NCBI RefSeq assembly: GCF_002909255.1
Contig: NZ_PIOB01000001.1
Span: forward strand, 1-64,000
Length of the DNA: 64,000 nucleotides
DNA from: Arenibacter hampyeongensis
GTDB taxonomy: Bacteria > Bacteroidota > Bacteroidia > Flavobacteriales > Flavobacteriaceae
Reading direction: 5' to 3'
Shown: positions 1-64,000 of the stretch, piece by piece
Numbering within the stretch: position 1 is the stretch's first letter
How the letters are laid out: every line of letters begins with the position of its first letter
Notes under the pieces: model-generated
The model's database searches: none
The model's input: only the letters and a program-made list of their open reading frames with translations
What the model was told of the DNA's origin: nothing
Position numbers and translations under genes: made by a program

Positions 1-129
1 ACACCGTACCTTGGTTATTCAGCCCTGGTCGTTTTTTGGGCGATGCAAAAAATGAACAGAACACAAACTCTGGGCAAGTCTATCCTATCTTTTTCTAATT
101 CACACACAACTTTTAGGATTGGTCCTGTA

Positions 130-993
130 CTATACTTCTCTTTGCAGTCTTCTATAGGATTTGGGCGTATAACCAGTAAACTTCTTAAAAGTGGTGGCAA
201 AATACTGGGAAGAACCAAAACCCAAGCCAAATGCCACTTCTGTAACCGTTTTAGTGGTCAAAAGATCCATTTTTGCCTGGTCAATCTTCAGTCGGTTCAC
301 ATATTCCTTTGGAGGCATCCCGGATTCCTTCTTAAACCAAGCCTTAAAGTACCCTGTGGACATTCCCATGAAATTGGCCATTTCATCAACATATACAATC
401 CTAAATAGATTTTTCTGAATAAACTTATCCAAGGAATTTAATTTTATGGATGGTGGACTTTGTTGGACTTTTTTGGACAAGATGACGGTTTCCAACAATA
501 TTTGGGTAATCAATTGATCTACCATAATTCTGGACAATATGGAATCTACATTTCCCAAATAATCTACCAGTTTCTCCAAAATCAATTTTAATTGAAACGA
601 ACCCTTAAATATACATTGGGATTTATCCAGTAGTGCACTAAGTAAAAAGTCCGATTGCTTTGTAGACATGTTGCAAAGCTTACCAACTGAGCTATCCAAA
701 ATTATCTGAAGCCAAAACAACTCCCCTTTATCTTCAGGAAATTCTCCCGTACTGTGAATAGTATCGGGGGGCACTACAAAAATATCATTTCCACTAAGTT
801 CATATAAATGGTCCCCGATTTTATAATATTGTTTGCCCTTCATGCAAAAACATATTTCCAAAGCCCCAGGATGTTGGTGACCCGAGAGGCCAGGTTTTAC
901 TTCTTTGTATCGATAATGACCAAAGAACAATGCCCTTTTTATTCCAAAGTCCTGTAGATTGTATACCCTTCTATCCTGTGATGCTAAATCCAT
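130..993 (-). CDS. AraC-family transcriptional regulator
   Basis: A 287-residue regulator. The N-terminal half (about 20-110) looks like an AraC-type cupin sensor, with histidines around HQHPGALEICF and PPDTIHS. The C-terminal ~100 residues are a double helix-turn-helix of AraC type (YVDEMANFMGMSTGYFKAWF, then VTEVAFGLGFGSSQYFATTF and the usual ending GYTPKSYRR). It starts at an ATG 87 bp from the divergent PhyH gene, so both probably share a promoter region. Family knowledge says such proteins bind a sugar or metabolite and activate neighbouring catabolic genes; control of this polysaccharide locus is inferred from position only. No membrane segment or signal peptide is visible, so it is cytoplasmic. 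Confidence 0.93.
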   Translation of the reverse strand: MDLASQDRRVYNLQDFGIKRALFFGHYRYKEVKPGLSGHQHPGALEICFCMKGKQYYKIGDHLYELSGNDIFVVPPDTIHSTGEFPEDKGELFWLQIILDSSVGKLCNMSTKQSDFLLSALLDKSQCIFKGSFQLKLILEKLVDYLGNVDSILSRIMVDQLITQILLETVILSKKVQQSPPSIKLNSLDKFIQKNLFRIVYVDEMANFMGMSTGYFKAWFKKESGMPPKEYVNRLKIDQAKMDLLTTKTVTEVAFGLGFGSSQYFATTFKKFTGYTPKSYRRLQREV

Positions 994-1080
994 AAAAAAT
1001 GTATAAAAAAGTAATATAGTATAAAATTAGAAGACTTTTGTATATTTAAATTACATATTTGGAGCCAGCAAACTTGAAAT

Positions 1081-1809
1081 ATGGAATCAAAAAAAACAAA
1101 GTTCCTTAAAGACGGATATATTAAAATTGAAAGCTTACTTTCCCTTACTGAAGTCGAAGGCCTTAGGACTTTTTACGATGAATTATTAAAGGACAAAGTC
1201 AAAACCGCCCATTTGAGGAGCGACCTCGCCGGGGTAGAAGTCAATCCCAACAAAAAGGTTGAACGTATTACCCAAATAATGAGACCCAGTAGTCTCGTTC
1301 CGGAATTGTTAAAAACCAGCGCATATAAAAAAGCTTTACAATGGGCCAAAGACCTTTTAGGTAAAGACATGGAACTTGATTTTGATATGATGATCAATAA
1401 GGCACCAAACACCAATACCCCTACCCCTTGGCATCAGGACGCGGCCTATTGGATCAACATGCCGGACCAAAGATCGGCTAGTTGTTGGATAGCATTGGAT
1501 AAAGTGTTTGAAGAAAATGGTTGTATGTGGTTTATTCCCAAAACGGAAGGGAAACCAATCCTTCCCCATAAAAACATGCCTAATGGAGGAGCTCTATTTT
1601 GCGAAACCGACACCTCACAGGCGGAAAGTATTCCCTTATTGCCTGGCGGATGCACTTTTCATGATGGACATACCCTTCATTTTAGTCAGGGCAACACCAC
1701 GGACACCCAACGTAGGGCCCTGATTTTAAATTTTAGGCCAAAAAAAATGATCGATTATGAGAGGGAACAGGGGGTAGACCATACTGGGGAAAGAAAGCAG
1801 AGAAATTGA
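1081..1809 (+). CDS. Phytanoyl-CoA dioxygenase (PhyH) family Fe(II)/2-oxoglutarate oxygenase
   Basis: A 242-residue cytoplasmic protein with the PhyH-type jelly-roll motifs. The iron-binding H-x-D is at H118/D120 (TPWHQDAAYW). The distal His region is HDGHTLHFSQGN (H197-H200), followed by the 2-oxoglutarate-binding Arg at 211-212. Members hydroxylate varied small molecules with Fe(II), O2 and 2-oxoglutarate; the substrate here cannot be read from sequence. It lies 13 bp ahead of the TIM-barrel gene and probably shares its transcript. Such genes occur next to sugar isomerases in polysaccharide loci, which suggests action on a sugar-derived compound, but this is inference. Confidence 0.88.
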   Translation: MESKKTKFLKDGYIKIESLLSLTEVEGLRTFYDELLKDKVKTAHLRSDLAGVEVNPNKKVERITQIMRPSSLVPELLKTSAYKKALQWAKDLLGKDMELDFDMMINKAPNTNTPTPWHQDAAYWINMPDQRSASCWIALDKVFEENGCMWFIPKTEGKPILPHKNMPNGGALFCETDTSQAESIPLLPGGCTFHDGHTLHFSQGNTTDTQRRALILNFRPKKMIDYEREQGVDHTGERKQRN

Positions 1810-1822
1810 ATTAATATTAAAT

Positions 1823-2653
1823 ATGCTTCTTAAATTTATATATCCTCGATGGGGAAGTTCAGATTTGGCTTGGCCGGTATTTTTAAATAAGGTTAAGAAG
1901 GCCGGTTATCATGGTGTTGAAATAGACCTTCCACTAAATAGCACAGAAAAGAAAGAGATTTGTTCCATGTTGAAGGATATGGAATTGGATTTCGTTGCCC
2001 AACATTGGGAAACGAAGGAAGTAAATTTTGAAAAGCACCGGGAAAAATATAAAAGGCATTTATACAACCTGGGGGAAGCTAACCCCCTATTTGTGAATTC
2101 GCATACCGGCATGGATTTCTTTACCTATTCTCAAAATGCCACTTTGATTGAATTGGCCCATGAAATTGAATTGGAAACAGGGGTTATAATTACCCATGAA
2201 ACCCATCGCTCCCGGTTTTCATTTGCTGCCCATGCCTGTTTATCATATTTGAAGGAATATCCCTTTCTTAAACTAACCTCCGACTTATCACATTGGTGTT
2301 GCGTTGCTGAATCCTTGTTGGAAAATCAACCCAGGGCTGTACAAAAAGCCATTGAACATACCTATCATATCCATGCTAGGGTAGGTTCGGCCCAAAGTCC
2401 ACAGGTCATTGATCCTCGGGACGAAAACTATAAAAATGAGCTGGATCTATTTGGTAAATGGTGGAGCTTAATGATCGAGAATGCTTTAAAACAAAAACGC
2501 CCCTTTATCACCATTACACCTGAATATGGTCCACATCCCTATGCTCCATTTAAACCCAATACTCAAATCCCAATGAACGACCAATGGGAAATTAATGAGT
2601 TTATTCGAAAAGAAATAATAGAAAACTACACCAAAAAGGTATTTATTTCTTAA
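1823..2653 (+). CDS. Sugar phosphate isomerase/epimerase-like TIM-barrel protein
   Basis: A 276-residue protein of the xylose-isomerase-like TIM-barrel superfamily (AP endonuclease 2 fold). The N-terminus has the typical strand ending GVEIDLP. Likely metal ligands lie in THETHRSRF, LTSDLSHW, HIHARVG and TPEYGP, the usual Glu/Asp/His/Glu spacing of the family. There is no signal peptide, so it is cytoplasmic. It follows the PhyH gene by 13 bp and precedes the GH89 gene by 23 bp, consistent with one operon. The likely role is isomerisation or epimerisation of a released sugar; the exact substrate is unknown. Confidence 0.85.
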   Translation: MLLKFIYPRWGSSDLAWPVFLNKVKKAGYHGVEIDLPLNSTEKKEICSMLKDMELDFVAQHWETKEVNFEKHREKYKRHLYNLGEANPLFVNSHTGMDFFTYSQNATLIELAHEIELETGVIITHETHRSRFSFAAHACLSYLKEYPFLKLTSDLSHWCCVAESLLENQPRAVQKAIEHTYHIHARVGSAQSPQVIDPRDENYKNELDLFGKWWSLMIENALKQKRPFITITPEYGPHPYAPFKPNTQIPMNDQWEINEFIRKEIIENYTKKVFIS

Positions 2654-2676
2654 CACTTAAGATCAACACAATTTTT

Positions 2677-4830
2677 ATGAAGTATACATTACAAATTTTA
2701 TTTCTCCTCTTAATAAATATTTCCTGTATTCCTTCATCACAACGGGAAACTTCAGAAGCAAAAGCCGCCCAAGATGTTCTTAGTAGAGCCTTGGGTCCTG
2801 AAAACGCCTCCAACTTTATTTTTAATTTCACTCGAAAAGATACCTTGGATACTTATTCCGTACAGGTAGAAAACAATAAGATAGTGGTAACTGGAACATC
2901 GCCCACGGCATTGACTAGAGGAGCTTATGATTATTTGAAAAATGCCACACATTCCATAGTTAGTTGGTCTGGAAACAAAGTTCATATTCCAGAAATATTA
3001 CCCAAATACAACAAGACAACGACCACACCCTTTAAATATCGTTATTACTTAAACACAGTTACCCATGGTTACACGACACCGTATTGGGATTGGGAACGTT
3101 GGGAAAAGGAGTTGGATTGGATGGCCCTACACGGAATGAATATGCCCATAATAGCGGGTGCACATGAGGCAATTTTACTGCGAACCTTTAAAAAATTGGG
3201 GTTAACGGAAGAGGAAGCTTTGGAATATTTCTCGGGACCAGCTCATTTCCCTTGGAACAGAATGGGAAATATTGGAAATTGGGACGGTCCCCCTCCCCTT
3301 TCTTTCTTTGAAAAGCAAATAGGACTGGCCCATAAAATGCAAGACCGTATGAAGGAATTGGACATGCATCCCATTGTTCATGCCTTTGCCGGTTTTGTGC
3401 CCAAAGGATTGCAAAGAATATATCCAAATGAAGAATTAAGGGAATTAGGTTGGGGTGGTTTTGATGAAAAAGTGCAGATTCTATCCCCAAAAAGTGAACT
3501 TTTTAAAAAAATTGGAAAACTATACATCCAAGAATGGGAGAATGAATTTGGGAAGGGTGAATTCTATTTGGCAGATAGCTTTAATGAAATGGATGTCCCC
3601 TTGTCCGATGATCCAGAAATGGCCAACGAAGAACTGGCCAGCTATGGAAAGGCGGTCTACGAACCCATAGCAGAAGCCAATCCGGAAGCCGTCTGGGTAA
3701 TGCAGGGATGGACCTTTCCCTATCACAGGGACAAGAAGGGAAATCTTTTCTGGACTCCAGAAAGATTGAAGGCAATGATGAGCGGAATACCGGATGATAA
3801 ATTGTTAATATTGGATATGGCCAATGAATACAATGCCCTCTACTGGAAAATTCCCTATTCATGGGAAATGTACGATGGCTTTTTTGGCAAACAATGGATA
3901 TATTCCTTTATCCCAAATATGGGCGGCAAGGTACCTTTGAACGGGGTACTGGATTTTTACGCCGAAGCCCCGGAGGAAGCCATTAATTTTAAGGGTAAAA
4001 AAAATCTTGTAGGCTTTGGGTTTGCTCCAGAGGGAATTGAAAACAACGAAATAATCTATGAGCTATTGGCCGATTGGGGTTGGAGGGAAAAAGCAATAAA
4101 TCTGGACGAGTGGATAAAAAACTACTGTCTGGACCGTTATGGAAAATACCCTGAATCTTTAAAAGGAGCCTATAATCTTCTTCGCAAGTCCGCCTTAGGA
4201 ACGTTTACCGACCATCCAAGATTTAAATATCAATTTAGGCCCGATCAAGGTTCGGCCACGGTTCATAACTCAGGTGATTTCCTTGAGGCAGCAAAGCTTT
4301 TTTTGGAAGCCTCCAATGACATTGATGATAAGGAATTATACAATTATGATGCTATAGAAATTGGGGCCCAGGCCATTGGACTTAAAATCGACTCCTTATT
4401 TAATGAGGCCGAAGGTGAAACCAACGAAAATTTAAAGTACCAAACCTATCAGAATGCCATAGATTTAATGTTAAAGTTGGATAGGGTTCTAGCTTCGCAC
4501 TCCAAGCACAAATTAAGTAATTGGGTTGACCTAGCTAGGAATTTTGGGGACACGCCAGAGGAAAAATTGTATTACGAAAGCAATGCCAAAAGATTGATTA
4601 CGACTTGGGGAGGTGGCGTAAACGAATATGCGGCACGCACCTGGAGTGGATTGATTGGGGATTACTATGCCCAAAGGTGGCAATTGTGGTTGGACGCCAA
4701 TAAACATGGTAAGGATTTTGATACGTTGAAATGGGAAGAAGGATGGATAACTTCAGAATGGAAAAATAACACCGTGCCATATGAAGACCCAATTGCCGAG
4801 ATAAAAGCAATACTACTTAATTCAAAATAA
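2677..4830 (+). CDS. GH89 alpha-N-acetylglucosaminidase (NAGLU-like), lipoprotein
   Basis: A 717-residue protein with a lipoprotein-type leader (cysteine at 17 in LINISCIPS). It aligns by eye with the whole NAGLU family: an N-terminal alpha/beta domain (about 25-115), then a TIM barrel (about 120-470) and a helical C-terminal domain. The two catalytic glutamates expected for GH89 are visible as E304 in ADSFNEMDVP and E452 in FAPEGIENN; the conserved WVMQGWTFPY lies between them. Known enzymes remove terminal alpha-linked GlcNAc from glycans by a retaining mechanism. It is probably exported and membrane-anchored. As the third gene of the left operon it is the best clue to the substrate: a glycan with alpha-GlcNAc ends. 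Confidence 0.93.
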   Translation: MKYTLQILFLLLINISCIPSSQRETSEAKAAQDVLSRALGPENASNFIFNFTRKDTLDTYSVQVENNKIVVTGTSPTALTRGAYDYLKNATHSIVSWSGNKVHIPEILPKYNKTTTTPFKYRYYLNTVTHGYTTPYWDWERWEKELDWMALHGMNMPIIAGAHEAILLRTFKKLGLTEEEALEYFSGPAHFPWNRMGNIGNWDGPPPLSFFEKQIGLAHKMQDRMKELDMHPIVHAFAGFVPKGLQRIYPNEELRELGWGGFDEKVQILSPKSELFKKIGKLYIQEWENEFGKGEFYLADSFNEMDVPLSDDPEMANEELASYGKAVYEPIAEANPEAVWVMQGWTFPYHRDKKGNLFWTPERLKAMMSGIPDDKLLILDMANEYNALYWKIPYSWEMYDGFFGKQWIYSFIPNMGGKVPLNGVLDFYAEAPEEAINFKGKKNLVGFGFAPEGIENNEIIYELLADWGWREKAINLDEWIKNYCLDRYGKYPESLKGAYNLLRKSALGTFTDHPRFKYQFRPDQGSATVHNSGDFLEAAKLFLEASNDIDDKELYNYDAIEIGAQAIGLKIDSLFNEAEGETNENLKYQTYQNAIDLMLKLDRVLASHSKHKLSNWVDLARNFGDTPEEKLYYESNAKRLITTWGGGVNEYAARTWSGLIGDYYAQRWQLWLDANKHGKDFDTLKWEEGWITSEWKNNTVPYEDPIAEIKAILLNSK

Positions 4831-5139
4831 TTGGACTATTGAGAATGGACCCATACCAGGCATTTCAACAATCTCATCCTTATCATTAAAAAAGTTAAGA
4901 TAAAAAATACCCAGACTCAAATTATTGATAAATATAGGGTCAAAATAGTATCTTAATTGGGTAAAATATTACAACCTAAAATCGCATATTATTTTCGAAA
5001 AGCCATTCACATCAGTCATTTAGGTATTCCCCATAGTTGTTTGTCGATAATCTTATAGTGTTTAACATATAGTTAAGAAATTTAATACCAAATACGGTCT
5101 AAACTCAAGCTGTAATTACTAACAAATAACTAAAATCAT
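4831..5139. promoter_or_regulatory. Intergenic region ahead of susC (probable promoter region)
   Basis: A 309-bp AT-rich stretch without a supportable ORF. It must contain the promoter of the SusC/SusD operon. The region at about 5038-5070 has a TTG followed by a TATAGTGTTT stretch that loosely resembles the Bacteroidota -33/-7 elements, but the match is not exact. No clear operator dyad was found and no terminator hairpin is evident after the GH89 gene, so read-through is possible. Confidence 0.4.
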
Positions 5140-8100
5140 ATGAACAAGAAGATTCATTTCTTTTTAATGGCTTTAACCTTTCTCTGTCTTAATGGAGTTA
5201 TGGCACAAAGCAAAACAATATCCGGAAGTGTTACGGATGCAAACGATGGAGCTCCTTTACCTGGAGTAAGCATTGTGGTCCAAGGGACCACAATTGGCAC
5301 ACAAACAGATTTCGATGGAAATTTTAATATTGAGGCTTCTACAGGTGACATACTTGTCTTTTCTTATTTAGGAATGAAAACACAAAATGTAACCATTGGC
5401 AATTCCACTAGCGTTAATGTTTCTATGCAAGAAGATGCCAGTCAACTGGAGGAGGTCGTAGTAACGGCTTTGGGTATAAAAAGAGAGGAAAGAGCTCTAG
5501 GATATGCCGTATCTGAAATTAAAGGTGACGATATCGCCCAAGTGGCGCAGATTAATCCAATAAATGCCATGCAAGGAAAGACAGCTGGGGTACAAATAAG
5601 CACCACTTCTGGAGGAACTTTTGGCGGTACTAGGATAACGATTAGAGGTAATTCAACATTTGATCAGAATACTCAACCGATCTTCGTTGTGGATGGAGTA
5701 ATCTTGGACAATGATATAAGTGGTGAAAGTGGAGCAGATTGGGGTAACCAACTAAAAAATCTTAACCCTGATGATTTTGAATCTTTTTCTATTTTAAAAG
5801 GAGCTGCAGCCTCGGCACTTTATGGTTCCCGTGCACTTAACGGAGTTGTAATCGTAACTACAAAATCTGGGAAAAAAAGCAAGGGACTTGGAGTTAGTGT
5901 TAACCAGACCGTTGGGGTAAGAACTGTTTATGATACCCCAAATTTTCAAAATCAGTATGGTTCCGGCCTTACTGCAGGAGGGTTTAGCTTTGTAACCAAC
6001 GGCCCCAATACAAGAACAAGGGACGATGCACATGACACTGGCCAGTTCTTTACCTATGATTTGGACACTGGTCTACCATCTATGGCTTTTGATTCTTATG
6101 AAGAACATGCAGCCAGTTGGGGACCCCGTTTTGACGGCCAGGAAATTATAGACTATGATGGTTCTAGAGCTACATGGTCTGCCCAGCCAAATAATTACAA
6201 GGACTCTTTTGATACTGGTTTTATAAGGAATACCAATGTGGCCATTGATGGAGGTAGCGAAACAAGTAGTTTCCGATTATCATTTTCCAATTTTTCCGAA
6301 TCAGGGGTAGAGTTAAGGAACGATTTTGACAAGAATTCTTTAAGTTTCAAAGGATCTCATGATTTGATAAAAGACAAACTTACTGTTAATGCCGTAATGC
6401 ACTACACTCGCTCCAAAGCAAAGAATCCTTTGCAACCAGGAGGACTTACTTCATGGTTTCACGACGGTTTCCCAAGAAACTATGATGTGAACAAGTGGAA
6501 GAATAACTATTTGGACGTTGACGGTGGAGTTCCACACCCAAATGGAGACAACTATAATTTTACCAGAATGAGCAGAATTTGGGCCCATGCTCTTGAAGAC
6601 GATAATATCCGTACAGAGGGTTCATTTATCTCGAATATTAACTTGAATTATAAGATTTCGGACAATATTACAGCAACTCTTGATGGAAATATTAACCAAT
6701 ATACCTATAATCAAGAAACTAAGACCTTTGCAGACAATAGAGATAGACTGAACGGGTCCTACTACTTTGGAAACGGAGAAAAATTTCAACACAGTTTTTC
6801 CGCCAAGTTGTTTTTCGACAAACAGATCAATGATGATATAAGAATGGATTTGTTGTTGGGAGGAGAATTGTGGACTTCTAAGGAACAAGGCCAATATAGC
6901 AACACTACGGGTGGATTTAAAATTCGTGATTTCTATTCTTTGGCCAACTCAAAGGATGCACTTAGAGCCGGTGGCGGAATTGGACCAAGAAAAAAGATCA
7001 ATTCAGTTTACGCCTTTTTCAATACCAGCTACAAAAGAGAACTTTATTTTAGTGCCACTGCTAGAAATGACTGGTCTTCTGCTTTGGTTTACCCAAATGG
7101 TAAAGGCAACAACTCTTATTTCTATCCATCAGCCAGCTTAGGCTGGGTAAGCTCGGAAACCTTTGAACTACCTGATTTTATATCCTTTGCCAAATTAAGG
7201 GCCTCCTACGCCATTGTTGGTAATGACACGGACCCATACAGGTTATCAACCGGATTTGTAGCTGATAATTTCAGTCAAAACCCCGACTTAAATATGTTTA
7301 GGTTCGAAGATAATACGGCTGTCTCGGTAAATTTGAAACCTGAAAAGAAATATTCCTTTGAAACAGGTTTGGATCTAAGATTCTGGAATAACCGTATTGG
7401 TTTGGACGTTGCCTATTACAAGGACAACACAAAAAATCAAATTATTCCATTACAGGTTCCTTCAGAATCTGGAATAGATAATCAATTGATCAATGCCGGT
7501 AACCTACAAAATCAAGGTATAGAAGCAGCCTTAAATTTAAAGATTGTAGACAACCCGGATTTTAGCTGGGATATAGGTGCAAATTACACCCATAACCGCG
7601 ATAAAATTATTGAATTGGCCCCAGGTATAAACGAGTTTAGATTATTCGGGAATCCAGATGACTCCAACTCGGCTACCGCTTCTTATGCCTATGTTGGAGG
7701 TAACTATGGTGACTTGGTCACCAGAAGAGGTTACGATTATTATGACGGTACTAACAGTGCTAACCAAGGTATTCCAGTTTTGGCAAATAGAAACGGTTGG
7801 TCTGTTGCATATCCAATTGGCATCCAGAACAAGGATTCCTTATTCGTAATGGGTAACATGCAGGCAGATTGGTATGGTGGCATGAACACCTCTGTAAGAT
7901 ATAAAAGAGTGCGATTGAGTGCGATTGTAGACGCTAAATTTGGCGGCGAAATTTATTCAGCTGATGCCAGATACGGTCTACATCAAGGTGTTTTGGAAAG
8001 TTCTTTGCCCAATAGGGATGCTTCCCAAGGCGGTATTACATGGACAAGCGAAGGACAGGGACAAAACTTTTTCGGTAAGACCTACGAAGACGGGTATATT

Positions 8101-8535
8101 CCCAATGGAGTCTTTCCTGATGGCACAACCGTTACCTCAGGGCCTTCCGACAATAGAACCAACGTAGATGTTGGTGGCTTAACATATCAACAAGCATACG
8201 ACCAAGGTCTGGTAGAACCAACACATTGGTCGGGATACGTTTACAGATGGACTTCAGCCAGTACTGGTACTCCAATTACCGGTGTTTATACCTCTAGCTG
8301 GGTAGCCTTAAGAGAGGTAACCTTAACATATGATGTTCCTTCGGAAATTTTGGACAAACTTCTAGTGAAAAGTGCTTCATTGGCATTGACTGGAAGGGAT
8401 TTAGGGTTCCTTTATAATTCCTTACCGGATAATATAAACCCTACCCTAAGTAGTAATGCAGCGGCGAACCCACTTCAACAAAAGTCATCACCCTACATTA
8501 GATCTGTTTCATTTTCGTTAAAACTCAATTTCTAA
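5140..8535 (+). CDS. SusC/RagA-family TonB-dependent outer-membrane transporter
   Basis: A 1131-residue SusC-like protein. It has a signal peptide (about 1-22, ending GVMAQ), an N-terminal carboxypeptidase-regulatory-like beta-sandwich (about 25-105, GSVTDANDGAPLPGVSIVV), and a plug domain with the SusC/RagA signature near KGAAASALYGSRALNGVV. A long C-terminal beta-barrel ends in an aromatic residue (SLKLNF), as outer-membrane proteins do. Its length is normal for the family. The partner SusD gene starts 17 bp after the stop. Together they bind oligosaccharides at the cell surface and import them with TonB energy. It lacks a visible FecR-interacting STN domain, so anti-sigma signalling through this receptor is not expected. 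Confidence 0.97.
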   Translation: MNKKIHFFLMALTFLCLNGVMAQSKTISGSVTDANDGAPLPGVSIVVQGTTIGTQTDFDGNFNIEASTGDILVFSYLGMKTQNVTIGNSTSVNVSMQEDASQLEEVVVTALGIKREERALGYAVSEIKGDDIAQVAQINPINAMQGKTAGVQISTTSGGTFGGTRITIRGNSTFDQNTQPIFVVDGVILDNDISGESGADWGNQLKNLNPDDFESFSILKGAAASALYGSRALNGVVIVTTKSGKKSKGLGVSVNQTVGVRTVYDTPNFQNQYGSGLTAGGFSFVTNGPNTRTRDDAHDTGQFFTYDLDTGLPSMAFDSYEEHAASWGPRFDGQEIIDYDGSRATWSAQPNNYKDSFDTGFIRNTNVAIDGGSETSSFRLSFSNFSESGVELRNDFDKNSLSFKGSHDLIKDKLTVNAVMHYTRSKAKNPLQPGGLTSWFHDGFPRNYDVNKWKNNYLDVDGGVPHPNGDNYNFTRMSRIWAHALEDDNIRTEGSFISNINLNYKISDNITATLDGNINQYTYNQETKTFADNRDRLNGSYYFGNGEKFQHSFSAKLFFDKQINDDIRMDLLLGGELWTSKEQGQYSNTTGGFKIRDFYSLANSKDALRAGGGIGPRKKINSVYAFFNTSYKRELYFSATARNDWSSALVYPNGKGNNSYFYPSASLGWVSSETFELPDFISFAKLRASYAIVGNDTDPYRLSTGFVADNFSQNPDLNMFRFEDNTAVSVNLKPEKKYSFETGLDLRFWNNRIGLDVAYYKDNTKNQIIPLQVPSESGIDNQLINAGNLQNQGIEAALNLKIVDNPDFSWDIGANYTHNRDKIIELAPGINEFRLFGNPDDSNSATASYAYVGGNYGDLVTRRGYDYYDGTNSANQGIPVLANRNGWSVAYPIGIQNKDSLFVMGNMQADWYGGMNTSVRYKRVRLSAIVDAKFGGEIYSADARYGLHQGVLESSLPNRDASQGGITWTSEGQGQNFFGKTYEDGYIPNGVFPDGTTVTSGPSDNRTNVDVGGLTYQQAYDQGLVEPTHWSGYVYRWTSASTGTPITGVYTSSWVALREVTLTYDVPSEILDKLLVKSASLALTGRDLGFLYNSLPDNINPTLSSNAAANPLQQKSSPYIRSVSFSLKLNF

Positions 8536-8552
8536 ATTTGAAAATTTACAAC

Positions 8553-10319
8553 ATGAAAAAAGTAATATATATTTTAATCGGCCTGGTTATTTTTACAGGT
8601 TGTGACGACGATTTTGCAGAAATCAATACGAATCCTGACATAGGGGTGCCACCACCAGAAACTTTGTTCACCTATGTTCAAAAGGAAATGGTTACCTATA
8701 AAAATGGCGGTGAATGGTATCACGAAAACCATCAAAAAATGACCTGGGCCCAGTACTTGGTGCAGGGAAAAGCCAATGATAGTGATATAAATACCATTCT
8801 ACCTGGAAGTAAATATGGCACATTCTATGTGAAAATAATGAACCATTTAACTGAGATGAGACTTCAGATTTCTGAACTATCTGAAGAAGAACAAAAATTC
8901 TATCAAAAAATGGTGGCTGCATCTGATATCCTTCAGGCCTTTTTTGCACTTAGAATTACGGACCAGTATGGTGATATTCCTTACTCTGAAGCAGCCGATG
9001 GCCGTAGGGAAGGTAAATTAGATCCCAATTATGACAAACAGGAAGCGGTTTTATTACAGCTTGTAGATGAATTAAATTTGGCCATTCAAAAAATGGACGA
9101 AAATATTACTAGCAGCTATAATTTTGCTTCCAATGATATCGCTTATAAAGGTGATATCGCGAAATGGATTAAATGTGCAAATGCGGTTAAATTGAGAATT
9201 GCAACACGTTTATTAAGTCAAAATGAATCCAAAGCCCAAGAAATTATTACCAGCGTAGTGGCCGATGGTAGATTGATCGAAAGTGACGATGACCAATTCA
9301 CATTTGATCTAGGAGGTACCTACAGAGGTTCTCCAGGTGCCGATTTTGAATGGAAAGGTGTAATGTGGTCTGCAGAACCAATGGTGGAATTCATGAAAAC
9401 CACTTCCGACCCCAGGTTGAGAATATTTTACGAGCCCAATGGATATACCCAAGAGACCATTGATGCTTTTGCCGATCCTTCAGCTATTTCACCTGCGGTA
9501 GACATCACCAATGACAATGCTGTATTATACACCACTGCTGAAGGCGAGGATGTATTAGGATATCGCTTTATTGGATTACCTGCTTTTAGAAATGATCCCA
9601 ATATTGGAGTACCCGATTACTATTTATTTGCAGATCAACCAAATACAGTTGGACCTAATGCTACAATGCTATCCAAATATAACAGAAGATTGATTCAGGA
9701 ATGCAATTTTCGCTATGGAGGATTGCCACAACCAGAAGGTAATTATGTGGACGTAATGATATCCTATTCCGAAGTATGTTTTATGATGTCCGAATTCATT
9801 CTAAAAGGCTATACCTCAGGTGATGCGGCGGACTGGTACAGAAAAGGAATTGAATCTTCCCTGAGAACCTATAATATGTTGGGTGAAAAGCAAGATCTGA
9901 TCATGCGGGTAGCAAATAAAGAATATCCTTATTTGTCCATAAGTGAAGATGAAATATCCAATTATCTTACCAACCCATCCTTACAATTGAATGGAACGGA
10001 TGATTTGGAAAAGGTATACATTCAACAGTTTCTAAATTTTTATCGTCTTCCGGAAGAAGGATGGATACTTTCCATGCGCACTGGATATCCAAAATATGGT
10101 TCTTCATTGTTAGCAAGATCGGCCACCGATAACCCCGAAATTCCTTTTCCAAGAAGAATTCCTTCTCCTGAACCAGGTGACCTCAATGTCGCTAAATGGT
10201 TGCAATCCAATGCTGATCAAGGATTTACCAGCCCTAGGGATGAAACACCAAGTGTATTAAATTCCCAAAGGCTTTGGTGGGATAAAAACAACCCTACCAT
10301 TGGTAGTGGAGGAAATTAA
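8553..10319 (+). CDS. SusD/RagB-family surface glycan-binding lipoprotein
   Basis: A SusD-like protein of 588 residues from the ATG at 8553. A TTG 15 bp earlier is possible, but the ATG gives a clean lipoprotein leader (MKKVIYILIGLVIFTGC, cysteine 17). Typical family features are the early DDDFAEINTNPD segment, the helical TPR-like region around ALRITDQYGDIPYSEA, and the C-terminal RIPSPEPGDLNVAKW. Family members sit on the SusC barrel as a lid and capture glycan. It belongs to the susC operon and is followed by a strong terminator. Confidence 0.95.
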   Translation: MKKVIYILIGLVIFTGCDDDFAEINTNPDIGVPPPETLFTYVQKEMVTYKNGGEWYHENHQKMTWAQYLVQGKANDSDINTILPGSKYGTFYVKIMNHLTEMRLQISELSEEEQKFYQKMVAASDILQAFFALRITDQYGDIPYSEAADGRREGKLDPNYDKQEAVLLQLVDELNLAIQKMDENITSSYNFASNDIAYKGDIAKWIKCANAVKLRIATRLLSQNESKAQEIITSVVADGRLIESDDDQFTFDLGGTYRGSPGADFEWKGVMWSAEPMVEFMKTTSDPRLRIFYEPNGYTQETIDAFADPSAISPAVDITNDNAVLYTTAEGEDVLGYRFIGLPAFRNDPNIGVPDYYLFADQPNTVGPNATMLSKYNRRLIQECNFRYGGLPQPEGNYVDVMISYSEVCFMMSEFILKGYTSGDAADWYRKGIESSLRTYNMLGEKQDLIMRVANKEYPYLSISEDEISNYLTNPSLQLNGTDDLEKVYIQQFLNFYRLPEEGWILSMRTGYPKYGSSLLARSATDNPEIPFPRRIPSPEPGDLNVAKWLQSNADQGFTSPRDETPSVLNSQRLWWDKNNPTIGSGGN

Positions 10320-10356
10320 ATTGAATCATTGACAATAATGTCTGTGTTTATTTTTT

Positions 10357-10394
10357 AAAATGGTTGGCCAACATGTTTGGTCAACCATTTTTTT
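10357..10394 (+). terminator. Rho-independent terminator after susD
   Basis: A long hairpin with arms near AAATGGTTG and CAACCATTT, extended by CCAA/TTGG inside, is followed by a run of T. It lies 37 bp after the susD stop and separates the transporter pair from the enzyme genes downstream. Confidence 0.85.
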
Positions 10395-10560
10395 GTAATT
10401 TAAACCCAATTAGGTCCTTTCACACTGCACAAAAGCATCAATAACACATTGCATTCAGCAAAAATAATATCAATATTAGTCTAGGTATTGGTTGCCTTGA
10501 ACTAAGAACCAAGTTATCTTGGTAAAACCAAAAAACGCCAAAATTTCCGAAACAATATCC

Positions 10561-13371
10561 ATGAAATACCTAACAATATATTTACCACTATTCCTGTTAT
10601 TCACTATGGCCTCGTATTCGCAGCAATCGGCCTCGGGTATTCTATCCATATCCGAATTGGATATAGAAAAACCAGAACAACCTTGGTGGTCTGCCCAAAA
10701 AAACAAGGCGATCACCGGAGTCCCGATTCAAATTGGGGGAGAATCATTTAAAAATGGTATTGGCACCTTGTCCGGAAGCAAGTTATTTCTTTTCCTGGAC
10801 GGTGAGGGTAAAAAATTCAAGGCCCAGGTCGGGATTCAGGACAAACATGAATTTCCGCCCAAAGTGAAATTTAATACACTAAGCGATGGCAATAAATTAT
10901 TCTATTCCCAACACGAAGAGGATAAAACATTTGTAGGCATTGGCAACGCTGAAGACAACATGGGCAATGGAAGTGTTAGATTCGTAATTAAGGGAGATGG
11001 AATATTATTGTGGAAAAGCAAAAAAATTACTGGTGGAAGCAAGGCCATCAAAGTAAATTTAGACTTAAGTGGGATTCAAGTCATGGAACTCAGCGTAGAG
11101 GATAGCGGTGATGGTGTCTCTGGTGACCATGCCGTTTGGGCGAATGCAACCATCAACTATTCCAATTTTAAACCACAATTGGTAGATGCCAATTATCTTA
11201 ATAAATTAAAAACTGTTGATGCCAATTTTAATAACAGCATTAAACCCATAATACAAAAATTACCTCTTGGCCAAGACATCTATAAAGATGGGGTAAGGAC
11301 AGATTGGCTGATTGAAAAAATTAGCTTGCCATCAACGGTTTACCAACAGGCCAGTGGAAAGGAAATTGTAATTTCCAACGGATTGATCAGTAGGACTTTC
11401 CGACTAACCCCTAACTGTGCCACAGTTGGTTTTAACAATCTTGTATCTGGAGAATCGCTGCTCCGCGGTGTTAGTCCGGAGGCCATGCTTACCATAGACG
11501 GACAGGAATATGCGGTTGGTGGTCTGGACGGACAGATAGAATATGGCTATTTAAAAGAGGAATGGCTGGAACAGATGTGGAGTCCGGCAGGATCGTTTCA
11601 ACTTACCGATTTTAAGATTGATGATATTCAAGAGCGTATAAACTGGCCAAACAAAAGATGGTCTTCCAAACCTAAAAGTCCGACCAAAGGAAAACACATT
11701 ATTTTTTCTTATACACATCCGGAATTTAAATACCTATCAGTGAAGGTGCATTATGAAATCTATGATGGCATTCCTTTGATCAGCAAATGGTTCACCGTTA
11801 AGAACAACAGATCAGAATCCATTGTTTTAAACAATTTTAAGAGTGAAATCCTCGCCATGGTGGAGGCCGAAAGTGCCGTGGAAAAACAAAAAGGATGGGA
11901 GACCCCCAACATTCATGTGGAAAGCGATTTTGAATTTCATTCCATGTCCATGAAAAATGCCAACAAAGTGGTTCACTGGGAAAAAGATGCGCGGTATACT
12001 TCGCAGGCAAGTTATTTATTATCCACCCCTTGTTTGTTGGAATGCAAACTTCCTATTGGTCCAAATGAAACCATTGAAAAAGATGCTACCTTCGAATCCT
12101 TTAGAGTTTGGGAAATGCCCTTTGATAGTTATGATAAACAGCGTAAAGGCCTATATACCAACGCCATGTATTCCTTAATAGCCCCATGGACAACGGAAAA
12201 CCCCTTATTTTTACATTTGACAACAACAGATGATACCAAAGTAAAGGCAGCTATTGACCAATGTGCCGAAACGGGTTATGAAATGGTCATACTTAGTTTT
12301 GGAAGTGGCCTGAACATGGAGGACCTATCCGATAGCAATATTAATAAATTTAAGTCCTTGGCAGATTATGCCCATTCCAAAGGCATAGAGCTTGGTGGAT
12401 ATTCCCTTTTATCGAGCCGATGGATCAGTGAGGAGGTAGATGTTATTAATCCGGAAACGGGAAAAAGGGGTGGCGTAATTCATGGTAGCTCTCCTTGCTT
12501 AAATAGTGAGTGGGGAATTGACTATTTTGAAAAATTAACAGCCTTCTTCGAAAAAACCGGTTTTGATCTTTTGGAACATGATGGTTCCTACCCCGGTCAA
12601 TTATGTTCCTCCACCTTACATGTAGGTCATAAGGGACTGGAGGATTCCCAATGGAAATCTTGGAAACGAATTACCAATTTCTACAAATGGTGCAACGAAA
12701 AAGGAATTTCCCTAAATATTCCGGATTGGTATTATCTTAGTGGCAGCACTAAAAATGGAATTGGTTATCGTGAGGTGAACTGGTCCTTACCACGTGAACG
12801 ACAATTGGTGCTAGGCAGACAGAATATGTATGACGGAACCTACGACAGGCTTCCCAGCATGAGTTGGACCTTTGTTCCCCTAACGGAATACCACGGTGGT
12901 GGAGCAGAAGCCACTATAGAGCCTCTGGACACCCATTTAAAGGCCTATAAGGCCCATATGGTGCAAAACTATGGCATGGGAGTTCAGGCCTGTTATAGGG
13001 GTCCCCGATTGTACGATACCGAGAAAACAAAGTCGACCGTAATAGAAGTGGTTGATTGGTACAAAAAATACCGCCAGATACTCAATGCACCCATTGTACA
13101 CCTAAAAAGAGCCAATGGAAGGGAAATTGATGGTGTTATGCACGTTGATCCCGACTTAAACGAAAAGGGACTGGCCATGTTCTTTAACCCTACTAACGAG
13201 ACCTTGTCCCAAACCATAAAACTCCCCCTTTATTACACAGGACACTCCAATGAAGTTAGCATTAAGGAGAAGGAAGGTGAAAAAATAAGCTATGAATTGG
13301 CAAGGGATTATTCCGTAGAATTAAAAGTGGAAATTCCCGCCAACGACAGTACTTGGTTTGTTATTTATTGA
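10561..13371 (+). CDS. NPCBM-domain glycoside hydrolase, clan GH-D (alpha-galactosidase)-like
   Basis: A 936-residue secreted protein from the ATG at 10561, which gives a good signal peptide (MKYLTIYLPLFLLFTMASYS); an in-frame TTG lies 42 bp upstream. Residues of about 25-200 form an NPCBM-type galactose-binding fold (GGESFKNGIGTLSGSK; DHAVWANATI). The rest resembles GH27/GH36-type enzymes: a beta-sandwich, then a TIM barrel with the probable nucleophile in FDLLEHDGSYPG and a later conserved EYHGGGAEATIEPL. Clan GH-D enzymes act on alpha-galactosides and related sugars. Assignment to a numbered family is uncertain, as the usual GH36 KWDMN motif is absent. It opens the second enzyme group of the locus; the GH95-like gene starts 17 bp after its stop. 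Confidence 0.75.
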   Translation: MKYLTIYLPLFLLFTMASYSQQSASGILSISELDIEKPEQPWWSAQKNKAITGVPIQIGGESFKNGIGTLSGSKLFLFLDGEGKKFKAQVGIQDKHEFPPKVKFNTLSDGNKLFYSQHEEDKTFVGIGNAEDNMGNGSVRFVIKGDGILLWKSKKITGGSKAIKVNLDLSGIQVMELSVEDSGDGVSGDHAVWANATINYSNFKPQLVDANYLNKLKTVDANFNNSIKPIIQKLPLGQDIYKDGVRTDWLIEKISLPSTVYQQASGKEIVISNGLISRTFRLTPNCATVGFNNLVSGESLLRGVSPEAMLTIDGQEYAVGGLDGQIEYGYLKEEWLEQMWSPAGSFQLTDFKIDDIQERINWPNKRWSSKPKSPTKGKHIIFSYTHPEFKYLSVKVHYEIYDGIPLISKWFTVKNNRSESIVLNNFKSEILAMVEAESAVEKQKGWETPNIHVESDFEFHSMSMKNANKVVHWEKDARYTSQASYLLSTPCLLECKLPIGPNETIEKDATFESFRVWEMPFDSYDKQRKGLYTNAMYSLIAPWTTENPLFLHLTTTDDTKVKAAIDQCAETGYEMVILSFGSGLNMEDLSDSNINKFKSLADYAHSKGIELGGYSLLSSRWISEEVDVINPETGKRGGVIHGSSPCLNSEWGIDYFEKLTAFFEKTGFDLLEHDGSYPGQLCSSTLHVGHKGLEDSQWKSWKRITNFYKWCNEKGISLNIPDWYYLSGSTKNGIGYREVNWSLPRERQLVLGRQNMYDGTYDRLPSMSWTFVPLTEYHGGGAEATIEPLDTHLKAYKAHMVQNYGMGVQACYRGPRLYDTEKTKSTVIEVVDWYKKYRQILNAPIVHLKRANGREIDGVMHVDPDLNEKGLAMFFNPTNETLSQTIKLPLYYTGHSNEVSIKEKEGEKISYELARDYSVELKVEIPANDSTWFVIY

Positions 13372-13388
13372 GCAATAAAATAAAACAT

Positions 13389-15686
13389 ATGAAGACTAAA
13401 ATAATGTACATCCTAGCCATAATTCTCATGATGGCCAGTTGTAATTCTGAACCAAAAAAAGTGGAACTCGACCGAATTCCCAAATATAAACTTAAATTCG
13501 ATCAATTGGCCACTACTTGGGATGAAGCCATTCCTTTAGGAAATGGTACAGTAGGGGCCTTGGTATGGCAAAAAGACGGAAAACTGCGATTATCCCTGGA
13601 CAGAGCTGACCTTTGGGACCTGCGCCCCATGGAAAATTTGAATTTTAAGGATTTCGGATTTGACTGGGTAAAGGATCAATGGGAGAAGAATACTTACAAC
13701 AAGGTTCAGGAACGCTATGATGTTCCATATGACAATTTACCGGCACCTTCCAAAATTCCTGGAGGAGCCTTGGAATTTAATGTCAGTGGCTTTGGAGAAG
13801 TGGAATCGGTAATACTGAATTTGGATTCGGCAATTTGCGAGGTAAAATGGAAAAATGGAGCCCTGCTAAAAACCTTTGTGCATGCTTCAGAACCCATAGG
13901 CTGGTATTCCTTTGAAAATGTATCGGGAGATCTAGACCCTTCCATAATTCCACCCGCATATGTTTCAGTAAAGCAGGCCGGCGCAGATAATCCAGTAACA
14001 GGACAGGACCTTAGAAGACTGAATTATGATGGTGGAAAGGTTACCCAAAAGGACCATTTTATCACCTATGACCAAAAGGGTTGGTCCGACTTTAAATTTC
14101 AAGTGCACACCCAGTGGAAACCTACCCCTTCAGGTATACAAGGTAGTTGGAGCATCAGCTCCCAATCCTCGGAAAAGGAAACTAAAGAAACTGCTGAACA
14201 GGTGGTAACAAAATCGCTTCAACAGGGAATTGAATCCTCCATGAAAAGTCATAATGATTGGTGGAATTCCTTCTGGAACCAGTCTACCATTAAGATCCCA
14301 GATTCTGTTTTGCAAAACCAATGGTATATGGAAATGTACAAATTGGGGTCGGCAGCCAGACAAGGGGCGCCACCAATATCGCTTCAAAGTGTTTGGACCG
14401 CGGATAATGGCAAATTGCCGCCTTGGAAAGGCGATTTTCACCATGATCTAAACACACAACTAAGTTATTGGCCAACCTATTCCGGCAATCATTTGGATTT
14501 GGAACAAGGGTTTATCGATTGGCTCACCCAATACAAACCTACATTTAAAAAGTATACCAAAGATTTCTATGGTACTAACGGACTTAACGTTCCGGGCGTT
14601 ACCACTCTAACAGGAGACCCAATGGGCGGTTGGATCCAATATTCCTTTGGACCTACTGTCGGGGCTTGGCTGGGGCAACATTTTTATCTACATTGGCGCT
14701 ATTCCATGGATCGCGATTTTCTAAAGAATGAGGCATATCCTTGGATCAAAGAGGTTGCCATTCATTTTGACGAATTGTCCGTTTTGGGTGAAGATGGAAA
14801 AAGAAAACTACCCCTTAGTTCCAGTCCCGAAATCCATAATAATTCACGTGAAGCCTGGTTTGGCGAGATGACCAATTTTGACCTGGCATTAATTAAATGG
14901 ACATATTCACATGCGTCTGAACTAGCCTTGGAGCTTGGGCTGAAAGAAGAAGCACAAAAATGGAATGCAAGCCTTAAAGAGTGGCCGGATTATGCTGTGG
15001 ATGAAACGGGACTTATGTTTTCCCCTAGCTTGCCTTTTAATGAATCGCACCGCCACTTCTCCCATTTAATGGCAATACATCCCTTAGGGTTAATCGATTT
15101 TGCAAACGGTGCAAAGGACATTGGGATTATAGAAAAGACCATTGCCAATTTGGACGCAACCGGCTCTAGCCAATGGGTAGGATATTCCTTTAGCTGGTTG
15201 GCCAACTTAAAGGCAAGGGCCCATGATGGGGAAGGTGCAGCAAAAGCCTTAAAAGACTTTGCCAGTTCCTTTGTACTGCCCAATAGTTTTCACGTCAATG
15301 GAGATCAGTCGGGGTCGGGAAAATCCAATTTCACCTATAGACCGTTCACCCTGGAAGGCAACTTTGCCTATGCCGCAGGACTACAGGAAATGCTGATACA
15401 AAGTCACACCGGAACGGTACTACTATTTCCAGCCATTCCCTCTGAGTGGAAAAATGTAAGCTTTAGTAAACTAAGGACAGAAGGTGCCTTTCTGGTATCC
15501 GCACAAAAAGAAGCCGGGGTTGTGAAATGGGTAAAAATCATCTCCGAAAAAGGAGGGGAAATTAAGCTTAAGAACCCCTTTCAGAAAGAAGAAATTACCA
15601 TCGAAGATAAAACAATCCATACCTGGGATGGCGATACACTGATCCTACAAACCGATCCAGGTCAAGAAATATGGCTTAAACCTTAG
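13389..15686 (+). CDS. GH95-like glycoside hydrolase (alpha-L-fucosidase/galactosidase type), lipoprotein
   Basis: A 765-residue protein from the ATG at 13389 (an upstream in-frame TTG lies inside the preceding gene). The lipobox is MASC (cysteine 18). The N-terminal beta-sandwich begins with WDEAIPLGNGTVGALVW, which matches the GH95 opening signature. The (alpha/alpha)6 barrel follows, with WTADNGKLPPWKGDFHHDLN, TQLSYWP and LPLSSSPEIHNNSREAWFGE covering the expected catalytic region, and a C-terminal beta domain. GH95 enzymes hydrolyse alpha-1,2-L-fucosides or alpha-L-galactosides by inversion. The match is partial, so it may be a GH95-related clan member. It is translated 17 bp behind the NPCBM enzyme, probably in one operon. 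Confidence 0.75.
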   Translation: MKTKIMYILAIILMMASCNSEPKKVELDRIPKYKLKFDQLATTWDEAIPLGNGTVGALVWQKDGKLRLSLDRADLWDLRPMENLNFKDFGFDWVKDQWEKNTYNKVQERYDVPYDNLPAPSKIPGGALEFNVSGFGEVESVILNLDSAICEVKWKNGALLKTFVHASEPIGWYSFENVSGDLDPSIIPPAYVSVKQAGADNPVTGQDLRRLNYDGGKVTQKDHFITYDQKGWSDFKFQVHTQWKPTPSGIQGSWSISSQSSEKETKETAEQVVTKSLQQGIESSMKSHNDWWNSFWNQSTIKIPDSVLQNQWYMEMYKLGSAARQGAPPISLQSVWTADNGKLPPWKGDFHHDLNTQLSYWPTYSGNHLDLEQGFIDWLTQYKPTFKKYTKDFYGTNGLNVPGVTTLTGDPMGGWIQYSFGPTVGAWLGQHFYLHWRYSMDRDFLKNEAYPWIKEVAIHFDELSVLGEDGKRKLPLSSSPEIHNNSREAWFGEMTNFDLALIKWTYSHASELALELGLKEEAQKWNASLKEWPDYAVDETGLMFSPSLPFNESHRHFSHLMAIHPLGLIDFANGAKDIGIIEKTIANLDATGSSQWVGYSFSWLANLKARAHDGEGAAKALKDFASSFVLPNSFHVNGDQSGSGKSNFTYRPFTLEGNFAYAAGLQEMLIQSHTGTVLLFPAIPSEWKNVSFSKLRTEGAFLVSAQKEAGVVKWVKIISEKGGEIKLKNPFQKEEITIEDKTIHTWDGDTLILQTDPGQEIWLKP

Positions 15687-15770
15687 CGAAAAAGAACCTC
15701 GCCCTGGGTATGCAAAATAATTTGATGCTTCAAATTATAACTGAAAGGGATATCAAAAACGGCCAGAAAT

Positions 15771-17636
15771 ATGAAAAGAGAATCGCGACTTAAAATACTT
15801 TTTTTTACAGTCCTTATTTTGATGGCCAAACTTACTTTGGCACAGGAAATTAGAGAAATCTATGTTTCACCATCTGGCTATGATTCCAACCCTGGGACTT
15901 TTGAAAAACCGATAAAAACACTTCATAAGGCCACTGCAATATTGGGAAACATGGATTCCTCCAAACTGCCCAAAATAGTGGTTTGGCTTAATGATGGAAT
16001 CTACCGTATAAGTAATCCCATTGTTATAGATTCAACCGTAAAGAATAGTGGTATTCCCTTTGAATTTAAGGCGGTTAAAGGCTCAAAGCCTACAATTTCC
16101 GGGGCATTGGAACTTAGGGAATGGACTAATTTAGGGGATGGGATTTGGGTTTCGAAAATACCCAAAAATCTTGTTGGTTTTCGTGAGCTGTTCGTTAAAG
16201 GCAAACGCGCTGTGCGTGCCAGGCATCCAAACAATGAATACCTGAGGGTAAATGAAGTTGGGGCTGATAGACGAACCAATTTTACTTATCGTACGGGCGA
16301 CTTTCCACATCCAAAAAACCCTAAAGAAGTAGAACTGGTTGTATTACACGATTGGTCCATTACCCGAATTCCCATTAAAAACATTGACAAGAACATAAAT
16401 TCAATCAGTGCCGCGGATTGGATCGGTGCCAAAGGCTTGGACTTTTTTAATCTTGACAATTGGGAGCCACACCCACGGTATTATTTGGAAAATGATATCG
16501 AATTTTTGGATATGGAATACGAATGGTATTTGGACAGCCACGCATCTAAAGTTTACCTTAAATTACCATTAAATATTGACCCGGTACAACTATACATAGA
16601 GGTGCCAATCGCGGAATCCCTTTTGATAGTATTGGGCAGTGAACAGCGCCACATTTCCAATGTTAGTTTTGAAGGAATTAACTTCCAACATTGTAAATGG
16701 GATATCCCTAACCAGACCTATGCGGGAATTCAGGCCTGTCATTTTGATACGCAAAAGGGCGATAAAGAATGGGCGGTGGTTCCAGCCGCTATCCGGACCA
16801 GCTGGGGGACCAATATTCGATTTGAAAACTGTGAATTCTCCTCCTTGGGTGGAAGCGGCATTTGGCTGGGAACCGGCAGTAGTAATTGCACCATTAAAAA
16901 TTGCAAGCTTCAGGATATTTCTGGAAATGGGATTATGATAGGCGAAGGGCAAGATAGACTCGTTTCAGGTGAACCTTGGTGGAAAGTGGCCCCTCAACAA
17001 GCTGTCCTTGGGAATACGGTGGAGGACTGCGATATTTCCAATTGCGGAGTGCAATTCTATGGTGCCGTTGGTATATGGTGCGGACTAACTGCTAAAACAG
17101 TGTTGAAGAAGAATGAGATATACAATTTACCCTACACGGGCATTTCGATAGGTTGGATGTGGAGTCCGGAACCTACCCCCTGTAGGGACAACACCATAGA
17201 AAACAATCATATTCACCATGTAATGCAAAGCCTCAGTGACGGTGGGGGAATTTATATGTTGGGATTACAACCGGGAAGCAAATTGATTGGCAACCATATA
17301 CACGATATCTCGGTCAACGCTGGGAGAGCGGAAAGTAATGGGATGTTTTTGGATGAAGGAACCAAAGATGTATTGGTAGAAAACAACCTAATCTATAATA
17401 TTGCCAAATCCCCCTTACGGTTTCATAGAGCTTCGACCAATATGGTAAAGGACAACTATTTATTTTCACATTCAACAATACCGGGAATTGCCTACAATAG
17501 CACCATGGAGGAAGATATTGAAAAGGTGGGAAACCAAGTAATTAATAGTGAAAAAGAGGATTTTGATAAAATCCTCAATAAAACGATTTCGAAATTTCGG
17601 AAGTCCCTAATAAACCTCTCAACAATTCCAAAATAA
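15771..17636 (+). CDS. Secreted parallel beta-helix protein, GH141-like
   Basis: A 621-residue protein with a signal peptide (about 1-24, ending LTLAQ). It starts with IYVSPSGYDSNPGTFEKPIKT, the opening common to secreted parallel beta-helix enzymes. It continues through helix repeats such as IRFENCEFSSLGGSGIW, NTVEDCDISNCG and NTIENNHIHHV. Segments DGGGIYMLG and NGMFLDEGTKDVLVENN are typical of the GH141 group, where alpha-L-fucosidase and xylanase activities are known. The catalytic residues cannot be assigned by eye. It sits 84 bp after the GH95-like gene, so two enzymes of this cluster may attack fucose-like branches. Confidence 0.75.
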   Translation: MKRESRLKILFFTVLILMAKLTLAQEIREIYVSPSGYDSNPGTFEKPIKTLHKATAILGNMDSSKLPKIVVWLNDGIYRISNPIVIDSTVKNSGIPFEFKAVKGSKPTISGALELREWTNLGDGIWVSKIPKNLVGFRELFVKGKRAVRARHPNNEYLRVNEVGADRRTNFTYRTGDFPHPKNPKEVELVVLHDWSITRIPIKNIDKNINSISAADWIGAKGLDFFNLDNWEPHPRYYLENDIEFLDMEYEWYLDSHASKVYLKLPLNIDPVQLYIEVPIAESLLIVLGSEQRHISNVSFEGINFQHCKWDIPNQTYAGIQACHFDTQKGDKEWAVVPAAIRTSWGTNIRFENCEFSSLGGSGIWLGTGSSNCTIKNCKLQDISGNGIMIGEGQDRLVSGEPWWKVAPQQAVLGNTVEDCDISNCGVQFYGAVGIWCGLTAKTVLKKNEIYNLPYTGISIGWMWSPEPTPCRDNTIENNHIHHVMQSLSDGGGIYMLGLQPGSKLIGNHIHDISVNAGRAESNGMFLDEGTKDVLVENNLIYNIAKSPLRFHRASTNMVKDNYLFSHSTIPGIAYNSTMEEDIEKVGNQVINSEKEDFDKILNKTISKFRKSLINLSTIPK

Positions 17637-17732
17637 GGTTAAATAAAAGTATCCAAGGATTAGATTTTATTAGAAAAGTACCATCTTTGAAAACCAATAA
17701 ATTAATTAAAACGCAAAAATCTCCCTTAAGGC

Positions 17733-18983
17733 ATGTATCTAAAAAGACAAGTACTTTCCATTGTAATTGTAAGTACGCTAAGTATCTTTAATACCAACGC
17801 ACAAATCCAGGAATTAAAAAACTGGCTGTCCACGCCTACAATGAATAGAGTACCCTTGGAAAACATAAGTTTTTCCCAGATACCCCTAACAAAAAGTGAG
17901 GCAGCATCTGCCACAGCCCTTCTATTGGCCGACAAGAAAACAGAAATGTTGGACAACTTTGATCAACAATGGGATAACAGATTATTATCCAGCAATGGAT
18001 TAACAATGCCTTTTTATTATCAAATTTTTGGCAGTGAACCAATTGACGGAAGAAGCCTATTTATATCATTGCACGGAGGTGGCGGAGCTCCACCGGCAGT
18101 AAACGACCGACAATATGAAAACCAAAAGCATCTATATGACTCCACTATTAAGAATATGGAAGGAGTGTACATGGCCCTCCGTGCCCCCACCAATACATGG
18201 GATCTATGGCATCAGGAGCATATCGATGACTTTCTGAACATTATTATTCAAATGGCTGTTATTAAGGAAAATGTAAATCCCAATAAGATCTATATCCTAG
18301 GGTATTCCGCTGGCGGGGATGGTCTTTTTCAATTGGCACCTAGAATGGCCGATAGATGGGCGGCAGCTTCAATGATGGCAGGTCATCCAGGGGACGCATC
18401 CGCATTAAGCTTAAGGAACATTCCTTTTTCAATCCACATGGGCGCATTGGACAAGGCCTATAAAAGAAACGAACTCGCCAAACAATGGGGAATAAAATTG
18501 GACAGCTTAAAAAGTAACGATCCCGAAGCTTATATACACGATGTACAAGTACATGAGGGATTAGGGCATTGGATGAAACTTAATGATTCCGTGGCCCTGC
18601 ACTGGATGAAAAAATATACCCGTAACCCCATTCCCGAAAAAGTAGTCTGGGTTCAGGACAATAGGCATCATAATAGATTTTATTGGCTTGGCACACCAGA
18701 CGATTATATTGTAGAAAAAGGTAAAATTACTGCTGAATACAATAAGTCGACCAACGAAATTGAGATAATGGATAACTATAGTGACCGTATTCAACTTTTC
18801 GTAAATGATAACATGCTTGATCTGGACCAACCCATAATCGTAAAATATAAAGGCAATATTATTCATAATGAATTGATAGCCCGAACCATACATAATATAT
18901 ACACCACACTGTCTGAAAAGGGAGACATATACCTTTCATTCCCAAGTGTAATATCAATTAATGAAAATACAATCGGCAAATAG
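17733..18983 (+). CDS. Secreted alpha/beta-hydrolase (esterase)
   Basis: A 416-residue protein with a signal peptide (cut near residue 23, NTNAQ). It shows an alpha/beta-hydrolase fold: the oxyanion loop LHGGGGAPP (about 114-122), the nucleophile elbow G-Y-S-A-G with S192, a likely acid at D240 (MGALD) and His279 in GLGHWM. The C-terminal ~110 residues look like a beta-sandwich add-on. It resembles polyhydroxybutyrate-depolymerase/feruloyl-esterase-type hydrolases, so removal of acyl groups from the glycan is a reasonable inference. An ORF beginning before its stop leads into the phosphoesterase gene, but that upstream start is not preferred. Confidence 0.82.
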   Translation: MYLKRQVLSIVIVSTLSIFNTNAQIQELKNWLSTPTMNRVPLENISFSQIPLTKSEAASATALLLADKKTEMLDNFDQQWDNRLLSSNGLTMPFYYQIFGSEPIDGRSLFISLHGGGGAPPAVNDRQYENQKHLYDSTIKNMEGVYMALRAPTNTWDLWHQEHIDDFLNIIIQMAVIKENVNPNKIYILGYSAGGDGLFQLAPRMADRWAAASMMAGHPGDASALSLRNIPFSIHMGALDKAYKRNELAKQWGIKLDSLKSNDPEAYIHDVQVHEGLGHWMKLNDSVALHWMKKYTRNPIPEKVVWVQDNRHHNRFYWLGTPDDYIVEKGKITAEYNKSTNEIEIMDNYSDRIQLFVNDNMLDLDQPIIVKYKGNIIHNELIARTIHNIYTTLSEKGDIYLSFPSVISINENTIGK

Positions 18984-19062
18984 TAAAAATGAAACCAATT
19001 CAATTGGTTTATTAAAATTTGTCCAACATAAAACTGTACCAATACATTTAAATCAATACACT

Positions 19063-20037
19063 ATGCCACAATTTAAACTCCTTCTGATTTCCCTGTTGTT
19101 CGTTTTTAGTTCCAATGCCCAACGTACAGAAAACCCGTATAACCCTGAGCCAAAAATGGATCAATTAAGGGCTAGAAAAGGTAAGAAGCCTACACAAATG
19201 CACTTCTTGGTATTTGGGGATTCCAAGGGATCGGAACATTTTCCGGGTGTTTTAAAAAGGGCAGATATGTTGCAGCCCGATTTCTGTATTACCACTGCCG
19301 ACCTAGTGAACCGAGGTGCTGGTGATCAAGGCAAGATAGACTACAAAACCTTGGACGAGGATGGGGGCTGGTTTATGCGAAAATATCCTATGTGGCCTAC
19401 CGTAGGCAACCATGAAGAATCTGGCGGGGAAGATGGCATAGAAAATTTCAGCAATTTCTTCGGGATGAAAAAGGCGATGTATAGTTTCACCTATGGCAAC
19501 GCCAAATTTATTGCCTTGCCATGGCCAAAAGTAAAAGACGACCCAAAAAAATTGAAATGGCTTAAAAGGGAGTTAAGGAAGGCAAAAGGAAAACACATTT
19601 TTGTATACAAGCACCGTCCACATTATACCATGGGCAACAAATCCTATGAAGATGTGGAAGGCGCCGAAACAGAGACCACCAAACTATTTGACAAATACAA
19701 TGTCACCGCTGTTTTTAGTGGACATGACCATATTTATTACCGAACTAAAAGAAATGGCACCAATTACATTATTTCTGCCGGTGCTGGCGCCAGTATCTAC
19801 TCACTGAAAAGGGAAAAGGATGCTATTGAAGGAGATGTTTATTACGGTAAAAAAGTGGATGAGGAACAAGGTGAAGGAATTGCCCCTTTTAAATTCCACG
19901 CTGCGGATGGTACGGAAACCGATATCCCTGAATCTATGTTTTACGTATTGTCCGTTAAGATTGACGGAGAACAGGTAGCAATTCAAATGATAGATGCAAA
20001 AACAGGTAAGGTCTGGGACGAGGCCGATATTAATTGA
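19063..20037 (+). CDS. Secreted calcineurin-like metallophosphoesterase
   Basis: A 324-residue protein starting at the ATG at 19063, which gives a signal peptide (MPQFKLLLISLLFVFSSNAQ). An in-frame ATG 102 bp upstream would overlap the esterase and add no leader. The metallophosphoesterase motifs appear in order: VFGDSKGSE (D, with a non-standard second residue), TTADLVNRG, VGNHEE, YKHRPHY and SGHDHIYY. This is the dinuclear-metal phosphatase fold (PF00149 type). Its place in a polysaccharide locus suggests it removes phosphate from a glycan or sugar phosphate outside the cytoplasm, but the substrate is unknown. Confidence 0.85.
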   Translation: MPQFKLLLISLLFVFSSNAQRTENPYNPEPKMDQLRARKGKKPTQMHFLVFGDSKGSEHFPGVLKRADMLQPDFCITTADLVNRGAGDQGKIDYKTLDEDGGWFMRKYPMWPTVGNHEESGGEDGIENFSNFFGMKKAMYSFTYGNAKFIALPWPKVKDDPKKLKWLKRELRKAKGKHIFVYKHRPHYTMGNKSYEDVEGAETETTKLFDKYNVTAVFSGHDHIYYRTKRNGTNYIISAGAGASIYSLKREKDAIEGDVYYGKKVDEEQGEGIAPFKFHAADGTETDIPESMFYVLSVKIDGEQVAIQMIDAKTGKVWDEADIN

Positions 20038-20169
20038 TAATTTACCAAAAGGGGACCTTACTTTAGGACAGAAACACTATGGCTATTGCAGACTTTCCAT
20101 AATCCCTGAAGTATAGGATGTAATTGGTAACTAAATTTTAAGCACACGAAATAGAAATAAGAGAAGGTT

Positions 20170-21402
20170 ATGAAAGCAATAAAAAATGGTGTCACTGCCA
20201 ATCCCGATCGAAGAAAATTTTTAGGCACAGCATTACTGGGAAGCAGCGCCTTGGCCTTAGCCCCTCATTTTGCTTATGCTAACATACCCGTCGTAAATAA
20301 AAAGGTTAGAATAGGTATTGTTGGAGGAAGGTTTGGTGCCAGTTTTTATTTCCATGAACACCCCAATTGCATTGTAGAAGCAGTAAGTGATCTTCGTTCC
20401 GATCGCCGTAACCATCTTATGGAGGTATATTCATGCAAAAAAAGTTATGAATCCTTGGAAAAATTGCTGCAGGACCCTAAAGTTGAAGCCGTATTTATTG
20501 CCACTCCAGCTCCGGATCACGCTAAGCATGTTTTGGCCAGCCTAAACGCGGGGAAGCATGTTTTGTGCGCTGTGCCCGCCGCTTGGACCTTGGAGGAATG
20601 TTATGAATTAAAGGAGGCGGTGAACCGAACTGGACTTACGTACATGATGGCCGAAACCAGCGTTTATAGACAGGCTACCATATCGGTTAAAAAGTTTTAT
20701 AAGGAGGGAGCTTTCGGGCAGGTGTTCAGTGCCGCTGCCGAATATAATCATCCAGGACTGGAGGAGCTATATTTTGAGGATGGCAAAGCCACTTGGAGAC
20801 ACGGGGTACCACCTATGTTATACCCTACCCATTGCACCTCGTTCTTAATTTCCGTAACAGGGGAGCGGCTAACCCAAGTTAGCGCTATGGGCTGGGGAGA
20901 TGATAGTCCATTATTGAAAAACAATCCATACAATAACCCCTTCTGGAACGAAACTGCCTTTTTCAAGACCAACAGAGGAACACCCTTTCGTGTAGAAGTC
21001 AACTGGAAAGGTGCATTGCGCGAGGTCGAAAGAGGAGAATGGCGGGGCGATAAAATGAGTTTTTATATGTCCGAGCATGGAGGAGGGGATTCAACTTTGG
21101 TAAGGGCATCCAGTGAAATTGGCAAGGATGACGCAGGTTTTAAAAACAATAAAAGTAGGGTAGAAAAATATGATCAGCCTTTGTGGTGGAAGACGGATAT
21201 GCTACCTGCGGAACTTAGGCATGGGAGTGGACATGACGGTTCCCATTCTTTTATAACCCACGAATTTATTGATGCAATTGTAAACAACCGTGATCCAGAA
21301 ATCAATATTTACGAATCACTGGCGTATACTGCGCCAGGAATTGTTGCGCACAAATCCGCACTACAGGGAGGTGAGTCTATGAATATCCCCAGTTTTGACT
21401 AG
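20170..21402 (+). CDS. Tat-exported Gfo/Idh/MocA-family oxidoreductase
   Basis: A 410-residue protein with a twin-arginine leader (RRKFLGTALLGSSALALAP, about residues 14-32). The Rossmann NAD(P)-binding segment is VRIGIVGGRFGASF, followed by AVFIATPAPDHAKHVLASL and the AGKHVLCAVPAAW region, where EKP is the usual family motif. Here the EKP lysine is replaced (AVPAAW), which is unusual for an active dehydrogenase. Some exported members of this superfamily are GH109 glycosidases that use NAD+ as a redox cofactor in hydrolysis; this is possible here, but the GH109 signature was not confirmed. It is the last plus-strand gene of the polysaccharide locus. Confidence 0.85.
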   Translation: MKAIKNGVTANPDRRKFLGTALLGSSALALAPHFAYANIPVVNKKVRIGIVGGRFGASFYFHEHPNCIVEAVSDLRSDRRNHLMEVYSCKKSYESLEKLLQDPKVEAVFIATPAPDHAKHVLASLNAGKHVLCAVPAAWTLEECYELKEAVNRTGLTYMMAETSVYRQATISVKKFYKEGAFGQVFSAAAEYNHPGLEELYFEDGKATWRHGVPPMLYPTHCTSFLISVTGERLTQVSAMGWGDDSPLLKNNPYNNPFWNETAFFKTNRGTPFRVEVNWKGALREVERGEWRGDKMSFYMSEHGGGDSTLVRASSEIGKDDAGFKNNKSRVEKYDQPLWWKTDMLPAELRHGSGHDGSHSFITHEFIDAIVNNRDPEINIYESLAYTAPGIVAHKSALQGGESMNIPSFD

Positions 21403-21450
21403 TATACAAAACCTTGATCACAACCCCGGTTATATGATTATTTTTATCCT

Positions 21451-21510
21451 GCTTTAAGGATAGGAATGAAAAACTGGCAGTTCTGGAATCTAAACCTGGA
21501 CTTTTAGGTT
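21451..21510 (+). repeat. Structured dispersed repeat, copy A
   Basis: About 55 bp here match the repeat at 23548-23646 with few changes; both share GCAGTTCTGGAA and a GGACTT block in the same order. It overlaps the 3' end of the aspartoacylase-like gene. Copies A and B lie on either side of the rimK operon in the same orientation. Confidence 0.75.
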
Positions 21511-22475
21511 TGATCCTGTGCTACATGAAAAATGGCATCGCCCTGATTTACGATCGGAGATTGGTTGATGCATATGATATATCCATCGGTCAACGCATTT
21601 ACTCTCCGTTCAAAGTTGCCAAACGGATCGGATATATTCCCTAAAAGATCTCCCTTTGACACTTTACTGCCTAAAGAAATGGAGGGGTGAAACATGCCAG
21701 AATATTTTGCCCTGATCCATTGGGATGACCCAATGGTCACAGGGTGTGGAGACCTAGCCTCCATGAGCTTTAACTCTCCGGTAAAATTCCTCATTCCCAA
21801 ATGATCCATTACCCTAAGCGCACCTGCAATCCCCATCTTTGTAATCTGGTTGTTTATATCCAAGGATTTTCCCCCTTCAAAAAGCAATACTTTTTTACCC
21901 ATTTTGGCCAAAGCTTCCCGAAACGACTTCTCCCTAGTTTTAGCCAATACAACAAATGGTGCGCCAAATACCTTTGCCAATTCCATGCATTGTTCATCGT
22001 CTTTATTTATCCTGGTCTGTGGTACATTAAATCGGCTTTCAGCTCCTGTATGATAATCGATACAATAATCTACCTTTGGCGCAATTTCTTTCATAAGGTG
22101 ATAGGCGAACCTACTGGCCAAGGAACCTCGGGGACTCCCTGGAAACACTCTATTTAGATCGCGCCCATCGGGGAACTGCCTTGACTGGTTCAGAAAACCG
22201 AATATATTTACCACAGGGATACATATGACCGTTCCACAATCCGGCCTGTTATATTTTTTGGAAATCAATTTGCGAATGATCTCTACCCCATTAACTTCAT
22301 TCCCATGGATGCCGCCCGTTATCAATAAAATAGGTCCTGGTTTTTTCCCCCGTTGTACAATGATAGGAACTTCAATTTTTGTCCCGGTATGCAATTTTGC
22401 AATATCCAGATTAAGCAGCATCCCCTTTCCAGGCAAAATGGTTTGGCCCAATAATACATTTTTCCTATTCGGCAT
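21504..22475 (-). CDS. Succinylglutamate desuccinylase/aspartoacylase-family metallo-hydrolase
   Basis: A 323-residue zinc carboxypeptidase-fold enzyme of the AstE/AspA family. The zinc site is recognisable in [12 protein letters not shown] (His and Glu) and CIDYHTG (His). The C-terminal lobe has the barrel-sandwich (lipoyl-like) segment [16 protein letters not shown] choose the ATG at 22475 because GGAAAG sits just upstream; an in-frame ATG at 22487 is the alternative. It overlaps the end of the rimK-like gene, so the two are translationally coupled. Family members remove an acyl or amino-acid group from a small substrate. The pairing with a Glu ligase suggests a make-and-trim partnership, which is inference. 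Confidence 0.87.
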
Positions 22476-23340
22476 GTCTTTCCACATATTTAATCATAAG
22501 ACCCGCAATATCCTTTCCGGTAGCAGCTTCTATTCCCTCTAGACCGGGAGATGAATTTACTTCCAAAATCAATGGCCCTCTGGCGGATTGAAGCATATCT
22601 ACCCCGGCAACTCCTAGTCCCATAACCCTGGCCGCTTTTATAGCCGCATTTTCCTCTTCATCTGTCAATTCTATAATATTGGCCGAACCACCGCGATGTA
22701 GGTTGGACCTGAACTCTCCCTCTTTGCCTTGTCTCTTCATGGCTCCGACCACCACACCATCTATCACAAATGCCCTGATATCCGCACCTTTGGCCTCTTT
22801 TATAAATTCCTGTACAATTACCCTTGCCTTTAAGCCGTTAAAAGCCTCCAATATGGATTCTGCGGAATTTCTGTTGTCCGCCAGCACCACTCCCAATCCC
22901 TGGGTACCTTCCAGTAATTTTATGACCACCGGCGCGCCCCCGGCATTATCTATAATGGTTCCCACATCCCTGGAATAATTACTGAATACTGTCTTAGGAA
23001 GACCCAAACCGGCACGCGATAAAATTTGCAGGCTTCGCAATTTGTCCCGTGAACGGACCAAGGCCTGTGACTCTACGGCGGTAAAGATTTTCATCATCTC
23101 AAATTGCCTTACCACAGCGGTACCATAGAAAGTTATGGATGCCCCTATCCTAGGTATTACCCCTGAAACACCGGTGATTTCCTTCCCTTGGTAAATAAGT
23201 CCAGGTTTTTTCTTTTCAATGACCAAGTCGCACTTGCCATGATCTACAACCAACATTTCATGGCCTTTCTTTTCTCCTGCTTCCACTAAGCGACTGGTAG
23301 AATAAAGATTTGGGTTCTGGGAGAGAATTACGATTTTCAT
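22465..23340 (-). CDS. rimK: RimK-family alpha-L-glutamate ligase (ATP-grasp)
   Basis: A 291-residue ATP-grasp enzyme. The N-terminal domain (about 1-100) is followed by the ATP-binding segments [33 protein letters not shown] and [29 protein letters not shown], with the Asp/Glu/Asn magnesium ligands in EVNSSPG. E. coli RimK adds glutamates to ribosomal protein S6; other members ligate glutamate to cofactors or peptides. The length is normal (300 in E. coli). It is the first gene of a two-gene minus-strand operon and overlaps the aspartoacylase-like gene by 11 bp. Confidence 0.9.
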
Positions 23341-23471
23341 ATTATTTTAATTGATTAATGAAATATAGTTTAGGGGATAAAACAAGCTTATATCTGATTG
23401 CCATACCAAAAAATTAATATACACCATTTATTTTGGATTGGACTATAGCGGACAATTATTAATTATGTATC

Positions 23472-23487
23472 TAATACCATGGTATTA
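23472..23487. promoter_or_regulatory. 16-bp perfect palindrome upstream of blaI
   Basis: TAATACCATGGTATTA reads the same on both strands. It lies 10 bp upstream of the two BlaI-type dyads and between divergent genes (rimK and blaI). It may bind a regulator of either promoter; which one is unknown. Confidence 0.5.
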
Positions 23488-23496
23488 CTAAATTTG

Positions 23497-23530
23497 TAGT
23501 TGTTTAACTATTTTTATAGTTGCATAACTA
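23497..23530. promoter_or_regulatory. Tandem BlaI-type operators
   Basis: Two dyads of the form TAGTT-N4-AACTA lie at 23497-23510 and 23517-23530, exactly 20 bp apart, i.e. on the same face of the helix. BlaI/MecI repressors bind short dyads of this type upstream of their own operon. The spacing and place ahead of the blaI-M56 genes make autoregulation likely. Confidence 0.72.
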
Positions 23531-23547
23531 AAAAAATAGTTTTATGT

Positions 23548-23646
23548 TTGGCTTGCGTTAAGGATTGGAGCGAAAAGCCCGCAGTTCTGGAAGCCAGAAC
23601 GAGGACTTGTAACAAAAAGCCTGACGGCTTTTGCCGTAACGCCCAA
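23548..23646 (+). repeat. Structured dispersed repeat, copy B
   Basis: A 99-bp element that can fold as a closed structure. The outer stem is TTGG plus GCGTTA pairing with TAACGC plus CCAA; inside are two hairpins, GTTCTGG/CCAGAAC and AAAAGCC/GGCTTTT. Copy A is at 21451-21510. It lies between the BlaI operators and the blaI start, so it is part of the blaI leader. Similar elements are, from memory, common between genes in flavobacteria. No protein is supported from it. Confidence 0.75.
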
Positions 23647-23667
23647 CAAGTATATAATTCAACAGCA

Positions 23668-24027
23668 ATGAAGAAACTGACCAATAAAGAGGAAGAAGTA
23701 ATGAAAATTTTATGGGGATTGGATAGGGCTTTTGTTAAGGATGTCCTTGCCAAGTTCACCGAGGACAAACCCCATTACAACACCCTTTCCACCATTATTC
23801 GAAATTTGGAAGAAAAGGGATATGTAGCACACGAGGCCTATGGAAACACACACCAATATTATCCTGTGGTAGCCAAGGAGGATTATAGAAAACAATTTAT
23901 AAGTGGAGCCATTGAGGATTATTTTAATAATTCCTATAAAAATCTGGTCTCGCATTTTGCTACAGAGGACAAGATCAGTGTGGAAGAATTGAAAGAAATT
24001 ATAAAACATATAGAAAAACGCAACTAA
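23668..24027 (+). CDS. BlaI/MecI-family transcriptional repressor
   Basis: A 119-residue winged-helix protein starting at the ATG at 23668 (MKKLTNKEEEVMKILW). A longer frame extends upstream only through the repeat element and is rejected. The family shows as the N-terminal wHTH with NTLSTIIRNLEEKGYVAHE and the C-terminal dimer segment around EDYRKQFISGAIEDYF. BlaI proteins repress the operon until a membrane M56 sensor triggers their cleavage. The stop overlaps the start of that sensor (TAATG). Two dyad operators lie about 140 bp upstream. Confidence 0.93.
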   Translation: MKKLTNKEEEVMKILWGLDRAFVKDVLAKFTEDKPHYNTLSTIIRNLEEKGYVAHEAYGNTHQYYPVVAKEDYRKQFISGAIEDYFNNSYKNLVSHFATEDKISVEELKEIIKHIEKRN

Positions 24028-26105
24028 TGGAAGAATTCCTTATTTACTTGGTAAAAAGCAGTGGTATTCTAGCCCTTTTCTGGTGCTGCTTTAAACTTTT
24101 TCTAGAAAAAGAGACCCTTTTTACCTTACACAGAGTGTTCCTGATTTCAGGGATTTTATTGGCCCTACTTTTTCCATTATGGACACTTACCGAAATTGTT
24201 CTGATAGAACCCCTTCACTTTACTTTGGCCGAATCCACGACTATGGAATCCACTCCTATAAGTGCTCCTACATTTGATTGGTGGAACCTAGTTGCCATCC
24301 TTTACGCCTGTGGAGTTCTCGTTTTCCTTGGACGACTTGGAATGCAACTACTATCCTTAAGGCAATTGATAAAAAAGGGAACAATCGTTAATGGCAAAGG
24401 CTTTAGATTTATAGAGTCCAAAGCTGATACTTCTCCCTTTTCCTTTTTTAATCTCATAGTTTACAATCCGGCCATTCACCAGCCCGATGAACTGGAAAAA
24501 ATAATTGCCCATGAAAAAATACACGCGCTGCAATGGCATTCTTTGGATATATTGTTGATCCATATATTTTCTGCGTTTCAATGGGCAAATCCCTTCGTTT
24601 GGCTTTACAAAAAATCGCTTTCACAGAATTTGGAATACATAGCAGACCAGGGTGTTACGAAAAACATGGAAGGCTCTAAGGAATATCAATACCTATTGCT
24701 GAAAAACGCCTCAACAGACCAACAATACTTATCGATCATTAATCCATTTTTTACTTCATCAATCAAAAAACGAATCGTCATGTTAAACAAAAACAGATCA
24801 AACAAACACCAGGCTTGGAAATTTAGCCTTGTAGTGCCCTTCCTTGCCTTCTTTTTAGTGGCCTTTAATACCAAAACGATAACACGGGTAAATACGGCAA
24901 CAAACGCACAGGAATCCCCTTTAGAAAATGGTAGCACAGATACCACCAAAATTGAATTTACCATCTACAAGACTAGTACAGAGGAAGACCTTGACAACAT
25001 CTCCAGCACACTTAAAAATGACTATAACGTGGAATTATCATTCATAAACATATCGCGCAATTCCCATGGTCTCATTACAGACATACACTCCTTTTTTAGG
25101 TCTGAAGCTGGATCAGGCTCAAGTACTACCTCCCATGAAGATGGCATAAAACCATTTAGTTTTAGTATGGAAATCGATAAAGAGGGGAAGTTTATGTCTG
25201 TAGGTTACACCATGCGAACAAAAGAACTAAGCGATACTGAAAAAATAGTAAATGATCAGAAGAAGACCAACGAGGCAACAACTACGACCAAAGTTATTGG
25301 CCCTATTAACCCGATTTATGTTGTAGATGGAGTTGAAGTAGCCGTTGCCTCCAAAGCTACTGGAATAGATCCGTCCAATATTCATAGTGTTAATGTCCTA
25401 AAGGGAGCTGCCGCCACCAATACATATGGAGAAAAAGCAAAAGATGGGGTAATAGAGATTACGACTAAAAGTTATCATAACGCGATGGTGGCCGACAAAT
25501 CCCTAGTCAATACCCAAAACAATGCATACACCTACATTAAATCCGACAAGGAACCCTTATTTGTTATAGACGGAGTTGAAAAAGATGCAGATTTTAATTT
25601 TGGCACCATCCCCCCAAGTTCCATAGAAAGCATGAACGTTTTTAAAGGGGAATTAGCCCTAAATAAATATGGTAAAAAAGGAGAAAAAAATGGAGTAATA
25701 GAGATCATTACCAAAAAAAGTGAGTGGAAGGTCCAATCGAGTAGCAACATCAATGTCCAAGAACACAACGCCAATGGAAACAATAATACAACAGCTTCCT
25801 TGGAAAGTATCGCTATACCTCAGAGTAAAGTGGCCAATACTACAAATAGTAAATGGAAAGTTGGTTATCGAATTAACATGGATGACCCCAATGACATTTA
25901 TGATTTAACACCATTCAGACAGAATGGAATGGACAAAGCCATAATTTTTGTAAATGGGGTAAGCAAAGGAAAGAACTATGTGCCCACCATGAAATATTCG
26001 CAAATTGAGAGCACCGCTACTTTTCTACCAAGTGCAGAAACCACAAAGAAATTTGGAAAACAAGGCAAACATGGGGTAATAGAGATAACTACAAAGAAAG
26101 AGTAG
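24027..26105 (+). CDS. BlaR1/MecR1-type M56 metallopeptidase sensor with TonB-plug-like repeats
   Basis: A 692-residue membrane protein. Helices near residues 5-25, 37-58, 86-108 and about 265-282 frame an M56 peptidase domain with the zinc motif HEKIH (162-166). The C-terminal extracytoplasmic part is unusual: three repeats resembling the plug region of SusC proteins (about 429-482, 509-564 and 637-691), each with a VDGV/NGV core and ending GVIEITTK. A penicillin-binding sensor domain is not present. The partner repressor gene overlaps its start by one base. It probably senses a periplasmic signal and relieves BlaI repression; the ligand is unknown. Confidence 0.9.
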   Translation: MEEFLIYLVKSSGILALFWCCFKLFLEKETLFTLHRVFLISGILLALLFPLWTLTEIVLIEPLHFTLAESTTMESTPISAPTFDWWNLVAILYACGVLVFLGRLGMQLLSLRQLIKKGTIVNGKGFRFIESKADTSPFSFFNLIVYNPAIHQPDELEKIIAHEKIHALQWHSLDILLIHIFSAFQWANPFVWLYKKSLSQNLEYIADQGVTKNMEGSKEYQYLLLKNASTDQQYLSIINPFFTSSIKKRIVMLNKNRSNKHQAWKFSLVVPFLAFFLVAFNTKTITRVNTATNAQESPLENGSTDTTKIEFTIYKTSTEEDLDNISSTLKNDYNVELSFINISRNSHGLITDIHSFFRSEAGSGSSTTSHEDGIKPFSFSMEIDKEGKFMSVGYTMRTKELSDTEKIVNDQKKTNEATTTTKVIGPINPIYVVDGVEVAVASKATGIDPSNIHSVNVLKGAAATNTYGEKAKDGVIEITTKSYHNAMVADKSLVNTQNNAYTYIKSDKEPLFVIDGVEKDADFNFGTIPPSSIESMNVFKGELALNKYGKKGEKNGVIEIITKKSEWKVQSSSNINVQEHNANGNNNTTASLESIAIPQSKVANTTNSKWKVGYRINMDDPNDIYDLTPFRQNGMDKAIIFVNGVSKGKNYVPTMKYSQIESTATFLPSAETTKKFGKQGKHGVIEITTKKE

Positions 26106-26135
26106 AGAAGTTAAAGCTCACAAAGAACCTCATAA

Positions 26136-26600
26136 GTCACTTCGAAATGAGTTGCCCTTTTGCAACTCAAGATAGCTATAGGGAGAGAAGTCGCACATAT
26201 TTGACTTTTCTGTAGAATTTGAATAAGCCTTAGATTTGAAGGTAGCCAGTTGTGTGATTTTGATAAGGGATTATTTATCTTAAGGGTATTCATGAAACTG
26301 CATATTAGCTACTTGTGTGATTTCTCCCTCTGGTCGAAATGACTGCAGGGGTCACTTCGAAATGAGTTGCCCTTTTGCAACTCAAGATAGCTACCTTAGG
26401 GAGAGAAGTCGTACATATTTTACTTTTCTGTAGGATTTGAATAAGCCTTAGATTTGAAGGTAGCCAGTTGTGTGATTTTGATAAGGGATTATTTATCTTA
26501 AGGGTATTCATGAAACTGCATATTAGCTACTTGTGTGATTTCTCCCTCTGGTCGCAATGACTGCAGGGGTCACTTCGAAATGAGTTGCCCTTTTGCAACA
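26136..26600. repeat. Tandem ~215-bp repeat units with palindromic modules
   Basis: The block starting GTCACTTCGAAATGAG recurs at 26136, 26351 and 26569 (steps of 215 and 218 bp); the third copy is cut short. The two full copies are nearly identical; a 3-bp difference at CTATAGGG versus CTACCTTAGGG accounts for the step change. Each junction forms an inverted repeat: TGTGTGATTTCTCCCT with GTCGAAATGAC on one side, and GTCACTTCGA with AGGGAGAGAAGTCG on the other. This looks like a MITE or REP-like element that duplicated locally. Confidence 0.85.
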
Positions 26601-26676
26601 ATTATAAAGTCGCAAATACTTTGGTTGCTATAGTCCGCTTAAACTAGTTAGGCCTAATCTTTGCTTTTGAGCTAGA

Positions 26677-26767
26677 TGTGTGATTTCTCCTCCCTACAGG
26701 TCGTTCGAAATGACTGTTGGAGTCACTTCGACAGAGTCCCTTTTTTGGGACGACGAGAAGTCGCACA
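26677..26767. repeat. Diverged palindromic repeat unit
   Basis: A 91-bp near-palindrome of the same family as the tandem units to the left. The left arm is TGTGTGATTTCTC ... TCGAAATGAC and the right arm GTCACTTCGAC ... GAGAAGTCGCACA. It contains an inner hairpin GTCCC/GGGAC. It is older or a different subtype, since only the arms match. Confidence 0.75.
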
Positions 26768-27157
26768 TATTGGGGGCACAGTGCTTGTGAGATTTAGCTC
26801 TAGACATTTCTATTTTACGGGTATTCGTGAACCTTCGGTTTCTCTCTATCGTTCGAAATGACTGAGGAGGCCAATTGGACATCAATATTTTTAAAAACCC
26901 CATTATCGTTTTAGAGTCAGAACAATTAAAAAAAACCTACTAACTTCATTACCAATTATTTAAAATAACAACTATAATCAAAATGCATCAAAATTAAACT
27001 TTCAATAATCTTCAGGCATTAACATTCTAAGCCCTGCAGCGGCAAAATTGCCATTTTAAGGACTCTTTTTGGAACTATAGATGCCCTTGAAAACAAAAAA
27101 CCACTTGTTTAACGATATTTTTTATCTTTAGCCAAATCAACCTATTTCCAAAATATA

Positions 27158-28072
27158 ATGAAATTATTTATTTTCCTTTTTAGCTGTTTAATTACTATGA
27201 CCACTTACGCCCAAAGCTCCGTACTCCCGATTTGGCCCAACGATATTCCCAACTCCATAAAAACCGATGAAAAGGAGGAAGTCGTAAGTGCGGACATTAT
27301 TAGAATAGCCAAGGTCCAGGTACCACAAATAGAAGTATATCTACCAGCTAAAAAAACGGCGACCGGACAGGCGGTATTAATTTTTCCTGGTGGTGGCTAT
27401 GGAATTCTAGCCTATGATTGGGAAGGAACCGACTTTGCCAAATTACTGAACTCCAAAGGAATTGCAGGCATTGTAGTAAAATATCGTTTGCCCAGTTTAA
27501 AATCACAAACAGAAATACACAAAGTACCGCTGCAGGATGCACAACGCGCCTTAAGGACGGTTCGGTCCAAAGCGGCTGAATGGAATATTGATCCCAACAA
27601 CATTGGAATAATAGGTTTCTCCGCAGGGGGACATTTGGCTTCTACTTTGGGCACCCACTATAATGAAGACGTGTATCCCAAAAAAGATGCCATTGATAAC
27701 CTAAGTGCGCGACCCGACTTTATGACTCTTGCCTATCCCGTAATTACGATGGGGGAACCTAACACCCATGGTGGTTCCAGAAAAAACTTATTGGGAGAAA
27801 ATCCTGCCCAAAAAATGGTAGATCATTTTTCCAACGAATTGCAGGTTACCGCCGATACGCCACCTACTTTTTTGGTGCACGCCACTGACGACCCGGGAGT
27901 ACCCGTTGAAAACAGTCTTATGTTCTATGCGGCATTAAGGAAAAATAAGGTTCCGACAGAAATGCATATCTACCCGATTGGCGGTCATGGTTTTGCGTTG
28001 GGACTGCAGGACCCGCATTTGGCTACTTGGACGAATCAATGGATCGGCTGGCTCAAAAGTTTAAATAATTAA
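27158..28072 (+). CDS. Secreted alpha/beta-hydrolase, acetyl-esterase-like
   Basis: A 304-residue protein with a signal peptide (MKLFIFLFSCLITMTTYAQ). It shows the BD-FAE/acetyl-xylan-esterase-like features: oxyanion motif FPGGGYG (76-82), the nucleophile elbow GFSAGGH with S155, the acid at D244 or D245 in HATDDPGVPV, and H277 in GGHGFALG. Such enzymes remove acetyl groups from sugars or xylan-like glycans. The gene stands alone after the repeat block and is followed by a 13-bp perfect inverted repeat at its stop codon. A link with the polysaccharide locus is possible but not shown. Confidence 0.87.
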   Translation: MKLFIFLFSCLITMTTYAQSSVLPIWPNDIPNSIKTDEKEEVVSADIIRIAKVQVPQIEVYLPAKKTATGQAVLIFPGGGYGILAYDWEGTDFAKLLNSKGIAGIVVKYRLPSLKSQTEIHKVPLQDAQRALRTVRSKAAEWNIDPNNIGIIGFSAGGHLASTLGTHYNEDVYPKKDAIDNLSARPDFMTLAYPVITMGEPNTHGGSRKNLLGENPAQKMVDHFSNELQVTADTPPTFLVHATDDPGVPVENSLMFYAALRKNKVPTEMHIYPIGGHGFALGLQDPHLATWTNQWIGWLKSLNN

Positions 28073-28095
28073 TTCCAAAAGTTTTTGGAATTAAT
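28068..28095. terminator. Perfect inverted repeat at the esterase stop
   Basis: Arms of 13 bp (ATTAATTCCAAAA and its exact complement) are separated by 2 bp and cover the stop codon. There is no long T run after it on the plus strand, so it may act as a transcript-stabilising hairpin or weak terminator. Confidence 0.55.
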
Positions 28096-28243
28096 CGTTC
28101 CTAATAAAGCAACGACAATACTTACAGAAAGAAATAGTCCAATGGTCTGTAAGGAATTATCTTATACCCGACAATATCCAAGTACAGATATTATAACTTG
28201 ACATGCCCAAAAAACTTTACCTTTATCACTAAAACATTTTGGA

Positions 28244-28678
28244 ATGAGGAAGTGGACATTAATTATGGCTCTTTTATTCTCTGGTCTCATTACGGCCCAA
28301 AAATGGGAAAGCGATTGGACAACTGCAGCGGCCCTTGCCAAACAAAATCAACAAAATGTGCTGTTGGTTTTTTCAGGTTCCGATTGGTGCGCCCCTTGTA
28401 TTAAACTGGATAAAAGCATTTGGCAGTCCTCTGAATTTCAAGAGTACGCCCAGGATCATTGGACCATGCTCAAGGCTGATTTTCCCAGAAAAAAAGCCAA
28501 TCAGCTACCTGATGACCAAAAGGATAAAAATGCCCAACTCGCAGAAAAATATAATAAAAATGGATATTTTCCTTTGGTCCTGCTTTTAGATCCAAATGGC
28601 AATATTCTCGGCCAAACCGGATTCAAAAATATATCCGTTAAAGAATACATTGAACTTTTAAAATCGTTTGAAGGTTGA
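28244..28678 (+). CDS. Secreted thioredoxin-family protein
   Basis: A 144-residue protein with a signal peptide (MRKWTLIMALLFSGLITAQ). It has a thioredoxin fold with the redox motif WCAPC in SGSDWCAPCIKLD, and the later cis-proline region YFPLVLLLDPNG. It belongs to the thioredoxin_7/DUF255-like secreted group rather than classic TrxA. It is the first gene of an operon with apbE, DUF4266 and DUF3570 genes; its stop overlaps the apbE start. It probably reduces or protects cysteines in the envelope, perhaps those of the Cys-tailed DUF4266 protein downstream (inference). Confidence 0.9.
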   Translation: MRKWTLIMALLFSGLITAQKWESDWTTAAALAKQNQQNVLLVFSGSDWCAPCIKLDKSIWQSSEFQEYAQDHWTMLKADFPRKKANQLPDDQKDKNAQLAEKYNKNGYFPLVLLLDPNGNILGQTGFKNISVKEYIELLKSFEG

Positions 28679-29664
28679 AAAACCCAATTTTAATTGCGAT
28701 TGCCTTTTTGGTTCATTGTGTCATTTTTTCCCAAGAATCGGCACATAGACGGACCACAAAATTAATGGGAAGTAGGTTCGATATAACAGTGGTTGCACAG
28801 AATGAAGTTACCGCCAACGATTATATAGATCTCGCCATTGAAGAAATTAGCAGGATTGAAAAATTGATTTCCTCATGGAATCCTTCCTCACAAACCTCTG
28901 AAATAAATAAAAATGCCGGCATATCCCCAGTAAAAGTCGATCAAGAATTAATAGACCTTATTGAGCGATGCATCACCGTCTCAAAAATTACGGATGGTGC
29001 GTTCGATATTAGTTATGCTTCCATTGATAAGGTTTGGAGATATGATGGCACTATGACGGAAATGCCCACCAAGGAAGCCATAGAAAATTCTGTTGCCAAG
29101 ATCGGTTACCAAAACATTGTCCTGGATCGGAAAGCACAAACTGTATTTTTAAAACTGGAAGGTATGAAAATAGGTTTCGGGGCTATTGGTAAAGGATATG
29201 CGGCAGATAAAGTGAGGACCTTTTTAAAAGCGGAAGGCGTAAAATCCGGAATTATAAATGCCTCGGGAGATCTGACCACTTGGGGAAAACAGCCTGATGG
29301 TTCGGATTGGATGGTAGGCATAACCAACCCTCTTAATAAAGACAACATATTCTCCTGGTTCCCTGTGTATAATGCCGCTGTTGCCACATCGGGTAATTAT
29401 GAAAAGTATGTTACCTTTAATGGGGTAAAATATAGTCATATTATAGACCCAAGAACGGGATATCCTTCCACTGGTATCCTAAGTGTTACTATATTTGCTC
29501 CCAGTGCTGAATTATGTGACGCCCTTGCGACCTCTGTTTTTATTACCGGAGTGGAAACGGGCCTTAATATCGTAAATCAAATAAAAGGGGTGGAGTGCAT
29601 TATTATCGACGATGAGAGCAACATCCACACTTCCAAAAATATTGAATTCAACAAAACCCAATAG
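28675..29664 (+). CDS. apbE: FAD:protein FMN transferase (ApbE family)
   Basis: A 329-residue exported enzyme. The start is a TTG that overlaps the previous stop (TTGA); the leader ILIAIAFLVHCVIFSQ supports it. ApbE features are visible: MGSRFDITV, SSWNPSSQTSEINKNAG, AIGKGYAADKVRTFLKAEGVKSGIIN (split here by the reader as AIGKGYAADK plus GVKSGIINASGDL), YSHIIDPRTGYP, and the metal-binding Asp/Thr region ELCDALATSVFITG. The enzyme transfers FMN from FAD to a Thr/Ser of periplasmic flavoproteins using Mg2+. No obvious FMN-acceptor motif protein is in this operon, so the target may lie elsewhere. Confidence 0.94.
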   Translation: MKNPILIAIAFLVHCVIFSQESAHRRTTKLMGSRFDITVVAQNEVTANDYIDLAIEEISRIEKLISSWNPSSQTSEINKNAGISPVKVDQELIDLIERCITVSKITDGAFDISYASIDKVWRYDGTMTEMPTKEAIENSVAKIGYQNIVLDRKAQTVFLKLEGMKIGFGAIGKGYAADKVRTFLKAEGVKSGIINASGDLTTWGKQPDGSDWMVGITNPLNKDNIFSWFPVYNAAVATSGNYEKYVTFNGVKYSHIIDPRTGYPSTGILSVTIFAPSAELCDALATSVFITGVETGLNIVNQIKGVECIIIDDESNIHTSKNIEFNKTQ

Positions 29665-29668
29665 CATT

Positions 29669-29878
29669 ATGCGACAATTGATCATACTTATTATTGGCAT
29701 GTTATCACTATCCTCCTGCGTTGCCGTGAGAGAATATGACAAAGTGTACCTCAATGACGAAGAAATGAGCTTGTCTTCCAAAAGTTTGGAGCGCTTTGAA
29801 ACTAATTTTCAGATATATCGAGAAGCTGCTGCTGGGGCCAATGGGGGCAAAACAGGTGGTGGATGTGGATGTAATTAA
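29669..29878 (+). CDS. Small DUF4266-type lipoprotein with Gly/Cys tail
   Basis: A 69-residue protein starting at the ATG at 29669, 4 bp after apbE. It has a lipobox (LSLSSC, cysteine 16), the core VREYDKVYLNDEEM, and ends GGKTGGGCGCN. This matches the DUF4266 family, which is known from small lipoproteins encoded with DUF3570 genes. The C-x-C tail looks suited to metal binding or redox chemistry, which is inference. A longer in-frame upstream reading would lie within apbE and lose the leader. Its function is unknown. Confidence 0.85.
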   Translation: MRQLIILIIGMLSLSSCVAVREYDKVYLNDEEMSLSSKSLERFETNFQIYREAAAGANGGKTGGGCGCN

Positions 29879-29885
29879 AATAGAA

Positions 29886-31163
29886 ATGAAGAGATTAGCA
29901 TTTATATTGTTTTTTGGGCTGATTTCATTGGCGGGATATTCCCAAGGTAACAATCTGGAATACGTGAAGAAAGTCTTGGAAACTCCTGAAGTGGAACTGC
30001 TATATAGCTATTACAGCCAGGATGGAGACAATGCTGCCGTAACCGGTGGGGAGGGAACAGAAAAATTAACGGATATGACCCCGACCATTATTGTAAGCAT
30101 CCCTTTAGGTGAAGATAATGTTTTGACTCTGGATGCCGGAATATCTGCCTATACCTCAGCCTCGTCCAGCAATGTAAATCCGTTTGATGGAAACAAAACA
30201 GCTAGTCCTTGGGTAGCCTCTTCGGGCGCCTCCAAAAGTGATGCCCTAACCTATTTTCACCCAACCTTTACCCATAGTTCCAAGGACCGAAATAATATCG
30301 TTAGCGGTAACATTGCGGTGTCGGCCGAATACGATTACTTTTCATTGGGCTTCGGTGGCGGATATACCCATCTTATGAACGAAAAAAATACGGAATTGGG
30401 AATAAGTGGACAGGTATATTTGGACACCTATAAACCCCAATATCCTATTGAACTGCGTGATGGTTTTTTCGATAACCGTATTACGGGTACAGGTACCTAT
30501 TCGCCCTTATTTAATGAGTTTAATGGCCTTAATAGAAATTCCTATTCCCTTTCCCTTAATTTCTCACAGATTGTCACTAAACGTTTCCAGGCATCGCTGT
30601 CTTTGGATTTTGTTCTTCAGGACGGGTTGCTTTCCACTCCACACCAAAGGGTCTATTTACAGGATCGGAACGATTTTTTTATAGAGGATTTTCAATTGGC
30701 GGACAATGTTGAATTATTGCCTACTTCCAGGTTTAAATTACCCATTGGAGGAAGGCTTTCATACTACATAAACGATCAGTTTAGCCTTCGTACCTATTTT
30801 AGATATTATTATGACGACTGGGGGGTTACCGCTTATACCGGAAGTTTGGAAGTACCTATAAAAGTATCGGAGAAGTTTACGGTATTTCCTATGTACCGCT
30901 ATTATACCCAAACTGCCTCCGATTATTTTTACCCCAAGGAATCGGCTTTATCCACATATCAATTCTATACCTCGGATTATGACCTTTCGGCTTTCAACAG
31001 CAACCAATACGGCTTTGGTATTACCTATAAGGACATTTTTACCCAGTCCAAAGTGTGGAAGTTTGGCTTAAAGAGCATTAGTTTTAGGTTTAACCAATAC
31101 GAAAGAACTACCGGATTAAGTGCCAGTATTTTTGAATTGGGTGCCAAGTTTATAATGGATTAG
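29886..31163 (+). CDS. DUF3570-family outer-membrane protein
   Basis: A 425-residue protein from the ATG at 29886 (signal peptide MKRLAFILFFGLISLAGYS). An upstream in-frame start would lie inside the DUF4266 gene. The mature part has alternating hydrophobic/polar strands with many aromatic residues (YSLSLNFSQI, RLSYYINDQFSLRTYFRYYY), consistent with a beta-barrel in the outer membrane. It corresponds to DUF3570, a family of unknown function. It follows the small lipoprotein by 7 bp and closes the four-gene operon, so all four probably act together in the envelope. Confidence 0.85.
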   Translation: MKRLAFILFFGLISLAGYSQGNNLEYVKKVLETPEVELLYSYYSQDGDNAAVTGGEGTEKLTDMTPTIIVSIPLGEDNVLTLDAGISAYTSASSSNVNPFDGNKTASPWVASSGASKSDALTYFHPTFTHSSKDRNNIVSGNIAVSAEYDYFSLGFGGGYTHLMNEKNTELGISGQVYLDTYKPQYPIELRDGFFDNRITGTGTYSPLFNEFNGLNRNSYSLSLNFSQIVTKRFQASLSLDFVLQDGLLSTPHQRVYLQDRNDFFIEDFQLADNVELLPTSRFKLPIGGRLSYYINDQFSLRTYFRYYYDDWGVTAYTGSLEVPIKVSEKFTVFPMYRYYTQTASDYFYPKESALSTYQFYTSDYDLSAFNSNQYGFGITYKDIFTQSKVWKFGLKSISFRFNQYERTTGLSASIFELGAKFIMD

Positions 31164-31224
31164 GATTTACAGGTATCGAAGATTACAATTTTGAATATCC
31201 GTAGTTGATCATATTGCACAGTCT

Positions 31225-31321
31225 CCTCGAGACTTCCTTGTCGGAAGACAGGCCATGTCGAGAGGGTTTAGACAATTATATTCTTAAAATGAGGCTCTCC
31301 CGATAGCCATTGGGATGAGCC
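31225..31321. repeat. Intergenic palindromic repeat pair
   Basis: Between the DUF3570 gene and the convergent fusion gene are two hairpins. One has arms CTTCC (31233) and GGAAG (31243) inside an imperfect CCTCGA/TCGAGAGG outer stem. The second is GGCTC-CCC paired with GGG-GAGCC (about 31293-31321). They could end transcription from both sides or be REP-like repeats; no coding sequence is supported here. Confidence 0.5.
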
Positions 31322-31366
31322 GACCTGACAATGATGATGTTTATATGGTTAATTCCGTACAATCAG

Positions 31367-34300
31367 TTACAATTTCATAAAATCTTCTCCCAAAATTTTT
31401 CTTAGGTAAAAAACAAGTTCCTCGGCATTTTCTTGGCTAAAGACCATAGGGGGCTTGATCTTTAGAACGTTATGGTCCGGGCCATCCGTGCTCATAAGGA
31501 TACCATGGTCTTTCATACGGTTGGCCAAGTAATCGGTCTGTTCCGCCAAAGGCTCCATTTGGCCATTTACCAACTCGATCCCCAAGAAAAGTCCCTGGCC
31601 CCTTATATCACCAATAATGGGAAACTCCTGCGCCAGAGTTCCTAGTTCCTTTTTTAGATAGGTCCCGACCGCCAATGCATGTGCCTGTAGCTTCTCCCGT
31701 TTCACCACCCTCAAGACCTCGGCACCTATGGCACATGAAACTGGATTGCCCCCAAAGGTGTTGAAATATTCCATTCCATTGGCAAATTTTTCCGCTACCT
31801 CCTGTGTACAGGCCACGGCAGCCAGGGGATGTCCGTTGCCCAGTGGTTTCCCTATGGTCACGATATCGGGTACCACCGCGTGCAATTGGAAACCCCAAAA
31901 TGTAGTGCCCATACGGCCACAGCCCACCTGCACCTCATCGGAAATACAGAGTCCGCCCGCTTCCCTAACGTATTGATAGGCCTTGGCCAAGAATCCCTCC
32001 GGCAATTCTATCTGTCCCCCACAGCTAATGATCGGCTCTATGATAAAGGCCCCTACTCTTCTTCCCTTGGCCTGTACAGTGTCTATCTGCTTTTTGACCT
32101 CCAAGGCATATGGCTCCCCTGTATCCTTCCCCCTGTACTTGCCCCTAAAGGCATCGGGAAGGGGAAAAATATGGGTGTGTTCCGGAGCGCCCTGACCTCC
32201 CTTTCCGTCAAACTTATACGAGCTGATATCGATACACATATTGGTATTGCCGTGGTAGCCCACCTCCGAGGCAATTATATCGCGCTGTCCGGTAACGGCC
32301 TTTACCATCCGGATCGCCAACTCGTTGGCCTCACTACCGGAATTTACAAAATGGAGCAAACTTAATTCTGGCGGCAGGGTCTCCAACAGCTCCTTGGCCA
32401 GCTCATTGATATTTTCGTGCAGATACCGACTATTGGTATTGATCAGTGCCATCTGTTCCTGCCCTGCCCTTACCACGGCCGGATGTTCATGTCCCACATG
32501 GGCCACATTGTTTACGGTATCCAGGTACTTTCTACCGTATTGGTCCATTAGGTACTGCCCTGCTCCCCTTACCATTTTAATGGGCACCTTGTACTGCAGG
32601 CTTAGACTTTTTCCCAAATGTTGTTTCCTATAGTCTATGATGTCTGAATTGGAAGTAGCTTGCTTTCCCTCCAGCCCCTTGGCCTTAAACAAAAGGTTTG
32701 GATCCGGACAAAGGCTTTTCCATACGGATATCTGGCTATGATATGCTACTCCTGGAAAATCAACCTTGTAATGTAGCATGGAAAGCATGATCTGAAAATG
32801 CAGATGTGGGGACCAATTGCCGTTCTCCTCCCTACTGCCCAGGACACCAATTTCATCGCCTGCCTTTAAATGAACGCCAACCTTATGCCGGGTGGCACTG
32901 CCCACCGATAAGTGCCCGTAAAGGGTATAAAACTCCAATCCTTCCTCCCGGTGCCTTATAATTACAAGTCCGCCGTATTCCTTGTCCCCTGCATCATTTA
33001 CAGCTGTGACCACTTCCCCGTCAAAAAGGGCATGTACCGGTGTTGCAGCCGGCAACCAAAAATCGACCCCCAAGTGAATGCTCCTACTCTCCCTCCCTTT
33101 GTTCCCTATCTTATCATAGGACGAAGTGGTGTAGATCGGGCGGGGCTCAAGATAGCCTCCGGCCAATATTTTGGAAGGATGTTCTCCCTGCAGTTTATTG
33201 AGTCTATACTGAAAATGGTCCAGATCGTTAAAGTCCTTTTCATGCCCCAACCATTTACTGGACACACTTAAATCTAGGGGCTGTATTGTGTTACAGCCTA
33301 TACTAGGAAAAAGCTTTTCCAGAGAAAAGGAACGCCTATTGGTCCACTTCGAGAATTTTTCTTCCTTGGGATGGGCGGTATAGCCGCAGGCCTCCCTAAA
33401 GCTATAATGGGCAAAATCCGCATTGATGTCCCTCCATTTCCGGAGCAGCTCCCAAGCCGATTTCTCACTAATTAGGAGATAGGTATTGTCCGGCTCCTCC
33501 TTTTTATTGATGGCCGATTTGGTTACGGATATCACCAAGCGCATGGCGATGGCGATGTACAAATGTTCCAGTTCCGTTTCTTCCAAAGGAAAGGCTTTGT
33601 GATAGCCCCGTACAATGGGCAAAGCGGCCTCCAATGGATCATTGTGCCCCATGATGGCATAGGCACAGGCCACGGCCAGGTCGTTAATGATCTGTGTATG
33701 AACCGAATCCCCGAAATCTATGGCAGAGACCACTTTGGGATCTATAAGGTCCCCGGAAACTATAACATTGTTGTCGTTGGCATCATTGTGTACCACGGCT
33801 TTCCGTAACAGGGAATAACTGGACCCTGCCTGTTTGAACTGGTCCTGAAAGTAGGAGACGATCTCTCTTTCCCCAACGTCGAAGAGCTGGAGATGCGTAG
33901 TGGTCCAATCGCCCTGGGCCACATCCCAGACAAATTCCCGATGGGCCTCGGGATGGTCAAAACCTTGCAGGGCCCGGGTCAGTCTCCCACATTGTTCCCC
34001 CAGACTATACCGAAGATCATCCAATTGCGGGTTCACCCCGCTCCAGACCCTCCCTGATATCCAGGACAGAAGGCGCACCTTCCTGATCTGCCCGAAATCG
34101 TCATTTATTTCAGAAATCAGATTCCCCTGGCTATCCGGAATGACCTCGGGGGACGTTAGATCCTTGGCGTGTTCGCTGGCGTAGAGCAGCAATTTCTGTT
34201 GAAAGTCCAGATAATCCCCTTTCTCGTTGGGTCGGGAGACTTTCAATATGTACTGCTTTCCGTCCGATGCATCGATCTTAAAATTAAAATCGATTTCCCC

Positions 34301-34393
34301 GGGCAACGTTTTTGCCCTGCCCTGAACATTGAAGTTTTCAGCGGCAATTTTTATCGCCTGATCTGCAGTTATTTTAATCTTGCTATATTCCAT
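31367..34393 (-). CDS. Three-domain fusion: APH-type kinase, M23 peptidase fold, class-III aminotransferase-fold enzyme
   Basis: A 1008-residue protein from the ATG at 34393. Residues about 1-335 are an aminoglycoside-phosphotransferase-fold kinase, with the catalytic loop [11 protein letters not shown] (H202, D204) and metal Asp D226 (AIDFGDS). Residues about 435-540 are an M23/LytM fold with H440, D444, H494 and H530-x-H532. Residues about 590-1005 are a fold-type I PLP enzyme of class III, with SGSEAN (685-690), D819 and the Schiff-base lysine K849 in [11 protein letters not shown]. The kinase and PLP parts resemble hydroxylysine kinase and the AGXT2L phospho-lyases, enzymes acting in sequence on phosphorylated amino alcohols. 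No signal peptide is seen, so the M23 part is cytoplasmic and its role is unclear. Confidence 0.9.
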
Positions 34394-34589
34394 TGATTTT
34401 GACCTACAATAATGAACCCTCCCATGAACCAATAAACCAACTACCAAAATAAGGATATTAAAGTCATGCGTCCTTGGACTTAAAAATATAAATACTATAA
34501 CAATTAAGAGAGTGTTTTAAATTTTTCACTTAAAAATAATATTGATATGCTATCTTTAGAGCTTTATCAAACTTTACCAAACCATATTT

Positions 34590-35852
34590 ATGAAAAACTT
34601 CATTTCCCGCACCCTATTACCATTTTTGTCAATGATTGTTATTTTGGGCCTAACCACTCAATGCAAGCAGAAATCTCCAAAAAAAGCTGAACCCATCAAT
34701 GAAACCGAGATAGTAATCCCCGAAGGATTTTCACTTGAAGTTGTTGCGAAAGATTTGGGAAATCTAAGGCATATGACCGTTTCAAAAAATGGCGACATTT
34801 ATGTTAATAGATCTAAACTAAAGGATGAAAAAGCCATTGTGCTTTTAAGGGATAACGACAAAGACGGAAAAATAGATGAACAAAAACAATTTGGCAATCT
34901 CCCCGGCACAGGAGTATTGATCAAGGATGGATACTTATATTCCTCTTCCAATTCTGGTGTCTACCGCTATAAATTGAATGGAAAGGATGAAATTATCGAT
35001 ATTGAAAATCCTGAGAATATTGTAGACGGATTAGCGGACATGGGACGTGACAATGCAAAATCGTTTGTTATGGACGACAATTCCAACCTGTATGTCACTA
35101 TTGGCTCCTGGAACGATTCCTGTAGGGAGGAAGGTACCGGAAACGGCATTATGCCCTGTGCTATCCTGGATTCTGCCGGAGGAATTTGGCAATTCAAGGC
35201 CGATAAATTAAATCAGTCCATTGCCGATGGTAAACGGTATGCCACCGGGGTTAAAAATGCTGTTGCCACTGCTTGGAACTATAAAACCAATTCCTTATTT
35301 GCTGCTGTTCATGGGCGCGGTGCTTTCCATGATTTTTATTCAGATTACTATACCCCCAAGCACAGCGCAGAGTTGCCGGCCGAAACTTTATATGAACTAC
35401 ATGATGGTGATGATGCCGGATGGCCTTATATCTATTACGATCAGTTTAAGAACAAGAAAATGCTTTCTCCTGAATATGGGGGCGATGGGGAAAAAACAGC
35501 CGGTGAAAACGCTATAGACCCCATATTGGCTTTCCCTGCTCATTTAGCGCCAAATGATCTTCTTTTTTATACTGGAAATATGTTCCCTGAAAAATATAAA
35601 AATGGCGCTTTTATTGCCTTCCATGGTCAGTCTCCAGAGTTAAAAAAGGGTTATTTCGTGGCCTTTGTCCCCTTTAAGGATGGTAAACCGAATGGAAATT
35701 GGGAGATTTTTGCGGATAACTTTTCCGGAATCGACTTGGCAAACCCCAGTGGTCCAATACAAAATAGACCATGTGGTTTGGCACAGGGACCCAACGGCGA
35801 GCTCTATGTAACCGAAGATCTAAAAGGCACTATTTACAAAATATCCTATTGA
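34590..35852 (+). CDS. Exported PQQ/sorbosone-dehydrogenase-like beta-propeller protein
   Basis: A 420-residue protein with an N-terminal leader (ISRTLLPFLSMIVILGL) and a possible lipobox cysteine in TTQCKQK. The rest is a six-bladed beta-propeller of the soluble quinoprotein glucose/sorbosone dehydrogenase type: IPEGFSLEVVAKDLGNLRHM, KDGKIDEQKQFG, YATGVKNAVATAW, and RPCGLAQGPNGELYVTEDL near the end. Known relatives oxidise sugars or sugar aldehydes with PQQ, though many homologues have no proven cofactor. It diverges from the fusion gene, with about 196 bp between the two starts, and ends before a hairpin terminator. Confidence 0.85.
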   Translation: MKNFISRTLLPFLSMIVILGLTTQCKQKSPKKAEPINETEIVIPEGFSLEVVAKDLGNLRHMTVSKNGDIYVNRSKLKDEKAIVLLRDNDKDGKIDEQKQFGNLPGTGVLIKDGYLYSSSNSGVYRYKLNGKDEIIDIENPENIVDGLADMGRDNAKSFVMDDNSNLYVTIGSWNDSCREEGTGNGIMPCAILDSAGGIWQFKADKLNQSIADGKRYATGVKNAVATAWNYKTNSLFAAVHGRGAFHDFYSDYYTPKHSAELPAETLYELHDGDDAGWPYIYYDQFKNKKMLSPEYGGDGEKTAGENAIDPILAFPAHLAPNDLLFYTGNMFPEKYKNGAFIAFHGQSPELKKGYFVAFVPFKDGKPNGNWEIFADNFSGIDLANPSGPIQNRPCGLAQGPNGELYVTEDLKGTIYKISY

Positions 35853-35879
35853 TCATAACTAGCCTAGTTAAGGTTTATA

Positions 35880-35921
35880 AAATTAAATCCCTTCAGACGT
35901 GGTTCTTTAGGGATTTAATTT
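35880..35921. terminator. Hairpin terminator after the dehydrogenase gene
   Basis: Arms AAATTAAATCCCT and AGGGATTTAATTT form a 13-bp perfect stem with a 16-nt loop, starting 28 bp after the stop codon. Confidence 0.7.
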
Positions 35922-36073
35922 ACCTAATAATTTGAATTTATTCTACTCTTTCAAATCCCAAGGAATAATATTTTTAAGAAAACCTTAGGATGGAGATTTA
36001 TGGATTATTTATTATTTTTCCAGTGTAAAAATGCATTATCAATTAAATTATTTCAAAAAAATCAACAATTACT

Positions 36074-36436
36074 ATGAAAACAACTATTGCACTTCTTTCT
36101 ATTTTTTGTTCACTGAATTTGGCTCAGGCCACAAATACACCAAAATTTGATGATATAGTAGTAGGCACGGAATTAATGATCGGAAGTCCTTCATCCAATT
36201 TATATGAGCATATAAAAGTGCCCAGGATGAACTTTATCATAAAAAAAGGGGGCATCCCCAATTATAAAACATTATTCAAAAGCAAAGTGGTCGTTTCCGA
36301 TAAGAGGGAGTTGCCCGATGGCAGTATAGAAGTCTATTTAAAGCGTACAAACGGAAAGCCATTTTTTAATAGCCACCACCGAATAAAGGCTAAACTCAAG
36401 GAAGCTATAAATACAGAGGAATTGGTGAAACTTTAG
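36074..36436 (+). CDS. Small secreted protein of unknown function
   Basis: A 120-residue protein with a signal peptide (MKTTIALLSIFCSLNLAQA). The mature ~100 residues are basic and contain KFDDIVVGTELMIGSPSS and VVSDKRELPDGSIEVYLKRTNG. I do not recognise a family. Flanking hairpins at 35880 and 36511 make it a single-gene transcript. It is probably periplasmic, possibly a small beta-sandwich. Confidence 0.75.
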   Translation: MKTTIALLSIFCSLNLAQATNTPKFDDIVVGTELMIGSPSSNLYEHIKVPRMNFIIKKGGIPNYKTLFKSKVVVSDKRELPDGSIEVYLKRTNGKPFFNSHHRIKAKLKEAINTEELVKL

Positions 36437-36925
36437 ATAGCTTCAATTTAGTTCCAGGCACCTTTAGTCCTAGGTAAGGCCCAGCTAAACATAAATTATT
36501 ACTTAGTTCAAAAAAACCCTTATAATTAAGGGTTTTTTTATTATCGATTTTTAAAATAGATGAGTTAAAATTCCTCCAGGCCCATTCCGAAGCCAATAAT
36601 ATTACTTATCCCTGCTATTGCATAATATTAGGGCATTTTTGTATCTTACTATAAATGCATTAAGTATATAATATTGTTAGGCCTGGAAAGTGGAAGCAAT
36701 AGACTTCTACTTATAATTAAATGTGAACACAAACTTCAACACTGGTTCTACTTGTTGAGGGAAAGTATATAGGATATTTACAATACAGATCAAAATTTAT
36801 TTATTGAACATAAATTTTGACAACAATTGCTTAATAAGGGCAACAAAATACCAGTTCACTTTTTCGATTCTATTATGCGGAAAGTAAGGGAACTAGGAAA
36901 TAATAGACAACTTAAAAAAATTAAA
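36437..36925. other. Intergenic region with terminator, before the phosphoribosyltransferase
   Basis: About 490 bp. It contains the terminator at 36511-36539; the rest is AT-rich and without a supportable gene. The phosphoribosyltransferase frame is open upstream to 36827 (TTG start), but I prefer the later ATG. No promoter matching the Bacteroidota consensus stood out. Confidence 0.6.
36511..36539. terminator. Bidirectional rho-independent terminator
   Basis: An A run, a stem AACCCTTA/TAAGGGTT and a T run make a hairpin that can end transcription in either direction. Confidence 0.85.
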
Positions 36926-37561
36926 ATGTTTAAGGACAGAAAGGACGCTGGACAACAACTGGCCAAAAAATTAAGCTCATACAAAGGCAAAGAAAATGTA
37001 GTGGTTTTGGCCATTCCTCGCGGTGGATTACCTTTAGGTGCCATTGTTGCGAAATCTTTGAATGCTCAATTGGATGTTGCCCTTTCAAAAAAAATTGGGC
37101 ATCCTTTCAACAAGGAATTTGCCATTGGTGCGGTTAGTCTCAAAAACGTTATCCTAGATGATAACACTGAAATTTCTATTGGTTATATTGAAAAAGAGAA
37201 GAAACGGCTTAGGGAAAAACTAAAAAAAAGGCAAAACCAATATTTCAAAAATAGGTCCCCCCTAGGTCTAAAGGACAAAATCGTAATCATACTGGATGAT
37301 GGCATAGCCACCGGAAATACCATTCGTGTTACAGCACAGTTGGTTTATGAACAAAAACCTGAAAAAATAGTGGTAGCAATACCCGTGGCCCCCAAATCGA
37401 CCGTACGACAATTAAGGGCTACTGCATATATTGACGAAGTGGTTTGTTTGGAAATACCTTTCAATTTTCAGGCAGTAGGTCAGTTCTATATGAATTTCGA
37501 TCAAGTATCGGACGAGGAGGCCATTAAAATTTTGGATGATTTCCACGCCCAATTGGAGTGA
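36926..37561 (+). CDS. Phosphoribosyltransferase-domain protein
   Basis: A 211-residue cytoplasmic protein from the ATG at 36926; MFKDRKDAGQQLAKKL is the usual opening of this family. Earlier starts at 36875 (ATG) and 36827 (TTG) remain possible. The PRTase signature is IVIILDDGIATGNT (the PRPP-binding loop), with the earlier VLAIPRGGLPLGAIVA and VAIPVAPKST. These stand-alone type-I PRTase-fold proteins are often annotated as predicted phosphoribosyltransferases; the substrate is unknown. Confidence 0.88.
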   Translation: MFKDRKDAGQQLAKKLSSYKGKENVVVLAIPRGGLPLGAIVAKSLNAQLDVALSKKIGHPFNKEFAIGAVSLKNVILDDNTEISIGYIEKEKKRLREKLKKRQNQYFKNRSPLGLKDKIVIILDDGIATGNTIRVTAQLVYEQKPEKIVVAIPVAPKSTVRQLRATAYIDEVVCLEIPFNFQAVGQFYMNFDQVSDEEAIKILDDFHAQLE

Positions 37562-37796
37562 TAGGCTTTAACCTAGGCAATTGTTTTTGATATATCTGCT
37601 ATCTATTAAGGCCTCAAATTAAATATCTCCTAAAATTGCGAGCGCATTCCTTCTATTTTCGTTTACATTATTTTTCCCTTTCTAAAAAACTATTTCTTTA
37701 GACAGTATTACCAACCTTGGTGTACTCTTATAACATTCATGGCTGTTAAAACTAAATAGCTATATTTATAATGAATAAATTTATCAGGACCAAACC

Positions 37797-38810
37797 ATGA
37801 AAAATCCACTTCGGATGGCCTCTTTCTCTGCGACAATAATTGTGTCCATATTCTCCATATTCCTATTCAGCAGTTGCGAACCTAAAAAGAAGGAACCCGA
37901 ATTTTTGATGCGAGCTGCACTTTTGGTCAATGAAGACCATGCATGGTACAAGGCCTTTGCTTATTTCGGAGAAATTGTGGGGGAACGCTCTAAAGGACGC
38001 ATCAAGATGGAGATTTACCCTTCTGAACAGTTGGCCAAAGAAATTGAAGCCATTCGCCTCATACAGGCCGAGGTAATAGACATGACCACCACGGGATCGA
38101 CCTTGACCAATTGGTTTGAAGTAGCTACCTTCTGCGAATTGCCCTTTCTAATGCAGGACTCCACGGATATGAACCGCTATATTAATGGTCCGGTTGGGAA
38201 ATTAATGGAAGAGGAAATGATCAAAAAGGCAGGGTTACGCTCCCTAGGCCATTTTGAAAGGGGACCACGGCACTTAACATCGAATAGACCAATACGACAT
38301 CCCGATGATCTAAAAGGGCTGATCGTTAGGGTACCCAATGTCCCGGCATTTGTTACAACTTGGAGCGCACTAGGTGCCAAACCAACCCCTATGGCCTTTT
38401 CCGAAGTGTTTACGTCCCTACAGCAAGGCACAATCGAAGCGCAGGAAAATCCATTTGCCATGATACATAACGCCGGTTTCTCAGAAGTACAGAAATACCT
38501 CAACCTAACCGGTCATGTCATAAGTTGGGTGTACCCTGTTGTGGGCGAAAAGCAATTTCAAAAGCTGCCCACGGACCTACAGGAAATCTTGCTACAGGCG
38601 GGCAAAGAAATGCAGGCCTATGAACACCATCTCTATCTAGAAAACGAAAAGAATGTACAGGAGAAATTAAAGGCTCAGGGCATGCAATTTATTGAAGTGG
38701 ACAAAGAAGCCTTTGCCAAGAAAAGTGAAAGGGCTATTTATGAAAGCCTCTCTCCTGCAATGCAGCAAATTTACCACCAACTTAAAAAAGAAAAAGACGA
38801 TGCTAAATAA
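37797..38810 (+). CDS. dctP: TRAP transporter solute-binding protein (DctP), lipoprotein
   Basis: A 337-residue DctP-type receptor. A lipoprotein leader ends FLFSSCEPKKK (cysteine 27), so it is membrane-anchored rather than free in the periplasm. Family features are GRIKMEIYPSEQLAKEIEAI, ELPFLM, and RVPNVPAFVTTW with the conserved Arg that binds a substrate carboxylate, plus TSLQQGTIEAQENPFAMI. It opens the dctPQM operon and overlaps dctQ. With uxaAB nearby, a hexuronate is the likely ligand (inference). Confidence 0.93.
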   Translation: MKNPLRMASFSATIIVSIFSIFLFSSCEPKKKEPEFLMRAALLVNEDHAWYKAFAYFGEIVGERSKGRIKMEIYPSEQLAKEIEAIRLIQAEVIDMTTTGSTLTNWFEVATFCELPFLMQDSTDMNRYINGPVGKLMEEEMIKKAGLRSLGHFERGPRHLTSNRPIRHPDDLKGLIVRVPNVPAFVTTWSALGAKPTPMAFSEVFTSLQQGTIEAQENPFAMIHNAGFSEVQKYLNLTGHVISWVYPVVGEKQFQKLPTDLQEILLQAGKEMQAYEHHLYLENEKNVQEKLKAQGMQFIEVDKEAFAKKSERAIYESLSPAMQQIYHQLKKEKDDAK

Positions 38811-39264
38811 AATTATTGGGCGCCTCCTCAAATATGGGACCTTAATAAGTACATGGGGTCTCTTATCTACTGTACTACTTCAGATATTTTGTCGTTTTTC
38901 ACCTTTCAATACCCCCTCTTGGACGGAGGAAGCTTCCCGTATTTTCTTTATCTATGCCATGTCGTTCGCTGCAGGTCTGGCCATGAAAAATGAATTTTAC
39001 GTCCATTTGGATATGTTCTACAATCGATTTCCGGAAAGGATCAAAAAAATATTAAACTTGGCGATACCCCTTATTACTTTGTTTCTATTTGTCGTTATGG
39101 CCGTATATTCCATTAAATTCATTCTCTTGGGAATACCAGAAAAATCACCCAGTATGGGCTTTAATATGGGCGTAGCATTCTTTAGTATGTTTATAATGTC
39201 GTCCTCCATAAGCTTCTACCTCTGGAGAAAAATTCAAAAAATTATAAAAAATTCTAGACTATGA
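38800..39264 (+). CDS. dctQ: TRAP transporter small permease (DctQ)
   Basis: A 154-residue membrane protein with four predicted helices. The start is the ATG at 38800, which overlaps the dctP stop by 11 bp; a longer frame inside dctP is rejected. The DctQ hallmark WTEEASRIFFIYAMSFAAGLAMKN is present (written here as its core WTEEASRIFF). Its stop overlaps the dctM start (ATGA). It links receptor and large permease in the inner membrane. Confidence 0.93.
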   Translation: MLNKIIGRLLKYGTLISTWGLLSTVLLQIFCRFSPFNTPSWTEEASRIFFIYAMSFAAGLAMKNEFYVHLDMFYNRFPERIKKILNLAIPLITLFLFVVMAVYSIKFILLGIPEKSPSMGFNMGVAFFSMFIMSSSISFYLWRKIQKIIKNSRL

Positions 39265-40535
39265 TTTGGATACTCGTTATTGTTTTTATCATTGGTCTAG
39301 TACTTCGCTTTCCTATTGCCTTCGCACTTGGACTTGCCTGTCTAAGTTATTTAATCGTCAAAGGGGTGCCTTTGATCATAGTTCCCATGAAAATGTACTC
39401 GGGCATAGATGTTTTTGTTCTACTTAGTGTCCCTGGATTCATTCTGGCAGGCAATCTAATGAACCGAGGTGGACTAACAGAAAAAATTATTAAATTCTGC
39501 AACCATCTTTTGGGGCACATTCGTGGAGGGCTTTCATTGGTGAACATTGGAGCTTCCATGCTCTTTGCCGGAATTTCGGGAACTGCCATTTCGGATACGG
39601 CCAGTATGGGATCTATAATGATACCTGCCATGAAAAAAGAAGGATACGACACTGATTTTTCCTGTGCGGTTACCGCGGCCTCCTCAACAATTGGCCCTAT
39701 AATTCCCCCAAGTGTACCCATGATCATTGCAGCAACCTTGAGCGGCCTGTCTGTGGGCAAGTTGTTTTTGGCTGGGGCGCTTCCTGGCTTGTTATTGGGG
39801 GTTGGACTTTTGTTTACGGCTTATTTTATATCCAAACGAAAAAAATATCCGAAACATAAGCGCAGTAATTTTAAGGATGTAGCACGCAGCTTTGTAGACA
39901 CCTTTTGGTCGTTGTTGATGACCTTTATCATCCTTTATGGCATCGTAGGAGGTATCTTCACACCAACAGAAGCTTCCATTATTGCTGTAGTTTACGCCAT
40001 GATCATTGGCAAATTCGTGTATAAAAAATTAAATTGGAAAAATACACAGGTCATTATCCTGGATAGTATGAAGACCTCGGCTTCCCTTATGGTCTTGGTG
40101 GGTTTCGCCAACCTTTTTGGCTATATATTGATTACGGAGCAAATTCCGCAGAATATCTCCAATGAAATCCTGGGCTTTTCAGATAATAAATATGTGGTTT
40201 TGTTACTGATCAACCTACTATTGATCATAGTGGGCACTTTTATGGAGACCATTGCTGCCCTGCTTATACTTTTTCCAATCTTGTTAAAGGTGGCAGTTGC
40301 CGTGGATGTGGACCCTATTCACTTTGCAGTAATCGCGGTCTTGAATTTAATAATAGGATTAACCACTCCGCCTGTGGGGGTCTGTCTTTTTGTGGCATCG
40401 AGTATTGGAAAAATTTCCATTGGGGAAGTTAGTAAGGCCGGGCTACCTTTTCTCTTGGTAAGCTTTTTGGTGCTGATTTTGGTCACCTTATTTCCGTGGT
40501 TCTCCTTGGCATTGCCAAACCTGTTTATCGATTGA
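39261..40535 (+). CDS. dctM: TRAP transporter large permease (DctM)
   Basis: A 424-residue, about 12-helix inner-membrane protein of the DctM family. Typical segments are VPGFILAGNLMNRGGLTEKI, GGLSLVNIGASMLFAGISG, STIGPIIPPSVPMII and LTTPPVGVCLFVAS. It uses the sodium gradient to import the acid delivered by DctP. Length and order dctP-dctQ-dctM are standard, with overlaps at each junction. Confidence 0.95.
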   Translation: MIWILVIVFIIGLVLRFPIAFALGLACLSYLIVKGVPLIIVPMKMYSGIDVFVLLSVPGFILAGNLMNRGGLTEKIIKFCNHLLGHIRGGLSLVNIGASMLFAGISGTAISDTASMGSIMIPAMKKEGYDTDFSCAVTAASSTIGPIIPPSVPMIIAATLSGLSVGKLFLAGALPGLLLGVGLLFTAYFISKRKKYPKHKRSNFKDVARSFVDTFWSLLMTFIILYGIVGGIFTPTEASIIAVVYAMIIGKFVYKKLNWKNTQVIILDSMKTSASLMVLVGFANLFGYILITEQIPQNISNEILGFSDNKYVVLLLINLLLIIVGTFMETIAALLILFPILLKVAVAVDVDPIHFAVIAVLNLIIGLTTPPVGVCLFVASSIGKISIGEVSKAGLPFLLVSFLVLILVTLFPWFSLALPNLFID

Positions 40536-40690
40536 TTTGGGAACAGAGGGTTCAGGTTTAAGCCCTGTTTTGAAATTGCAGGAAAATTGATATTCCACTC
40601 CCCTAAATGAAACATAAAAAATTTACAAAGGATAATTTCCTAGTTGATTGTTATCTAAAACCTATAAATTAGTATTCTTAAATTAAGCCT

Positions 40691-41734
40691 ATGAAACCAA
40701 TAAATACAGCCTTATGCTCTTTTGGAATGAGTGGATTCGTTTTCCACGCCCCCTTCATTGATGTACATCCTGGATTTAATTTATACGGGGTTTGGGAAAG
40801 AACAAAAAATAACGCCCAAGCCAAATATCCCAATATAAAAACCTTCCGCCACTTGGAAGATATGTTGGCAGATAAAAATATAGAATTGGTAGTTGTGAAC
40901 ACACCAAGTGTAACGCATTACGATTTTACCAAACAGGCTATAAATTCAGGGAAAAACGTAATTGTAGAAAAACCTTTTACGGCTACCGTGGCACAAGCGG
41001 AAGAATTGATCCAATTGGCCAAGGAGAAAAAATTAACACTTTCTGTGTATCACAATAGAAGATATGACAGTGATTTTAGGACGGTGAAAAAAATATTGGA
41101 TGAGGGCTTGCTAGGAAAAATTGTGGAGGCAGAAATCCATTATGATCGCTATGACCCTGGGCTGAGTTACAAGTTGCATAAGGAAATACCCACGGCCGCC
41201 GTTGGAAGTATATATGACCTGGGTTCACATTTGATTGATCAGGCTTTAATGTTGTTTGGTATGCCAAATGCCGTCTTCGGCGATCTGGACACCTTTCGCC
41301 CCGATTCCAAGGTAGGGGATTATTTTGATGTAAAATTGTTCTATAGCAACCATAGGGTAATATTGAAATCCAGCTATTACGTCCGTGAGATTTTACCGGG
41401 AAATATACTGCACGGAACCAAAGGTTCATTTATAAAATCCAAAGCCGATGTACAGGAGGCTGCCCTTCAGGCGGGAAAAATACCGGGCACTCAGGACTGG
41501 GGTGCAGAATTGGACAAAGAAAAAGGATTGTTGCATACGGAGAAGGATGGTAAAATTATCAGGGAACACGTCCCTACCTTAAATGGGGACTATATGGCAT
41601 ATTATGAAGGTATATACCAAGCTTTAAGAAATAATAAGTCGGTCCCAGTATCGGCAACAGAAGGCATGAACGTAATAAAAGTAATTGAGGCGGCTATCCA
41701 AAGCAATAAGGAGAAGAGGGTCGTGGAGTTATAG
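40691..41734 (+). CDS. Gfo/Idh/MocA-family oxidoreductase
   Basis: A 347-residue cytoplasmic NAD(P)-dependent dehydrogenase. The N-terminus (TALCSFGMSGFVFHAPFI) is the nucleotide-binding turn of the YdgJ/YhhX-like subgroup. The catalytic EKP motif is intact (KNVIVEKPFTA), as is YDLGSHLIDQAL in the C-terminal domain. In contrast to the Tat-exported paralogue at 20170, it should be an active dehydrogenase. It sits between the TRAP operon and uxaB, so oxidation of a sugar acid or inositol is plausible. Confidence 0.88.
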   Translation: MKPINTALCSFGMSGFVFHAPFIDVHPGFNLYGVWERTKNNAQAKYPNIKTFRHLEDMLADKNIELVVVNTPSVTHYDFTKQAINSGKNVIVEKPFTATVAQAEELIQLAKEKKLTLSVYHNRRYDSDFRTVKKILDEGLLGKIVEAEIHYDRYDPGLSYKLHKEIPTAAVGSIYDLGSHLIDQALMLFGMPNAVFGDLDTFRPDSKVGDYFDVKLFYSNHRVILKSSYYVREILPGNILHGTKGSFIKSKADVQEAALQAGKIPGTQDWGAELDKEKGLLHTEKDGKIIREHVPTLNGDYMAYYEGIYQALRNNKSVPVSATEGMNVIKVIEAAIQSNKEKRVVEL

Positions 41735-41921
41735 ATTGGAACTAATGCATAAATTTGGACTCAATGAATTGAAATACATTAGTGTTGAAAAGACCCAACA
41801 GTGACCATCAAACCTTTTAGACAATAGGTATCAGTGAAGTGCCACAAGCGGAATACTTTTTATTTTCTTGATTCTTATAACCATTAATCAAAATAAAAAG
41901 ATAAGAACCAAGATGGAAAAA

Positions 41922-41951
41922 TTGGATATAGAATAATTTATACTACATTTG
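41922..41951 (+). promoter_or_regulatory. uxaB promoter (Bacteroidota type)
   Basis: A TTG at 41922 and an exact TAnnTTTG element (TACATTTG, 41944-41951) are separated by 19 bp, the usual spacing for the main sigma factor of Bacteroidota. It lies 103 bp upstream of the uxaB ATG and abuts the LacI operator. Confidence 0.75.
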
Positions 41952-41965
41952 TGCAATCGATTACA
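41952..41965. promoter_or_regulatory. LacI-family operator at uxaB
   Basis: TGCAATCGATTACA is a near-perfect dyad with the central CG step typical of LacI-family operators. It begins directly after the -7 element, so bound repressor would cover the transcription start. The same 14-mer, inverted, lies upstream of the lacI-type gene. Confidence 0.82.
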
Positions 41966-42054
41966 TTATTGCATTGGAATGACCATAAAAGCATTTAGAT
42001 ATATCCCTTAGGAGAAAATCCGTTCACGCCATAATAACATTATAAAAAAGTAAT

Positions 42055-43500
42055 ATGCAACCATTAAACAGAAAAAACACCAATTTAGAGTCGACCTCAC
42101 CAATCAAGATCCTACAATTTGGAGAAGGAAACTTTTTAAGGGCATTTGTGGATTATGCTTTCCAAAAATTAAATCAGGAAGCTAATTTTGGTGCCGGCAT
42201 TGCGGTGGTCCAACCTATTGAAAGAGGTTTGATAAAAATGCTTAATGAGCAAGACGGACTTTACACCCTGTTTTTGAAAGGAATTCAGAAAGGCAAGGAA
42301 ATTCAGCATAAAGAGCTTATTACCAATATTGTAAAAGGAATTGACCCTTACAGCAATTACAAGGACTACTTGAGTTTGGCCAAGGAAGAGGAACTTCAGT
42401 TTATTATTTCCAATACTACGGAAGCCGGCATTGCCTATGTTGCCACGGACACATTGGATATGCAGCCACCAAGTTCATTTCCGGCTAAATTAACGGTGCT
42501 ATTGTATGAACGCTTTAAACATTTCAAAGGTGAGGCCAAAAAAGGCCTAACCATAATTCCCTGTGAGCTGATAAATCATAATTCGGACACACTAAAGGAA
42601 ATAATATTAAAATATTCCGATGACTGGAAACTGGGCGAAGACTTCAAAAATTGGCTTACCGCACACTCCTCATTTCACAACACCCTGGTAGATCGTATAG
42701 TTCCCGGATATCCGAAAGACGAAATTGCGGAATACAATGCCCAACTCTCCTATAAGGACAATTTAATAGTAGCTGCAGAAACATTCTTACTTTGGGTCAT
42801 TGAAGGTGATGAAAAACTTAAGGAAAAACTTCCCTTTCATAAAACGGATCTTGATGTTAAGATTGTAAAGGATATGCAGCCCTATAGAACTAGGAAGGTC
42901 CGAATATTGAACGGTGCGCATACCTCCATGGTGCCATTTTCCATTTTATATGGAAACACCACGGTAAAGCAAACCGTAGACAACGACTTTACCGGCAAAT
43001 TTGTAAACAATGCCATTTTTAATGAAATAAACCACACACTTCCAATGGGCAAGGAAGAACTCGACAGCTTTGCGGAAGAGGTTTTGGACCGATTTAGGAA
43101 TCCGTTTATTATTCATAACTTATCCAGTATCGCATTAAATTCAATTTCAAAATTTAAAGTGAGGGTATTGCCAAGCTTATTGGAATACATAGACATCCAT
43201 AAAAAGATACCTACCAATTTAACCTTCTCCTTTGCTGCCCTAATACGTTTTTATAAAGGAACTTGGAAGGGAGAAAATTTACCAGTAAATGATAGTGATG
43301 AAATAGTGGAGGCATTTGCCCAAATCTGGAAATCCAATAATTATATGGAAATCGCTACAAAAACCTTGAGCAATACATCATATTGGGGGGAGGATTTAAC
43401 CCAGGATAAAAACCTCACCGAGGCAGTTGCCCTAGCTTTGGAAGAAATTGAAGCGAATGGCATTGAAGCAGGGTTTGCCAATTACAGTAAAAGGTTTTAA
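42055..43500 (+). CDS. uxaB: Tagaturonate reductase (altronate oxidoreductase)
   Basis: A 481-residue member of the mannitol/altronate dehydrogenase family. The NAD-binding start is ILQFGEGNFLRAFVDYAFQ; the catalytic lysine region is RKVRILNGAHTSMV, and NAEIAEYNAQLSYKD-like spacing and the C-terminal helical domain fit UxaB. It reduces D-tagaturonate to D-altronate with NADH in galacturonate breakdown. The altronate dehydratase gene follows by 33 bp, which confirms the pathway. Length is as in E. coli (483). Confidence 0.94.
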   Translation: MQPLNRKNTNLESTSPIKILQFGEGNFLRAFVDYAFQKLNQEANFGAGIAVVQPIERGLIKMLNEQDGLYTLFLKGIQKGKEIQHKELITNIVKGIDPYSNYKDYLSLAKEEELQFIISNTTEAGIAYVATDTLDMQPPSSFPAKLTVLLYERFKHFKGEAKKGLTIIPCELINHNSDTLKEIILKYSDDWKLGEDFKNWLTAHSSFHNTLVDRIVPGYPKDEIAEYNAQLSYKDNLIVAAETFLLWVIEGDEKLKEKLPFHKTDLDVKIVKDMQPYRTRKVRILNGAHTSMVPFSILYGNTTVKQTVDNDFTGKFVNNAIFNEINHTLPMGKEELDSFAEEVLDRFRNPFIIHNLSSIALNSISKFKVRVLPSLLEYIDIHKKIPTNLTFSFAALIRFYKGTWKGENLPVNDSDEIVEAFAQIWKSNNYMEIATKTLSNTSYWGEDLTQDKNLTEAVALALEEIEANGIEAGFANYSKRF

Positions 43501-43533
43501 GCCTTAGAGTAAAAAAAATTAGAGGTAGATAAA

Positions 43534-45144
43534 ATGAAAAGTAAAATCATAAAGGTAAATTCATCGGACAACGTTGCCGTTGCTTTGGTTAATTTAAAGG
43601 CAGGGGAAGTAATTTCATTTGAAGGTGAGGAAATTACAGTGATATCCGATATCAAATCCAAGCATAAAATTGCCTTGCACAAATTTGAATCCGGAGATCG
43701 CATTATCATGTACAGTGTTCTCGTGGGAAGCGCCAATGGCGTCATAGAAAAAGGAGATGTTTTAACTACGGAAAATGTTAAGCACCAAAGCGAAAAAGTT
43801 TTTGGAAAAACCGAAACCATAGGTTGGACCGCCCCTAATGTGGAGAAGTGGAAGGACCGAACATTCTTAGGATACCATCGGGAGGACGGACAGGTAGGTA
43901 CCGAAAACGTATGGCTGTTTTTCCCCTTGGTTTTTTGTGAAAACAGGAATATCGAAATCTTAAAGGAAGTTTTTGAAAAGGAGCTTTTAAAACATAAAGT
44001 AAACCCGCACCAAATGTTACTTAGGTCTTTGGTGAACAATACTGCGGAAGAAGCTTCGGTTGAAAACAATTCCACTAATGTATTTGACAATATTGATGTA
44101 AAGTTTATAACCCACCCAGGGGGCTGTGGCGGTATAAGACAAGATTCAGAAAGTTTGGCCAAATTATTGGCGGGCTATGTTAACAACCCCAATGTTGCAG
44201 GAGCCACCGTATTGAGTTTGGGTTGCCAAAACCTCCAAATAAGTGTTTTTAAGGAGGCCTTGAAATCCATTAATCCCAACCTAAACAAACCAGTTCTTAT
44301 TTTTGAGCAACAACAAATGGGAACAGTGGATGAGATGTTATCGGCCATTGTCAAGGAGTCCTTTGCAGCTATTAAAAAAGCTAATAATGCTGAACGCAGA
44401 CCCGCTCCATTGTCCAAATTACGGGTTGGTCTGGAATGTGGGGGATCGGATGGATTTTCAGGAATATCGGCCAATCCCACTTTAGGTGCCGTTTCAGATT
44501 TATTGGCAGCCTTGAATGGTACGGCCATACTATCCGAATTTCCGGAACTATGTGGTGTAGAACAGGAATTGGTGAACAGATGTGTTGAAGACGATAAGGG
44601 CCAAAAGTTTTTAAAGTTAATGAAAGCCTATGAAAAGTCGGTTGTTGATGCCGGTTCTGGTTTTGACATGAACCCTTCGCCAGGAAATATTAAAGACGGC
44701 TTAATTACCGATGCCATGAAATCTGCAGGAGCTGCGAAAAAAGGAGGTACCTCTCCTATTCAAGATGTTCTGGATTATGGGGAATACATTACCAAACCCG
44801 GACTTAATTTATTATGTACTCCTGGAAACGATGTGGAAAGTACTACGGCCATGGTAGGTTCGGGAGCCAACGTTGTACTGTTTACTACAGGATTGGGTAC
44901 CCCAACAGGAAATCCTATTGCTCCAATTATAAAAGTATCTTCCAATACGGAACTAATGGAAAGAATGCCCGATATTATTGATATTGAAACCGGAGCGGTA
45001 ATACGTGGTGAAAAAACGATCGAGGAAATGGCAGGAGAAATGTTGGACTTTATAATCCAGGTAGCCAGTGGAAAAATTCAGACCAAGGCCAAATTGTTAA
45101 ATCAAAATGATTTCATTCCTTGGCGTAGAGGGGTGTCTTTGTAA
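43534..45144 (+). CDS. uxaA: Altronate dehydratase
   Basis: A 536-residue enzyme of the altronate/galactarate dehydratase family. The N-terminal SAF domain (about 1-90) is followed by the two large domains with GYHREDGQVGTENVWL, THPGGCGGIRQDSE, LECGGSDGFSGISANP and NPIAPIIKVSSN. The product is 2-keto-3-deoxy-gluconate. It is co-transcribed with uxaB. Genes for the isomerase UxaC and for KDG kinase/aldolase are not in the window, so the pathway is completed elsewhere. A long antisense ORF on the minus strand is a shadow. Confidence 0.95.
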   Translation: MKSKIIKVNSSDNVAVALVNLKAGEVISFEGEEITVISDIKSKHKIALHKFESGDRIIMYSVLVGSANGVIEKGDVLTTENVKHQSEKVFGKTETIGWTAPNVEKWKDRTFLGYHREDGQVGTENVWLFFPLVFCENRNIEILKEVFEKELLKHKVNPHQMLLRSLVNNTAEEASVENNSTNVFDNIDVKFITHPGGCGGIRQDSESLAKLLAGYVNNPNVAGATVLSLGCQNLQISVFKEALKSINPNLNKPVLIFEQQQMGTVDEMLSAIVKESFAAIKKANNAERRPAPLSKLRVGLECGGSDGFSGISANPTLGAVSDLLAALNGTAILSEFPELCGVEQELVNRCVEDDKGQKFLKLMKAYEKSVVDAGSGFDMNPSPGNIKDGLITDAMKSAGAAKKGGTSPIQDVLDYGEYITKPGLNLLCTPGNDVESTTAMVGSGANVVLFTTGLGTPTGNPIAPIIKVSSNTELMERMPDIIDIETGAVIRGEKTIEEMAGEMLDFIIQVASGKIQTKAKLLNQNDFIPWRRGVSL

Positions 45145-45207
45145 TATTTGTTATCCATTTACCTTAATTATTAAATAATGGAAGGTTGAAGAATTGAGAT
45201 AATTCCT

Positions 45208-46245
45208 TTAAGCTTCCTTATGTTTTAATGAAGATTTTCTAATAATCAGTTGGGGTGTCAACACCACGTTTTTGGTTATTTTAGTGTCCTCAGTATTGCT
45301 TACTTCCTCCAAAAAAACCTGAGCGGCTGTTCTTCCCATTTCCAGGGGAAATTGATCAACAGTCGAAATAGTCGTAAGTTCCATAAATCTGGTAAAGGGT
45401 TCATTGGAAAAACCTACCACGCAAATATCCTCTGGAATTTTAAATCCACTTTCCTTTATTTCCTGAATAGCTCCCAAAGCAGCGAAATCGCTGGAAGAGA
45501 ATATAGCGTCTGGCGGTGTTTCCATATCCAATAGTAACCGCGCGGCTCTTCTTCCATCTAGAACGCTACTCTGTGTTTCAATGACCAATCTTTCGTCAAA
45601 TTCAATTCCATTATCGGACAAGGCCTGCTTATAACCCAAGTATCTATTCCTAAATATTTCAAAATTACGATCGTTGGACAAATGTGCTATACGCTTGCAA
45701 CCTTGGTCCAACAAATGTTTGGTAGCGTCGTAACCACCTTTAAAATCATCTATGGTTACAGAACTGATACCTTTTATATCCTTCTTCCTATCAAAAAAAA
45801 CCAATGGCGTTTTTTTATTTTTTAGAAGTTTATTAAACCCTTTATTTTCCTCCAGATTGGCATTGGAAATAGACATTAAAATGCCATCCACCTGTACATT
45901 TACAAGCGAATTTATTTTTTCATTTTCTATATTTTCCTGGTTGTGGGTCTGGCAGATTATTACGTGGTAACCCATGGGATACAATTCTTCTTCAATGCCA
46001 CGTATAACCGATGAAAAGAAATTACTATCTATTCTAGGCACAATGACGCCTACATTAAAACTCTTGCCGCTTTTTAGTGCCAATGCCAACTTGTTCTGCT
46101 CATAATTCATTTCCAAGGCAGTCTCCAGAACAAGCTTGCGCGTATTTAAACTTATTTTAGTATTGTTGTTTAGTGCCCTAGAGACGGTTGCAGCAGTAAG
46201 ACCAAGTTTTGCCGCTATGTCATATATGGTCGTTTTCTTTTTCAT
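45208..46245 (-). CDS. LacI-family transcriptional repressor of the uronate genes
   Basis: A 345-residue LacI/GalR protein. The N-terminal HTH reads TIYDIAAKLGLTAATVSRALN, with the hinge helix NKLALALKSGKS, followed by a periplasmic-binding-protein-like effector domain (VGVIVPRIDSNFF, GILMSISNANLEE, DAIFSSSDFAALGA). It is convergent with uxaA. An operator identical to that at uxaB lies 95 bp upstream of its start, so it probably represses both itself and uxaBA, and is released by a uronate intermediate (inference). Confidence 0.94.
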   Translation of the reverse strand: MKKKTTIYDIAAKLGLTAATVSRALNNNTKISLNTRKLVLETALEMNYEQNKLALALKSGKSFNVGVIVPRIDSNFFSSVIRGIEEELYPMGYHVIICQTHNQENIENEKINSLVNVQVDGILMSISNANLEENKGFNKLLKNKKTPLVFFDRKKDIKGISSVTIDDFKGGYDATKHLLDQGCKRIAHLSNDRNFEIFRNRYLGYKQALSDNGIEFDERLVIETQSSVLDGRRAARLLLDMETPPDAIFSSSDFAALGAIQEIKESGFKIPEDICVVGFSNEPFTRFMELTTISTVDQFPLEMGRTAAQVFLEEVSNTEDTKITKNVVLTPQLIIRKSSLKHKEA

Positions 46246-46339
46246 TAATTATATCACTTGGTTTTTATATCAGTTAGCCACTGTGCAAATGGCATACTTA
46301 GATCTATTCTTTGCAAGTATACTATTTTATCCATACAAT

Positions 46340-46353
46340 TGTAATCGATTGCA
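46340..46353. promoter_or_regulatory. LacI-family operator upstream of lacI-type gene
   Basis: TGTAATCGATTGCA is the exact reverse complement of the 14-mer at 41952-41965. It sits about 95 bp ahead of the regulator start on the minus strand, next to a -7-like CAAGTATA (46314) on the plus strand. This supports autoregulation. Confidence 0.8.
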
Positions 46354-46441
46354 TATTAATATGGAATAATAATTCGAAAACGATTGGCTTGCCGGATCTT
46401 GGAAGGTATTGTCCATCCACAAATGAAAGTATTATTCCCCT

Positions 46442-47149
46442 TTACTTCAAATACTTTTCTACAAAATCTTCCTTGAAAGCCCGCCCAATAGGCACATTTG
46501 TTTCTTGGTCAAAAAAGATACGGTTACCCGATACTTTTTCGATTTGTAGCGTATTCACAATATAGGATTTATGTACCTGAGTAAATTGATCTGTCGGCAA
46601 GGTCTGCAGCCAATGTCTTAAGGAAAGGGAGGTTAAATGTTTTTTTTCAGTAGTATAAATTTCGGTGTAGTCCGCTTCGGATTGGATATAAAAAATATCC
46701 GCAAGAGCAATTTTAAGATGCTCGTAGCCCGACTTAATAAAAATAACCTCTGGAACAGTCTTCCTTTCGAACTCCATTTCTATGGAAGACCTTTGTAAAT
46801 TAGGCGACGGAATTTTGGAAACGGCCATTACAAATCGTTCAAAAGAAAATGGCTTTAACAAATAATCCAACACATGGTATTCATAACTTTCCAGCGCGTA
46901 TTCTGAAAAGGCCGTTGTTAATATCACATGAGGTTTCTTGGTCAGAGCCTTTAAAAAATCCATCCCCGAAATCTTTGGTAAATGGATATCCAAAAAAATA
47001 AGGTCCACCTCTTCGGTTTTTAAATAATCCATGGCCTTGAGGGCATCCGCGAAAGTAGCCTTAAGTTCCAAACTTTTCATCTCACCTATATACTTTTGTA
47101 GTACTCGCTGAGCTGGTGGCTGGTCCTCGATAATGATGCAACGGATCAT
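46442..47149 (-). CDS. LytTR-family response regulator
   Basis: A 235-residue response regulator. The receiver domain (about 1-120) has the phospho-acceptor Asp in DLIFLDIHLPKISGMDF and the conserved Lys in LLKPFSF. The C-terminal LytTR DNA-binding domain (about 140-235) shows FIKSGYEHLKIALADIFYIQ-type sequence (core ADIFYIQSEADYTEIYT) and FTQVHKSYIVN. It overlaps the kinase gene by 4 bp. A LytTR-type direct repeat lies in front of the divergent TonB receptor gene. Confidence 0.95.
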   Translation of the reverse strand: MIRCIIIEDQPPAQRVLQKYIGEMKSLELKATFADALKAMDYLKTEEVDLIFLDIHLPKISGMDFLKALTKKPHVILTTAFSEYALESYEYHVLDYLLKPFSFERFVMAVSKIPSPNLQRSSIEMEFERKTVPEVIFIKSGYEHLKIALADIFYIQSEADYTEIYTTEKKHLTSLSLRHWLQTLPTDQFTQVHKSYIVNTLQIEKVSGNRIFFDQETNVPIGRAFKEDFVEKYLK

Positions 47150-48162
47150 GTCCTTTCCTGATTAAGATCAATGTTCAACCTAACGGAATACGTGGTATCA
47201 GTTTCTTCAATTGATAAACTATGGGCTCCAGGATAGATAAGTCCAAGACGTTTTTTAACGTTCTGAAGACCTATCCCATGGGAAAGATCATCCGTATTGG
47301 TTTCACGCCGAAAAGAGTTGGCGCATTCAAATTGCAATAGGCCATTTTCCGATACTTTGATATCTACACTAATAAAAATATCCTCCGATTGACTAGCTGT
47401 ACTATGCTTAAATGCATTTTCCACGAACACGGTCAAAATTAATGGTGCAATACGGTATCCGGACCCTATAATATCCGTTTTAAAATCTACGTTTCCCCGA
47501 TTTTCAATTTGCAGTTCACTTAATTGTGTATAGTTTTTCAGGTGCTCTATTTCCTTGGACAAGGGAACATATTTTTCCTTACAGTCATATAGCATATAGC
47601 GCAATACCGAGGATAGTTCTAAAATGATGGTAGGCGTTTTAGGGGAATTATCAATGGCATATGAGTAAAGGTTGTTCAGGTTGTTAAACAAAAAATGGGG
47701 GTTGATCTGCGATTTTAAAAATTGCAGTTCATTTTCCTGAGCCGACATTTTTAATTTTTCCACTTCACTCTGAGAACTTATCGCATCCCAAGCAAACTTA
47801 AATCCCGACAAAATTCCAATTACCGGCAAAACATCGAAGATGGCATAATAGATCCCAGGAACAATTCTTGCTCTTTTGGTTCCTGGATAAAAAACCAGTT
47901 CCAAAAGTTCTTCGGCCCAAATTACACCAAACAACACCAAAACGACCATTCCCAAAAATTGCCAATATTTCTTACGGTATAAAAATCTGGGCATTAGAAA
48001 GTAGGTGATAAAAGCGGCAAAAATGGTATAGACCAAAAAGAAAACCAGTTGGGCGACCGTAATCCCCGGATTGTTCTTGTCGAAAGAATAGAAAAGCAGC
48101 ACCAAGATATGGAGCACGACTTGAAAGAACAGTTCCTCTCTGGAAATCATGGCTTTTTTCAT
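47146..48162 (-). CDS. LytS-type sensor histidine kinase
   Basis: A 338-residue membrane kinase. Four hydrophobic helices occupy about residues 10-135. The His_kinase domain follows, with the phosphorylation site in LKSQINPHFLFNNLNNLYSY (core NPHFLFNNLN), and the ATP-binding part with VFVENAFKHS and GIGLQNVKKRL. There is no periplasmic sensor domain, so it likely senses a membrane signal. It is co-transcribed with the LytTR regulator and divergent from the TonB-dependent receptor. Confidence 0.94.
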   Translation of the reverse strand: MKKAMISREELFFQVVLHILVLLFYSFDKNNPGITVAQLVFFLVYTIFAAFITYFLMPRFLYRKKYWQFLGMVVLVLFGVIWAEELLELVFYPGTKRARIVPGIYYAIFDVLPVIGILSGFKFAWDAISSQSEVEKLKMSAQENELQFLKSQINPHFLFNNLNNLYSYAIDNSPKTPTIILELSSVLRYMLYDCKEKYVPLSKEIEHLKNYTQLSELQIENRGNVDFKTDIIGSGYRIAPLILTVFVENAFKHSTASQSEDIFISVDIKVSENGLLQFECANSFRRETNTDDLSHGIGLQNVKKRLGLIYPGAHSLSIEETDTTYSVRLNIDLNQERT

Positions 48163-48263
48163 ACTCCAAATCTAAGCTATTGCCCCCGTTTCAAAAAATT
48201 GCGGTACGCCAACGGCAAAATTAAACCCCCAAACAGCGTATGCTCTACAAAAAAACTACAGGC

Positions 48264-48293
48264 TGTCGTTCATTGGAATACTTTTGTCGTTCA
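48264..48293. promoter_or_regulatory. LytTR-type direct repeat upstream of the TonB receptor
   Basis: The 9-mer TGTCGTTCA occurs at 48264-48272 and 48285-48293, separated by exactly 12 bp. Regulators of the LytTR family bind 9-bp direct repeats with a spacer of about 12 bp, and each copy holds the CGTT core. The site lies 81 bp upstream of the receptor ATG and between it and the LytS/LytTR operon. Confidence 0.65.
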
Positions 48294-48374
48294 CAGAAAA
48301 TACCCATCCCTTCTCGATAAAAAAATGAATCTTTGTTATTCCTAAAGTTCCTATTTAACGTAATAAAGGAAGTC

Positions 48375-50756
48375 ATGAAAAAAATATTGGTACAAGTGTT
48401 GATTGTCGGTTCGCTAATTCTATTCAGCACCAATGTCATGGCACAGAATGTTACCCTAACTATAAAGGGAACCGTAGTGGAGGAATCCACCGGGCAGCCT
48501 ATTTCCTTTGCCACCGTAATGATTGCAGACAACGAGACCAAAAAGCCAATTGAAGGCACTACTACATTGGAGGACGGTAGTTTTTCGTTGGAAACCAACG
48601 CCTCCGATTTTTATATTGAAGTGAGTTTTCTAGGCTTCAAAACCAAAACCTTTGGATCACCCCCTACCCCCGGTAAAACTATAAATTTAGGTACCGTGAC
48701 CCTTTCGGAAGATGCGGAACAGTTACAGGAAGTAGTGGTGCAAGGCGAAGTTTCCCGTACCGAATTTAGGTTGGACAAACGCGTATTCAATGTGGGCAAA
48801 GACCTCAGTACTACTGGGGCAAGTGCCTTGGAGGTTTTAAATAACGTGCCATCCGTTAACGTTAACATTGAGGGAAGGATAAGCCTGCGTGGCAGTCAGG
48901 GCGTACAGATACTCATCAATGGAAAACCATCCATAATTGCAAGTGAGGAGGGCAACGCCCTTGGTACTATAACTGCTGATATGATAGACAGGATCGAGGT
49001 AATGACCAACCCTTCCGCAAAATACGATGCCGAAGGGACTTCCGGTATAATCAATATTGTTCTTAAAAAAGAGGAGCGCAAAGGACTCAATGGCTCCATC
49101 TCCGTGAATACAGGGGCACCCGATAGCCATAGTGTGGGAGTAAGTCTAAATAGACGAACAGAAAATTTCAACCTTTTCACTCAACTAGGAATAGGTCTTC
49201 GCGATATGCCCAACGATATTGAAACCCGAAACGTAGATTTGGAAAACAACACCACCATTCTTAGCAACGGTACCGAGTACCGCAATGAAACCTATTATAA
49301 TATTGTACTGGGAACAGACTATCACATTAATGATAACAACGTACTAACCCTCTCTGGCAACTTTGCCATGGAAATAGAGGAGCAACCCTCCAACACCAGT
49401 TTTGTGTCCCTAGACTCCAACAATGCCATTAGCTCGGAATGGGAACGCAACGAAGTTACTGATGCAAAAAATCCCAAATTTCAGTATGAATTGCAGTACA
49501 AAAAGGAATTTAAAAATAATGAGGAACATACCTTACTTTTTAGTGGTTTGGGAAATTTCTTTGGTAAAGACCAATCCTCGGAATTCTTGAACAACACTAT
49601 TGCCGGAGAGGATAAAGACAGCAGACAACAGACTCGAACCGATTTCAAAGAGGCTATATTTACATTCAAACTGGATTATACCAATCCACTAACGGAGGAA
49701 TGGACCATAGAAACAGGGGCCCAATATGTCTTTAACGATGTAAGCAATGATTACGAAGTAAATAATTTTGTAAACGGATCATTTATCAATGACGCAGGTT
49801 TGACCAATGTTTTTGAATTTGACCAAAAGGTTCTTGGACTATATGGTACTGGCTCGTACGAAGGAAAAAAATGGGGCATTAAAGGAGGATTACGCTTGGA
49901 ACAGACCGATCAGAACACATTTTTGATTACTACAAGTGCCGCCAATGATCAAAACTATTCCAATTTTTTTCCAAGTCTTCATACTTCCTACAAATTTAGT
50001 GACAAAGTATCCCTACAGGCCGGGTACTCTAAGCGAATATATAGACCAAGAATGTGGGATCTAAACCCCTTTTTCAATATCCGAAACAATTATAGCGTAC
50101 GCCAAGGTAACCCTGAACTACAGCCCGAATTTACCGATTCTTATGAAATTACCAGTATATACATTTTAGGTCCGGCAAGTATAAATTTTGGGGTGTATCA
50201 TCGCTATACCACAGACGTAATAGAGCGTATAACTACCTTCGAGAACAATGTCAGCACCTTTAGACCCGAAAATATCGGGGTCAACAAGGCAACAGGCGTA
50301 GAGTTCAACGCCAAATACAGTCCGGCCAAATGGCTTACCTTTAATAGTGACCTTAATTACAATCAATTTAAAAGGGATGGTATCTACGAAACCACCGTTT
50401 TTGATTTTGGCAGCGACCAATGGTCCTCCAAATTAATGGCCAAATTCAAATTTCCGGCGGATATCGATTTGGAGATGACCGGCAACTACCAATCCAGTTA
50501 CCAAACCGTACAGAGCACGGTAAGCGACAATCTCTTTTTGGATTTGGGAATTAGAAAGAGTATGCTTAAAGGCAAAGCAGTACTAAACCTAAGCATAAGG
50601 GACGTATTCGCCTCCAGGGTAGATGAGAGCCAAATTGCCCAAGCCGGTTACGAAGTCTACAATCGCCGTCAACGGGGAAGGTTTATAGCTTTTGGTTTTA
50701 GCTATGGATTTGGAAAGGGAGAAGCCATGCAATATTCTGGACAGCGTAGGAGATAG
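48375..50756 (+). CDS. TonB-dependent receptor (outer-membrane beta-barrel family)
   Basis: A 793-residue outer-membrane protein from the ATG at 48375 (signal peptide ending NVMAQ). It has an N-terminal carboxypeptidase-regulatory-like domain (about 30-115, GTVVEESTGQPISFATV), a plug (about 120-215, VLNNVPSVNVNIEGRISLRG) and a 22-strand-type barrel ending in FAFSYGFGK-like strands (IAFGFSYGFGKGEAM). This is the non-SusC group: no SusD partner follows and the KGAAASALYG signature is missing. It may import peptides, metals or small molecules. The divergent two-component pair probably controls it. Confidence 0.93.
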   Translation: MKKILVQVLIVGSLILFSTNVMAQNVTLTIKGTVVEESTGQPISFATVMIADNETKKPIEGTTTLEDGSFSLETNASDFYIEVSFLGFKTKTFGSPPTPGKTINLGTVTLSEDAEQLQEVVVQGEVSRTEFRLDKRVFNVGKDLSTTGASALEVLNNVPSVNVNIEGRISLRGSQGVQILINGKPSIIASEEGNALGTITADMIDRIEVMTNPSAKYDAEGTSGIINIVLKKEERKGLNGSISVNTGAPDSHSVGVSLNRRTENFNLFTQLGIGLRDMPNDIETRNVDLENNTTILSNGTEYRNETYYNIVLGTDYHINDNNVLTLSGNFAMEIEEQPSNTSFVSLDSNNAISSEWERNEVTDAKNPKFQYELQYKKEFKNNEEHTLLFSGLGNFFGKDQSSEFLNNTIAGEDKDSRQQTRTDFKEAIFTFKLDYTNPLTEEWTIETGAQYVFNDVSNDYEVNNFVNGSFINDAGLTNVFEFDQKVLGLYGTGSYEGKKWGIKGGLRLEQTDQNTFLITTSAANDQNYSNFFPSLHTSYKFSDKVSLQAGYSKRIYRPRMWDLNPFFNIRNNYSVRQGNPELQPEFTDSYEITSIYILGPASINFGVYHRYTTDVIERITTFENNVSTFRPENIGVNKATGVEFNAKYSPAKWLTFNSDLNYNQFKRDGIYETTVFDFGSDQWSSKLMAKFKFPADIDLEMTGNYQSSYQTVQSTVSDNLFLDLGIRKSMLKGKAVLNLSIRDVFASRVDESQIAQAGYEVYNRRQRGRFIAFGFSYGFGKGEAMQYSGQRRR

Positions 50757-50781
50757 AATGGGTTGATTTTGGGCCTTGGAA

Positions 50782-51000
50782 TTACTTCATTTCAAATCGA
50801 ACAAGGTAAGTAACTCTTTTTTTACGGATCATAGATATACCCCAACCCTGAATTTCATAGGCAATGTTCCCATCCTCCAAATGTAGACGATAAAGACCAA
50901 GAGCCATTGGAATGTCTGTTATATTTTCATGTTTTGGAGAAAAATATTTTCCATCATCGGCCCAATGAAAAGACAAATCGTTTATTGGAACTTTATTAAA
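50782..51000 (-). pseudogene. Possible fragment of an unknown protein gene
   Basis: An open frame without a good start (a TTG at 50976 is the only candidate) reads like real protein, with PMALGLYRLHLEDGNIAYEI near the middle and KKRVTYLVRFEMK at the end. It follows a stop and is too short for a domain. It may be the remnant of a truncated gene or a small protein with TTG start. I do not recognise it. Confidence 0.3.
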
Positions 51001-51022
51001 GAATTGCTAAGGTAACCTCCGT

Positions 51023-51535
51023 TCATATTTGATGAACTACCGCCTTTGGTAGGTCGGTATCCAATACCAAATAAGTTGCCGGAATATCAGCTAGCTTTCC
51101 TCCATGATACCCCATGATGGCCCCTGGGTTGATCAGAAGGGTGTCCCCAACCATTTCATCGTTCACCACCATATGATTATGTCCATAGCACACAATGTCG
51201 AACCCTCCATTCTCCGCAATTTCCCTAGCCTTATCCGGGTAGTGATTCATGGCGAAAGAACGCCCACCTAAGAGACTTCTAAAATATTCTCCATGAATGT
51301 GAATATTCGAATATTTCTTTGAGTTCCCTATGATAGCCGATACATCCCCATCGTTATTGCCAAATACAATATGAACCGGTCTGGAATACGCACGCCCCAA
51401 TAAATGTATGACAAAAGGCGAACAAAGGTCACCACAGAACAGCATCGCCTCTGTAGCCTGTAGCTCCGGCATGGCCAAGGCTTTTTGCAGGTTCCAGACG
51501 TTGTCGTGGATATCGGAAATTATGGCGATTTTCAT
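51023..51535 (-). CDS. YfcE/MJ0936-type metallophosphoesterase
   Basis: A 170-residue cytoplasmic phosphodiesterase of the small calcineurin-like group. The metal motifs appear in order: IISDIHDNVWNL (D-x-H), FCGDLC, FGNNDGD, and CYGHNHM near residue 125. Relatives cleave model phosphodiesters or cyclic nucleotides; the natural substrate is generally unknown. It diverges from miaE. Confidence 0.92.
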   Translation of the reverse strand: MKIAIISDIHDNVWNLQKALAMPELQATEAMLFCGDLCSPFVIHLLGRAYSRPVHIVFGNNDGDVSAIIGNSKKYSNIHIHGEYFRSLLGGRSFAMNHYPDKAREIAENGGFDIVCYGHNHMVVNDEMVGDTLLINPGAIMGYHGGKLADIPATYLVLDTDLPKAVVHQI

Positions 51536-51733
51536 TTGCGGTTTCTATTATTAGCTTAAATGCCCTTAAAGAAGCAACTCGGCTATTGATCTATCTTTTA
51601 TTCAATCTTTCAAAGAAGATAATAAAAATTCTGTAACACCATTAACTCTTTCCAAAAAAGTACATTTTGTAAAGAGTTTAGGTTAAATGATTTCTTTAGC
51701 TGCTTATTCCTATTTTTACAAAAACATTAACCC

Positions 51734-52315
51734 ATGCTCCATTTAAAATTGGCAACAGACCCACGTTGGGTCAATATTGTTGAAAAAAACATAGAAGAAA
51801 TACTAACAGACCATGCGTGGTGTGAACAAAAGGCCGCTACCAATGCGATCACTATTATTACACTTAATTCTGAATACCCTGATTTAGTTACCGATTTACT
51901 CCTTTTGGCCCAAGAAGAATTACAACATTTTCAAATGGTACATGATATCATTAAAAAGCGCGGTTACACCTTAGGCAGAGAGCGTAAGGACAGCTATGTT
52001 AACGAGCTTTATAAGTTTATGAATAAAGGTGGCAGCAGGCTTAAATCGATGGTAGATAGACTCTTATTTTCCGCTATGATCGAAGCGAGAAGCTGTGAAC
52101 GTTTTAAACTACTTTCAAAAGAAATAAAAGACCCTGAACTTTCTAAATTCTATCACGATTTAATGATTAGCGAAGCAGGCCATTACACCACTTTTATTGG
52201 ATTTGCCCGCAAATACGGCCAGAATATTGATGTAGACCAACGCTGGCAAGAGCTTGTTGAATTTGAAGCTGAAGTGATAAAAAACTACGGAAAAGAAGAA
52301 ACAATACACGGATAA
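51734..52315 (+). CDS. miaE: tRNA-(ms2io6A)-hydroxylase (MiaE)
   Basis: A 193-residue diiron protein of the MiaE family. The ferritin-like helices carry ExxH iron ligands in AQEELQHFQMVH and SEAGHYTTF, with further Glu in MIEARSCERFKLL. It hydroxylates the isopentenyl side chain of ms2i6A at position 37 of tRNAs. Length matches flavobacterial MiaE. It stands alone on the plus strand. Confidence 0.93.
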   Translation: MLHLKLATDPRWVNIVEKNIEEILTDHAWCEQKAATNAITIITLNSEYPDLVTDLLLLAQEELQHFQMVHDIIKKRGYTLGRERKDSYVNELYKFMNKGGSRLKSMVDRLLFSAMIEARSCERFKLLSKEIKDPELSKFYHDLMISEAGHYTTFIGFARKYGQNIDVDQRWQELVEFEAEVIKNYGKEETIHG

Positions 52316-52378
52316 AACGAATGTTGCGCTTCAAAATTTACTAATTCATAGCTTTTAACTACTTTCCTCTATTTCTTT

Positions 52379-53089
52379 TTATTTCCCTTCTGGTTGGGTA
52401 GGCTTTTTCTCATCGACAAATTCATCATTCAATTGTTTATTTTCCTCAAGGTCAACCGCATGGTACATTGAGGCAAAAGCAGCGCAAATCCATATAATGG
52501 AGAATACAATACCAACAATAAAACAGATGAGTCCACCAATTACTATAGGAATTACGAGCAATCCCATTCCAAAAATCTGCCAACCGTGCCCCTTGGTCAT
52601 TTCCCAGCTTTTTTCAACAGCAGCAATGGGTTCCATATTTTTATCCATAACCAGGTAGGAAACGAATGCCAACCTACAGGCCAGAATAATACCGGGTACA
52701 ATTAGAAAAACAAACCCTAATCCTACTATGGCCAAGGTGAGTAAATTAGCAAGGATGATATTGATGTAATTCTTTCTAAAGCCATCGAACATCTCACTGA
52801 TTTCAAATTTTTGATTTCGAATGGCACGTAGGTACATTAAATTGCCCCCATATTTGACCACGGAAAAGAAAAACAACCAATAGGCGGCGCCCAAAATCTG
52901 TAAAATTATCATTCCCGGGGAATTATCGGCATCGGAATCCCGAACAATGGAAGCCGGAGATTCAGCAATACCCACAATGATCATCACTAAAAATAAATAC
53001 AAAAAGTGTTTCCACATTTGCTGCCAGCCATAAGCATAAGATCCAGAAATGGTAGCTTCGGGTCTTCTTTCTTCTTTTATTATTTCCAT
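52379..53089 (-). CDS. Integral membrane protein, GPDP-membrane-domain-like
   Basis: A 236-residue membrane protein; I choose the ATG at 53089 rather than a GTG 21 bp upstream. Five to six helices are predicted (near residues 28-48, 67-87, 115-145, 170-205). It resembles the glycerophosphodiester-phosphodiesterase membrane domain/DUF975-like families (FVFLIVPGIILACRLAFV; MDKNMEPIAAVEKSWEMTKG). The acidic C-terminal tail faces the cytoplasm. Its function is unknown. Confidence 0.82.
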   Translation of the reverse strand: MEIIKEERRPEATISGSYAYGWQQMWKHFLYLFLVMIIVGIAESPASIVRDSDADNSPGMIILQILGAAYWLFFFSVVKYGGNLMYLRAIRNQKFEISEMFDGFRKNYINIILANLLTLAIVGLGFVFLIVPGIILACRLAFVSYLVMDKNMEPIAAVEKSWEMTKGHGWQIFGMGLLVIPIVIGGLICFIVGIVFSIIWICAAFASMYHAVDLEENKQLNDEFVDEKKPTQPEGK

Positions 53090-53232
53090 GAGCTTGAAAT
53101 TTATATTCACACAAATTTAAGTGTGTCCTATTAAAATACATTCCAACTTAAGTAGTGAATTTTAAATCACTACTAAGGTAGGGGTAGGTATTACCTACAT
53201 TTTTATACTTTTAACCTATAACAAACAAAAAC

Positions 53233-54180
53233 TTGCTCAGTTTAATCTTCATAGTCGTATTTGTATTTTGTGCCGCTACAGCATCGGCATGTATATTAGT
53301 GGGCCACCAATTCATCACCACTTACAATACTGAATTTCATCGCAACTACTTTTATTTTTTGGTCACTTTTTTTTCATTTGCTTTTTATGGCATTTGGGCA
53401 CCGATCATTATGAGGGTTATACTCACTTCAATTGAGGTTGATGGTAATACCGTTGAAACGGTAACCAATTTTTTACCGGTACTTGGTGTGCCCTTTTTGC
53501 TTATTTCTTGGTTCATGTTGGTAAAAATGGGGTTTTCGCTGATTGACGTGAAGTCAAAGAACAGAGCGATTCGTATCTATCTGATTTTTTTGGCAATAGT
53601 ATTCGTTGTCGTGTCTGGAATTTTCTTTTTAACTGATAACTTTCTAGCTTTCATTACAGAAAATCTCATTTATACTGAAATGGGAATTTTTGTTGGTTTG
53701 GAACTTGGTTATATGCTCATATTTGCTGGGATTGTCCGGCACTATTCAAAAAGACAGAAACGAGCTGATAAAAAAATATTGATCCGCTTCATGATATTGA
53801 TGCTTTTGGCCCTTGTATTAAGACTGGCGGTATTGCCCTTTGCCTTTTCCAGCCCATGGATCGTTGCCCCATTGATATTGGTGTATTTCATTTCAAATTT
53901 GGTACCCTTGTTTTATCTAAAACTCTATTCCCATTTGGTATTTGCACCTTTGCATTCCGAAAACCCGAATCAAGAGAAAAAGGAATTAATTTATAACAAA
54001 TATGAAATTTCGAAGCGCGAAAAAGAAGTTATTGAGCAAATCTGCCTAGGTAAGACCAACCAACAAATAGCGGACGAATTGTTCATTAGCCTACAGACCG
54101 TAAAAGACCATACACATCGGATTTATACCAAAATAGGTATAAAAAGTCGAATGAAATTGGTTCAAATGATGAATGACTAG
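53233..54180 (+). CDS. Membrane-bound LuxR-type transcriptional regulator
   Basis: A 315-residue protein that starts at TTG (53233). Seven hydrophobic segments fill residues about 1-240. The C-terminal ~65 residues are a LuxR/GerE helix-turn-helix: ISKREKEVIEQICLGKTNQQ, IADELFISLQTVKDH and IYTKIGIKSRMKLV. Such membrane-integrated LuxR regulators occur in Bacteroidota and probably act at the membrane on nearby or distant promoters. It diverges from the membrane protein gene, and may regulate it (inference). Confidence 0.88.
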   Translation: MLSLIFIVVFVFCAATASACILVGHQFITTYNTEFHRNYFYFLVTFFSFAFYGIWAPIIMRVILTSIEVDGNTVETVTNFLPVLGVPFLLISWFMLVKMGFSLIDVKSKNRAIRIYLIFLAIVFVVVSGIFFLTDNFLAFITENLIYTEMGIFVGLELGYMLIFAGIVRHYSKRQKRADKKILIRFMILMLLALVLRLAVLPFAFSSPWIVAPLILVYFISNLVPLFYLKLYSHLVFAPLHSENPNQEKKELIYNKYEISKREKEVIEQICLGKTNQQIADELFISLQTVKDHTHRIYTKIGIKSRMKLVQMMND

Positions 54181-54395
54181 CGTTGAGATTCATTAAAACC
54201 ATTTTCCTGAAATGGTTAAAGAAAATAGTATGATAAAAGTTACTCCAGAATAAATCCAAAAAGCTAAAGATTCATGATACAGGTCAGGGCTTTGAGCTAG
54301 TAATATTCAATTTGTAAAAAATTTTGGTTCAGGTAACTACTTTTTTTGGCATTGCACTTTTTAACCTACTATGGTATAAGCCTGTACAAAATAAA

Positions 54396-54425
54396 AAATC
54401 CAACCTATTTGCATAAGTTGGATTT
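54396..54425 (-). terminator. Terminator hairpin, copy 1 of a duplicated site
   Basis: AAATCCAAC pairs with GTTGGATTT around a 12-nt loop, and the A run to the left becomes a T run on the minus strand. The same hairpin, with one loop change, recurs at 55102-55131. Confidence 0.75.
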
Positions 54426-54500
54426 CTCTTTTGCCAGACCCTTCTTGAGCTCCCTTCGACTCCGCTCAGGGTAAACTTCTCGCTCCAAACGGTAAAAACT

Positions 54501-54531
54501 AAAAAAAGACAGTCTTTATGACTGCCTTTTC
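54501..54531 (-). terminator. Terminator of the YegP-like gene
   Basis: On the minus strand GGCAGTC and GACTGTC form a stem around ATAAA, followed by a T run. It lies 40 bp after the stop of the DUF1508 gene. Confidence 0.8.
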
Positions 54532-54570
54532 AGATAAATGTCACGTAGAGTGTTATTGCAAAAGAAACCT

Positions 54571-54900
54571 TTATGAGATATCCTCAACTGAAGCCTCAGG
54601 TGCGTTTTTCTTAACCGAAGCAATACCATTTTCCATGGCCGTTGAACTTGAATACATTTCGCTTTTGCCGATTACTTGACCATTGGATGCCTTTAGGTTA
54701 AAGTAAGGGCTGCCATCCTTAGCCGTATTGCGATCATATCTTCCATCATCTTGCGAATTTTTTCTTACGGATGATATCCCATTATCACAAGCAACTTTGG
54801 TGGTATACGCCTCACTTCCCAAAATGATCTGTCCATTGGATGCCTTTAGATTAAACCTAAACTGTCCGGATTTGTCCTTTTTAATTTCAAATTTTCCCAT
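54571..54900 (-). CDS. YegP/UPF0339-family protein (two DUF1508 repeats)
   Basis: A 109-residue protein built from two copies of a ~48-residue repeat: FRFNLKASNGQIILGSEAYT (about 13-32) and YFNLKASNGQVIGKSEMYS (about 61-79), each followed by a helix with NGI-SVKKN. This is the DUF1508/YegP fold. The biological role is unknown; it is a small cytoplasmic protein. It has its own terminator and lies between two copies of a tRNA-type terminator hairpin. Confidence 0.92.
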   Translation of the reverse strand: MGKFEIKKDKSGQFRFNLKASNGQIILGSEAYTTKVACDNGISSVRKNSQDDGRYDRNTAKDGSPYFNLKASNGQVIGKSEMYSSSTAMENGIASVKKNAPEASVEDIS

Positions 54901-55096
54901 TAGTAATATTTAATATTAAGACTTAAATATAATAATTTTTTTTGACGGTCATTTGAATAAATGACCTAGCCTCCACGATAAGATCTGTTATAAAGCATAT
55001 TAAAAACTCAGTTTATATTATAGAAGACATCGGACCATTTTTGCATAAACACAACAATTGGTCATAATCCTTTGATGCTACAGAATATGCACTAAA

Positions 55097-55155
55097 CAAA
55101 AAAATCCAACCTATTTCCATAAGTTGGATTTCCATTTTTGCTCCCTCTTGGGCTT
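55097..55155 (-). other. Second terminator copy with tRNA 3'-end-like remnant
   Basis: The hairpin AAATCCAAC/GTTGGATTT (55102-55131) is followed, reading right to left, by a piece that resembles a tRNA T-arm end and acceptor stem: CCCAAGAGGGAGC on the minus strand (55140-55152). This is the arrangement expected at the end of a tRNA gene. The matching part at 56491-56531 is longer and clearer. Confidence 0.55.
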
Positions 55156-55308
55156 AAGTCTTCTAAGGTATTAATGAGACAAACTCTTTACAAATCGCCC
55201 CTTTTTTAAAGAGTTTTTTGAGTGAGGCAAAATTTAGTATCTATCTATAAAGTTCAAATTAAGGATTATTAAATGGCAAAAATTGGGATAAATGGTTCCC
55301 TTAAATAA

Positions 55309-55500
55309 TTTGAAAGAATTGTTACGCTTCTAAAAAAGAATAACCTATATCATGGTATTAAAGATGATTGTGAAAATTATTCAATATAAGAATTAGAACA
55401 GTATCTTGAATTGATTTCAAAACATAATAGTATAGATAAAGGATACGAATCCCAATCATTTAAGACCTGTCAAAATATCGGACTATTTCAAAGCAAGAAA
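55309..55500 (+). pseudogene. Decayed ORF upstream of the toxin-antitoxin pair
   Basis: Coding-like sequence (LLKKNNLYHGIKDDCENY, then in the next frame ELEQYLELISKHNSIDKGYE) is broken by a frameshift near 55380 and a stop. It reads as the remains of one short gene. The family is not recognised and the call is tentative. Confidence 0.3.
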
Positions 55501-55502
55501 AG

Positions 55503-55517
55503 TGTATATTATATACA
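55503..55517. promoter_or_regulatory. Operator dyad of the toxin-antitoxin operon
   Basis: TGTATATTATATACA is a 15-bp palindrome around one central base. It lies 41 bp upstream of the antitoxin start. An exact TAnnTTTG -7 element (TATATTTG) is at 55532-55539. Autoregulation by the antitoxin, alone or with the toxin, is typical of such operons. Confidence 0.6.
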
Positions 55518-55557
55518 TAATATATTTATTGTATATTTGTTTAATAAAATATTGATC

Positions 55558-55809
55558 ATGAAAAAAAACATAGACATTGACGAAACAATTTTGACTAAAC
55601 TTAAAATCTTATCGGCATTCGAGAATATGAGCGTAAAGGCTCTTATGGAAAAGGCAGTATCATTTTTCGTGGAACAAAAGGAGAAAGAACGCTTAAATGC
55701 TCTTTCGGATGAAGAAAAAGAAGATTTAGGACTTCTCCTACTAATGCAACAAGTAGATAGAACTGAAACAGTGAGTAGAGAAGAAGTAATGAATGCCTTA
55801 GACGAATGA
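55558..55809 (+). CDS. Antitoxin of a RelE/ParE-type module
   Basis: An 83-residue acidic protein from the ATG at 55558. The N-terminus KNIDIDETILTKLKILSAFEN followed by MSVKALMEKAVSFFVEQKE looks like a ribbon-helix-helix DNA-binding domain (written here in parts). The C-terminal half is charged, as expected for the toxin-neutralising tail. The open frame extends upstream to 55411 but only through decayed sequence. Its stop overlaps the toxin start (ATGA). Confidence 0.82.
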   Translation: MKKNIDIDETILTKLKILSAFENMSVKALMEKAVSFFVEQKEKERLNALSDEEKEDLGLLLLMQQVDRTETVSREEVMNALDE

Positions 55810-56075
55810 AAGTTATCTTCCTAAAGAGTTTTCTTATTGACATTAAGAAAGTCAAGGACAAGGGACTAAAATCAAGAATAAAGAAATTGATTCTTGAAAT
55901 TGAAGCTGCCCAAAGTTTAGAAGAAATGACTGGCGTAAAAAAAATGAGGGGCTACTCCATAGCTTACCGAATAAGAATGGGCGATTATAGATTAGGACTG
56001 TATAAAGAAACCGATTGTGTCGAATTAGCAAGGTTTCTAAAACGCAATGAAATTTATAAAGTTTTTCCCAAGTAA
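55806..56075 (+). CDS. RelE/ParE-family toxin
   Basis: An 89-residue basic protein with the RelE/ParE pattern: KVIFLKSFLIDIKKVKDKG at the start, MTGVKKMRGYSIAYRIRMGDYR in the middle (core MRGYSIAYRIRMGDYRLG) and a final strand ELARFLKRNEIYKVFP. Relatives cut mRNA on the ribosome or poison gyrase. Translational overlap with the antitoxin supports the pairing. Confidence 0.88.
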   Translation: MKVIFLKSFLIDIKKVKDKGLKSRIKKLILEIEAAQSLEEMTGVKKMRGYSIAYRIRMGDYRLGLYKETDCVELARFLKRNEIYKVFPK

Positions 56076-56141
56076 TATTCTATTTAAAGTTTAAATATAG
56101 GACATATTAGAAGATGGTTTTACGTCGCATTGATATAGTGA

Positions 56142-56309
56142 TTTAGGAGCAACCTAAGGGATAATGGTTTTCTGACCGCTGAGGATGTCAGAAAGCTGCT
56201 AAAAGAGTATATAACCACCCAAAAAATTACTTTTGATTGTATAGACGATGAAAAAGCCAAATTCGTATCGGAAGCGTTAATTGATAATTATAATCGGTCA
56301 AAGTCTTAA
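56142..56309 (+). pseudogene. Gene remnant left of the attachment site
   Basis: A 55-codon frame without a start codon reads like protein: GFLTAEDVRKLLKEYIT and FDCIDDEKAKFVSEALIDNY, then a stop. It is probably the 3' end of a lost gene of an older integrated element. The family is not recognised. Confidence 0.4.
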
Positions 56310-56448
56310 TGAACGATGAATTGGATTCTGTGAGGAATCTACCCTGTCTTGCTTTCAAATTAAGGAAAAGAATACCGCTCACTTTCCCGCCTTTTAGTAA
56401 ATACATACAGAATTGAAAAAATCCGTTTCAAAAAAGCACGCTGAAAAT

Positions 56449-56482
56449 TAAAAAAGGCAGCTACATTTTCATGTTACTGCCT
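56449..56482 (-). terminator. Terminator downstream of the tRNA-Asn fragment
   Basis: AGGCAG and CTGCCT form a stem, and the A run at the left becomes a T run on the minus strand. It is placed as a terminator for the tRNA read on the minus strand. Confidence 0.7.
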
Positions 56483-56490
56483 GATTATTA

Positions 56491-56531
56491 AGCCCCTCTT
56501 GGGCTCGAACCAAGGACCCTCTGATTAACAG
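56491..56531 (-). other. tRNA-Asn 3' fragment, attachment site of an integrative element
   Basis: On the minus strand this reads as the anticodon loop of tRNA-Asn (CTGTTAAT, anticodon GTT), the variable region, an intact T-arm (CTTGG, loop TTCGAGC, CCAAG) and part of the acceptor stem. The 5' half is missing: sequence right of 56531 no longer matches a tRNA. This is what remains at one end when an element integrates into a tRNA gene with crossover at the anticodon loop. The integrase gene starts 150 bp to the right. Confidence 0.82.
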
Positions 56532-56680
56532 CCTCAAAAGTGGTGGTTTCATGTAACGTCATTTGTCTTCTTATAGTCTGATTATCAATATTTTATGAAA
56601 AATTGTTTTGTATTTGGTAATATAATTTTTACATTTAATAGCCCATTTGTTGTACCTATGTTGTACCCAAATCAAGTCAA

Positions 56681-57901
56681 ATGATAACTATTAAGATTGT
56701 TCAACGGAAGAAAAAATTAACTGATGGATTGTATCCCATCTTTTTGCGAATTACTAAAGATAGACAATCGAAATTTTATAAAACTCCGTTTAGCTCAACT
56801 ATTTCAGAATGGACAACCTCCACCGGCACATTTAATAAAAAGAAAAATAATCATTTTCAAAATAACAGATTGCTGGTAAAAATTAAAGATCGCGCTTATA
56901 AGATTGCCACTGACCTTGAAGTAGAAAATCCTGACTATACCTTGCAGGATTTCGATAAGCGATATAGAATTACTTTCAACCCTGTTAGTAATGATGTTTT
57001 TGCCTTTTTTGATGAGATCATTGAGGAGATGACGTTTGCAGGACGTATCGGAAATGCGAAGTCCTATAAAGATGCGAAAACTTCAATTCAAATTTTTCAT
57101 AAAATCAAGAAACTAAATTTTAGAGAGGTAAATTCTGCTTTTTTAAGTAAGTATGATGCCTTTCTTCGCTCCCGCGGTGGCACGGATGGTGGCGTCGGTG
57201 TAAAAATGCGTGCCATAAGGGCGTTGTTTAACAAAGCTATAGCGCGTGGTGTAATCAAGGAAAATCTATATCCATTTAAAACCTATAAAATATCAAGGCT
57301 AAGAGGCAAAGGTTTTAAACGTGCATTGGATTATGAAGAGATCATCCGTATTATCAATTTAGATTTGTCTGACCACCCACATTTAATCAATACCAGAAAT
57401 TACTTTGTTTTTAGCTTCTATACCAGGGGAATGAACTTTGCGGATATGATGTGCTTGGAATGGAAAGATGTTGAAGCTAATGTCATCTATTACACCAGAG
57501 CGAAGACCAAAGGAAACTTCTCTATAGCCATTATGCCCCCTGTTCAGAAAATATTGGATTATTATCGGATACATGGCTATGGCAACAAATATGTATTTCC
57601 CCTGTTGTTTCGCGAAGACTATACCCCTACCCAACTTGCAGATCGGAAACATAAAATGTTGGGCATTTACAATATAGAGCTAAAGGAAGTGGCCAAATTA
57701 TGCAATATCACCAAAAACGTAAGCAGTTATGTGGCCCGGCATAGTTTTGCTAACTGCCTTAAACAAAAAGGAGTGGCTACCGATGTCATTAGCGAATCCT
57801 TGGGGCACCAAAATCTAGGCGTTACCCAAGCTTATCTCAAAGAACTGGATACTGATATTGTGGACAAAGCACTTGAAGTGCTGTTACAACCATCAAGGTA
57901 A
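56681..57901 (+). CDS. Tyrosine recombinase (site-specific integrase)
   Basis: A 406-residue phage-type integrase of the Bacteroidota group. The N-terminal arm-binding domain (about 1-95) begins MITIKIVQRKKKLTDGLYPI; a SAM-like core-binding domain follows (about 100-205). Catalytic residues are visible: R249 (YTRGM), K275 or K277 (AKTKG), R353 (ARHSF), H376 (LGHQN) and the nucleophile Y385 (AYLKEL). The usual His of HxxR is Tyr350, as in many Bacteroidota integrases. Position beside a truncated tRNA-Asn indicates that it integrates the element there. Confidence 0.93.
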   Translation: MITIKIVQRKKKLTDGLYPIFLRITKDRQSKFYKTPFSSTISEWTTSTGTFNKKKNNHFQNNRLLVKIKDRAYKIATDLEVENPDYTLQDFDKRYRITFNPVSNDVFAFFDEIIEEMTFAGRIGNAKSYKDAKTSIQIFHKIKKLNFREVNSAFLSKYDAFLRSRGGTDGGVGVKMRAIRALFNKAIARGVIKENLYPFKTYKISRLRGKGFKRALDYEEIIRIINLDLSDHPHLINTRNYFVFSFYTRGMNFADMMCLEWKDVEANVIYYTRAKTKGNFSIAIMPPVQKILDYYRIHGYGNKYVFPLLFREDYTPTQLADRKHKMLGIYNIELKEVAKLCNITKNVSSYVARHSFANCLKQKGVATDVISESLGHQNLGVTQAYLKELDTDIVDKALEVLLQPSR

Positions 57902-57929
57902 ATAATCAGAATAAGTTCTCAGCTCATAT

Positions 57930-58037
57930 TTATTTCATTTTATGTGATTTAATGTTAATTTGTTGTGCTACAATTGGCAGACCTTTTTCCCAAATTAAAT
58001 CGTAAAATGCTTTTCTTGTAATTGCTTTAGTCCTCAT
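57930..58037 (-). pseudogene. Truncated N-terminus of a DNA-binding-like protein
   Basis: A 35-codon frame (MRTKAITRKAFYDLIWEKGL then PIVAQQINIK) resembles the start of the mobile-element proteins that open with R-E-L-Y-E-L-V-W-S-x-P and a helix-turn-helix. It stops early, where the family continues with a recognition helix, so it looks like a gene cut by deletion. Confidence 0.4.
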
Positions 58038-58316
58038 ATTCTATTTTCAATTAATTAGCTTTTTCATGTAACATGAAAATAGAGCAAAAATGAAAATGGA
58101 GGTAGTCGGGGAACAATGAAAAAGCAAATTTATTCTCGTAATTGTACAAGTCGAATGCACATTCTCAACTAACAAAAAATACCATACAACAGATATTATC
58201 GATCTTTATCGATTAAGCAAATACAAAAACCAATAATTGCTAACTTAGAAGGTTAGAATCAAATACTTGGTTGTAATATTCCCCCTCTTTACACCAGCGA
58301 AAATTTTATAGAATTA

Positions 58317-58358
58317 CAAGACTTCACACACATGTTAATGTGTTATAATGAAGTCTTG
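58317..58358. repeat. 42-bp inverted repeat upstream of the CBASS operon
   Basis: CAAGACTTCA (58317-58326) is matched by its exact complement (58349-58358). An inner dyad ACACAT/ATGTGT lies between. It could be a transcription terminator for sequence to either side, an operator, or part of a small RNA; no T run supports a terminator. Confidence 0.6.
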
Positions 58359-58666
58359 GTTACTTCAATAGATAGTCGGAAGTTATTATAGTATAAAGTT
58401 GCAAAACATTTTAATGAAACCAAAAAATTAAAAAAGTCAGTAGAAAGCTACTGAACAAAATTAAGTGGGGTACGGAAAACCGCAATGAAAATAAGAACTA
58501 ATTCTGGAAATTTGACACGCTAAAAATCTGCTAAAAGAATGGATGTATAGATACAAGTTACTATATCCTTCATTGTCAGTAAGGCAAAAAAACAATGAAA
58601 ATTGTTAAAATGTCAAAAATTTTAAACGGTTTAAAATTGTTAATTATTCATTAAAATCAATATTTC

Positions 58667-59692
58667 ATGGCCAATTTAAATTATTCCAGACGACTTCAGA
58701 ATTTACAAGACAGAAAATTTGACAGAGAACTAAATGAATCTTTAATTTCTAAATCTTTTAGTTCTAAAGATATTCCTGATAATGTAAAGTATTTAGTGGA
58801 ATCAATGCGACCAATTGATCAAAAATATGATGCGCGAACTTATGACGCTGCCGCAAGAGTGCAGAAGCACTTGGAAAGTGGATTTGATTTACATTTCAAA
58901 AGAGCATACGAAAATCAGGGGTCTGTTATGACAAAAACTAACATTAAAGTTCATAGCGATTTTGATCTTTTAACAATTGTAGAGGGCTACTACTATTCAG
59001 AAAATCCAGATCCTGCAAACTCTTATATAAGGTCCAATCCGAATGACGATATAATTGAACTTAGACAACAGGCTTTAAAAATATTAAAAAACATATATGA
59101 CGAGGTAGATGATAAAGGAGAAAAAAGTATATCAATTTTTAATAAATCATTAAATAGAAAAGTAGATATTGTCTTTTGCTTTTGGTTCCACTCTGATAAA
59201 TATAAGGAGACTAACAATAAATTTTATAAAGGTGTCTATTTATTCAAATTCCCTACCAAAATAAAGAAAAAGGATTTCCCCTTTGCAACAATCACAAACG
59301 TCAATAATAAAGGTGACCGAACGGAAGATGGTTCGCGAAGAGGAATAAGGCTTCTGAAAAACTTAAAAGCTGATTCAGACCCTAAAATTAAATTATCTAG
59401 TTTTCAGTTAACTTCTATAGTGCACGCTATTGATGATAACCTAATTAACTATTCAGCAGGTGAAGAATTGAAAATAGCACAGGCTATATCGGGAGAATTA
59501 CAGATGCTAATTAATGATGGTTTTTATCGCAAAAGAATAAAAAGTCCTAATGGATTGGAAAATCCACTTGAAAATGAAGGTGTTGTATCTGAGCTGAGAA
59601 AATTAAAAGTAGACTTAGATGCCCTTATTGAGGACTCTGCAAGAGAAATATTAAGTAGTTCTATTATTAAAAAAGCAATTCTAACATATTAA
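58667..59692 (+). CDS. CD-NTase (cGAS/DncV-like nucleotidyltransferase), CdnE-like, of a CBASS system
   Basis: A 341-residue nucleotidyltransferase-fold protein. The active-site pattern is present: G85-S86 in QGSVMTKT, the metal-binding pair D98/D100 in VHSDFDLL and the third acid D167 in NRKVDIVFCFW. The C-terminal helical part (about 230-341) completes the fold. In CBASS, phage infection activates such an enzyme to make a cyclic nucleotide that triggers a cell-killing effector. The effector gene follows 4 bp downstream and carries a STING domain; bacterial STING systems described so far use c-di-GMP, so that is the expected product. No Cap2/Cap3 genes are next to it, which indicates a minimal type I CBASS. 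Confidence 0.85.
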   Translation: MANLNYSRRLQNLQDRKFDRELNESLISKSFSSKDIPDNVKYLVESMRPIDQKYDARTYDAAARVQKHLESGFDLHFKRAYENQGSVMTKTNIKVHSDFDLLTIVEGYYYSENPDPANSYIRSNPNDDIIELRQQALKILKNIYDEVDDKGEKSISIFNKSLNRKVDIVFCFWFHSDKYKETNNKFYKGVYLFKFPTKIKKKDFPFATITNVNNKGDRTEDGSRRGIRLLKNLKADSDPKIKLSSFQLTSIVHAIDDNLINYSAGEELKIAQAISGELQMLINDGFYRKRIKSPNGLENPLENEGVVSELRKLKVDLDALIEDSAREILSSSIIKKAILTY

Positions 59693-59696
59693 TAAA

Positions 59697-60632
59697 ATGA
59701 CTGACTTAAAACCTAAAATCTTTATTGGATCTTCTGGAGCAGGAATTCCGGTTGCGAAAAAAGTCAAGAGATATCTTTCGAGTGTAGGTGATTGTTTTCT
59801 CTGGCAAGATCCAAATATGTGGGAGACAAATAATAGCACATTCGACAGCTTATTAAAAATGGCTTCACATTTCGATTTTGGAGTTTTTGTAGCCACAGCT
59901 GATGATCTAACTTTAACTAAAGATAAAATCGTAATAGAGCCTCGAGATAATGTCATTTTAGAAATGGCACTTTTTTTAGGAGCGATGGGAAGACATAAAT
60001 CTTTTTTATTAGTTGAAGACGGCATAAAACTACCCTCAGATTTTAGTGGAATTTATATGCCACGTTTTAAAAGTGAAGATAAAAAGACGATAAAAGCTGG
60101 TTGTGAAGAATTTAAGTCAAAAATAGAAGAACATTATAGATTAGGGCATTTAAGTTTATATCCTACAACAGCCTTGGCAATAGGATATTTTAAAAATTTT
60201 GTACAAGGATTAGTGAACGGAGCAAAAAATTCAGAACCATTAACCATAAATAATATAAAATATTCAGACTTCAAATTAAAAATAGTCATTCCAAAAGATT
60301 TAAAAGGTAAGATTAAAGAGAAGGCTTCTTTGTTCTATGAAAGACATGGTTTTGAAGAAAACGCCTTAAAAACCGAATTCAGAAAACATCCAGCTTGGTT
60401 CCAATTAGACCCCACTAAGGCACCAACAGCTGTTCTTTATGATATGCCAACTACATTGACAGGAATCGATGATGCTATCGAATTAATCTTGGGGAAAAGT
60501 TACAAGGGCAGAACAAAACTTCAAGAAGTTGTTGAACAAAGAGAGCTAAACAATTTTAGAAGGGTTCTACAAATGCAAATTGATGAAAGTCCTTATGCTC
60601 AGGCTACTGTTGAGATTATAGATGAATATTGA
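59697..60632 (+). CDS. TIR-STING effector of a CBASS system
   Basis: A 311-residue two-domain protein. Residues about 6-145 form a TIR-like predicted nucleotide-binding domain (KIFIGSSGAGIPVA; RDNVILEMALFLG with the probable catalytic E89). Residues about 152-311 look like a bacterial STING domain: TTALAIGYFKNFVQGL opens it, and TAVLYDMPTTLTGIDDAIE matches in position and pattern the human segment around Thr263/Pro264 that contacts the ligand. No membrane helices are present, so it is soluble, unlike animal STING. In known TIR-STING proteins, c-di-GMP binding drives filament formation and NAD+ cleavage. It is paired with the CD-NTase 4 bp upstream. Confidence 0.85.
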   Translation: MTDLKPKIFIGSSGAGIPVAKKVKRYLSSVGDCFLWQDPNMWETNNSTFDSLLKMASHFDFGVFVATADDLTLTKDKIVIEPRDNVILEMALFLGAMGRHKSFLLVEDGIKLPSDFSGIYMPRFKSEDKKTIKAGCEEFKSKIEEHYRLGHLSLYPTTALAIGYFKNFVQGLVNGAKNSEPLTINNIKYSDFKLKIVIPKDLKGKIKEKASLFYERHGFEENALKTEFRKHPAWFQLDPTKAPTAVLYDMPTTLTGIDDAIELILGKSYKGRTKLQEVVEQRELNNFRRVLQMQIDESPYAQATVEIIDEY

Positions 60633-60797
60633 TAATTCAAAATAACCCAACTGCCAACTCATTATAAGATATGGCTTGGTCAGTACGCACTTGGAAAATC
60701 CTACGGCTTTTCCAAAGCTAGTTTTTATCTGGAGAGGCTAGAGTAGAGACACATCACTGCTCATATACAAACAAGTTGTCAATAAAATCAATCACCT

Positions 60798-61139
60798 ATG
60801 ACTGATGAAACTAAAAAATGTCCATTTTGTGCTGAAGAAATCAGAAAAGAGGCTATAAAATGTAAATTCTGTGGTGAGATACTAGACCCTCAGTTAAAAA
60901 AGAATCGTGAAATTGAACGGCAACGCTTGCAACCAAAAATTAAGAAATGGAGTCCTGGTATAGCAGCACTTCTTAGTTTTATTATACCGGGGGCTGGACA
61001 AATGTATAAAGGAAATGTGGGCTCTGGTTTATTATGGTTAGTATTTGTAGTAATAGGCTATGCCTTCTTATTAGTGCCAGGACTATTTTTACATCTTATT
61101 TGTATAATTGCAGCAACTGTTGGTGATCCTTATGAATAG
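60798..61139 (+). CDS. Small zinc-ribbon membrane protein
   Basis: A 113-residue protein. The N-terminus is a zinc ribbon with two C-x2-C pairs (KKCPFCAEEIRKEAIKCKFC). A linker of about 25 residues leads to a TM2-like hydrophobic pair: GIAALLSFIIPGAGQMYKGN and a helix LLWLVFVVIGYAFLLVPGLF. The PGAGQ-Y-G turn is typical of TM2-domain proteins. Function unknown; it may be cargo or a membrane anchor in the island. Confidence 0.82.
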   Translation: MTDETKKCPFCAEEIRKEAIKCKFCGEILDPQLKKNREIERQRLQPKIKKWSPGIAALLSFIIPGAGQMYKGNVGSGLLWLVFVVIGYAFLLVPGLFLHLICIIAATVGDPYE

Positions 61140-61342
61140 TTTATAGGCTTTAATACACCTTTATAGAATTTTTGCTAAAACAATATTGCACTCAAAGGTT
61201 TGTGAAAGGTTTATTACCGGTTTTCGAAGGACATATCCGTCCAAATTAAAGACAAAAAAGAAAAGAAGGATTAACCCATTTTAAGCGTATTTCATGAGTA
61301 ACATACAAACAGTTGGCATTCACTAAAAAACTTAAAAAATAA

Positions 61343-62254
61343 ATGGCATTATTCAAAATAGAAAAATCATTAGAGTATATAAAAGAAAAACCTTTCCGAC
61401 TTGAAAAGGAAATTCAATACATGACAGAAAGTAATCTAAAGACAATTCTCGGACTCGACTTTGTAAAATCTGAATTTGCCTTAAACAATTTTCGAATTGA
61501 TACACTTGCTTTTGACAAGGAGGCAAATGCTTTTGTAATAATTGAATACAAAAGAGATAAAAATTACAGTGTAATTGATCAAGGATATGCCTACCTATCC
61601 TTAATGCTAAATAATAAAGCCGACTTTATTTTGGAATTTAATGAAAATCTTGACAAAACACTAAAACGGAATGATGTAGATTGGTCACAATCACGAGTTA
61701 TTTTTGTGTCACCTGCATTTACAAACTATCAGCGTGAAGCGATAAATTTTAAGGACTTGCCAATTGAACTTTGGGAGGTGAAAAGGTTTGAAAACAATAC
61801 CGTGTCATTCGAACAAATTCAAAAAGCAGGTGCACAAGAAAGTATAAAAACAATTTCCAAAACAGACCAAACAATTGATTCAGTTACCAAAGAAATTAAA
61901 GTGTACTCAGAACAAGAACATTTGGATAATGTAACTGAAGAAATAAAGGAGCTTTACGAAAAATTGAGAAGTGCAATTCTGAATCTCGACAACATTGAAG
62001 TAAAACCTAAAAAGAAATATATCGCATTTGTTTCAGGACGCAATGTAATTGATATTAACCCACAACGAAAAGCTTTGAAATTATGGTTGAATCTGAATAT
62101 TGGTGAACTTGATGACCCAAAGAATTTAATGAGAGACGTTTCAACAACAGGTCATTGGGGAAATGGTGATTATGAATTGCAGATTAATTCAGACGAAGAC
62201 TTGGAATATATTTTAAGCTTGGTGAAGCAATCGATTAAAAAGAATAAAAAATAA
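61343..62254 (+). CDS. PD-(D/E)xK nuclease-like protein with DUF5655 C-terminus
   Basis: A 303-residue protein. The N-terminal ~165 residues resemble NucS/DUF91-type nuclease domains: E44, D53 (FRIDTLAF), E68-x-K70 (VIIEYKRD) and Q80 (DQGYAYL) give the PD-(D/E)xK pattern. The C-terminal ~95 residues fit DUF5655 (FVSGRNVIDINPQRKALKLW core, then TGHWGNGDYELQI). Such proteins are common in islands and are candidates for DNA-targeting defence, though many are uncharacterised. It is preceded and followed by short intergenic stretches, suggesting a single-gene cassette. Confidence 0.82.
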   Translation: MALFKIEKSLEYIKEKPFRLEKEIQYMTESNLKTILGLDFVKSEFALNNFRIDTLAFDKEANAFVIIEYKRDKNYSVIDQGYAYLSLMLNNKADFILEFNENLDKTLKRNDVDWSQSRVIFVSPAFTNYQREAINFKDLPIELWEVKRFENNTVSFEQIQKAGAQESIKTISKTDQTIDSVTKEIKVYSEQEHLDNVTEEIKELYEKLRSAILNLDNIEVKPKKKYIAFVSGRNVIDINPQRKALKLWLNLNIGELDDPKNLMRDVSTTGHWGNGDYELQINSDEDLEYILSLVKQSIKKNKK

Positions 62255-62308
62255 CGAATTTGCAACAAGAACTGTAGTGCAATAACTTCGGGTTATGATA
62301 TAGTCTAA

Positions 62309-63076
62309 ATGTTAAACCCATTAAAGCCCATGATAGAAAAAATTAGAACATTAATTGACGATAACACCACCAGGAGTGGGAAAATATTTGATTATTTCAT
62401 TCAGTTTCTAATTCTTATCTCATTAATATCTTTCTCTGTAGAGACACTCCCCAATAACAGCGCAAATACAATACGTATTCTCAACCTAATTGAAATAAGC
62501 TGCGTGGTGATATTTTCTGCTGAGTATTTGTTACGAATTTTTGTTGCTAAAAACCCGCTTAAATACATTTTCAGTTTTTATGGTATAATTGATTTACTAG
62601 CAATTTTACCATTTTATTTGAGAGCTGCTATTGATTTAAGGGCGCTGCGAGCTTTCCGTATTTTTAGAATATTTCGAGCCTTAAAATTGATTCGATACAA
62701 TAAAGCATTAAAACGGTTTCACATTGCAGCAGGCATAGTTAAAGAAGAAATAATCCTGTTCTTTATGGTAACATCAATTTTAATATTCTTGTCGGCCTCG
62801 GGAATCTATTTCCTTGAAAATGAGGAACAACCTGAAGTTTTTAGTTCAATTTTTCATAGCCTATGGTGGGCGGTCGTAACACTTACCACTGTAGGTTATG
62901 GTGATGTGTTGCCGATGACCACGGGCGGAAGAATATTCACATTCTTTGTTCTAATAATTGGCATAGGAATAGTAACAGTGCCAGCTGGACTTGTTGCTAC
63001 AGCACTCACAAAAGCTAGACAAATCGAGGAGGAAGAAAGACAAGAGAAAATTGAAAAGGTGCGAAATAATTATTAA
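62309..63076 (+). CDS. Voltage-gated-type potassium channel
   Basis: A 255-residue six-helix channel. Segments S1-S3 lie at about 28-105; the S4 voltage sensor shows an Arg every third residue (R111, R114, R117, R120, R123) in LRALRAFRIFRIFRALKLIR (core RAFRIFRIFRALK). The pore helix is followed by the selectivity filter TTVGYGD (193-199). The C-terminus is a short charged helix. It should assemble as a tetramer and pass K+. No RCK domain is present. Its place in a defence-bearing island is notable but no direct link is shown. Confidence 0.92.
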   Translation: MLNPLKPMIEKIRTLIDDNTTRSGKIFDYFIQFLILISLISFSVETLPNNSANTIRILNLIEISCVVIFSAEYLLRIFVAKNPLKYIFSFYGIIDLLAILPFYLRAAIDLRALRAFRIFRIFRALKLIRYNKALKRFHIAAGIVKEEIILFFMVTSILIFLSASGIYFLENEEQPEVFSSIFHSLWWAVVTLTTVGYGDVLPMTTGGRIFTFFVLIIGIGIVTVPAGLVATALTKARQIEEEERQEKIEKVRNNY

Positions 63077-63094
63077 TAAAAAAAGTAATAAATA

Positions 63095-64000
63095 ATGGCC
63101 AATTTCATTTTAAAAGATCTCAAAAGACCGTCTTTAGTCCAAAAACTACTTAAAAGGATACCAAAAGAAAATGCAGTAATTGAAATAAATAATTTGATTG
63201 CAAAAAACCAAGACAACCTTACCAAAATTTCGCTAGAGGAAATTGAGCAAATAACAAAAAAATATAAAATCAATCTCAATAAAAAGTTTAAGATTTTCAG
63301 ACTGGACTTATTCCATAAATACTTGGATTATTGCCTAACTGACCAAACATTAGATGAAGATGAAATAGCATCAATTGGTCATTTAAGCAAATTATTGTAC
63401 TTAAGCGATTCGGAAATAAAAAATATACTTAGCGCAAAAACACAGCGGATTTTTAATCAAGAAGTTCAAAAGGCAGTAGCGGATGGACAACTCGATAAGA
63501 ATGAAATAGAAAATCTTGAAAAAATTAAAGAGAACTTATTGATTTCAAATGATGTGGCTGACTCCATTTTAGAAAAGGAATCCAGAGTTATACTTCAAAA
63601 ATTTATAGATGAGGCAACTTCAGACGAGAGGTTGAGCGTCAAGGAAGAAAGAAGGATGGAGGAAATTGCCAAAAACCTCAATATTGATATTAAACATAGC
63701 GACAAAACCCAAGCCCAATTAGACAAATTTAAGTTGTATTGGCAAATTGAGAACGGTAATTTACCAACCATTGTACCTTCAATTAACATACAAAAATCTG
63801 AAAACCTTCACTTTCAAACTCAATTAAAATGGCTGGAACAAAGAACAATTACTAAACGTGTGGATTACGGTGGCCCAACAGCACGAATTAAACTTGCCAA
63901 AGGAATTTATTATAGAGTTGGTAGTATTCAAGCGAAACGCATTACTGAGGATGTTTGGAAAACAATAGATTCAGGAACACTTTATTTAACAAACAAGCGA
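63095..64000 (+). CDS. Partial gene: TerB-like helical protein with PH/GRAM-like end, runs off the window
   Basis: An open frame of 302 codons from the ATG at 63095 continues past the window end. It is mostly helical and charged, with segments such as AVADGQLDKNEIENLEKIKE and ATSDERLSVKEERRMEEI that recall TerB-like repeats. The last ~45 residues (KGIYYRVGSIQAKRITEDVW, then SGTLYLTNKR) resemble the start of a bacterial PH/GRAM-like domain, which typically reads G-x-L-Y-L-T-N-K-R-L. The gene begins 18 bp after the channel gene and may share its transcript. Its function is unknown. Confidence 0.75.
   Translation, partial: MANFILKDLKRPSLVQKLLKRIPKENAVIEINNLIAKNQDNLTKISLEEIEQITKKYKINLNKKFKIFRLDLFHKYLDYCLTDQTLDEDEIASIGHLSKLLYLSDSEIKNILSAKTQRIFNQEVQKAVADGQLDKNEIENLEKIKENLLISNDVADSILEKESRVILQKFIDEATSDERLSVKEERRMEEIAKNLNIDIKHSDKTQAQLDKFKLYWQIENGNLPTIVPSINIQKSENLHFQTQLKWLEQRTITKRVDYGGPTARIKLAKGIYYRVGSIQAKRITEDVWKTIDSGTLYLTNKR

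Follow-up and report, generated by a model that had tools for sequence, protein, structure and literature searches.

A predicted minimal type I CBASS with a TIR-STING effector and an R-x-H lid on a tRNA-Asn island of Arenibacter hampyeongensis

The operon and its island

We analysed a window of 64,000 nucleotides of Arenibacter hampyeongensis (assembly GCF_002909255.1, contig NZ_PIOB01000001.1, positions 1 to 64,000). It carries a CD-NTase gene and, 4 bp 3' of its stop, the start of a TIR-STING effector gene; both frames are intact (Table 1). A first-pass annotation, made from the sequence alone, had delimited both frames correctly and described the pair as a CD-NTase plus TIR-STING CBASS on an integrative element, a reading borne out wherever it could be tested. 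It had not picked up the unusual residue in the lid, the precise ends of the island or a shared leader. The operon is flanked by genes for the integrase, a zinc-ribbon protein, PDC-S18 and an ion channel, and a Pfam and PADLOC scan of the operon neighbours recognised no Cap2/Cap3 or HORMA/TRIP13 ancillary genes. With its active site, an adjacent effector and no ancillary genes next door, the operon can be classified as a minimal type I CBASS. The system is of a known kind; the clade of its lid is what makes it a variant.

Table 1. Features of the operon and its surroundings, in window positions
Feature	Position	Strand	Evidence
Left attachment repeat, 39-bp copy of tRNA-Asn 3' half	56493..56531	-	Direct repeat search; empty site in G742
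Tyrosine recombinase (integrase)	56681..57901	+	Pfam Phage_integrase E 3.4e-12, Phage_int_SAM_5, Arm-DNA-bind_5
Conserved non-coding leader core	58186..58315	+	nhmmer E 6.2e-33 in window; matches in same-genus genomes
Imperfect hairpin, 10-bp arms plus inner stem	58317..58358	.	DNA fold of 58290-58400, z -3.09
CD-NTase (CdnE-like cyclase), 341 aa, catalytic D98/D100/D167	58667..59692	+	PADLOC Cyclase, model vs 6wt9/6wt8, triad conservation
TIR-STING effector (Cap12), 311 aa	59697..60632	+	Pfam prok_STING + CAP12-PCTIR_TIR, PADLOC TIR effector, model vs 9lmq
TIR domain, residues 7-125	59715..60071; E89 at 59961-59963	+	Pfam PF10137, E89 conservation
STING domain, residues 156-292	60162..60572	+	Pfam PF20300, full profile 1-137
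Lid motif R229-K-H231-P-A-W234	60381..60398	+	Alignment of STING rows
Small zinc-ribbon/membrane protein, cargo	60798..61139	+	Zn_ribbon_3, TM2 matches, sub-threshold only
Candidate defence gene PDC-S18 (DUF5655), cargo	61343..62254	+	PADLOC PDC-S18 E 1.7e-143, Pfam DUF5655
Potassium-channel-like protein, cargo	62309..63076	+	Pfam Ion_trans E 8.3e-38

The cyclase is best matched in PADLOC by the oligonucleotide-cyclase model PDLC00807 (E 3.7e-139) and reaches the cut-off of no Pfam family. Among solved structures, 6wt9 (E 8.8e-32) and 6wt8 match it best by sequence, and its AlphaFold model (monomer, 36 sequences; pLDDT 90.5) matches the same two entries, with TM 0.80/0.90 to 6wt9. By their titles these nearest folds, CdnE of Capnocytophaga granulosa (CgCdnE, 6wt9) and of Flavobacteriaceae sp. 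(6wt8), are STING-associated c-di-GMP synthases; aligned by fold, they are 28% and 25% identical to the window cyclase. The input alignments for AlphaFold consisted of window and fetched-locus sequences. The GS...D-x-D...D active site noticed at first pass is well conserved: among 36 aligned cyclases Q84-G85-S86, D98 and D100 are invariant and D167 nearly so, Glu occupying the third acidic position at locus L005. The acidic triad D98, D100, D167 is complete.

The fusion of TIR and STING parts was recovered by profile search, in which CAP12-PCTIR_TIR (residues 7-125, E 2.4e-25) and prok_STING (residues 156-292, whole profile, E 3.4e-38) both exceeded their Pfam cut-offs; the PADLOC TIR effector model PDLC00729 also matched (E 6e-117). 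Scores against the NCBIfam Cap12 equivalogs NF050172/NF050171 were 314.4 and 184 bits, below the cut-off of 450, and the effector lies within the wider Pfam/PADLOC family but outside the named equivalogs. A structural match to STING had been named beforehand as the test of the assignment, and the AlphaFold model (monomer, 46 sequences; pLDDT 83.3) matches ElSTING (9lmq) at TM 0.87. ElSTING (E 9.1e-68) and SfSTING (7un8, E 8.9e-40) are also the best solved relatives by sequence. Human STING is a weak match in the fold search (best E 4.6e-5, TM 0.33 by query length). The bearing on the origin of animal STING that had been claimed for this copy was overstated, since in published trees (PMC10732462) a long branch separates animal STING from bacterial STINGs.

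In the alignment of 46 STING sequences W36, E89, D115, R229 and D249 are invariant. E89, singled out at first pass, aligns with SfSTING E84 and with ElSTING E86, which is reported to be catalytic (PMC12421889); D115 aligns with SfSTING D110, a residue that the adjacent protomer is described as contributing to complete the active site (PMC9402430). R229 and D249 correspond to ElSTING R230 and D251. In MySTING, R230 and D251 are reported to read guanine (PMC8748872), and both of these c-di-GMP-receptor contacts, Arg and Asp, are present in the effector. The PTT segment recognised earlier is part of D249-M-P-T-T253, which aligns with ElSTING D251-T255. Beyond the 46 sequences, locus L084 has a gap at the lid Arg and the STING of genome G734 aligns no Arg there.

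We take structure entries 7ebd and 7ebl to be those of Prevotella corporis PcSTING / Myroides MySTING. These proteins with a class I lid (PMC8748872) share with the effector the STING fold and the Arg and Asp guanine contacts; they have a stacking Tyr where the effector has His, and a lid of the form Y-x-x-H rather than H-x-x-W. The closest characterised system is ElCdnE-ElSTING of Epilithonimonas lactis (9lmq, 9lmr; PMC12421889), likewise reported as an operon of CD-NTase and TIR-STING with the same domain order, catalytic Glu and guanine-contacting Arg and Asp. Identity is 39-40% for STING and 27% for the cyclase, however; the lid is R-x-F there and R-x-H here, and the best PADLOC model for the cyclase is PDLC00784 there and PDLC00807 here. 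SfSTING of Sphingobacterium faecium, reported as a TIR-STING filament NADase (PMC9402430), shares about 29% identity with the effector in the fold alignment and has an R-G-F lid.

The integrase gene begins 150 bp from the left attachment repeat, on its island side. A perfect second copy of this repeat lies 34,930 bp away in the same orientation (G000:C1:91423-91461, own genome), within an intact tRNA-Asn (91419-91493). In G742, a genome of the same genus (locus L123), DNA with 93% identity to the left flank of the window from 55439 runs straight into an intact tRNA-Asn, so that the site is unoccupied there. By its integrase, repeats, intact tRNA and empty site the element is an exactly bounded 34.9-kb tRNA-Asn integrative island, which agrees with the earlier view that the operon appears to be horizontally mobile. 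More than 400 aligned bp resembling the right end of the island are found beside the same tRNA in six of 17 same-genus relatives (L118, L120, L121, L122, L125, L127). The GC content is 35.0%, against 38.7% and 40.1% in the flanks. Further cargo includes type I RM genes (HsdM, HsdS, HsdR), the candidates PDC-S26 and PDC-S23 and a staphylococcal-nuclease-like gene; no relaxase or conjugation apparatus was recognised among those island ORFs scanned with Pfam or PADLOC. The operon had been placed directly behind the integrase. The integrase is real, but a 765-bp gap containing the leader separates the two.

The R-x-H lid and its cyclase partners

Bacterial STING lids have been divided into the classes Rx(Y/F) and RxR by the residue two positions after the lid Arg (PMC8748872, PMC10739871). 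Owing to His231, the lid of the effector belongs to neither class I Rx(Y/F) nor class II RxR. Relatives were collected by a profile search of genome contigs with the STING alignment, which gave 79 loci from the best 80 of 88 matches; a contig search with the single protein as query found no relatives. Of the 79 loci, 64 entered the lid alignment beside the window, which gave 65 STING rows; L085 and L087-L100 were left out as TIR-only or partial. Seventeen rows, window included, are at least 65% identical to the window STING; this near-clade has a support of 100/100 in a tree of 39 rows and is separated by a branch of length 1.42. Among its 16 distinct sequences the residue at the lid position is His in 14, Gln in L035 and Tyr in L039. 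None of the 41 distinct sequences outside it has His there; they have Tyr (23), Phe (14) or Arg, Ile, Leu or a gap (one each). Trp at +3 of this position is found in 17/17 near-clade rows vs 1/48 others. The STING of G733, outside the lid count, is also R-x-H. Because the near-clade forms one branch, the lid His reflects one or few events and not many independent ones. We found no description of an RxH lid in the literature searched; according to PMC10739871, another study reports STINGs without known motifs and of unknown ligand, among which the RxH type could be.

Loci L058, L060 and L061 come from Firmicutes MAGs and have the same motifs as gut Bacteroidales copies; they are probably mis-binned. 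The Ignavibacteria MAG locus L026, 93% and 95% like Aquiflexum L024, may be mis-binned as well, and for these reasons we claim no transfer between phyla. An integrase neighbourhood was considered as a trait of the near-clade and rejected: among L024-L039, a match to the window-integrase profile occurs only at L029, about 7 kb upstream. Carriage by phages or plasmids was rejected as well. No relatives were found in viral contigs or phage records; in plasmids, 34 records had partial matches, none covering 80% of the query, and those listed lie mainly over the TIR part.

The choice of ligand was approached through the cyclase partners. Among the products tested, ElCdnE is reported to make c-di-GMP exclusively (PMC12421889). 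Near-clade RxH STINGs at L030 and L033 are paired with cyclases of its PADLOC model, and the cyclase beside the RxH STING of L032 is 84% identical to that of L030 and hence of the PDLC00784 kind. Cyclases of the window kind stand elsewhere beside Y-lid or GRPR-lid STINGs: at L040 and L071, R-x-Y-lid STINGs 43% and 35% like that of the window accompany cyclases 54% and 50% like its own. The STINGs of L037 and L030 are 83% identical and their cyclases 30%. Cyclase and receptor have been re-paired among loci. Since RxH STINGs pair with ElCdnE-like cyclases and window-type cyclases with Tyr lids, c-di-GMP is suggested as the most economical ligand of the RxH STING. The idea that the cyclase sets the lid signature was rejected, as the signature tracks STING lineage. 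At the near-clade locus L039, which has a Tyr lid, the partner is a quite different cyclase (PDLC00774), so that reading of another nucleotide by part of the clade is possible. H231 departs from Rx(Y/F), and replacing the class I stacking residue of MySTING by Arg is reported to have cost nearly 1200-fold in c-di-GMP binding (PMC8748872); the RxH STING might therefore have a different ligand or bind more weakly.

No GGDEF match was found in the genome of A. hampyeongensis, so a canonical c-di-GMP pool should not trigger the receptor there. The laboratory host E. coli BL21(DE3) is reported to make c-di-GMP (PMC10739871). GGDEF matches occur in 9 of 395 class-sample genomes, and the 16 STING carriers of that sample have none. 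In genome G023, which holds the near-clade relative L002/L026, there is one GGDEF match. Absence of GGDEF was rejected as a trait of STING carriers, the phylum contrast (a GGDEF match in 2/16 STING genomes vs 203/395 phylum genomes) being taxonomic given the class-wide 9/395.

The first-pass annotation called TIR-STING CBASS established but rare. The kind is indeed established, and the window copy adds a member; its rarity was overstated, as prok_STING occurs in 16/395 genomes of the phylum sample, 16/395 of the class sample and 8/18 of the genus (own included), which makes it uncommon rather than exceptional. Within the genus, cyclase and STING appear in other combinations. Genome G733 has a 29,084-bp island between the same repeats, with an integrase 86% identical at the same place. 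After it come the leader, a cyclase that shares 33% identity with that of the window over 242 aligned residues, and a STING that shares 70%. The frames of this same-slot operon are open. Its cyclase and STING are 93% and 96% identical to those of a Winogradskyella MAG (L030), so the operon may have been exchanged as a whole. In G734 an 8.2-kb stretch beside tRNA-Asn is 86% identical to the right end of the window island. Some 41 kb along that contig the leader precedes a cyclase of 60% identity and a TIR-STING of only 29%, the latter with a GRPR lid. A single repeat was detected up to the contig end; this operon likely belongs to the same island. Nearly the same pair occurs in G732, on a different contig from its tRNA-Asn locus. 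We make no claim that re-pairing of cyclase and STING is new. The combinations within the genus, partly in the same island slot, do offer a test of whether the cyclase product or the receptor lid limits which halves are compatible.

Proposed mechanism and alternative readings

We infer the product, the ligand, the filament and abortive infection from characterised homologues. A phage cue would activate the CdnE-like cyclase, which would make 3'3'-c-di-GMP. The ligand would be enclosed by the beta-strand lid of two TIR-STING protomers, R229 contacting the Hoogsteen edge of guanine and D249 its N2, with F168 and H231 as stacking faces. Closed dimers would stack into filaments in which TIR domains form composite NADase sites from E89 and the D115 of a neighbour, and depletion of NAD+ would stop the infected cell. 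That c-di-GMP made on infection drives STING filaments and TIR NADase activity is the most likely course by analogy, and a minimal type I CBASS of this mechanism on the 34.9-kb tRNA-Asn island is very probably the best explanation of the locus as a whole.

It is unlikely that the RxH-lid STING reads, and the cyclase makes, another cyclic dinucleotide such as 3'3'-cGAMP, c-di-AMP or a pyrimidine-containing one. This would suit H231, which fits neither of the published lid classes (PMC8748872, PMC10739871), the length of the branch that separates the clade, and the STINGs of unknown ligand and without known motifs that PMC10739871 ascribes to another study. However, the guanine-specific contacts R229 and D249 are invariant in all 46 STING sequences, the solved structures closest in fold to the cyclase are two c-di-GMP synthases, and the pairings of RxH STINGs with ElCdnE-like cyclases, and of window-type cyclases with Y-lid or GRPR-lid STINGs, favour c-di-GMP. 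Whichever nucleotide is read, a lid His that is nearly fixed, where the published lid classes have Tyr/Phe or Arg, provides a natural test of STING specificity for cyclic dinucleotides.

Decay of the operon into silent cargo that no longer works is highly improbable: the island does carry unrelated cargo too, but both frames are intact with catalytic and ligand residues in place, and the operon in the same slot of G733 is open as well. We also give very little credence to a role in which the two genes answer a host signal other than phage, for example by regulating the island or the NAD+ pool. Several prok_STING genes of the phylum sample, which had no cyclase ORF recognised by eye within about 1.5 kb on each side, speak for such a role, whereas the island is shared with type I RM and the candidate defence genes PDC-S18, PDC-S23 and PDC-S26, and the characterised homologues are reported to be anti-phage (PMC12421889, PMC9402430).

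The shared leader

The leader in front of the operon, which lies outside the coordinates of the first-pass annotation, is the most original and least explained part of the locus. With 58165-58316 as query, at least 58 matches were obtained in at least 13 of 18 same-genus genomes, at least eight of them in the own genome (E up to 1e-5). Most copies lie a short way in front of an operon, in many cases one for defence. Conservation is strong over about 130 bp and fades after, giving a leader of about 130-200 bp. The hairpin that follows the core was found, with up to three mismatches, in two of the 18 genomes (own, G734). A search for the leader in other genera, with nhmmer over 1.6 Mb of sequence, returned only the window, G732, G733 and G734, and one narrow literature search found no description of the leader. 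Among the matches listed, the copies point in one direction on 13 of 14 contigs with at least two, G000:C1 being the exception.

Neighbourhoods were surveyed at 30 leader loci (for L169 the adjacent copy was used, which is also that of L180). At 26 of them a same-strand ORF of at least 100 aa starts within 750 bp, the longest being taken. For 18 of these ORFs the ATG follows the core by 84-154 bp; the other eight, which do not fit this spacing, include the window copy (350 bp) and the G734 copy (295 bp). The distance to the upstream gene varies widely. Because of this contrast in spacing, a leader of the following gene fits better than an integron attC of the preceding one, a candidate that we rejected. 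A structured RNA was likewise rejected, as RNAalifold found no common pairs over 29 copies and Rfam gave no match in 56400-62400. Part of the core can be read through in one frame, but in some copies an insertion or stop codons interrupt it, which makes a coding remnant unlikely. Our first guess is a shared promoter or regulatory leader, our second a recombination site.

Four of the 26 downstream ORFs start CBASS operons (L164, L168, L179, L190). Of the others, 10 of the 20 scanned match PADLOC at 1e-5 (L178 and L192 fall outside the scan), namely to caspase, dGTPase, PDC-S60, AriA, PDC-S06, HNH, Avs2 and HamA and, both weakly, to PDC-M28B and a TIR effector. As a control, none of 10 random ORFs matched (seed 1, drawn from the 20 ORFs that reach 200 aa within a 40-kb stretch of the A. 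hampyeongensis chromosome). The enrichment of defence genes after the leader is suggestive, given a small control with a longer minimum length and a PADLOC set that includes unproven candidates. It is possible, if rather doubtful, that the defence operons of the genus are interchangeable units behind a shared leader, acting as a defence regulon or a recombination site, with the TIR-STING CBASS as one unit whose halves have been exchanged and whose receptor has a third lid class, RxH. Copies precede CBASS, Hachiman (HamA), Avs2-like, AriA-like, caspase-like, dGTPase and candidate genes; were the leader regulatory, this would count as direct evidence that Bacteroidota have a common defence regulon.

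Nine further genes near leader copies were picked by hand. Four match PADLOC: type I methyltransferase and restriction subunits (G000:C28), an MkoA-like gene (G000:C1) and PDC-S06 (G743:C22). The five that do not match include genes directly after leader copies at G000:C28 and G743:C22. A run of three leader copies occurs at G743:C22, at spacings of 1.5 and 1.8 kb, and a single gene separates each copy from the next.

Leader upstream of the operon

A non-coding leader lies between the island integrase and the CBASS operon. At least 57 further matches to it were detected, spread over 13 genomes of the genus, the window's own included. In 18 of the 26 cases examined an ORF begins 84-154 bp past the leader, and among these 26 the gene that follows is frequently a defence gene. 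We describe this shared leader as the most novel lead of the analysis. The imperfect hairpin that follows the leader core was found, within the genus, only in the window and in one other genome (G734).

Coordinates of features in the window and in STING loci of other genomes
Feature	Coordinates	Position or composition	Score
Leader	window 58165-58316		
Imperfect hairpin	window 58317-58358	adjoins leader core, 3' side	DNA fold z -3.09
RelB/ParE toxin-antitoxin-like gene pair	window 55411-56075	just outside island	Pfam matches sub-threshold
CBASS-like operon	L045:7441-9951	E2-like protein, then TIR-STING	PADLOC E2, 5.4e-54
CBASS-like operon	L047:8366-9960	E2-like protein, then TIR-STING	PADLOC E2, 6.3e-54
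TIR-STING, 435 aa	L014:793-2100	sequence longer than usual	

STING loci in other genomes

The cyclase of the E2-containing operon at L045 matches the PADLOC cyclase model PDLC00774, and the gene layout of this operon is shared by L047 and L084. Around seven proteins matching prok_STING (L009, L010, L011, L012, L015, L016, and L017), no cyclase ORF was seen by eye within about 1.5 kb on each side (less for L017). Two of these loci, L009 and L010, come from one genus and carry a similar gene of 161-164 aa upstream of the prok_STING-matching protein. At L014, the gene immediately upstream of the TIR-STING, in place of a CD-NTase, looks deaminase-like by eye.

Three STING loci in Firmicutes MAGs (L058, L060, and L061) have motifs identical to those of gut Bacteroidales copies, and the locus of an Ignavibacteria MAG (L026) is 93-95% like Aquiflexum; all four are possibly mis-binned.

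Genus-level observations

From 55439 onward, the stretch with the small RelB/ParE-like pair is present as well in G742, a same-genus genome with an unoccupied tRNA-Asn site, where it adjoins the tRNA-Asn. Further STING types occur within the genus (L147, L148, L149, and L150); their open frames are about 230 aa in G742, G743, and G740, and 440 aa in G735.
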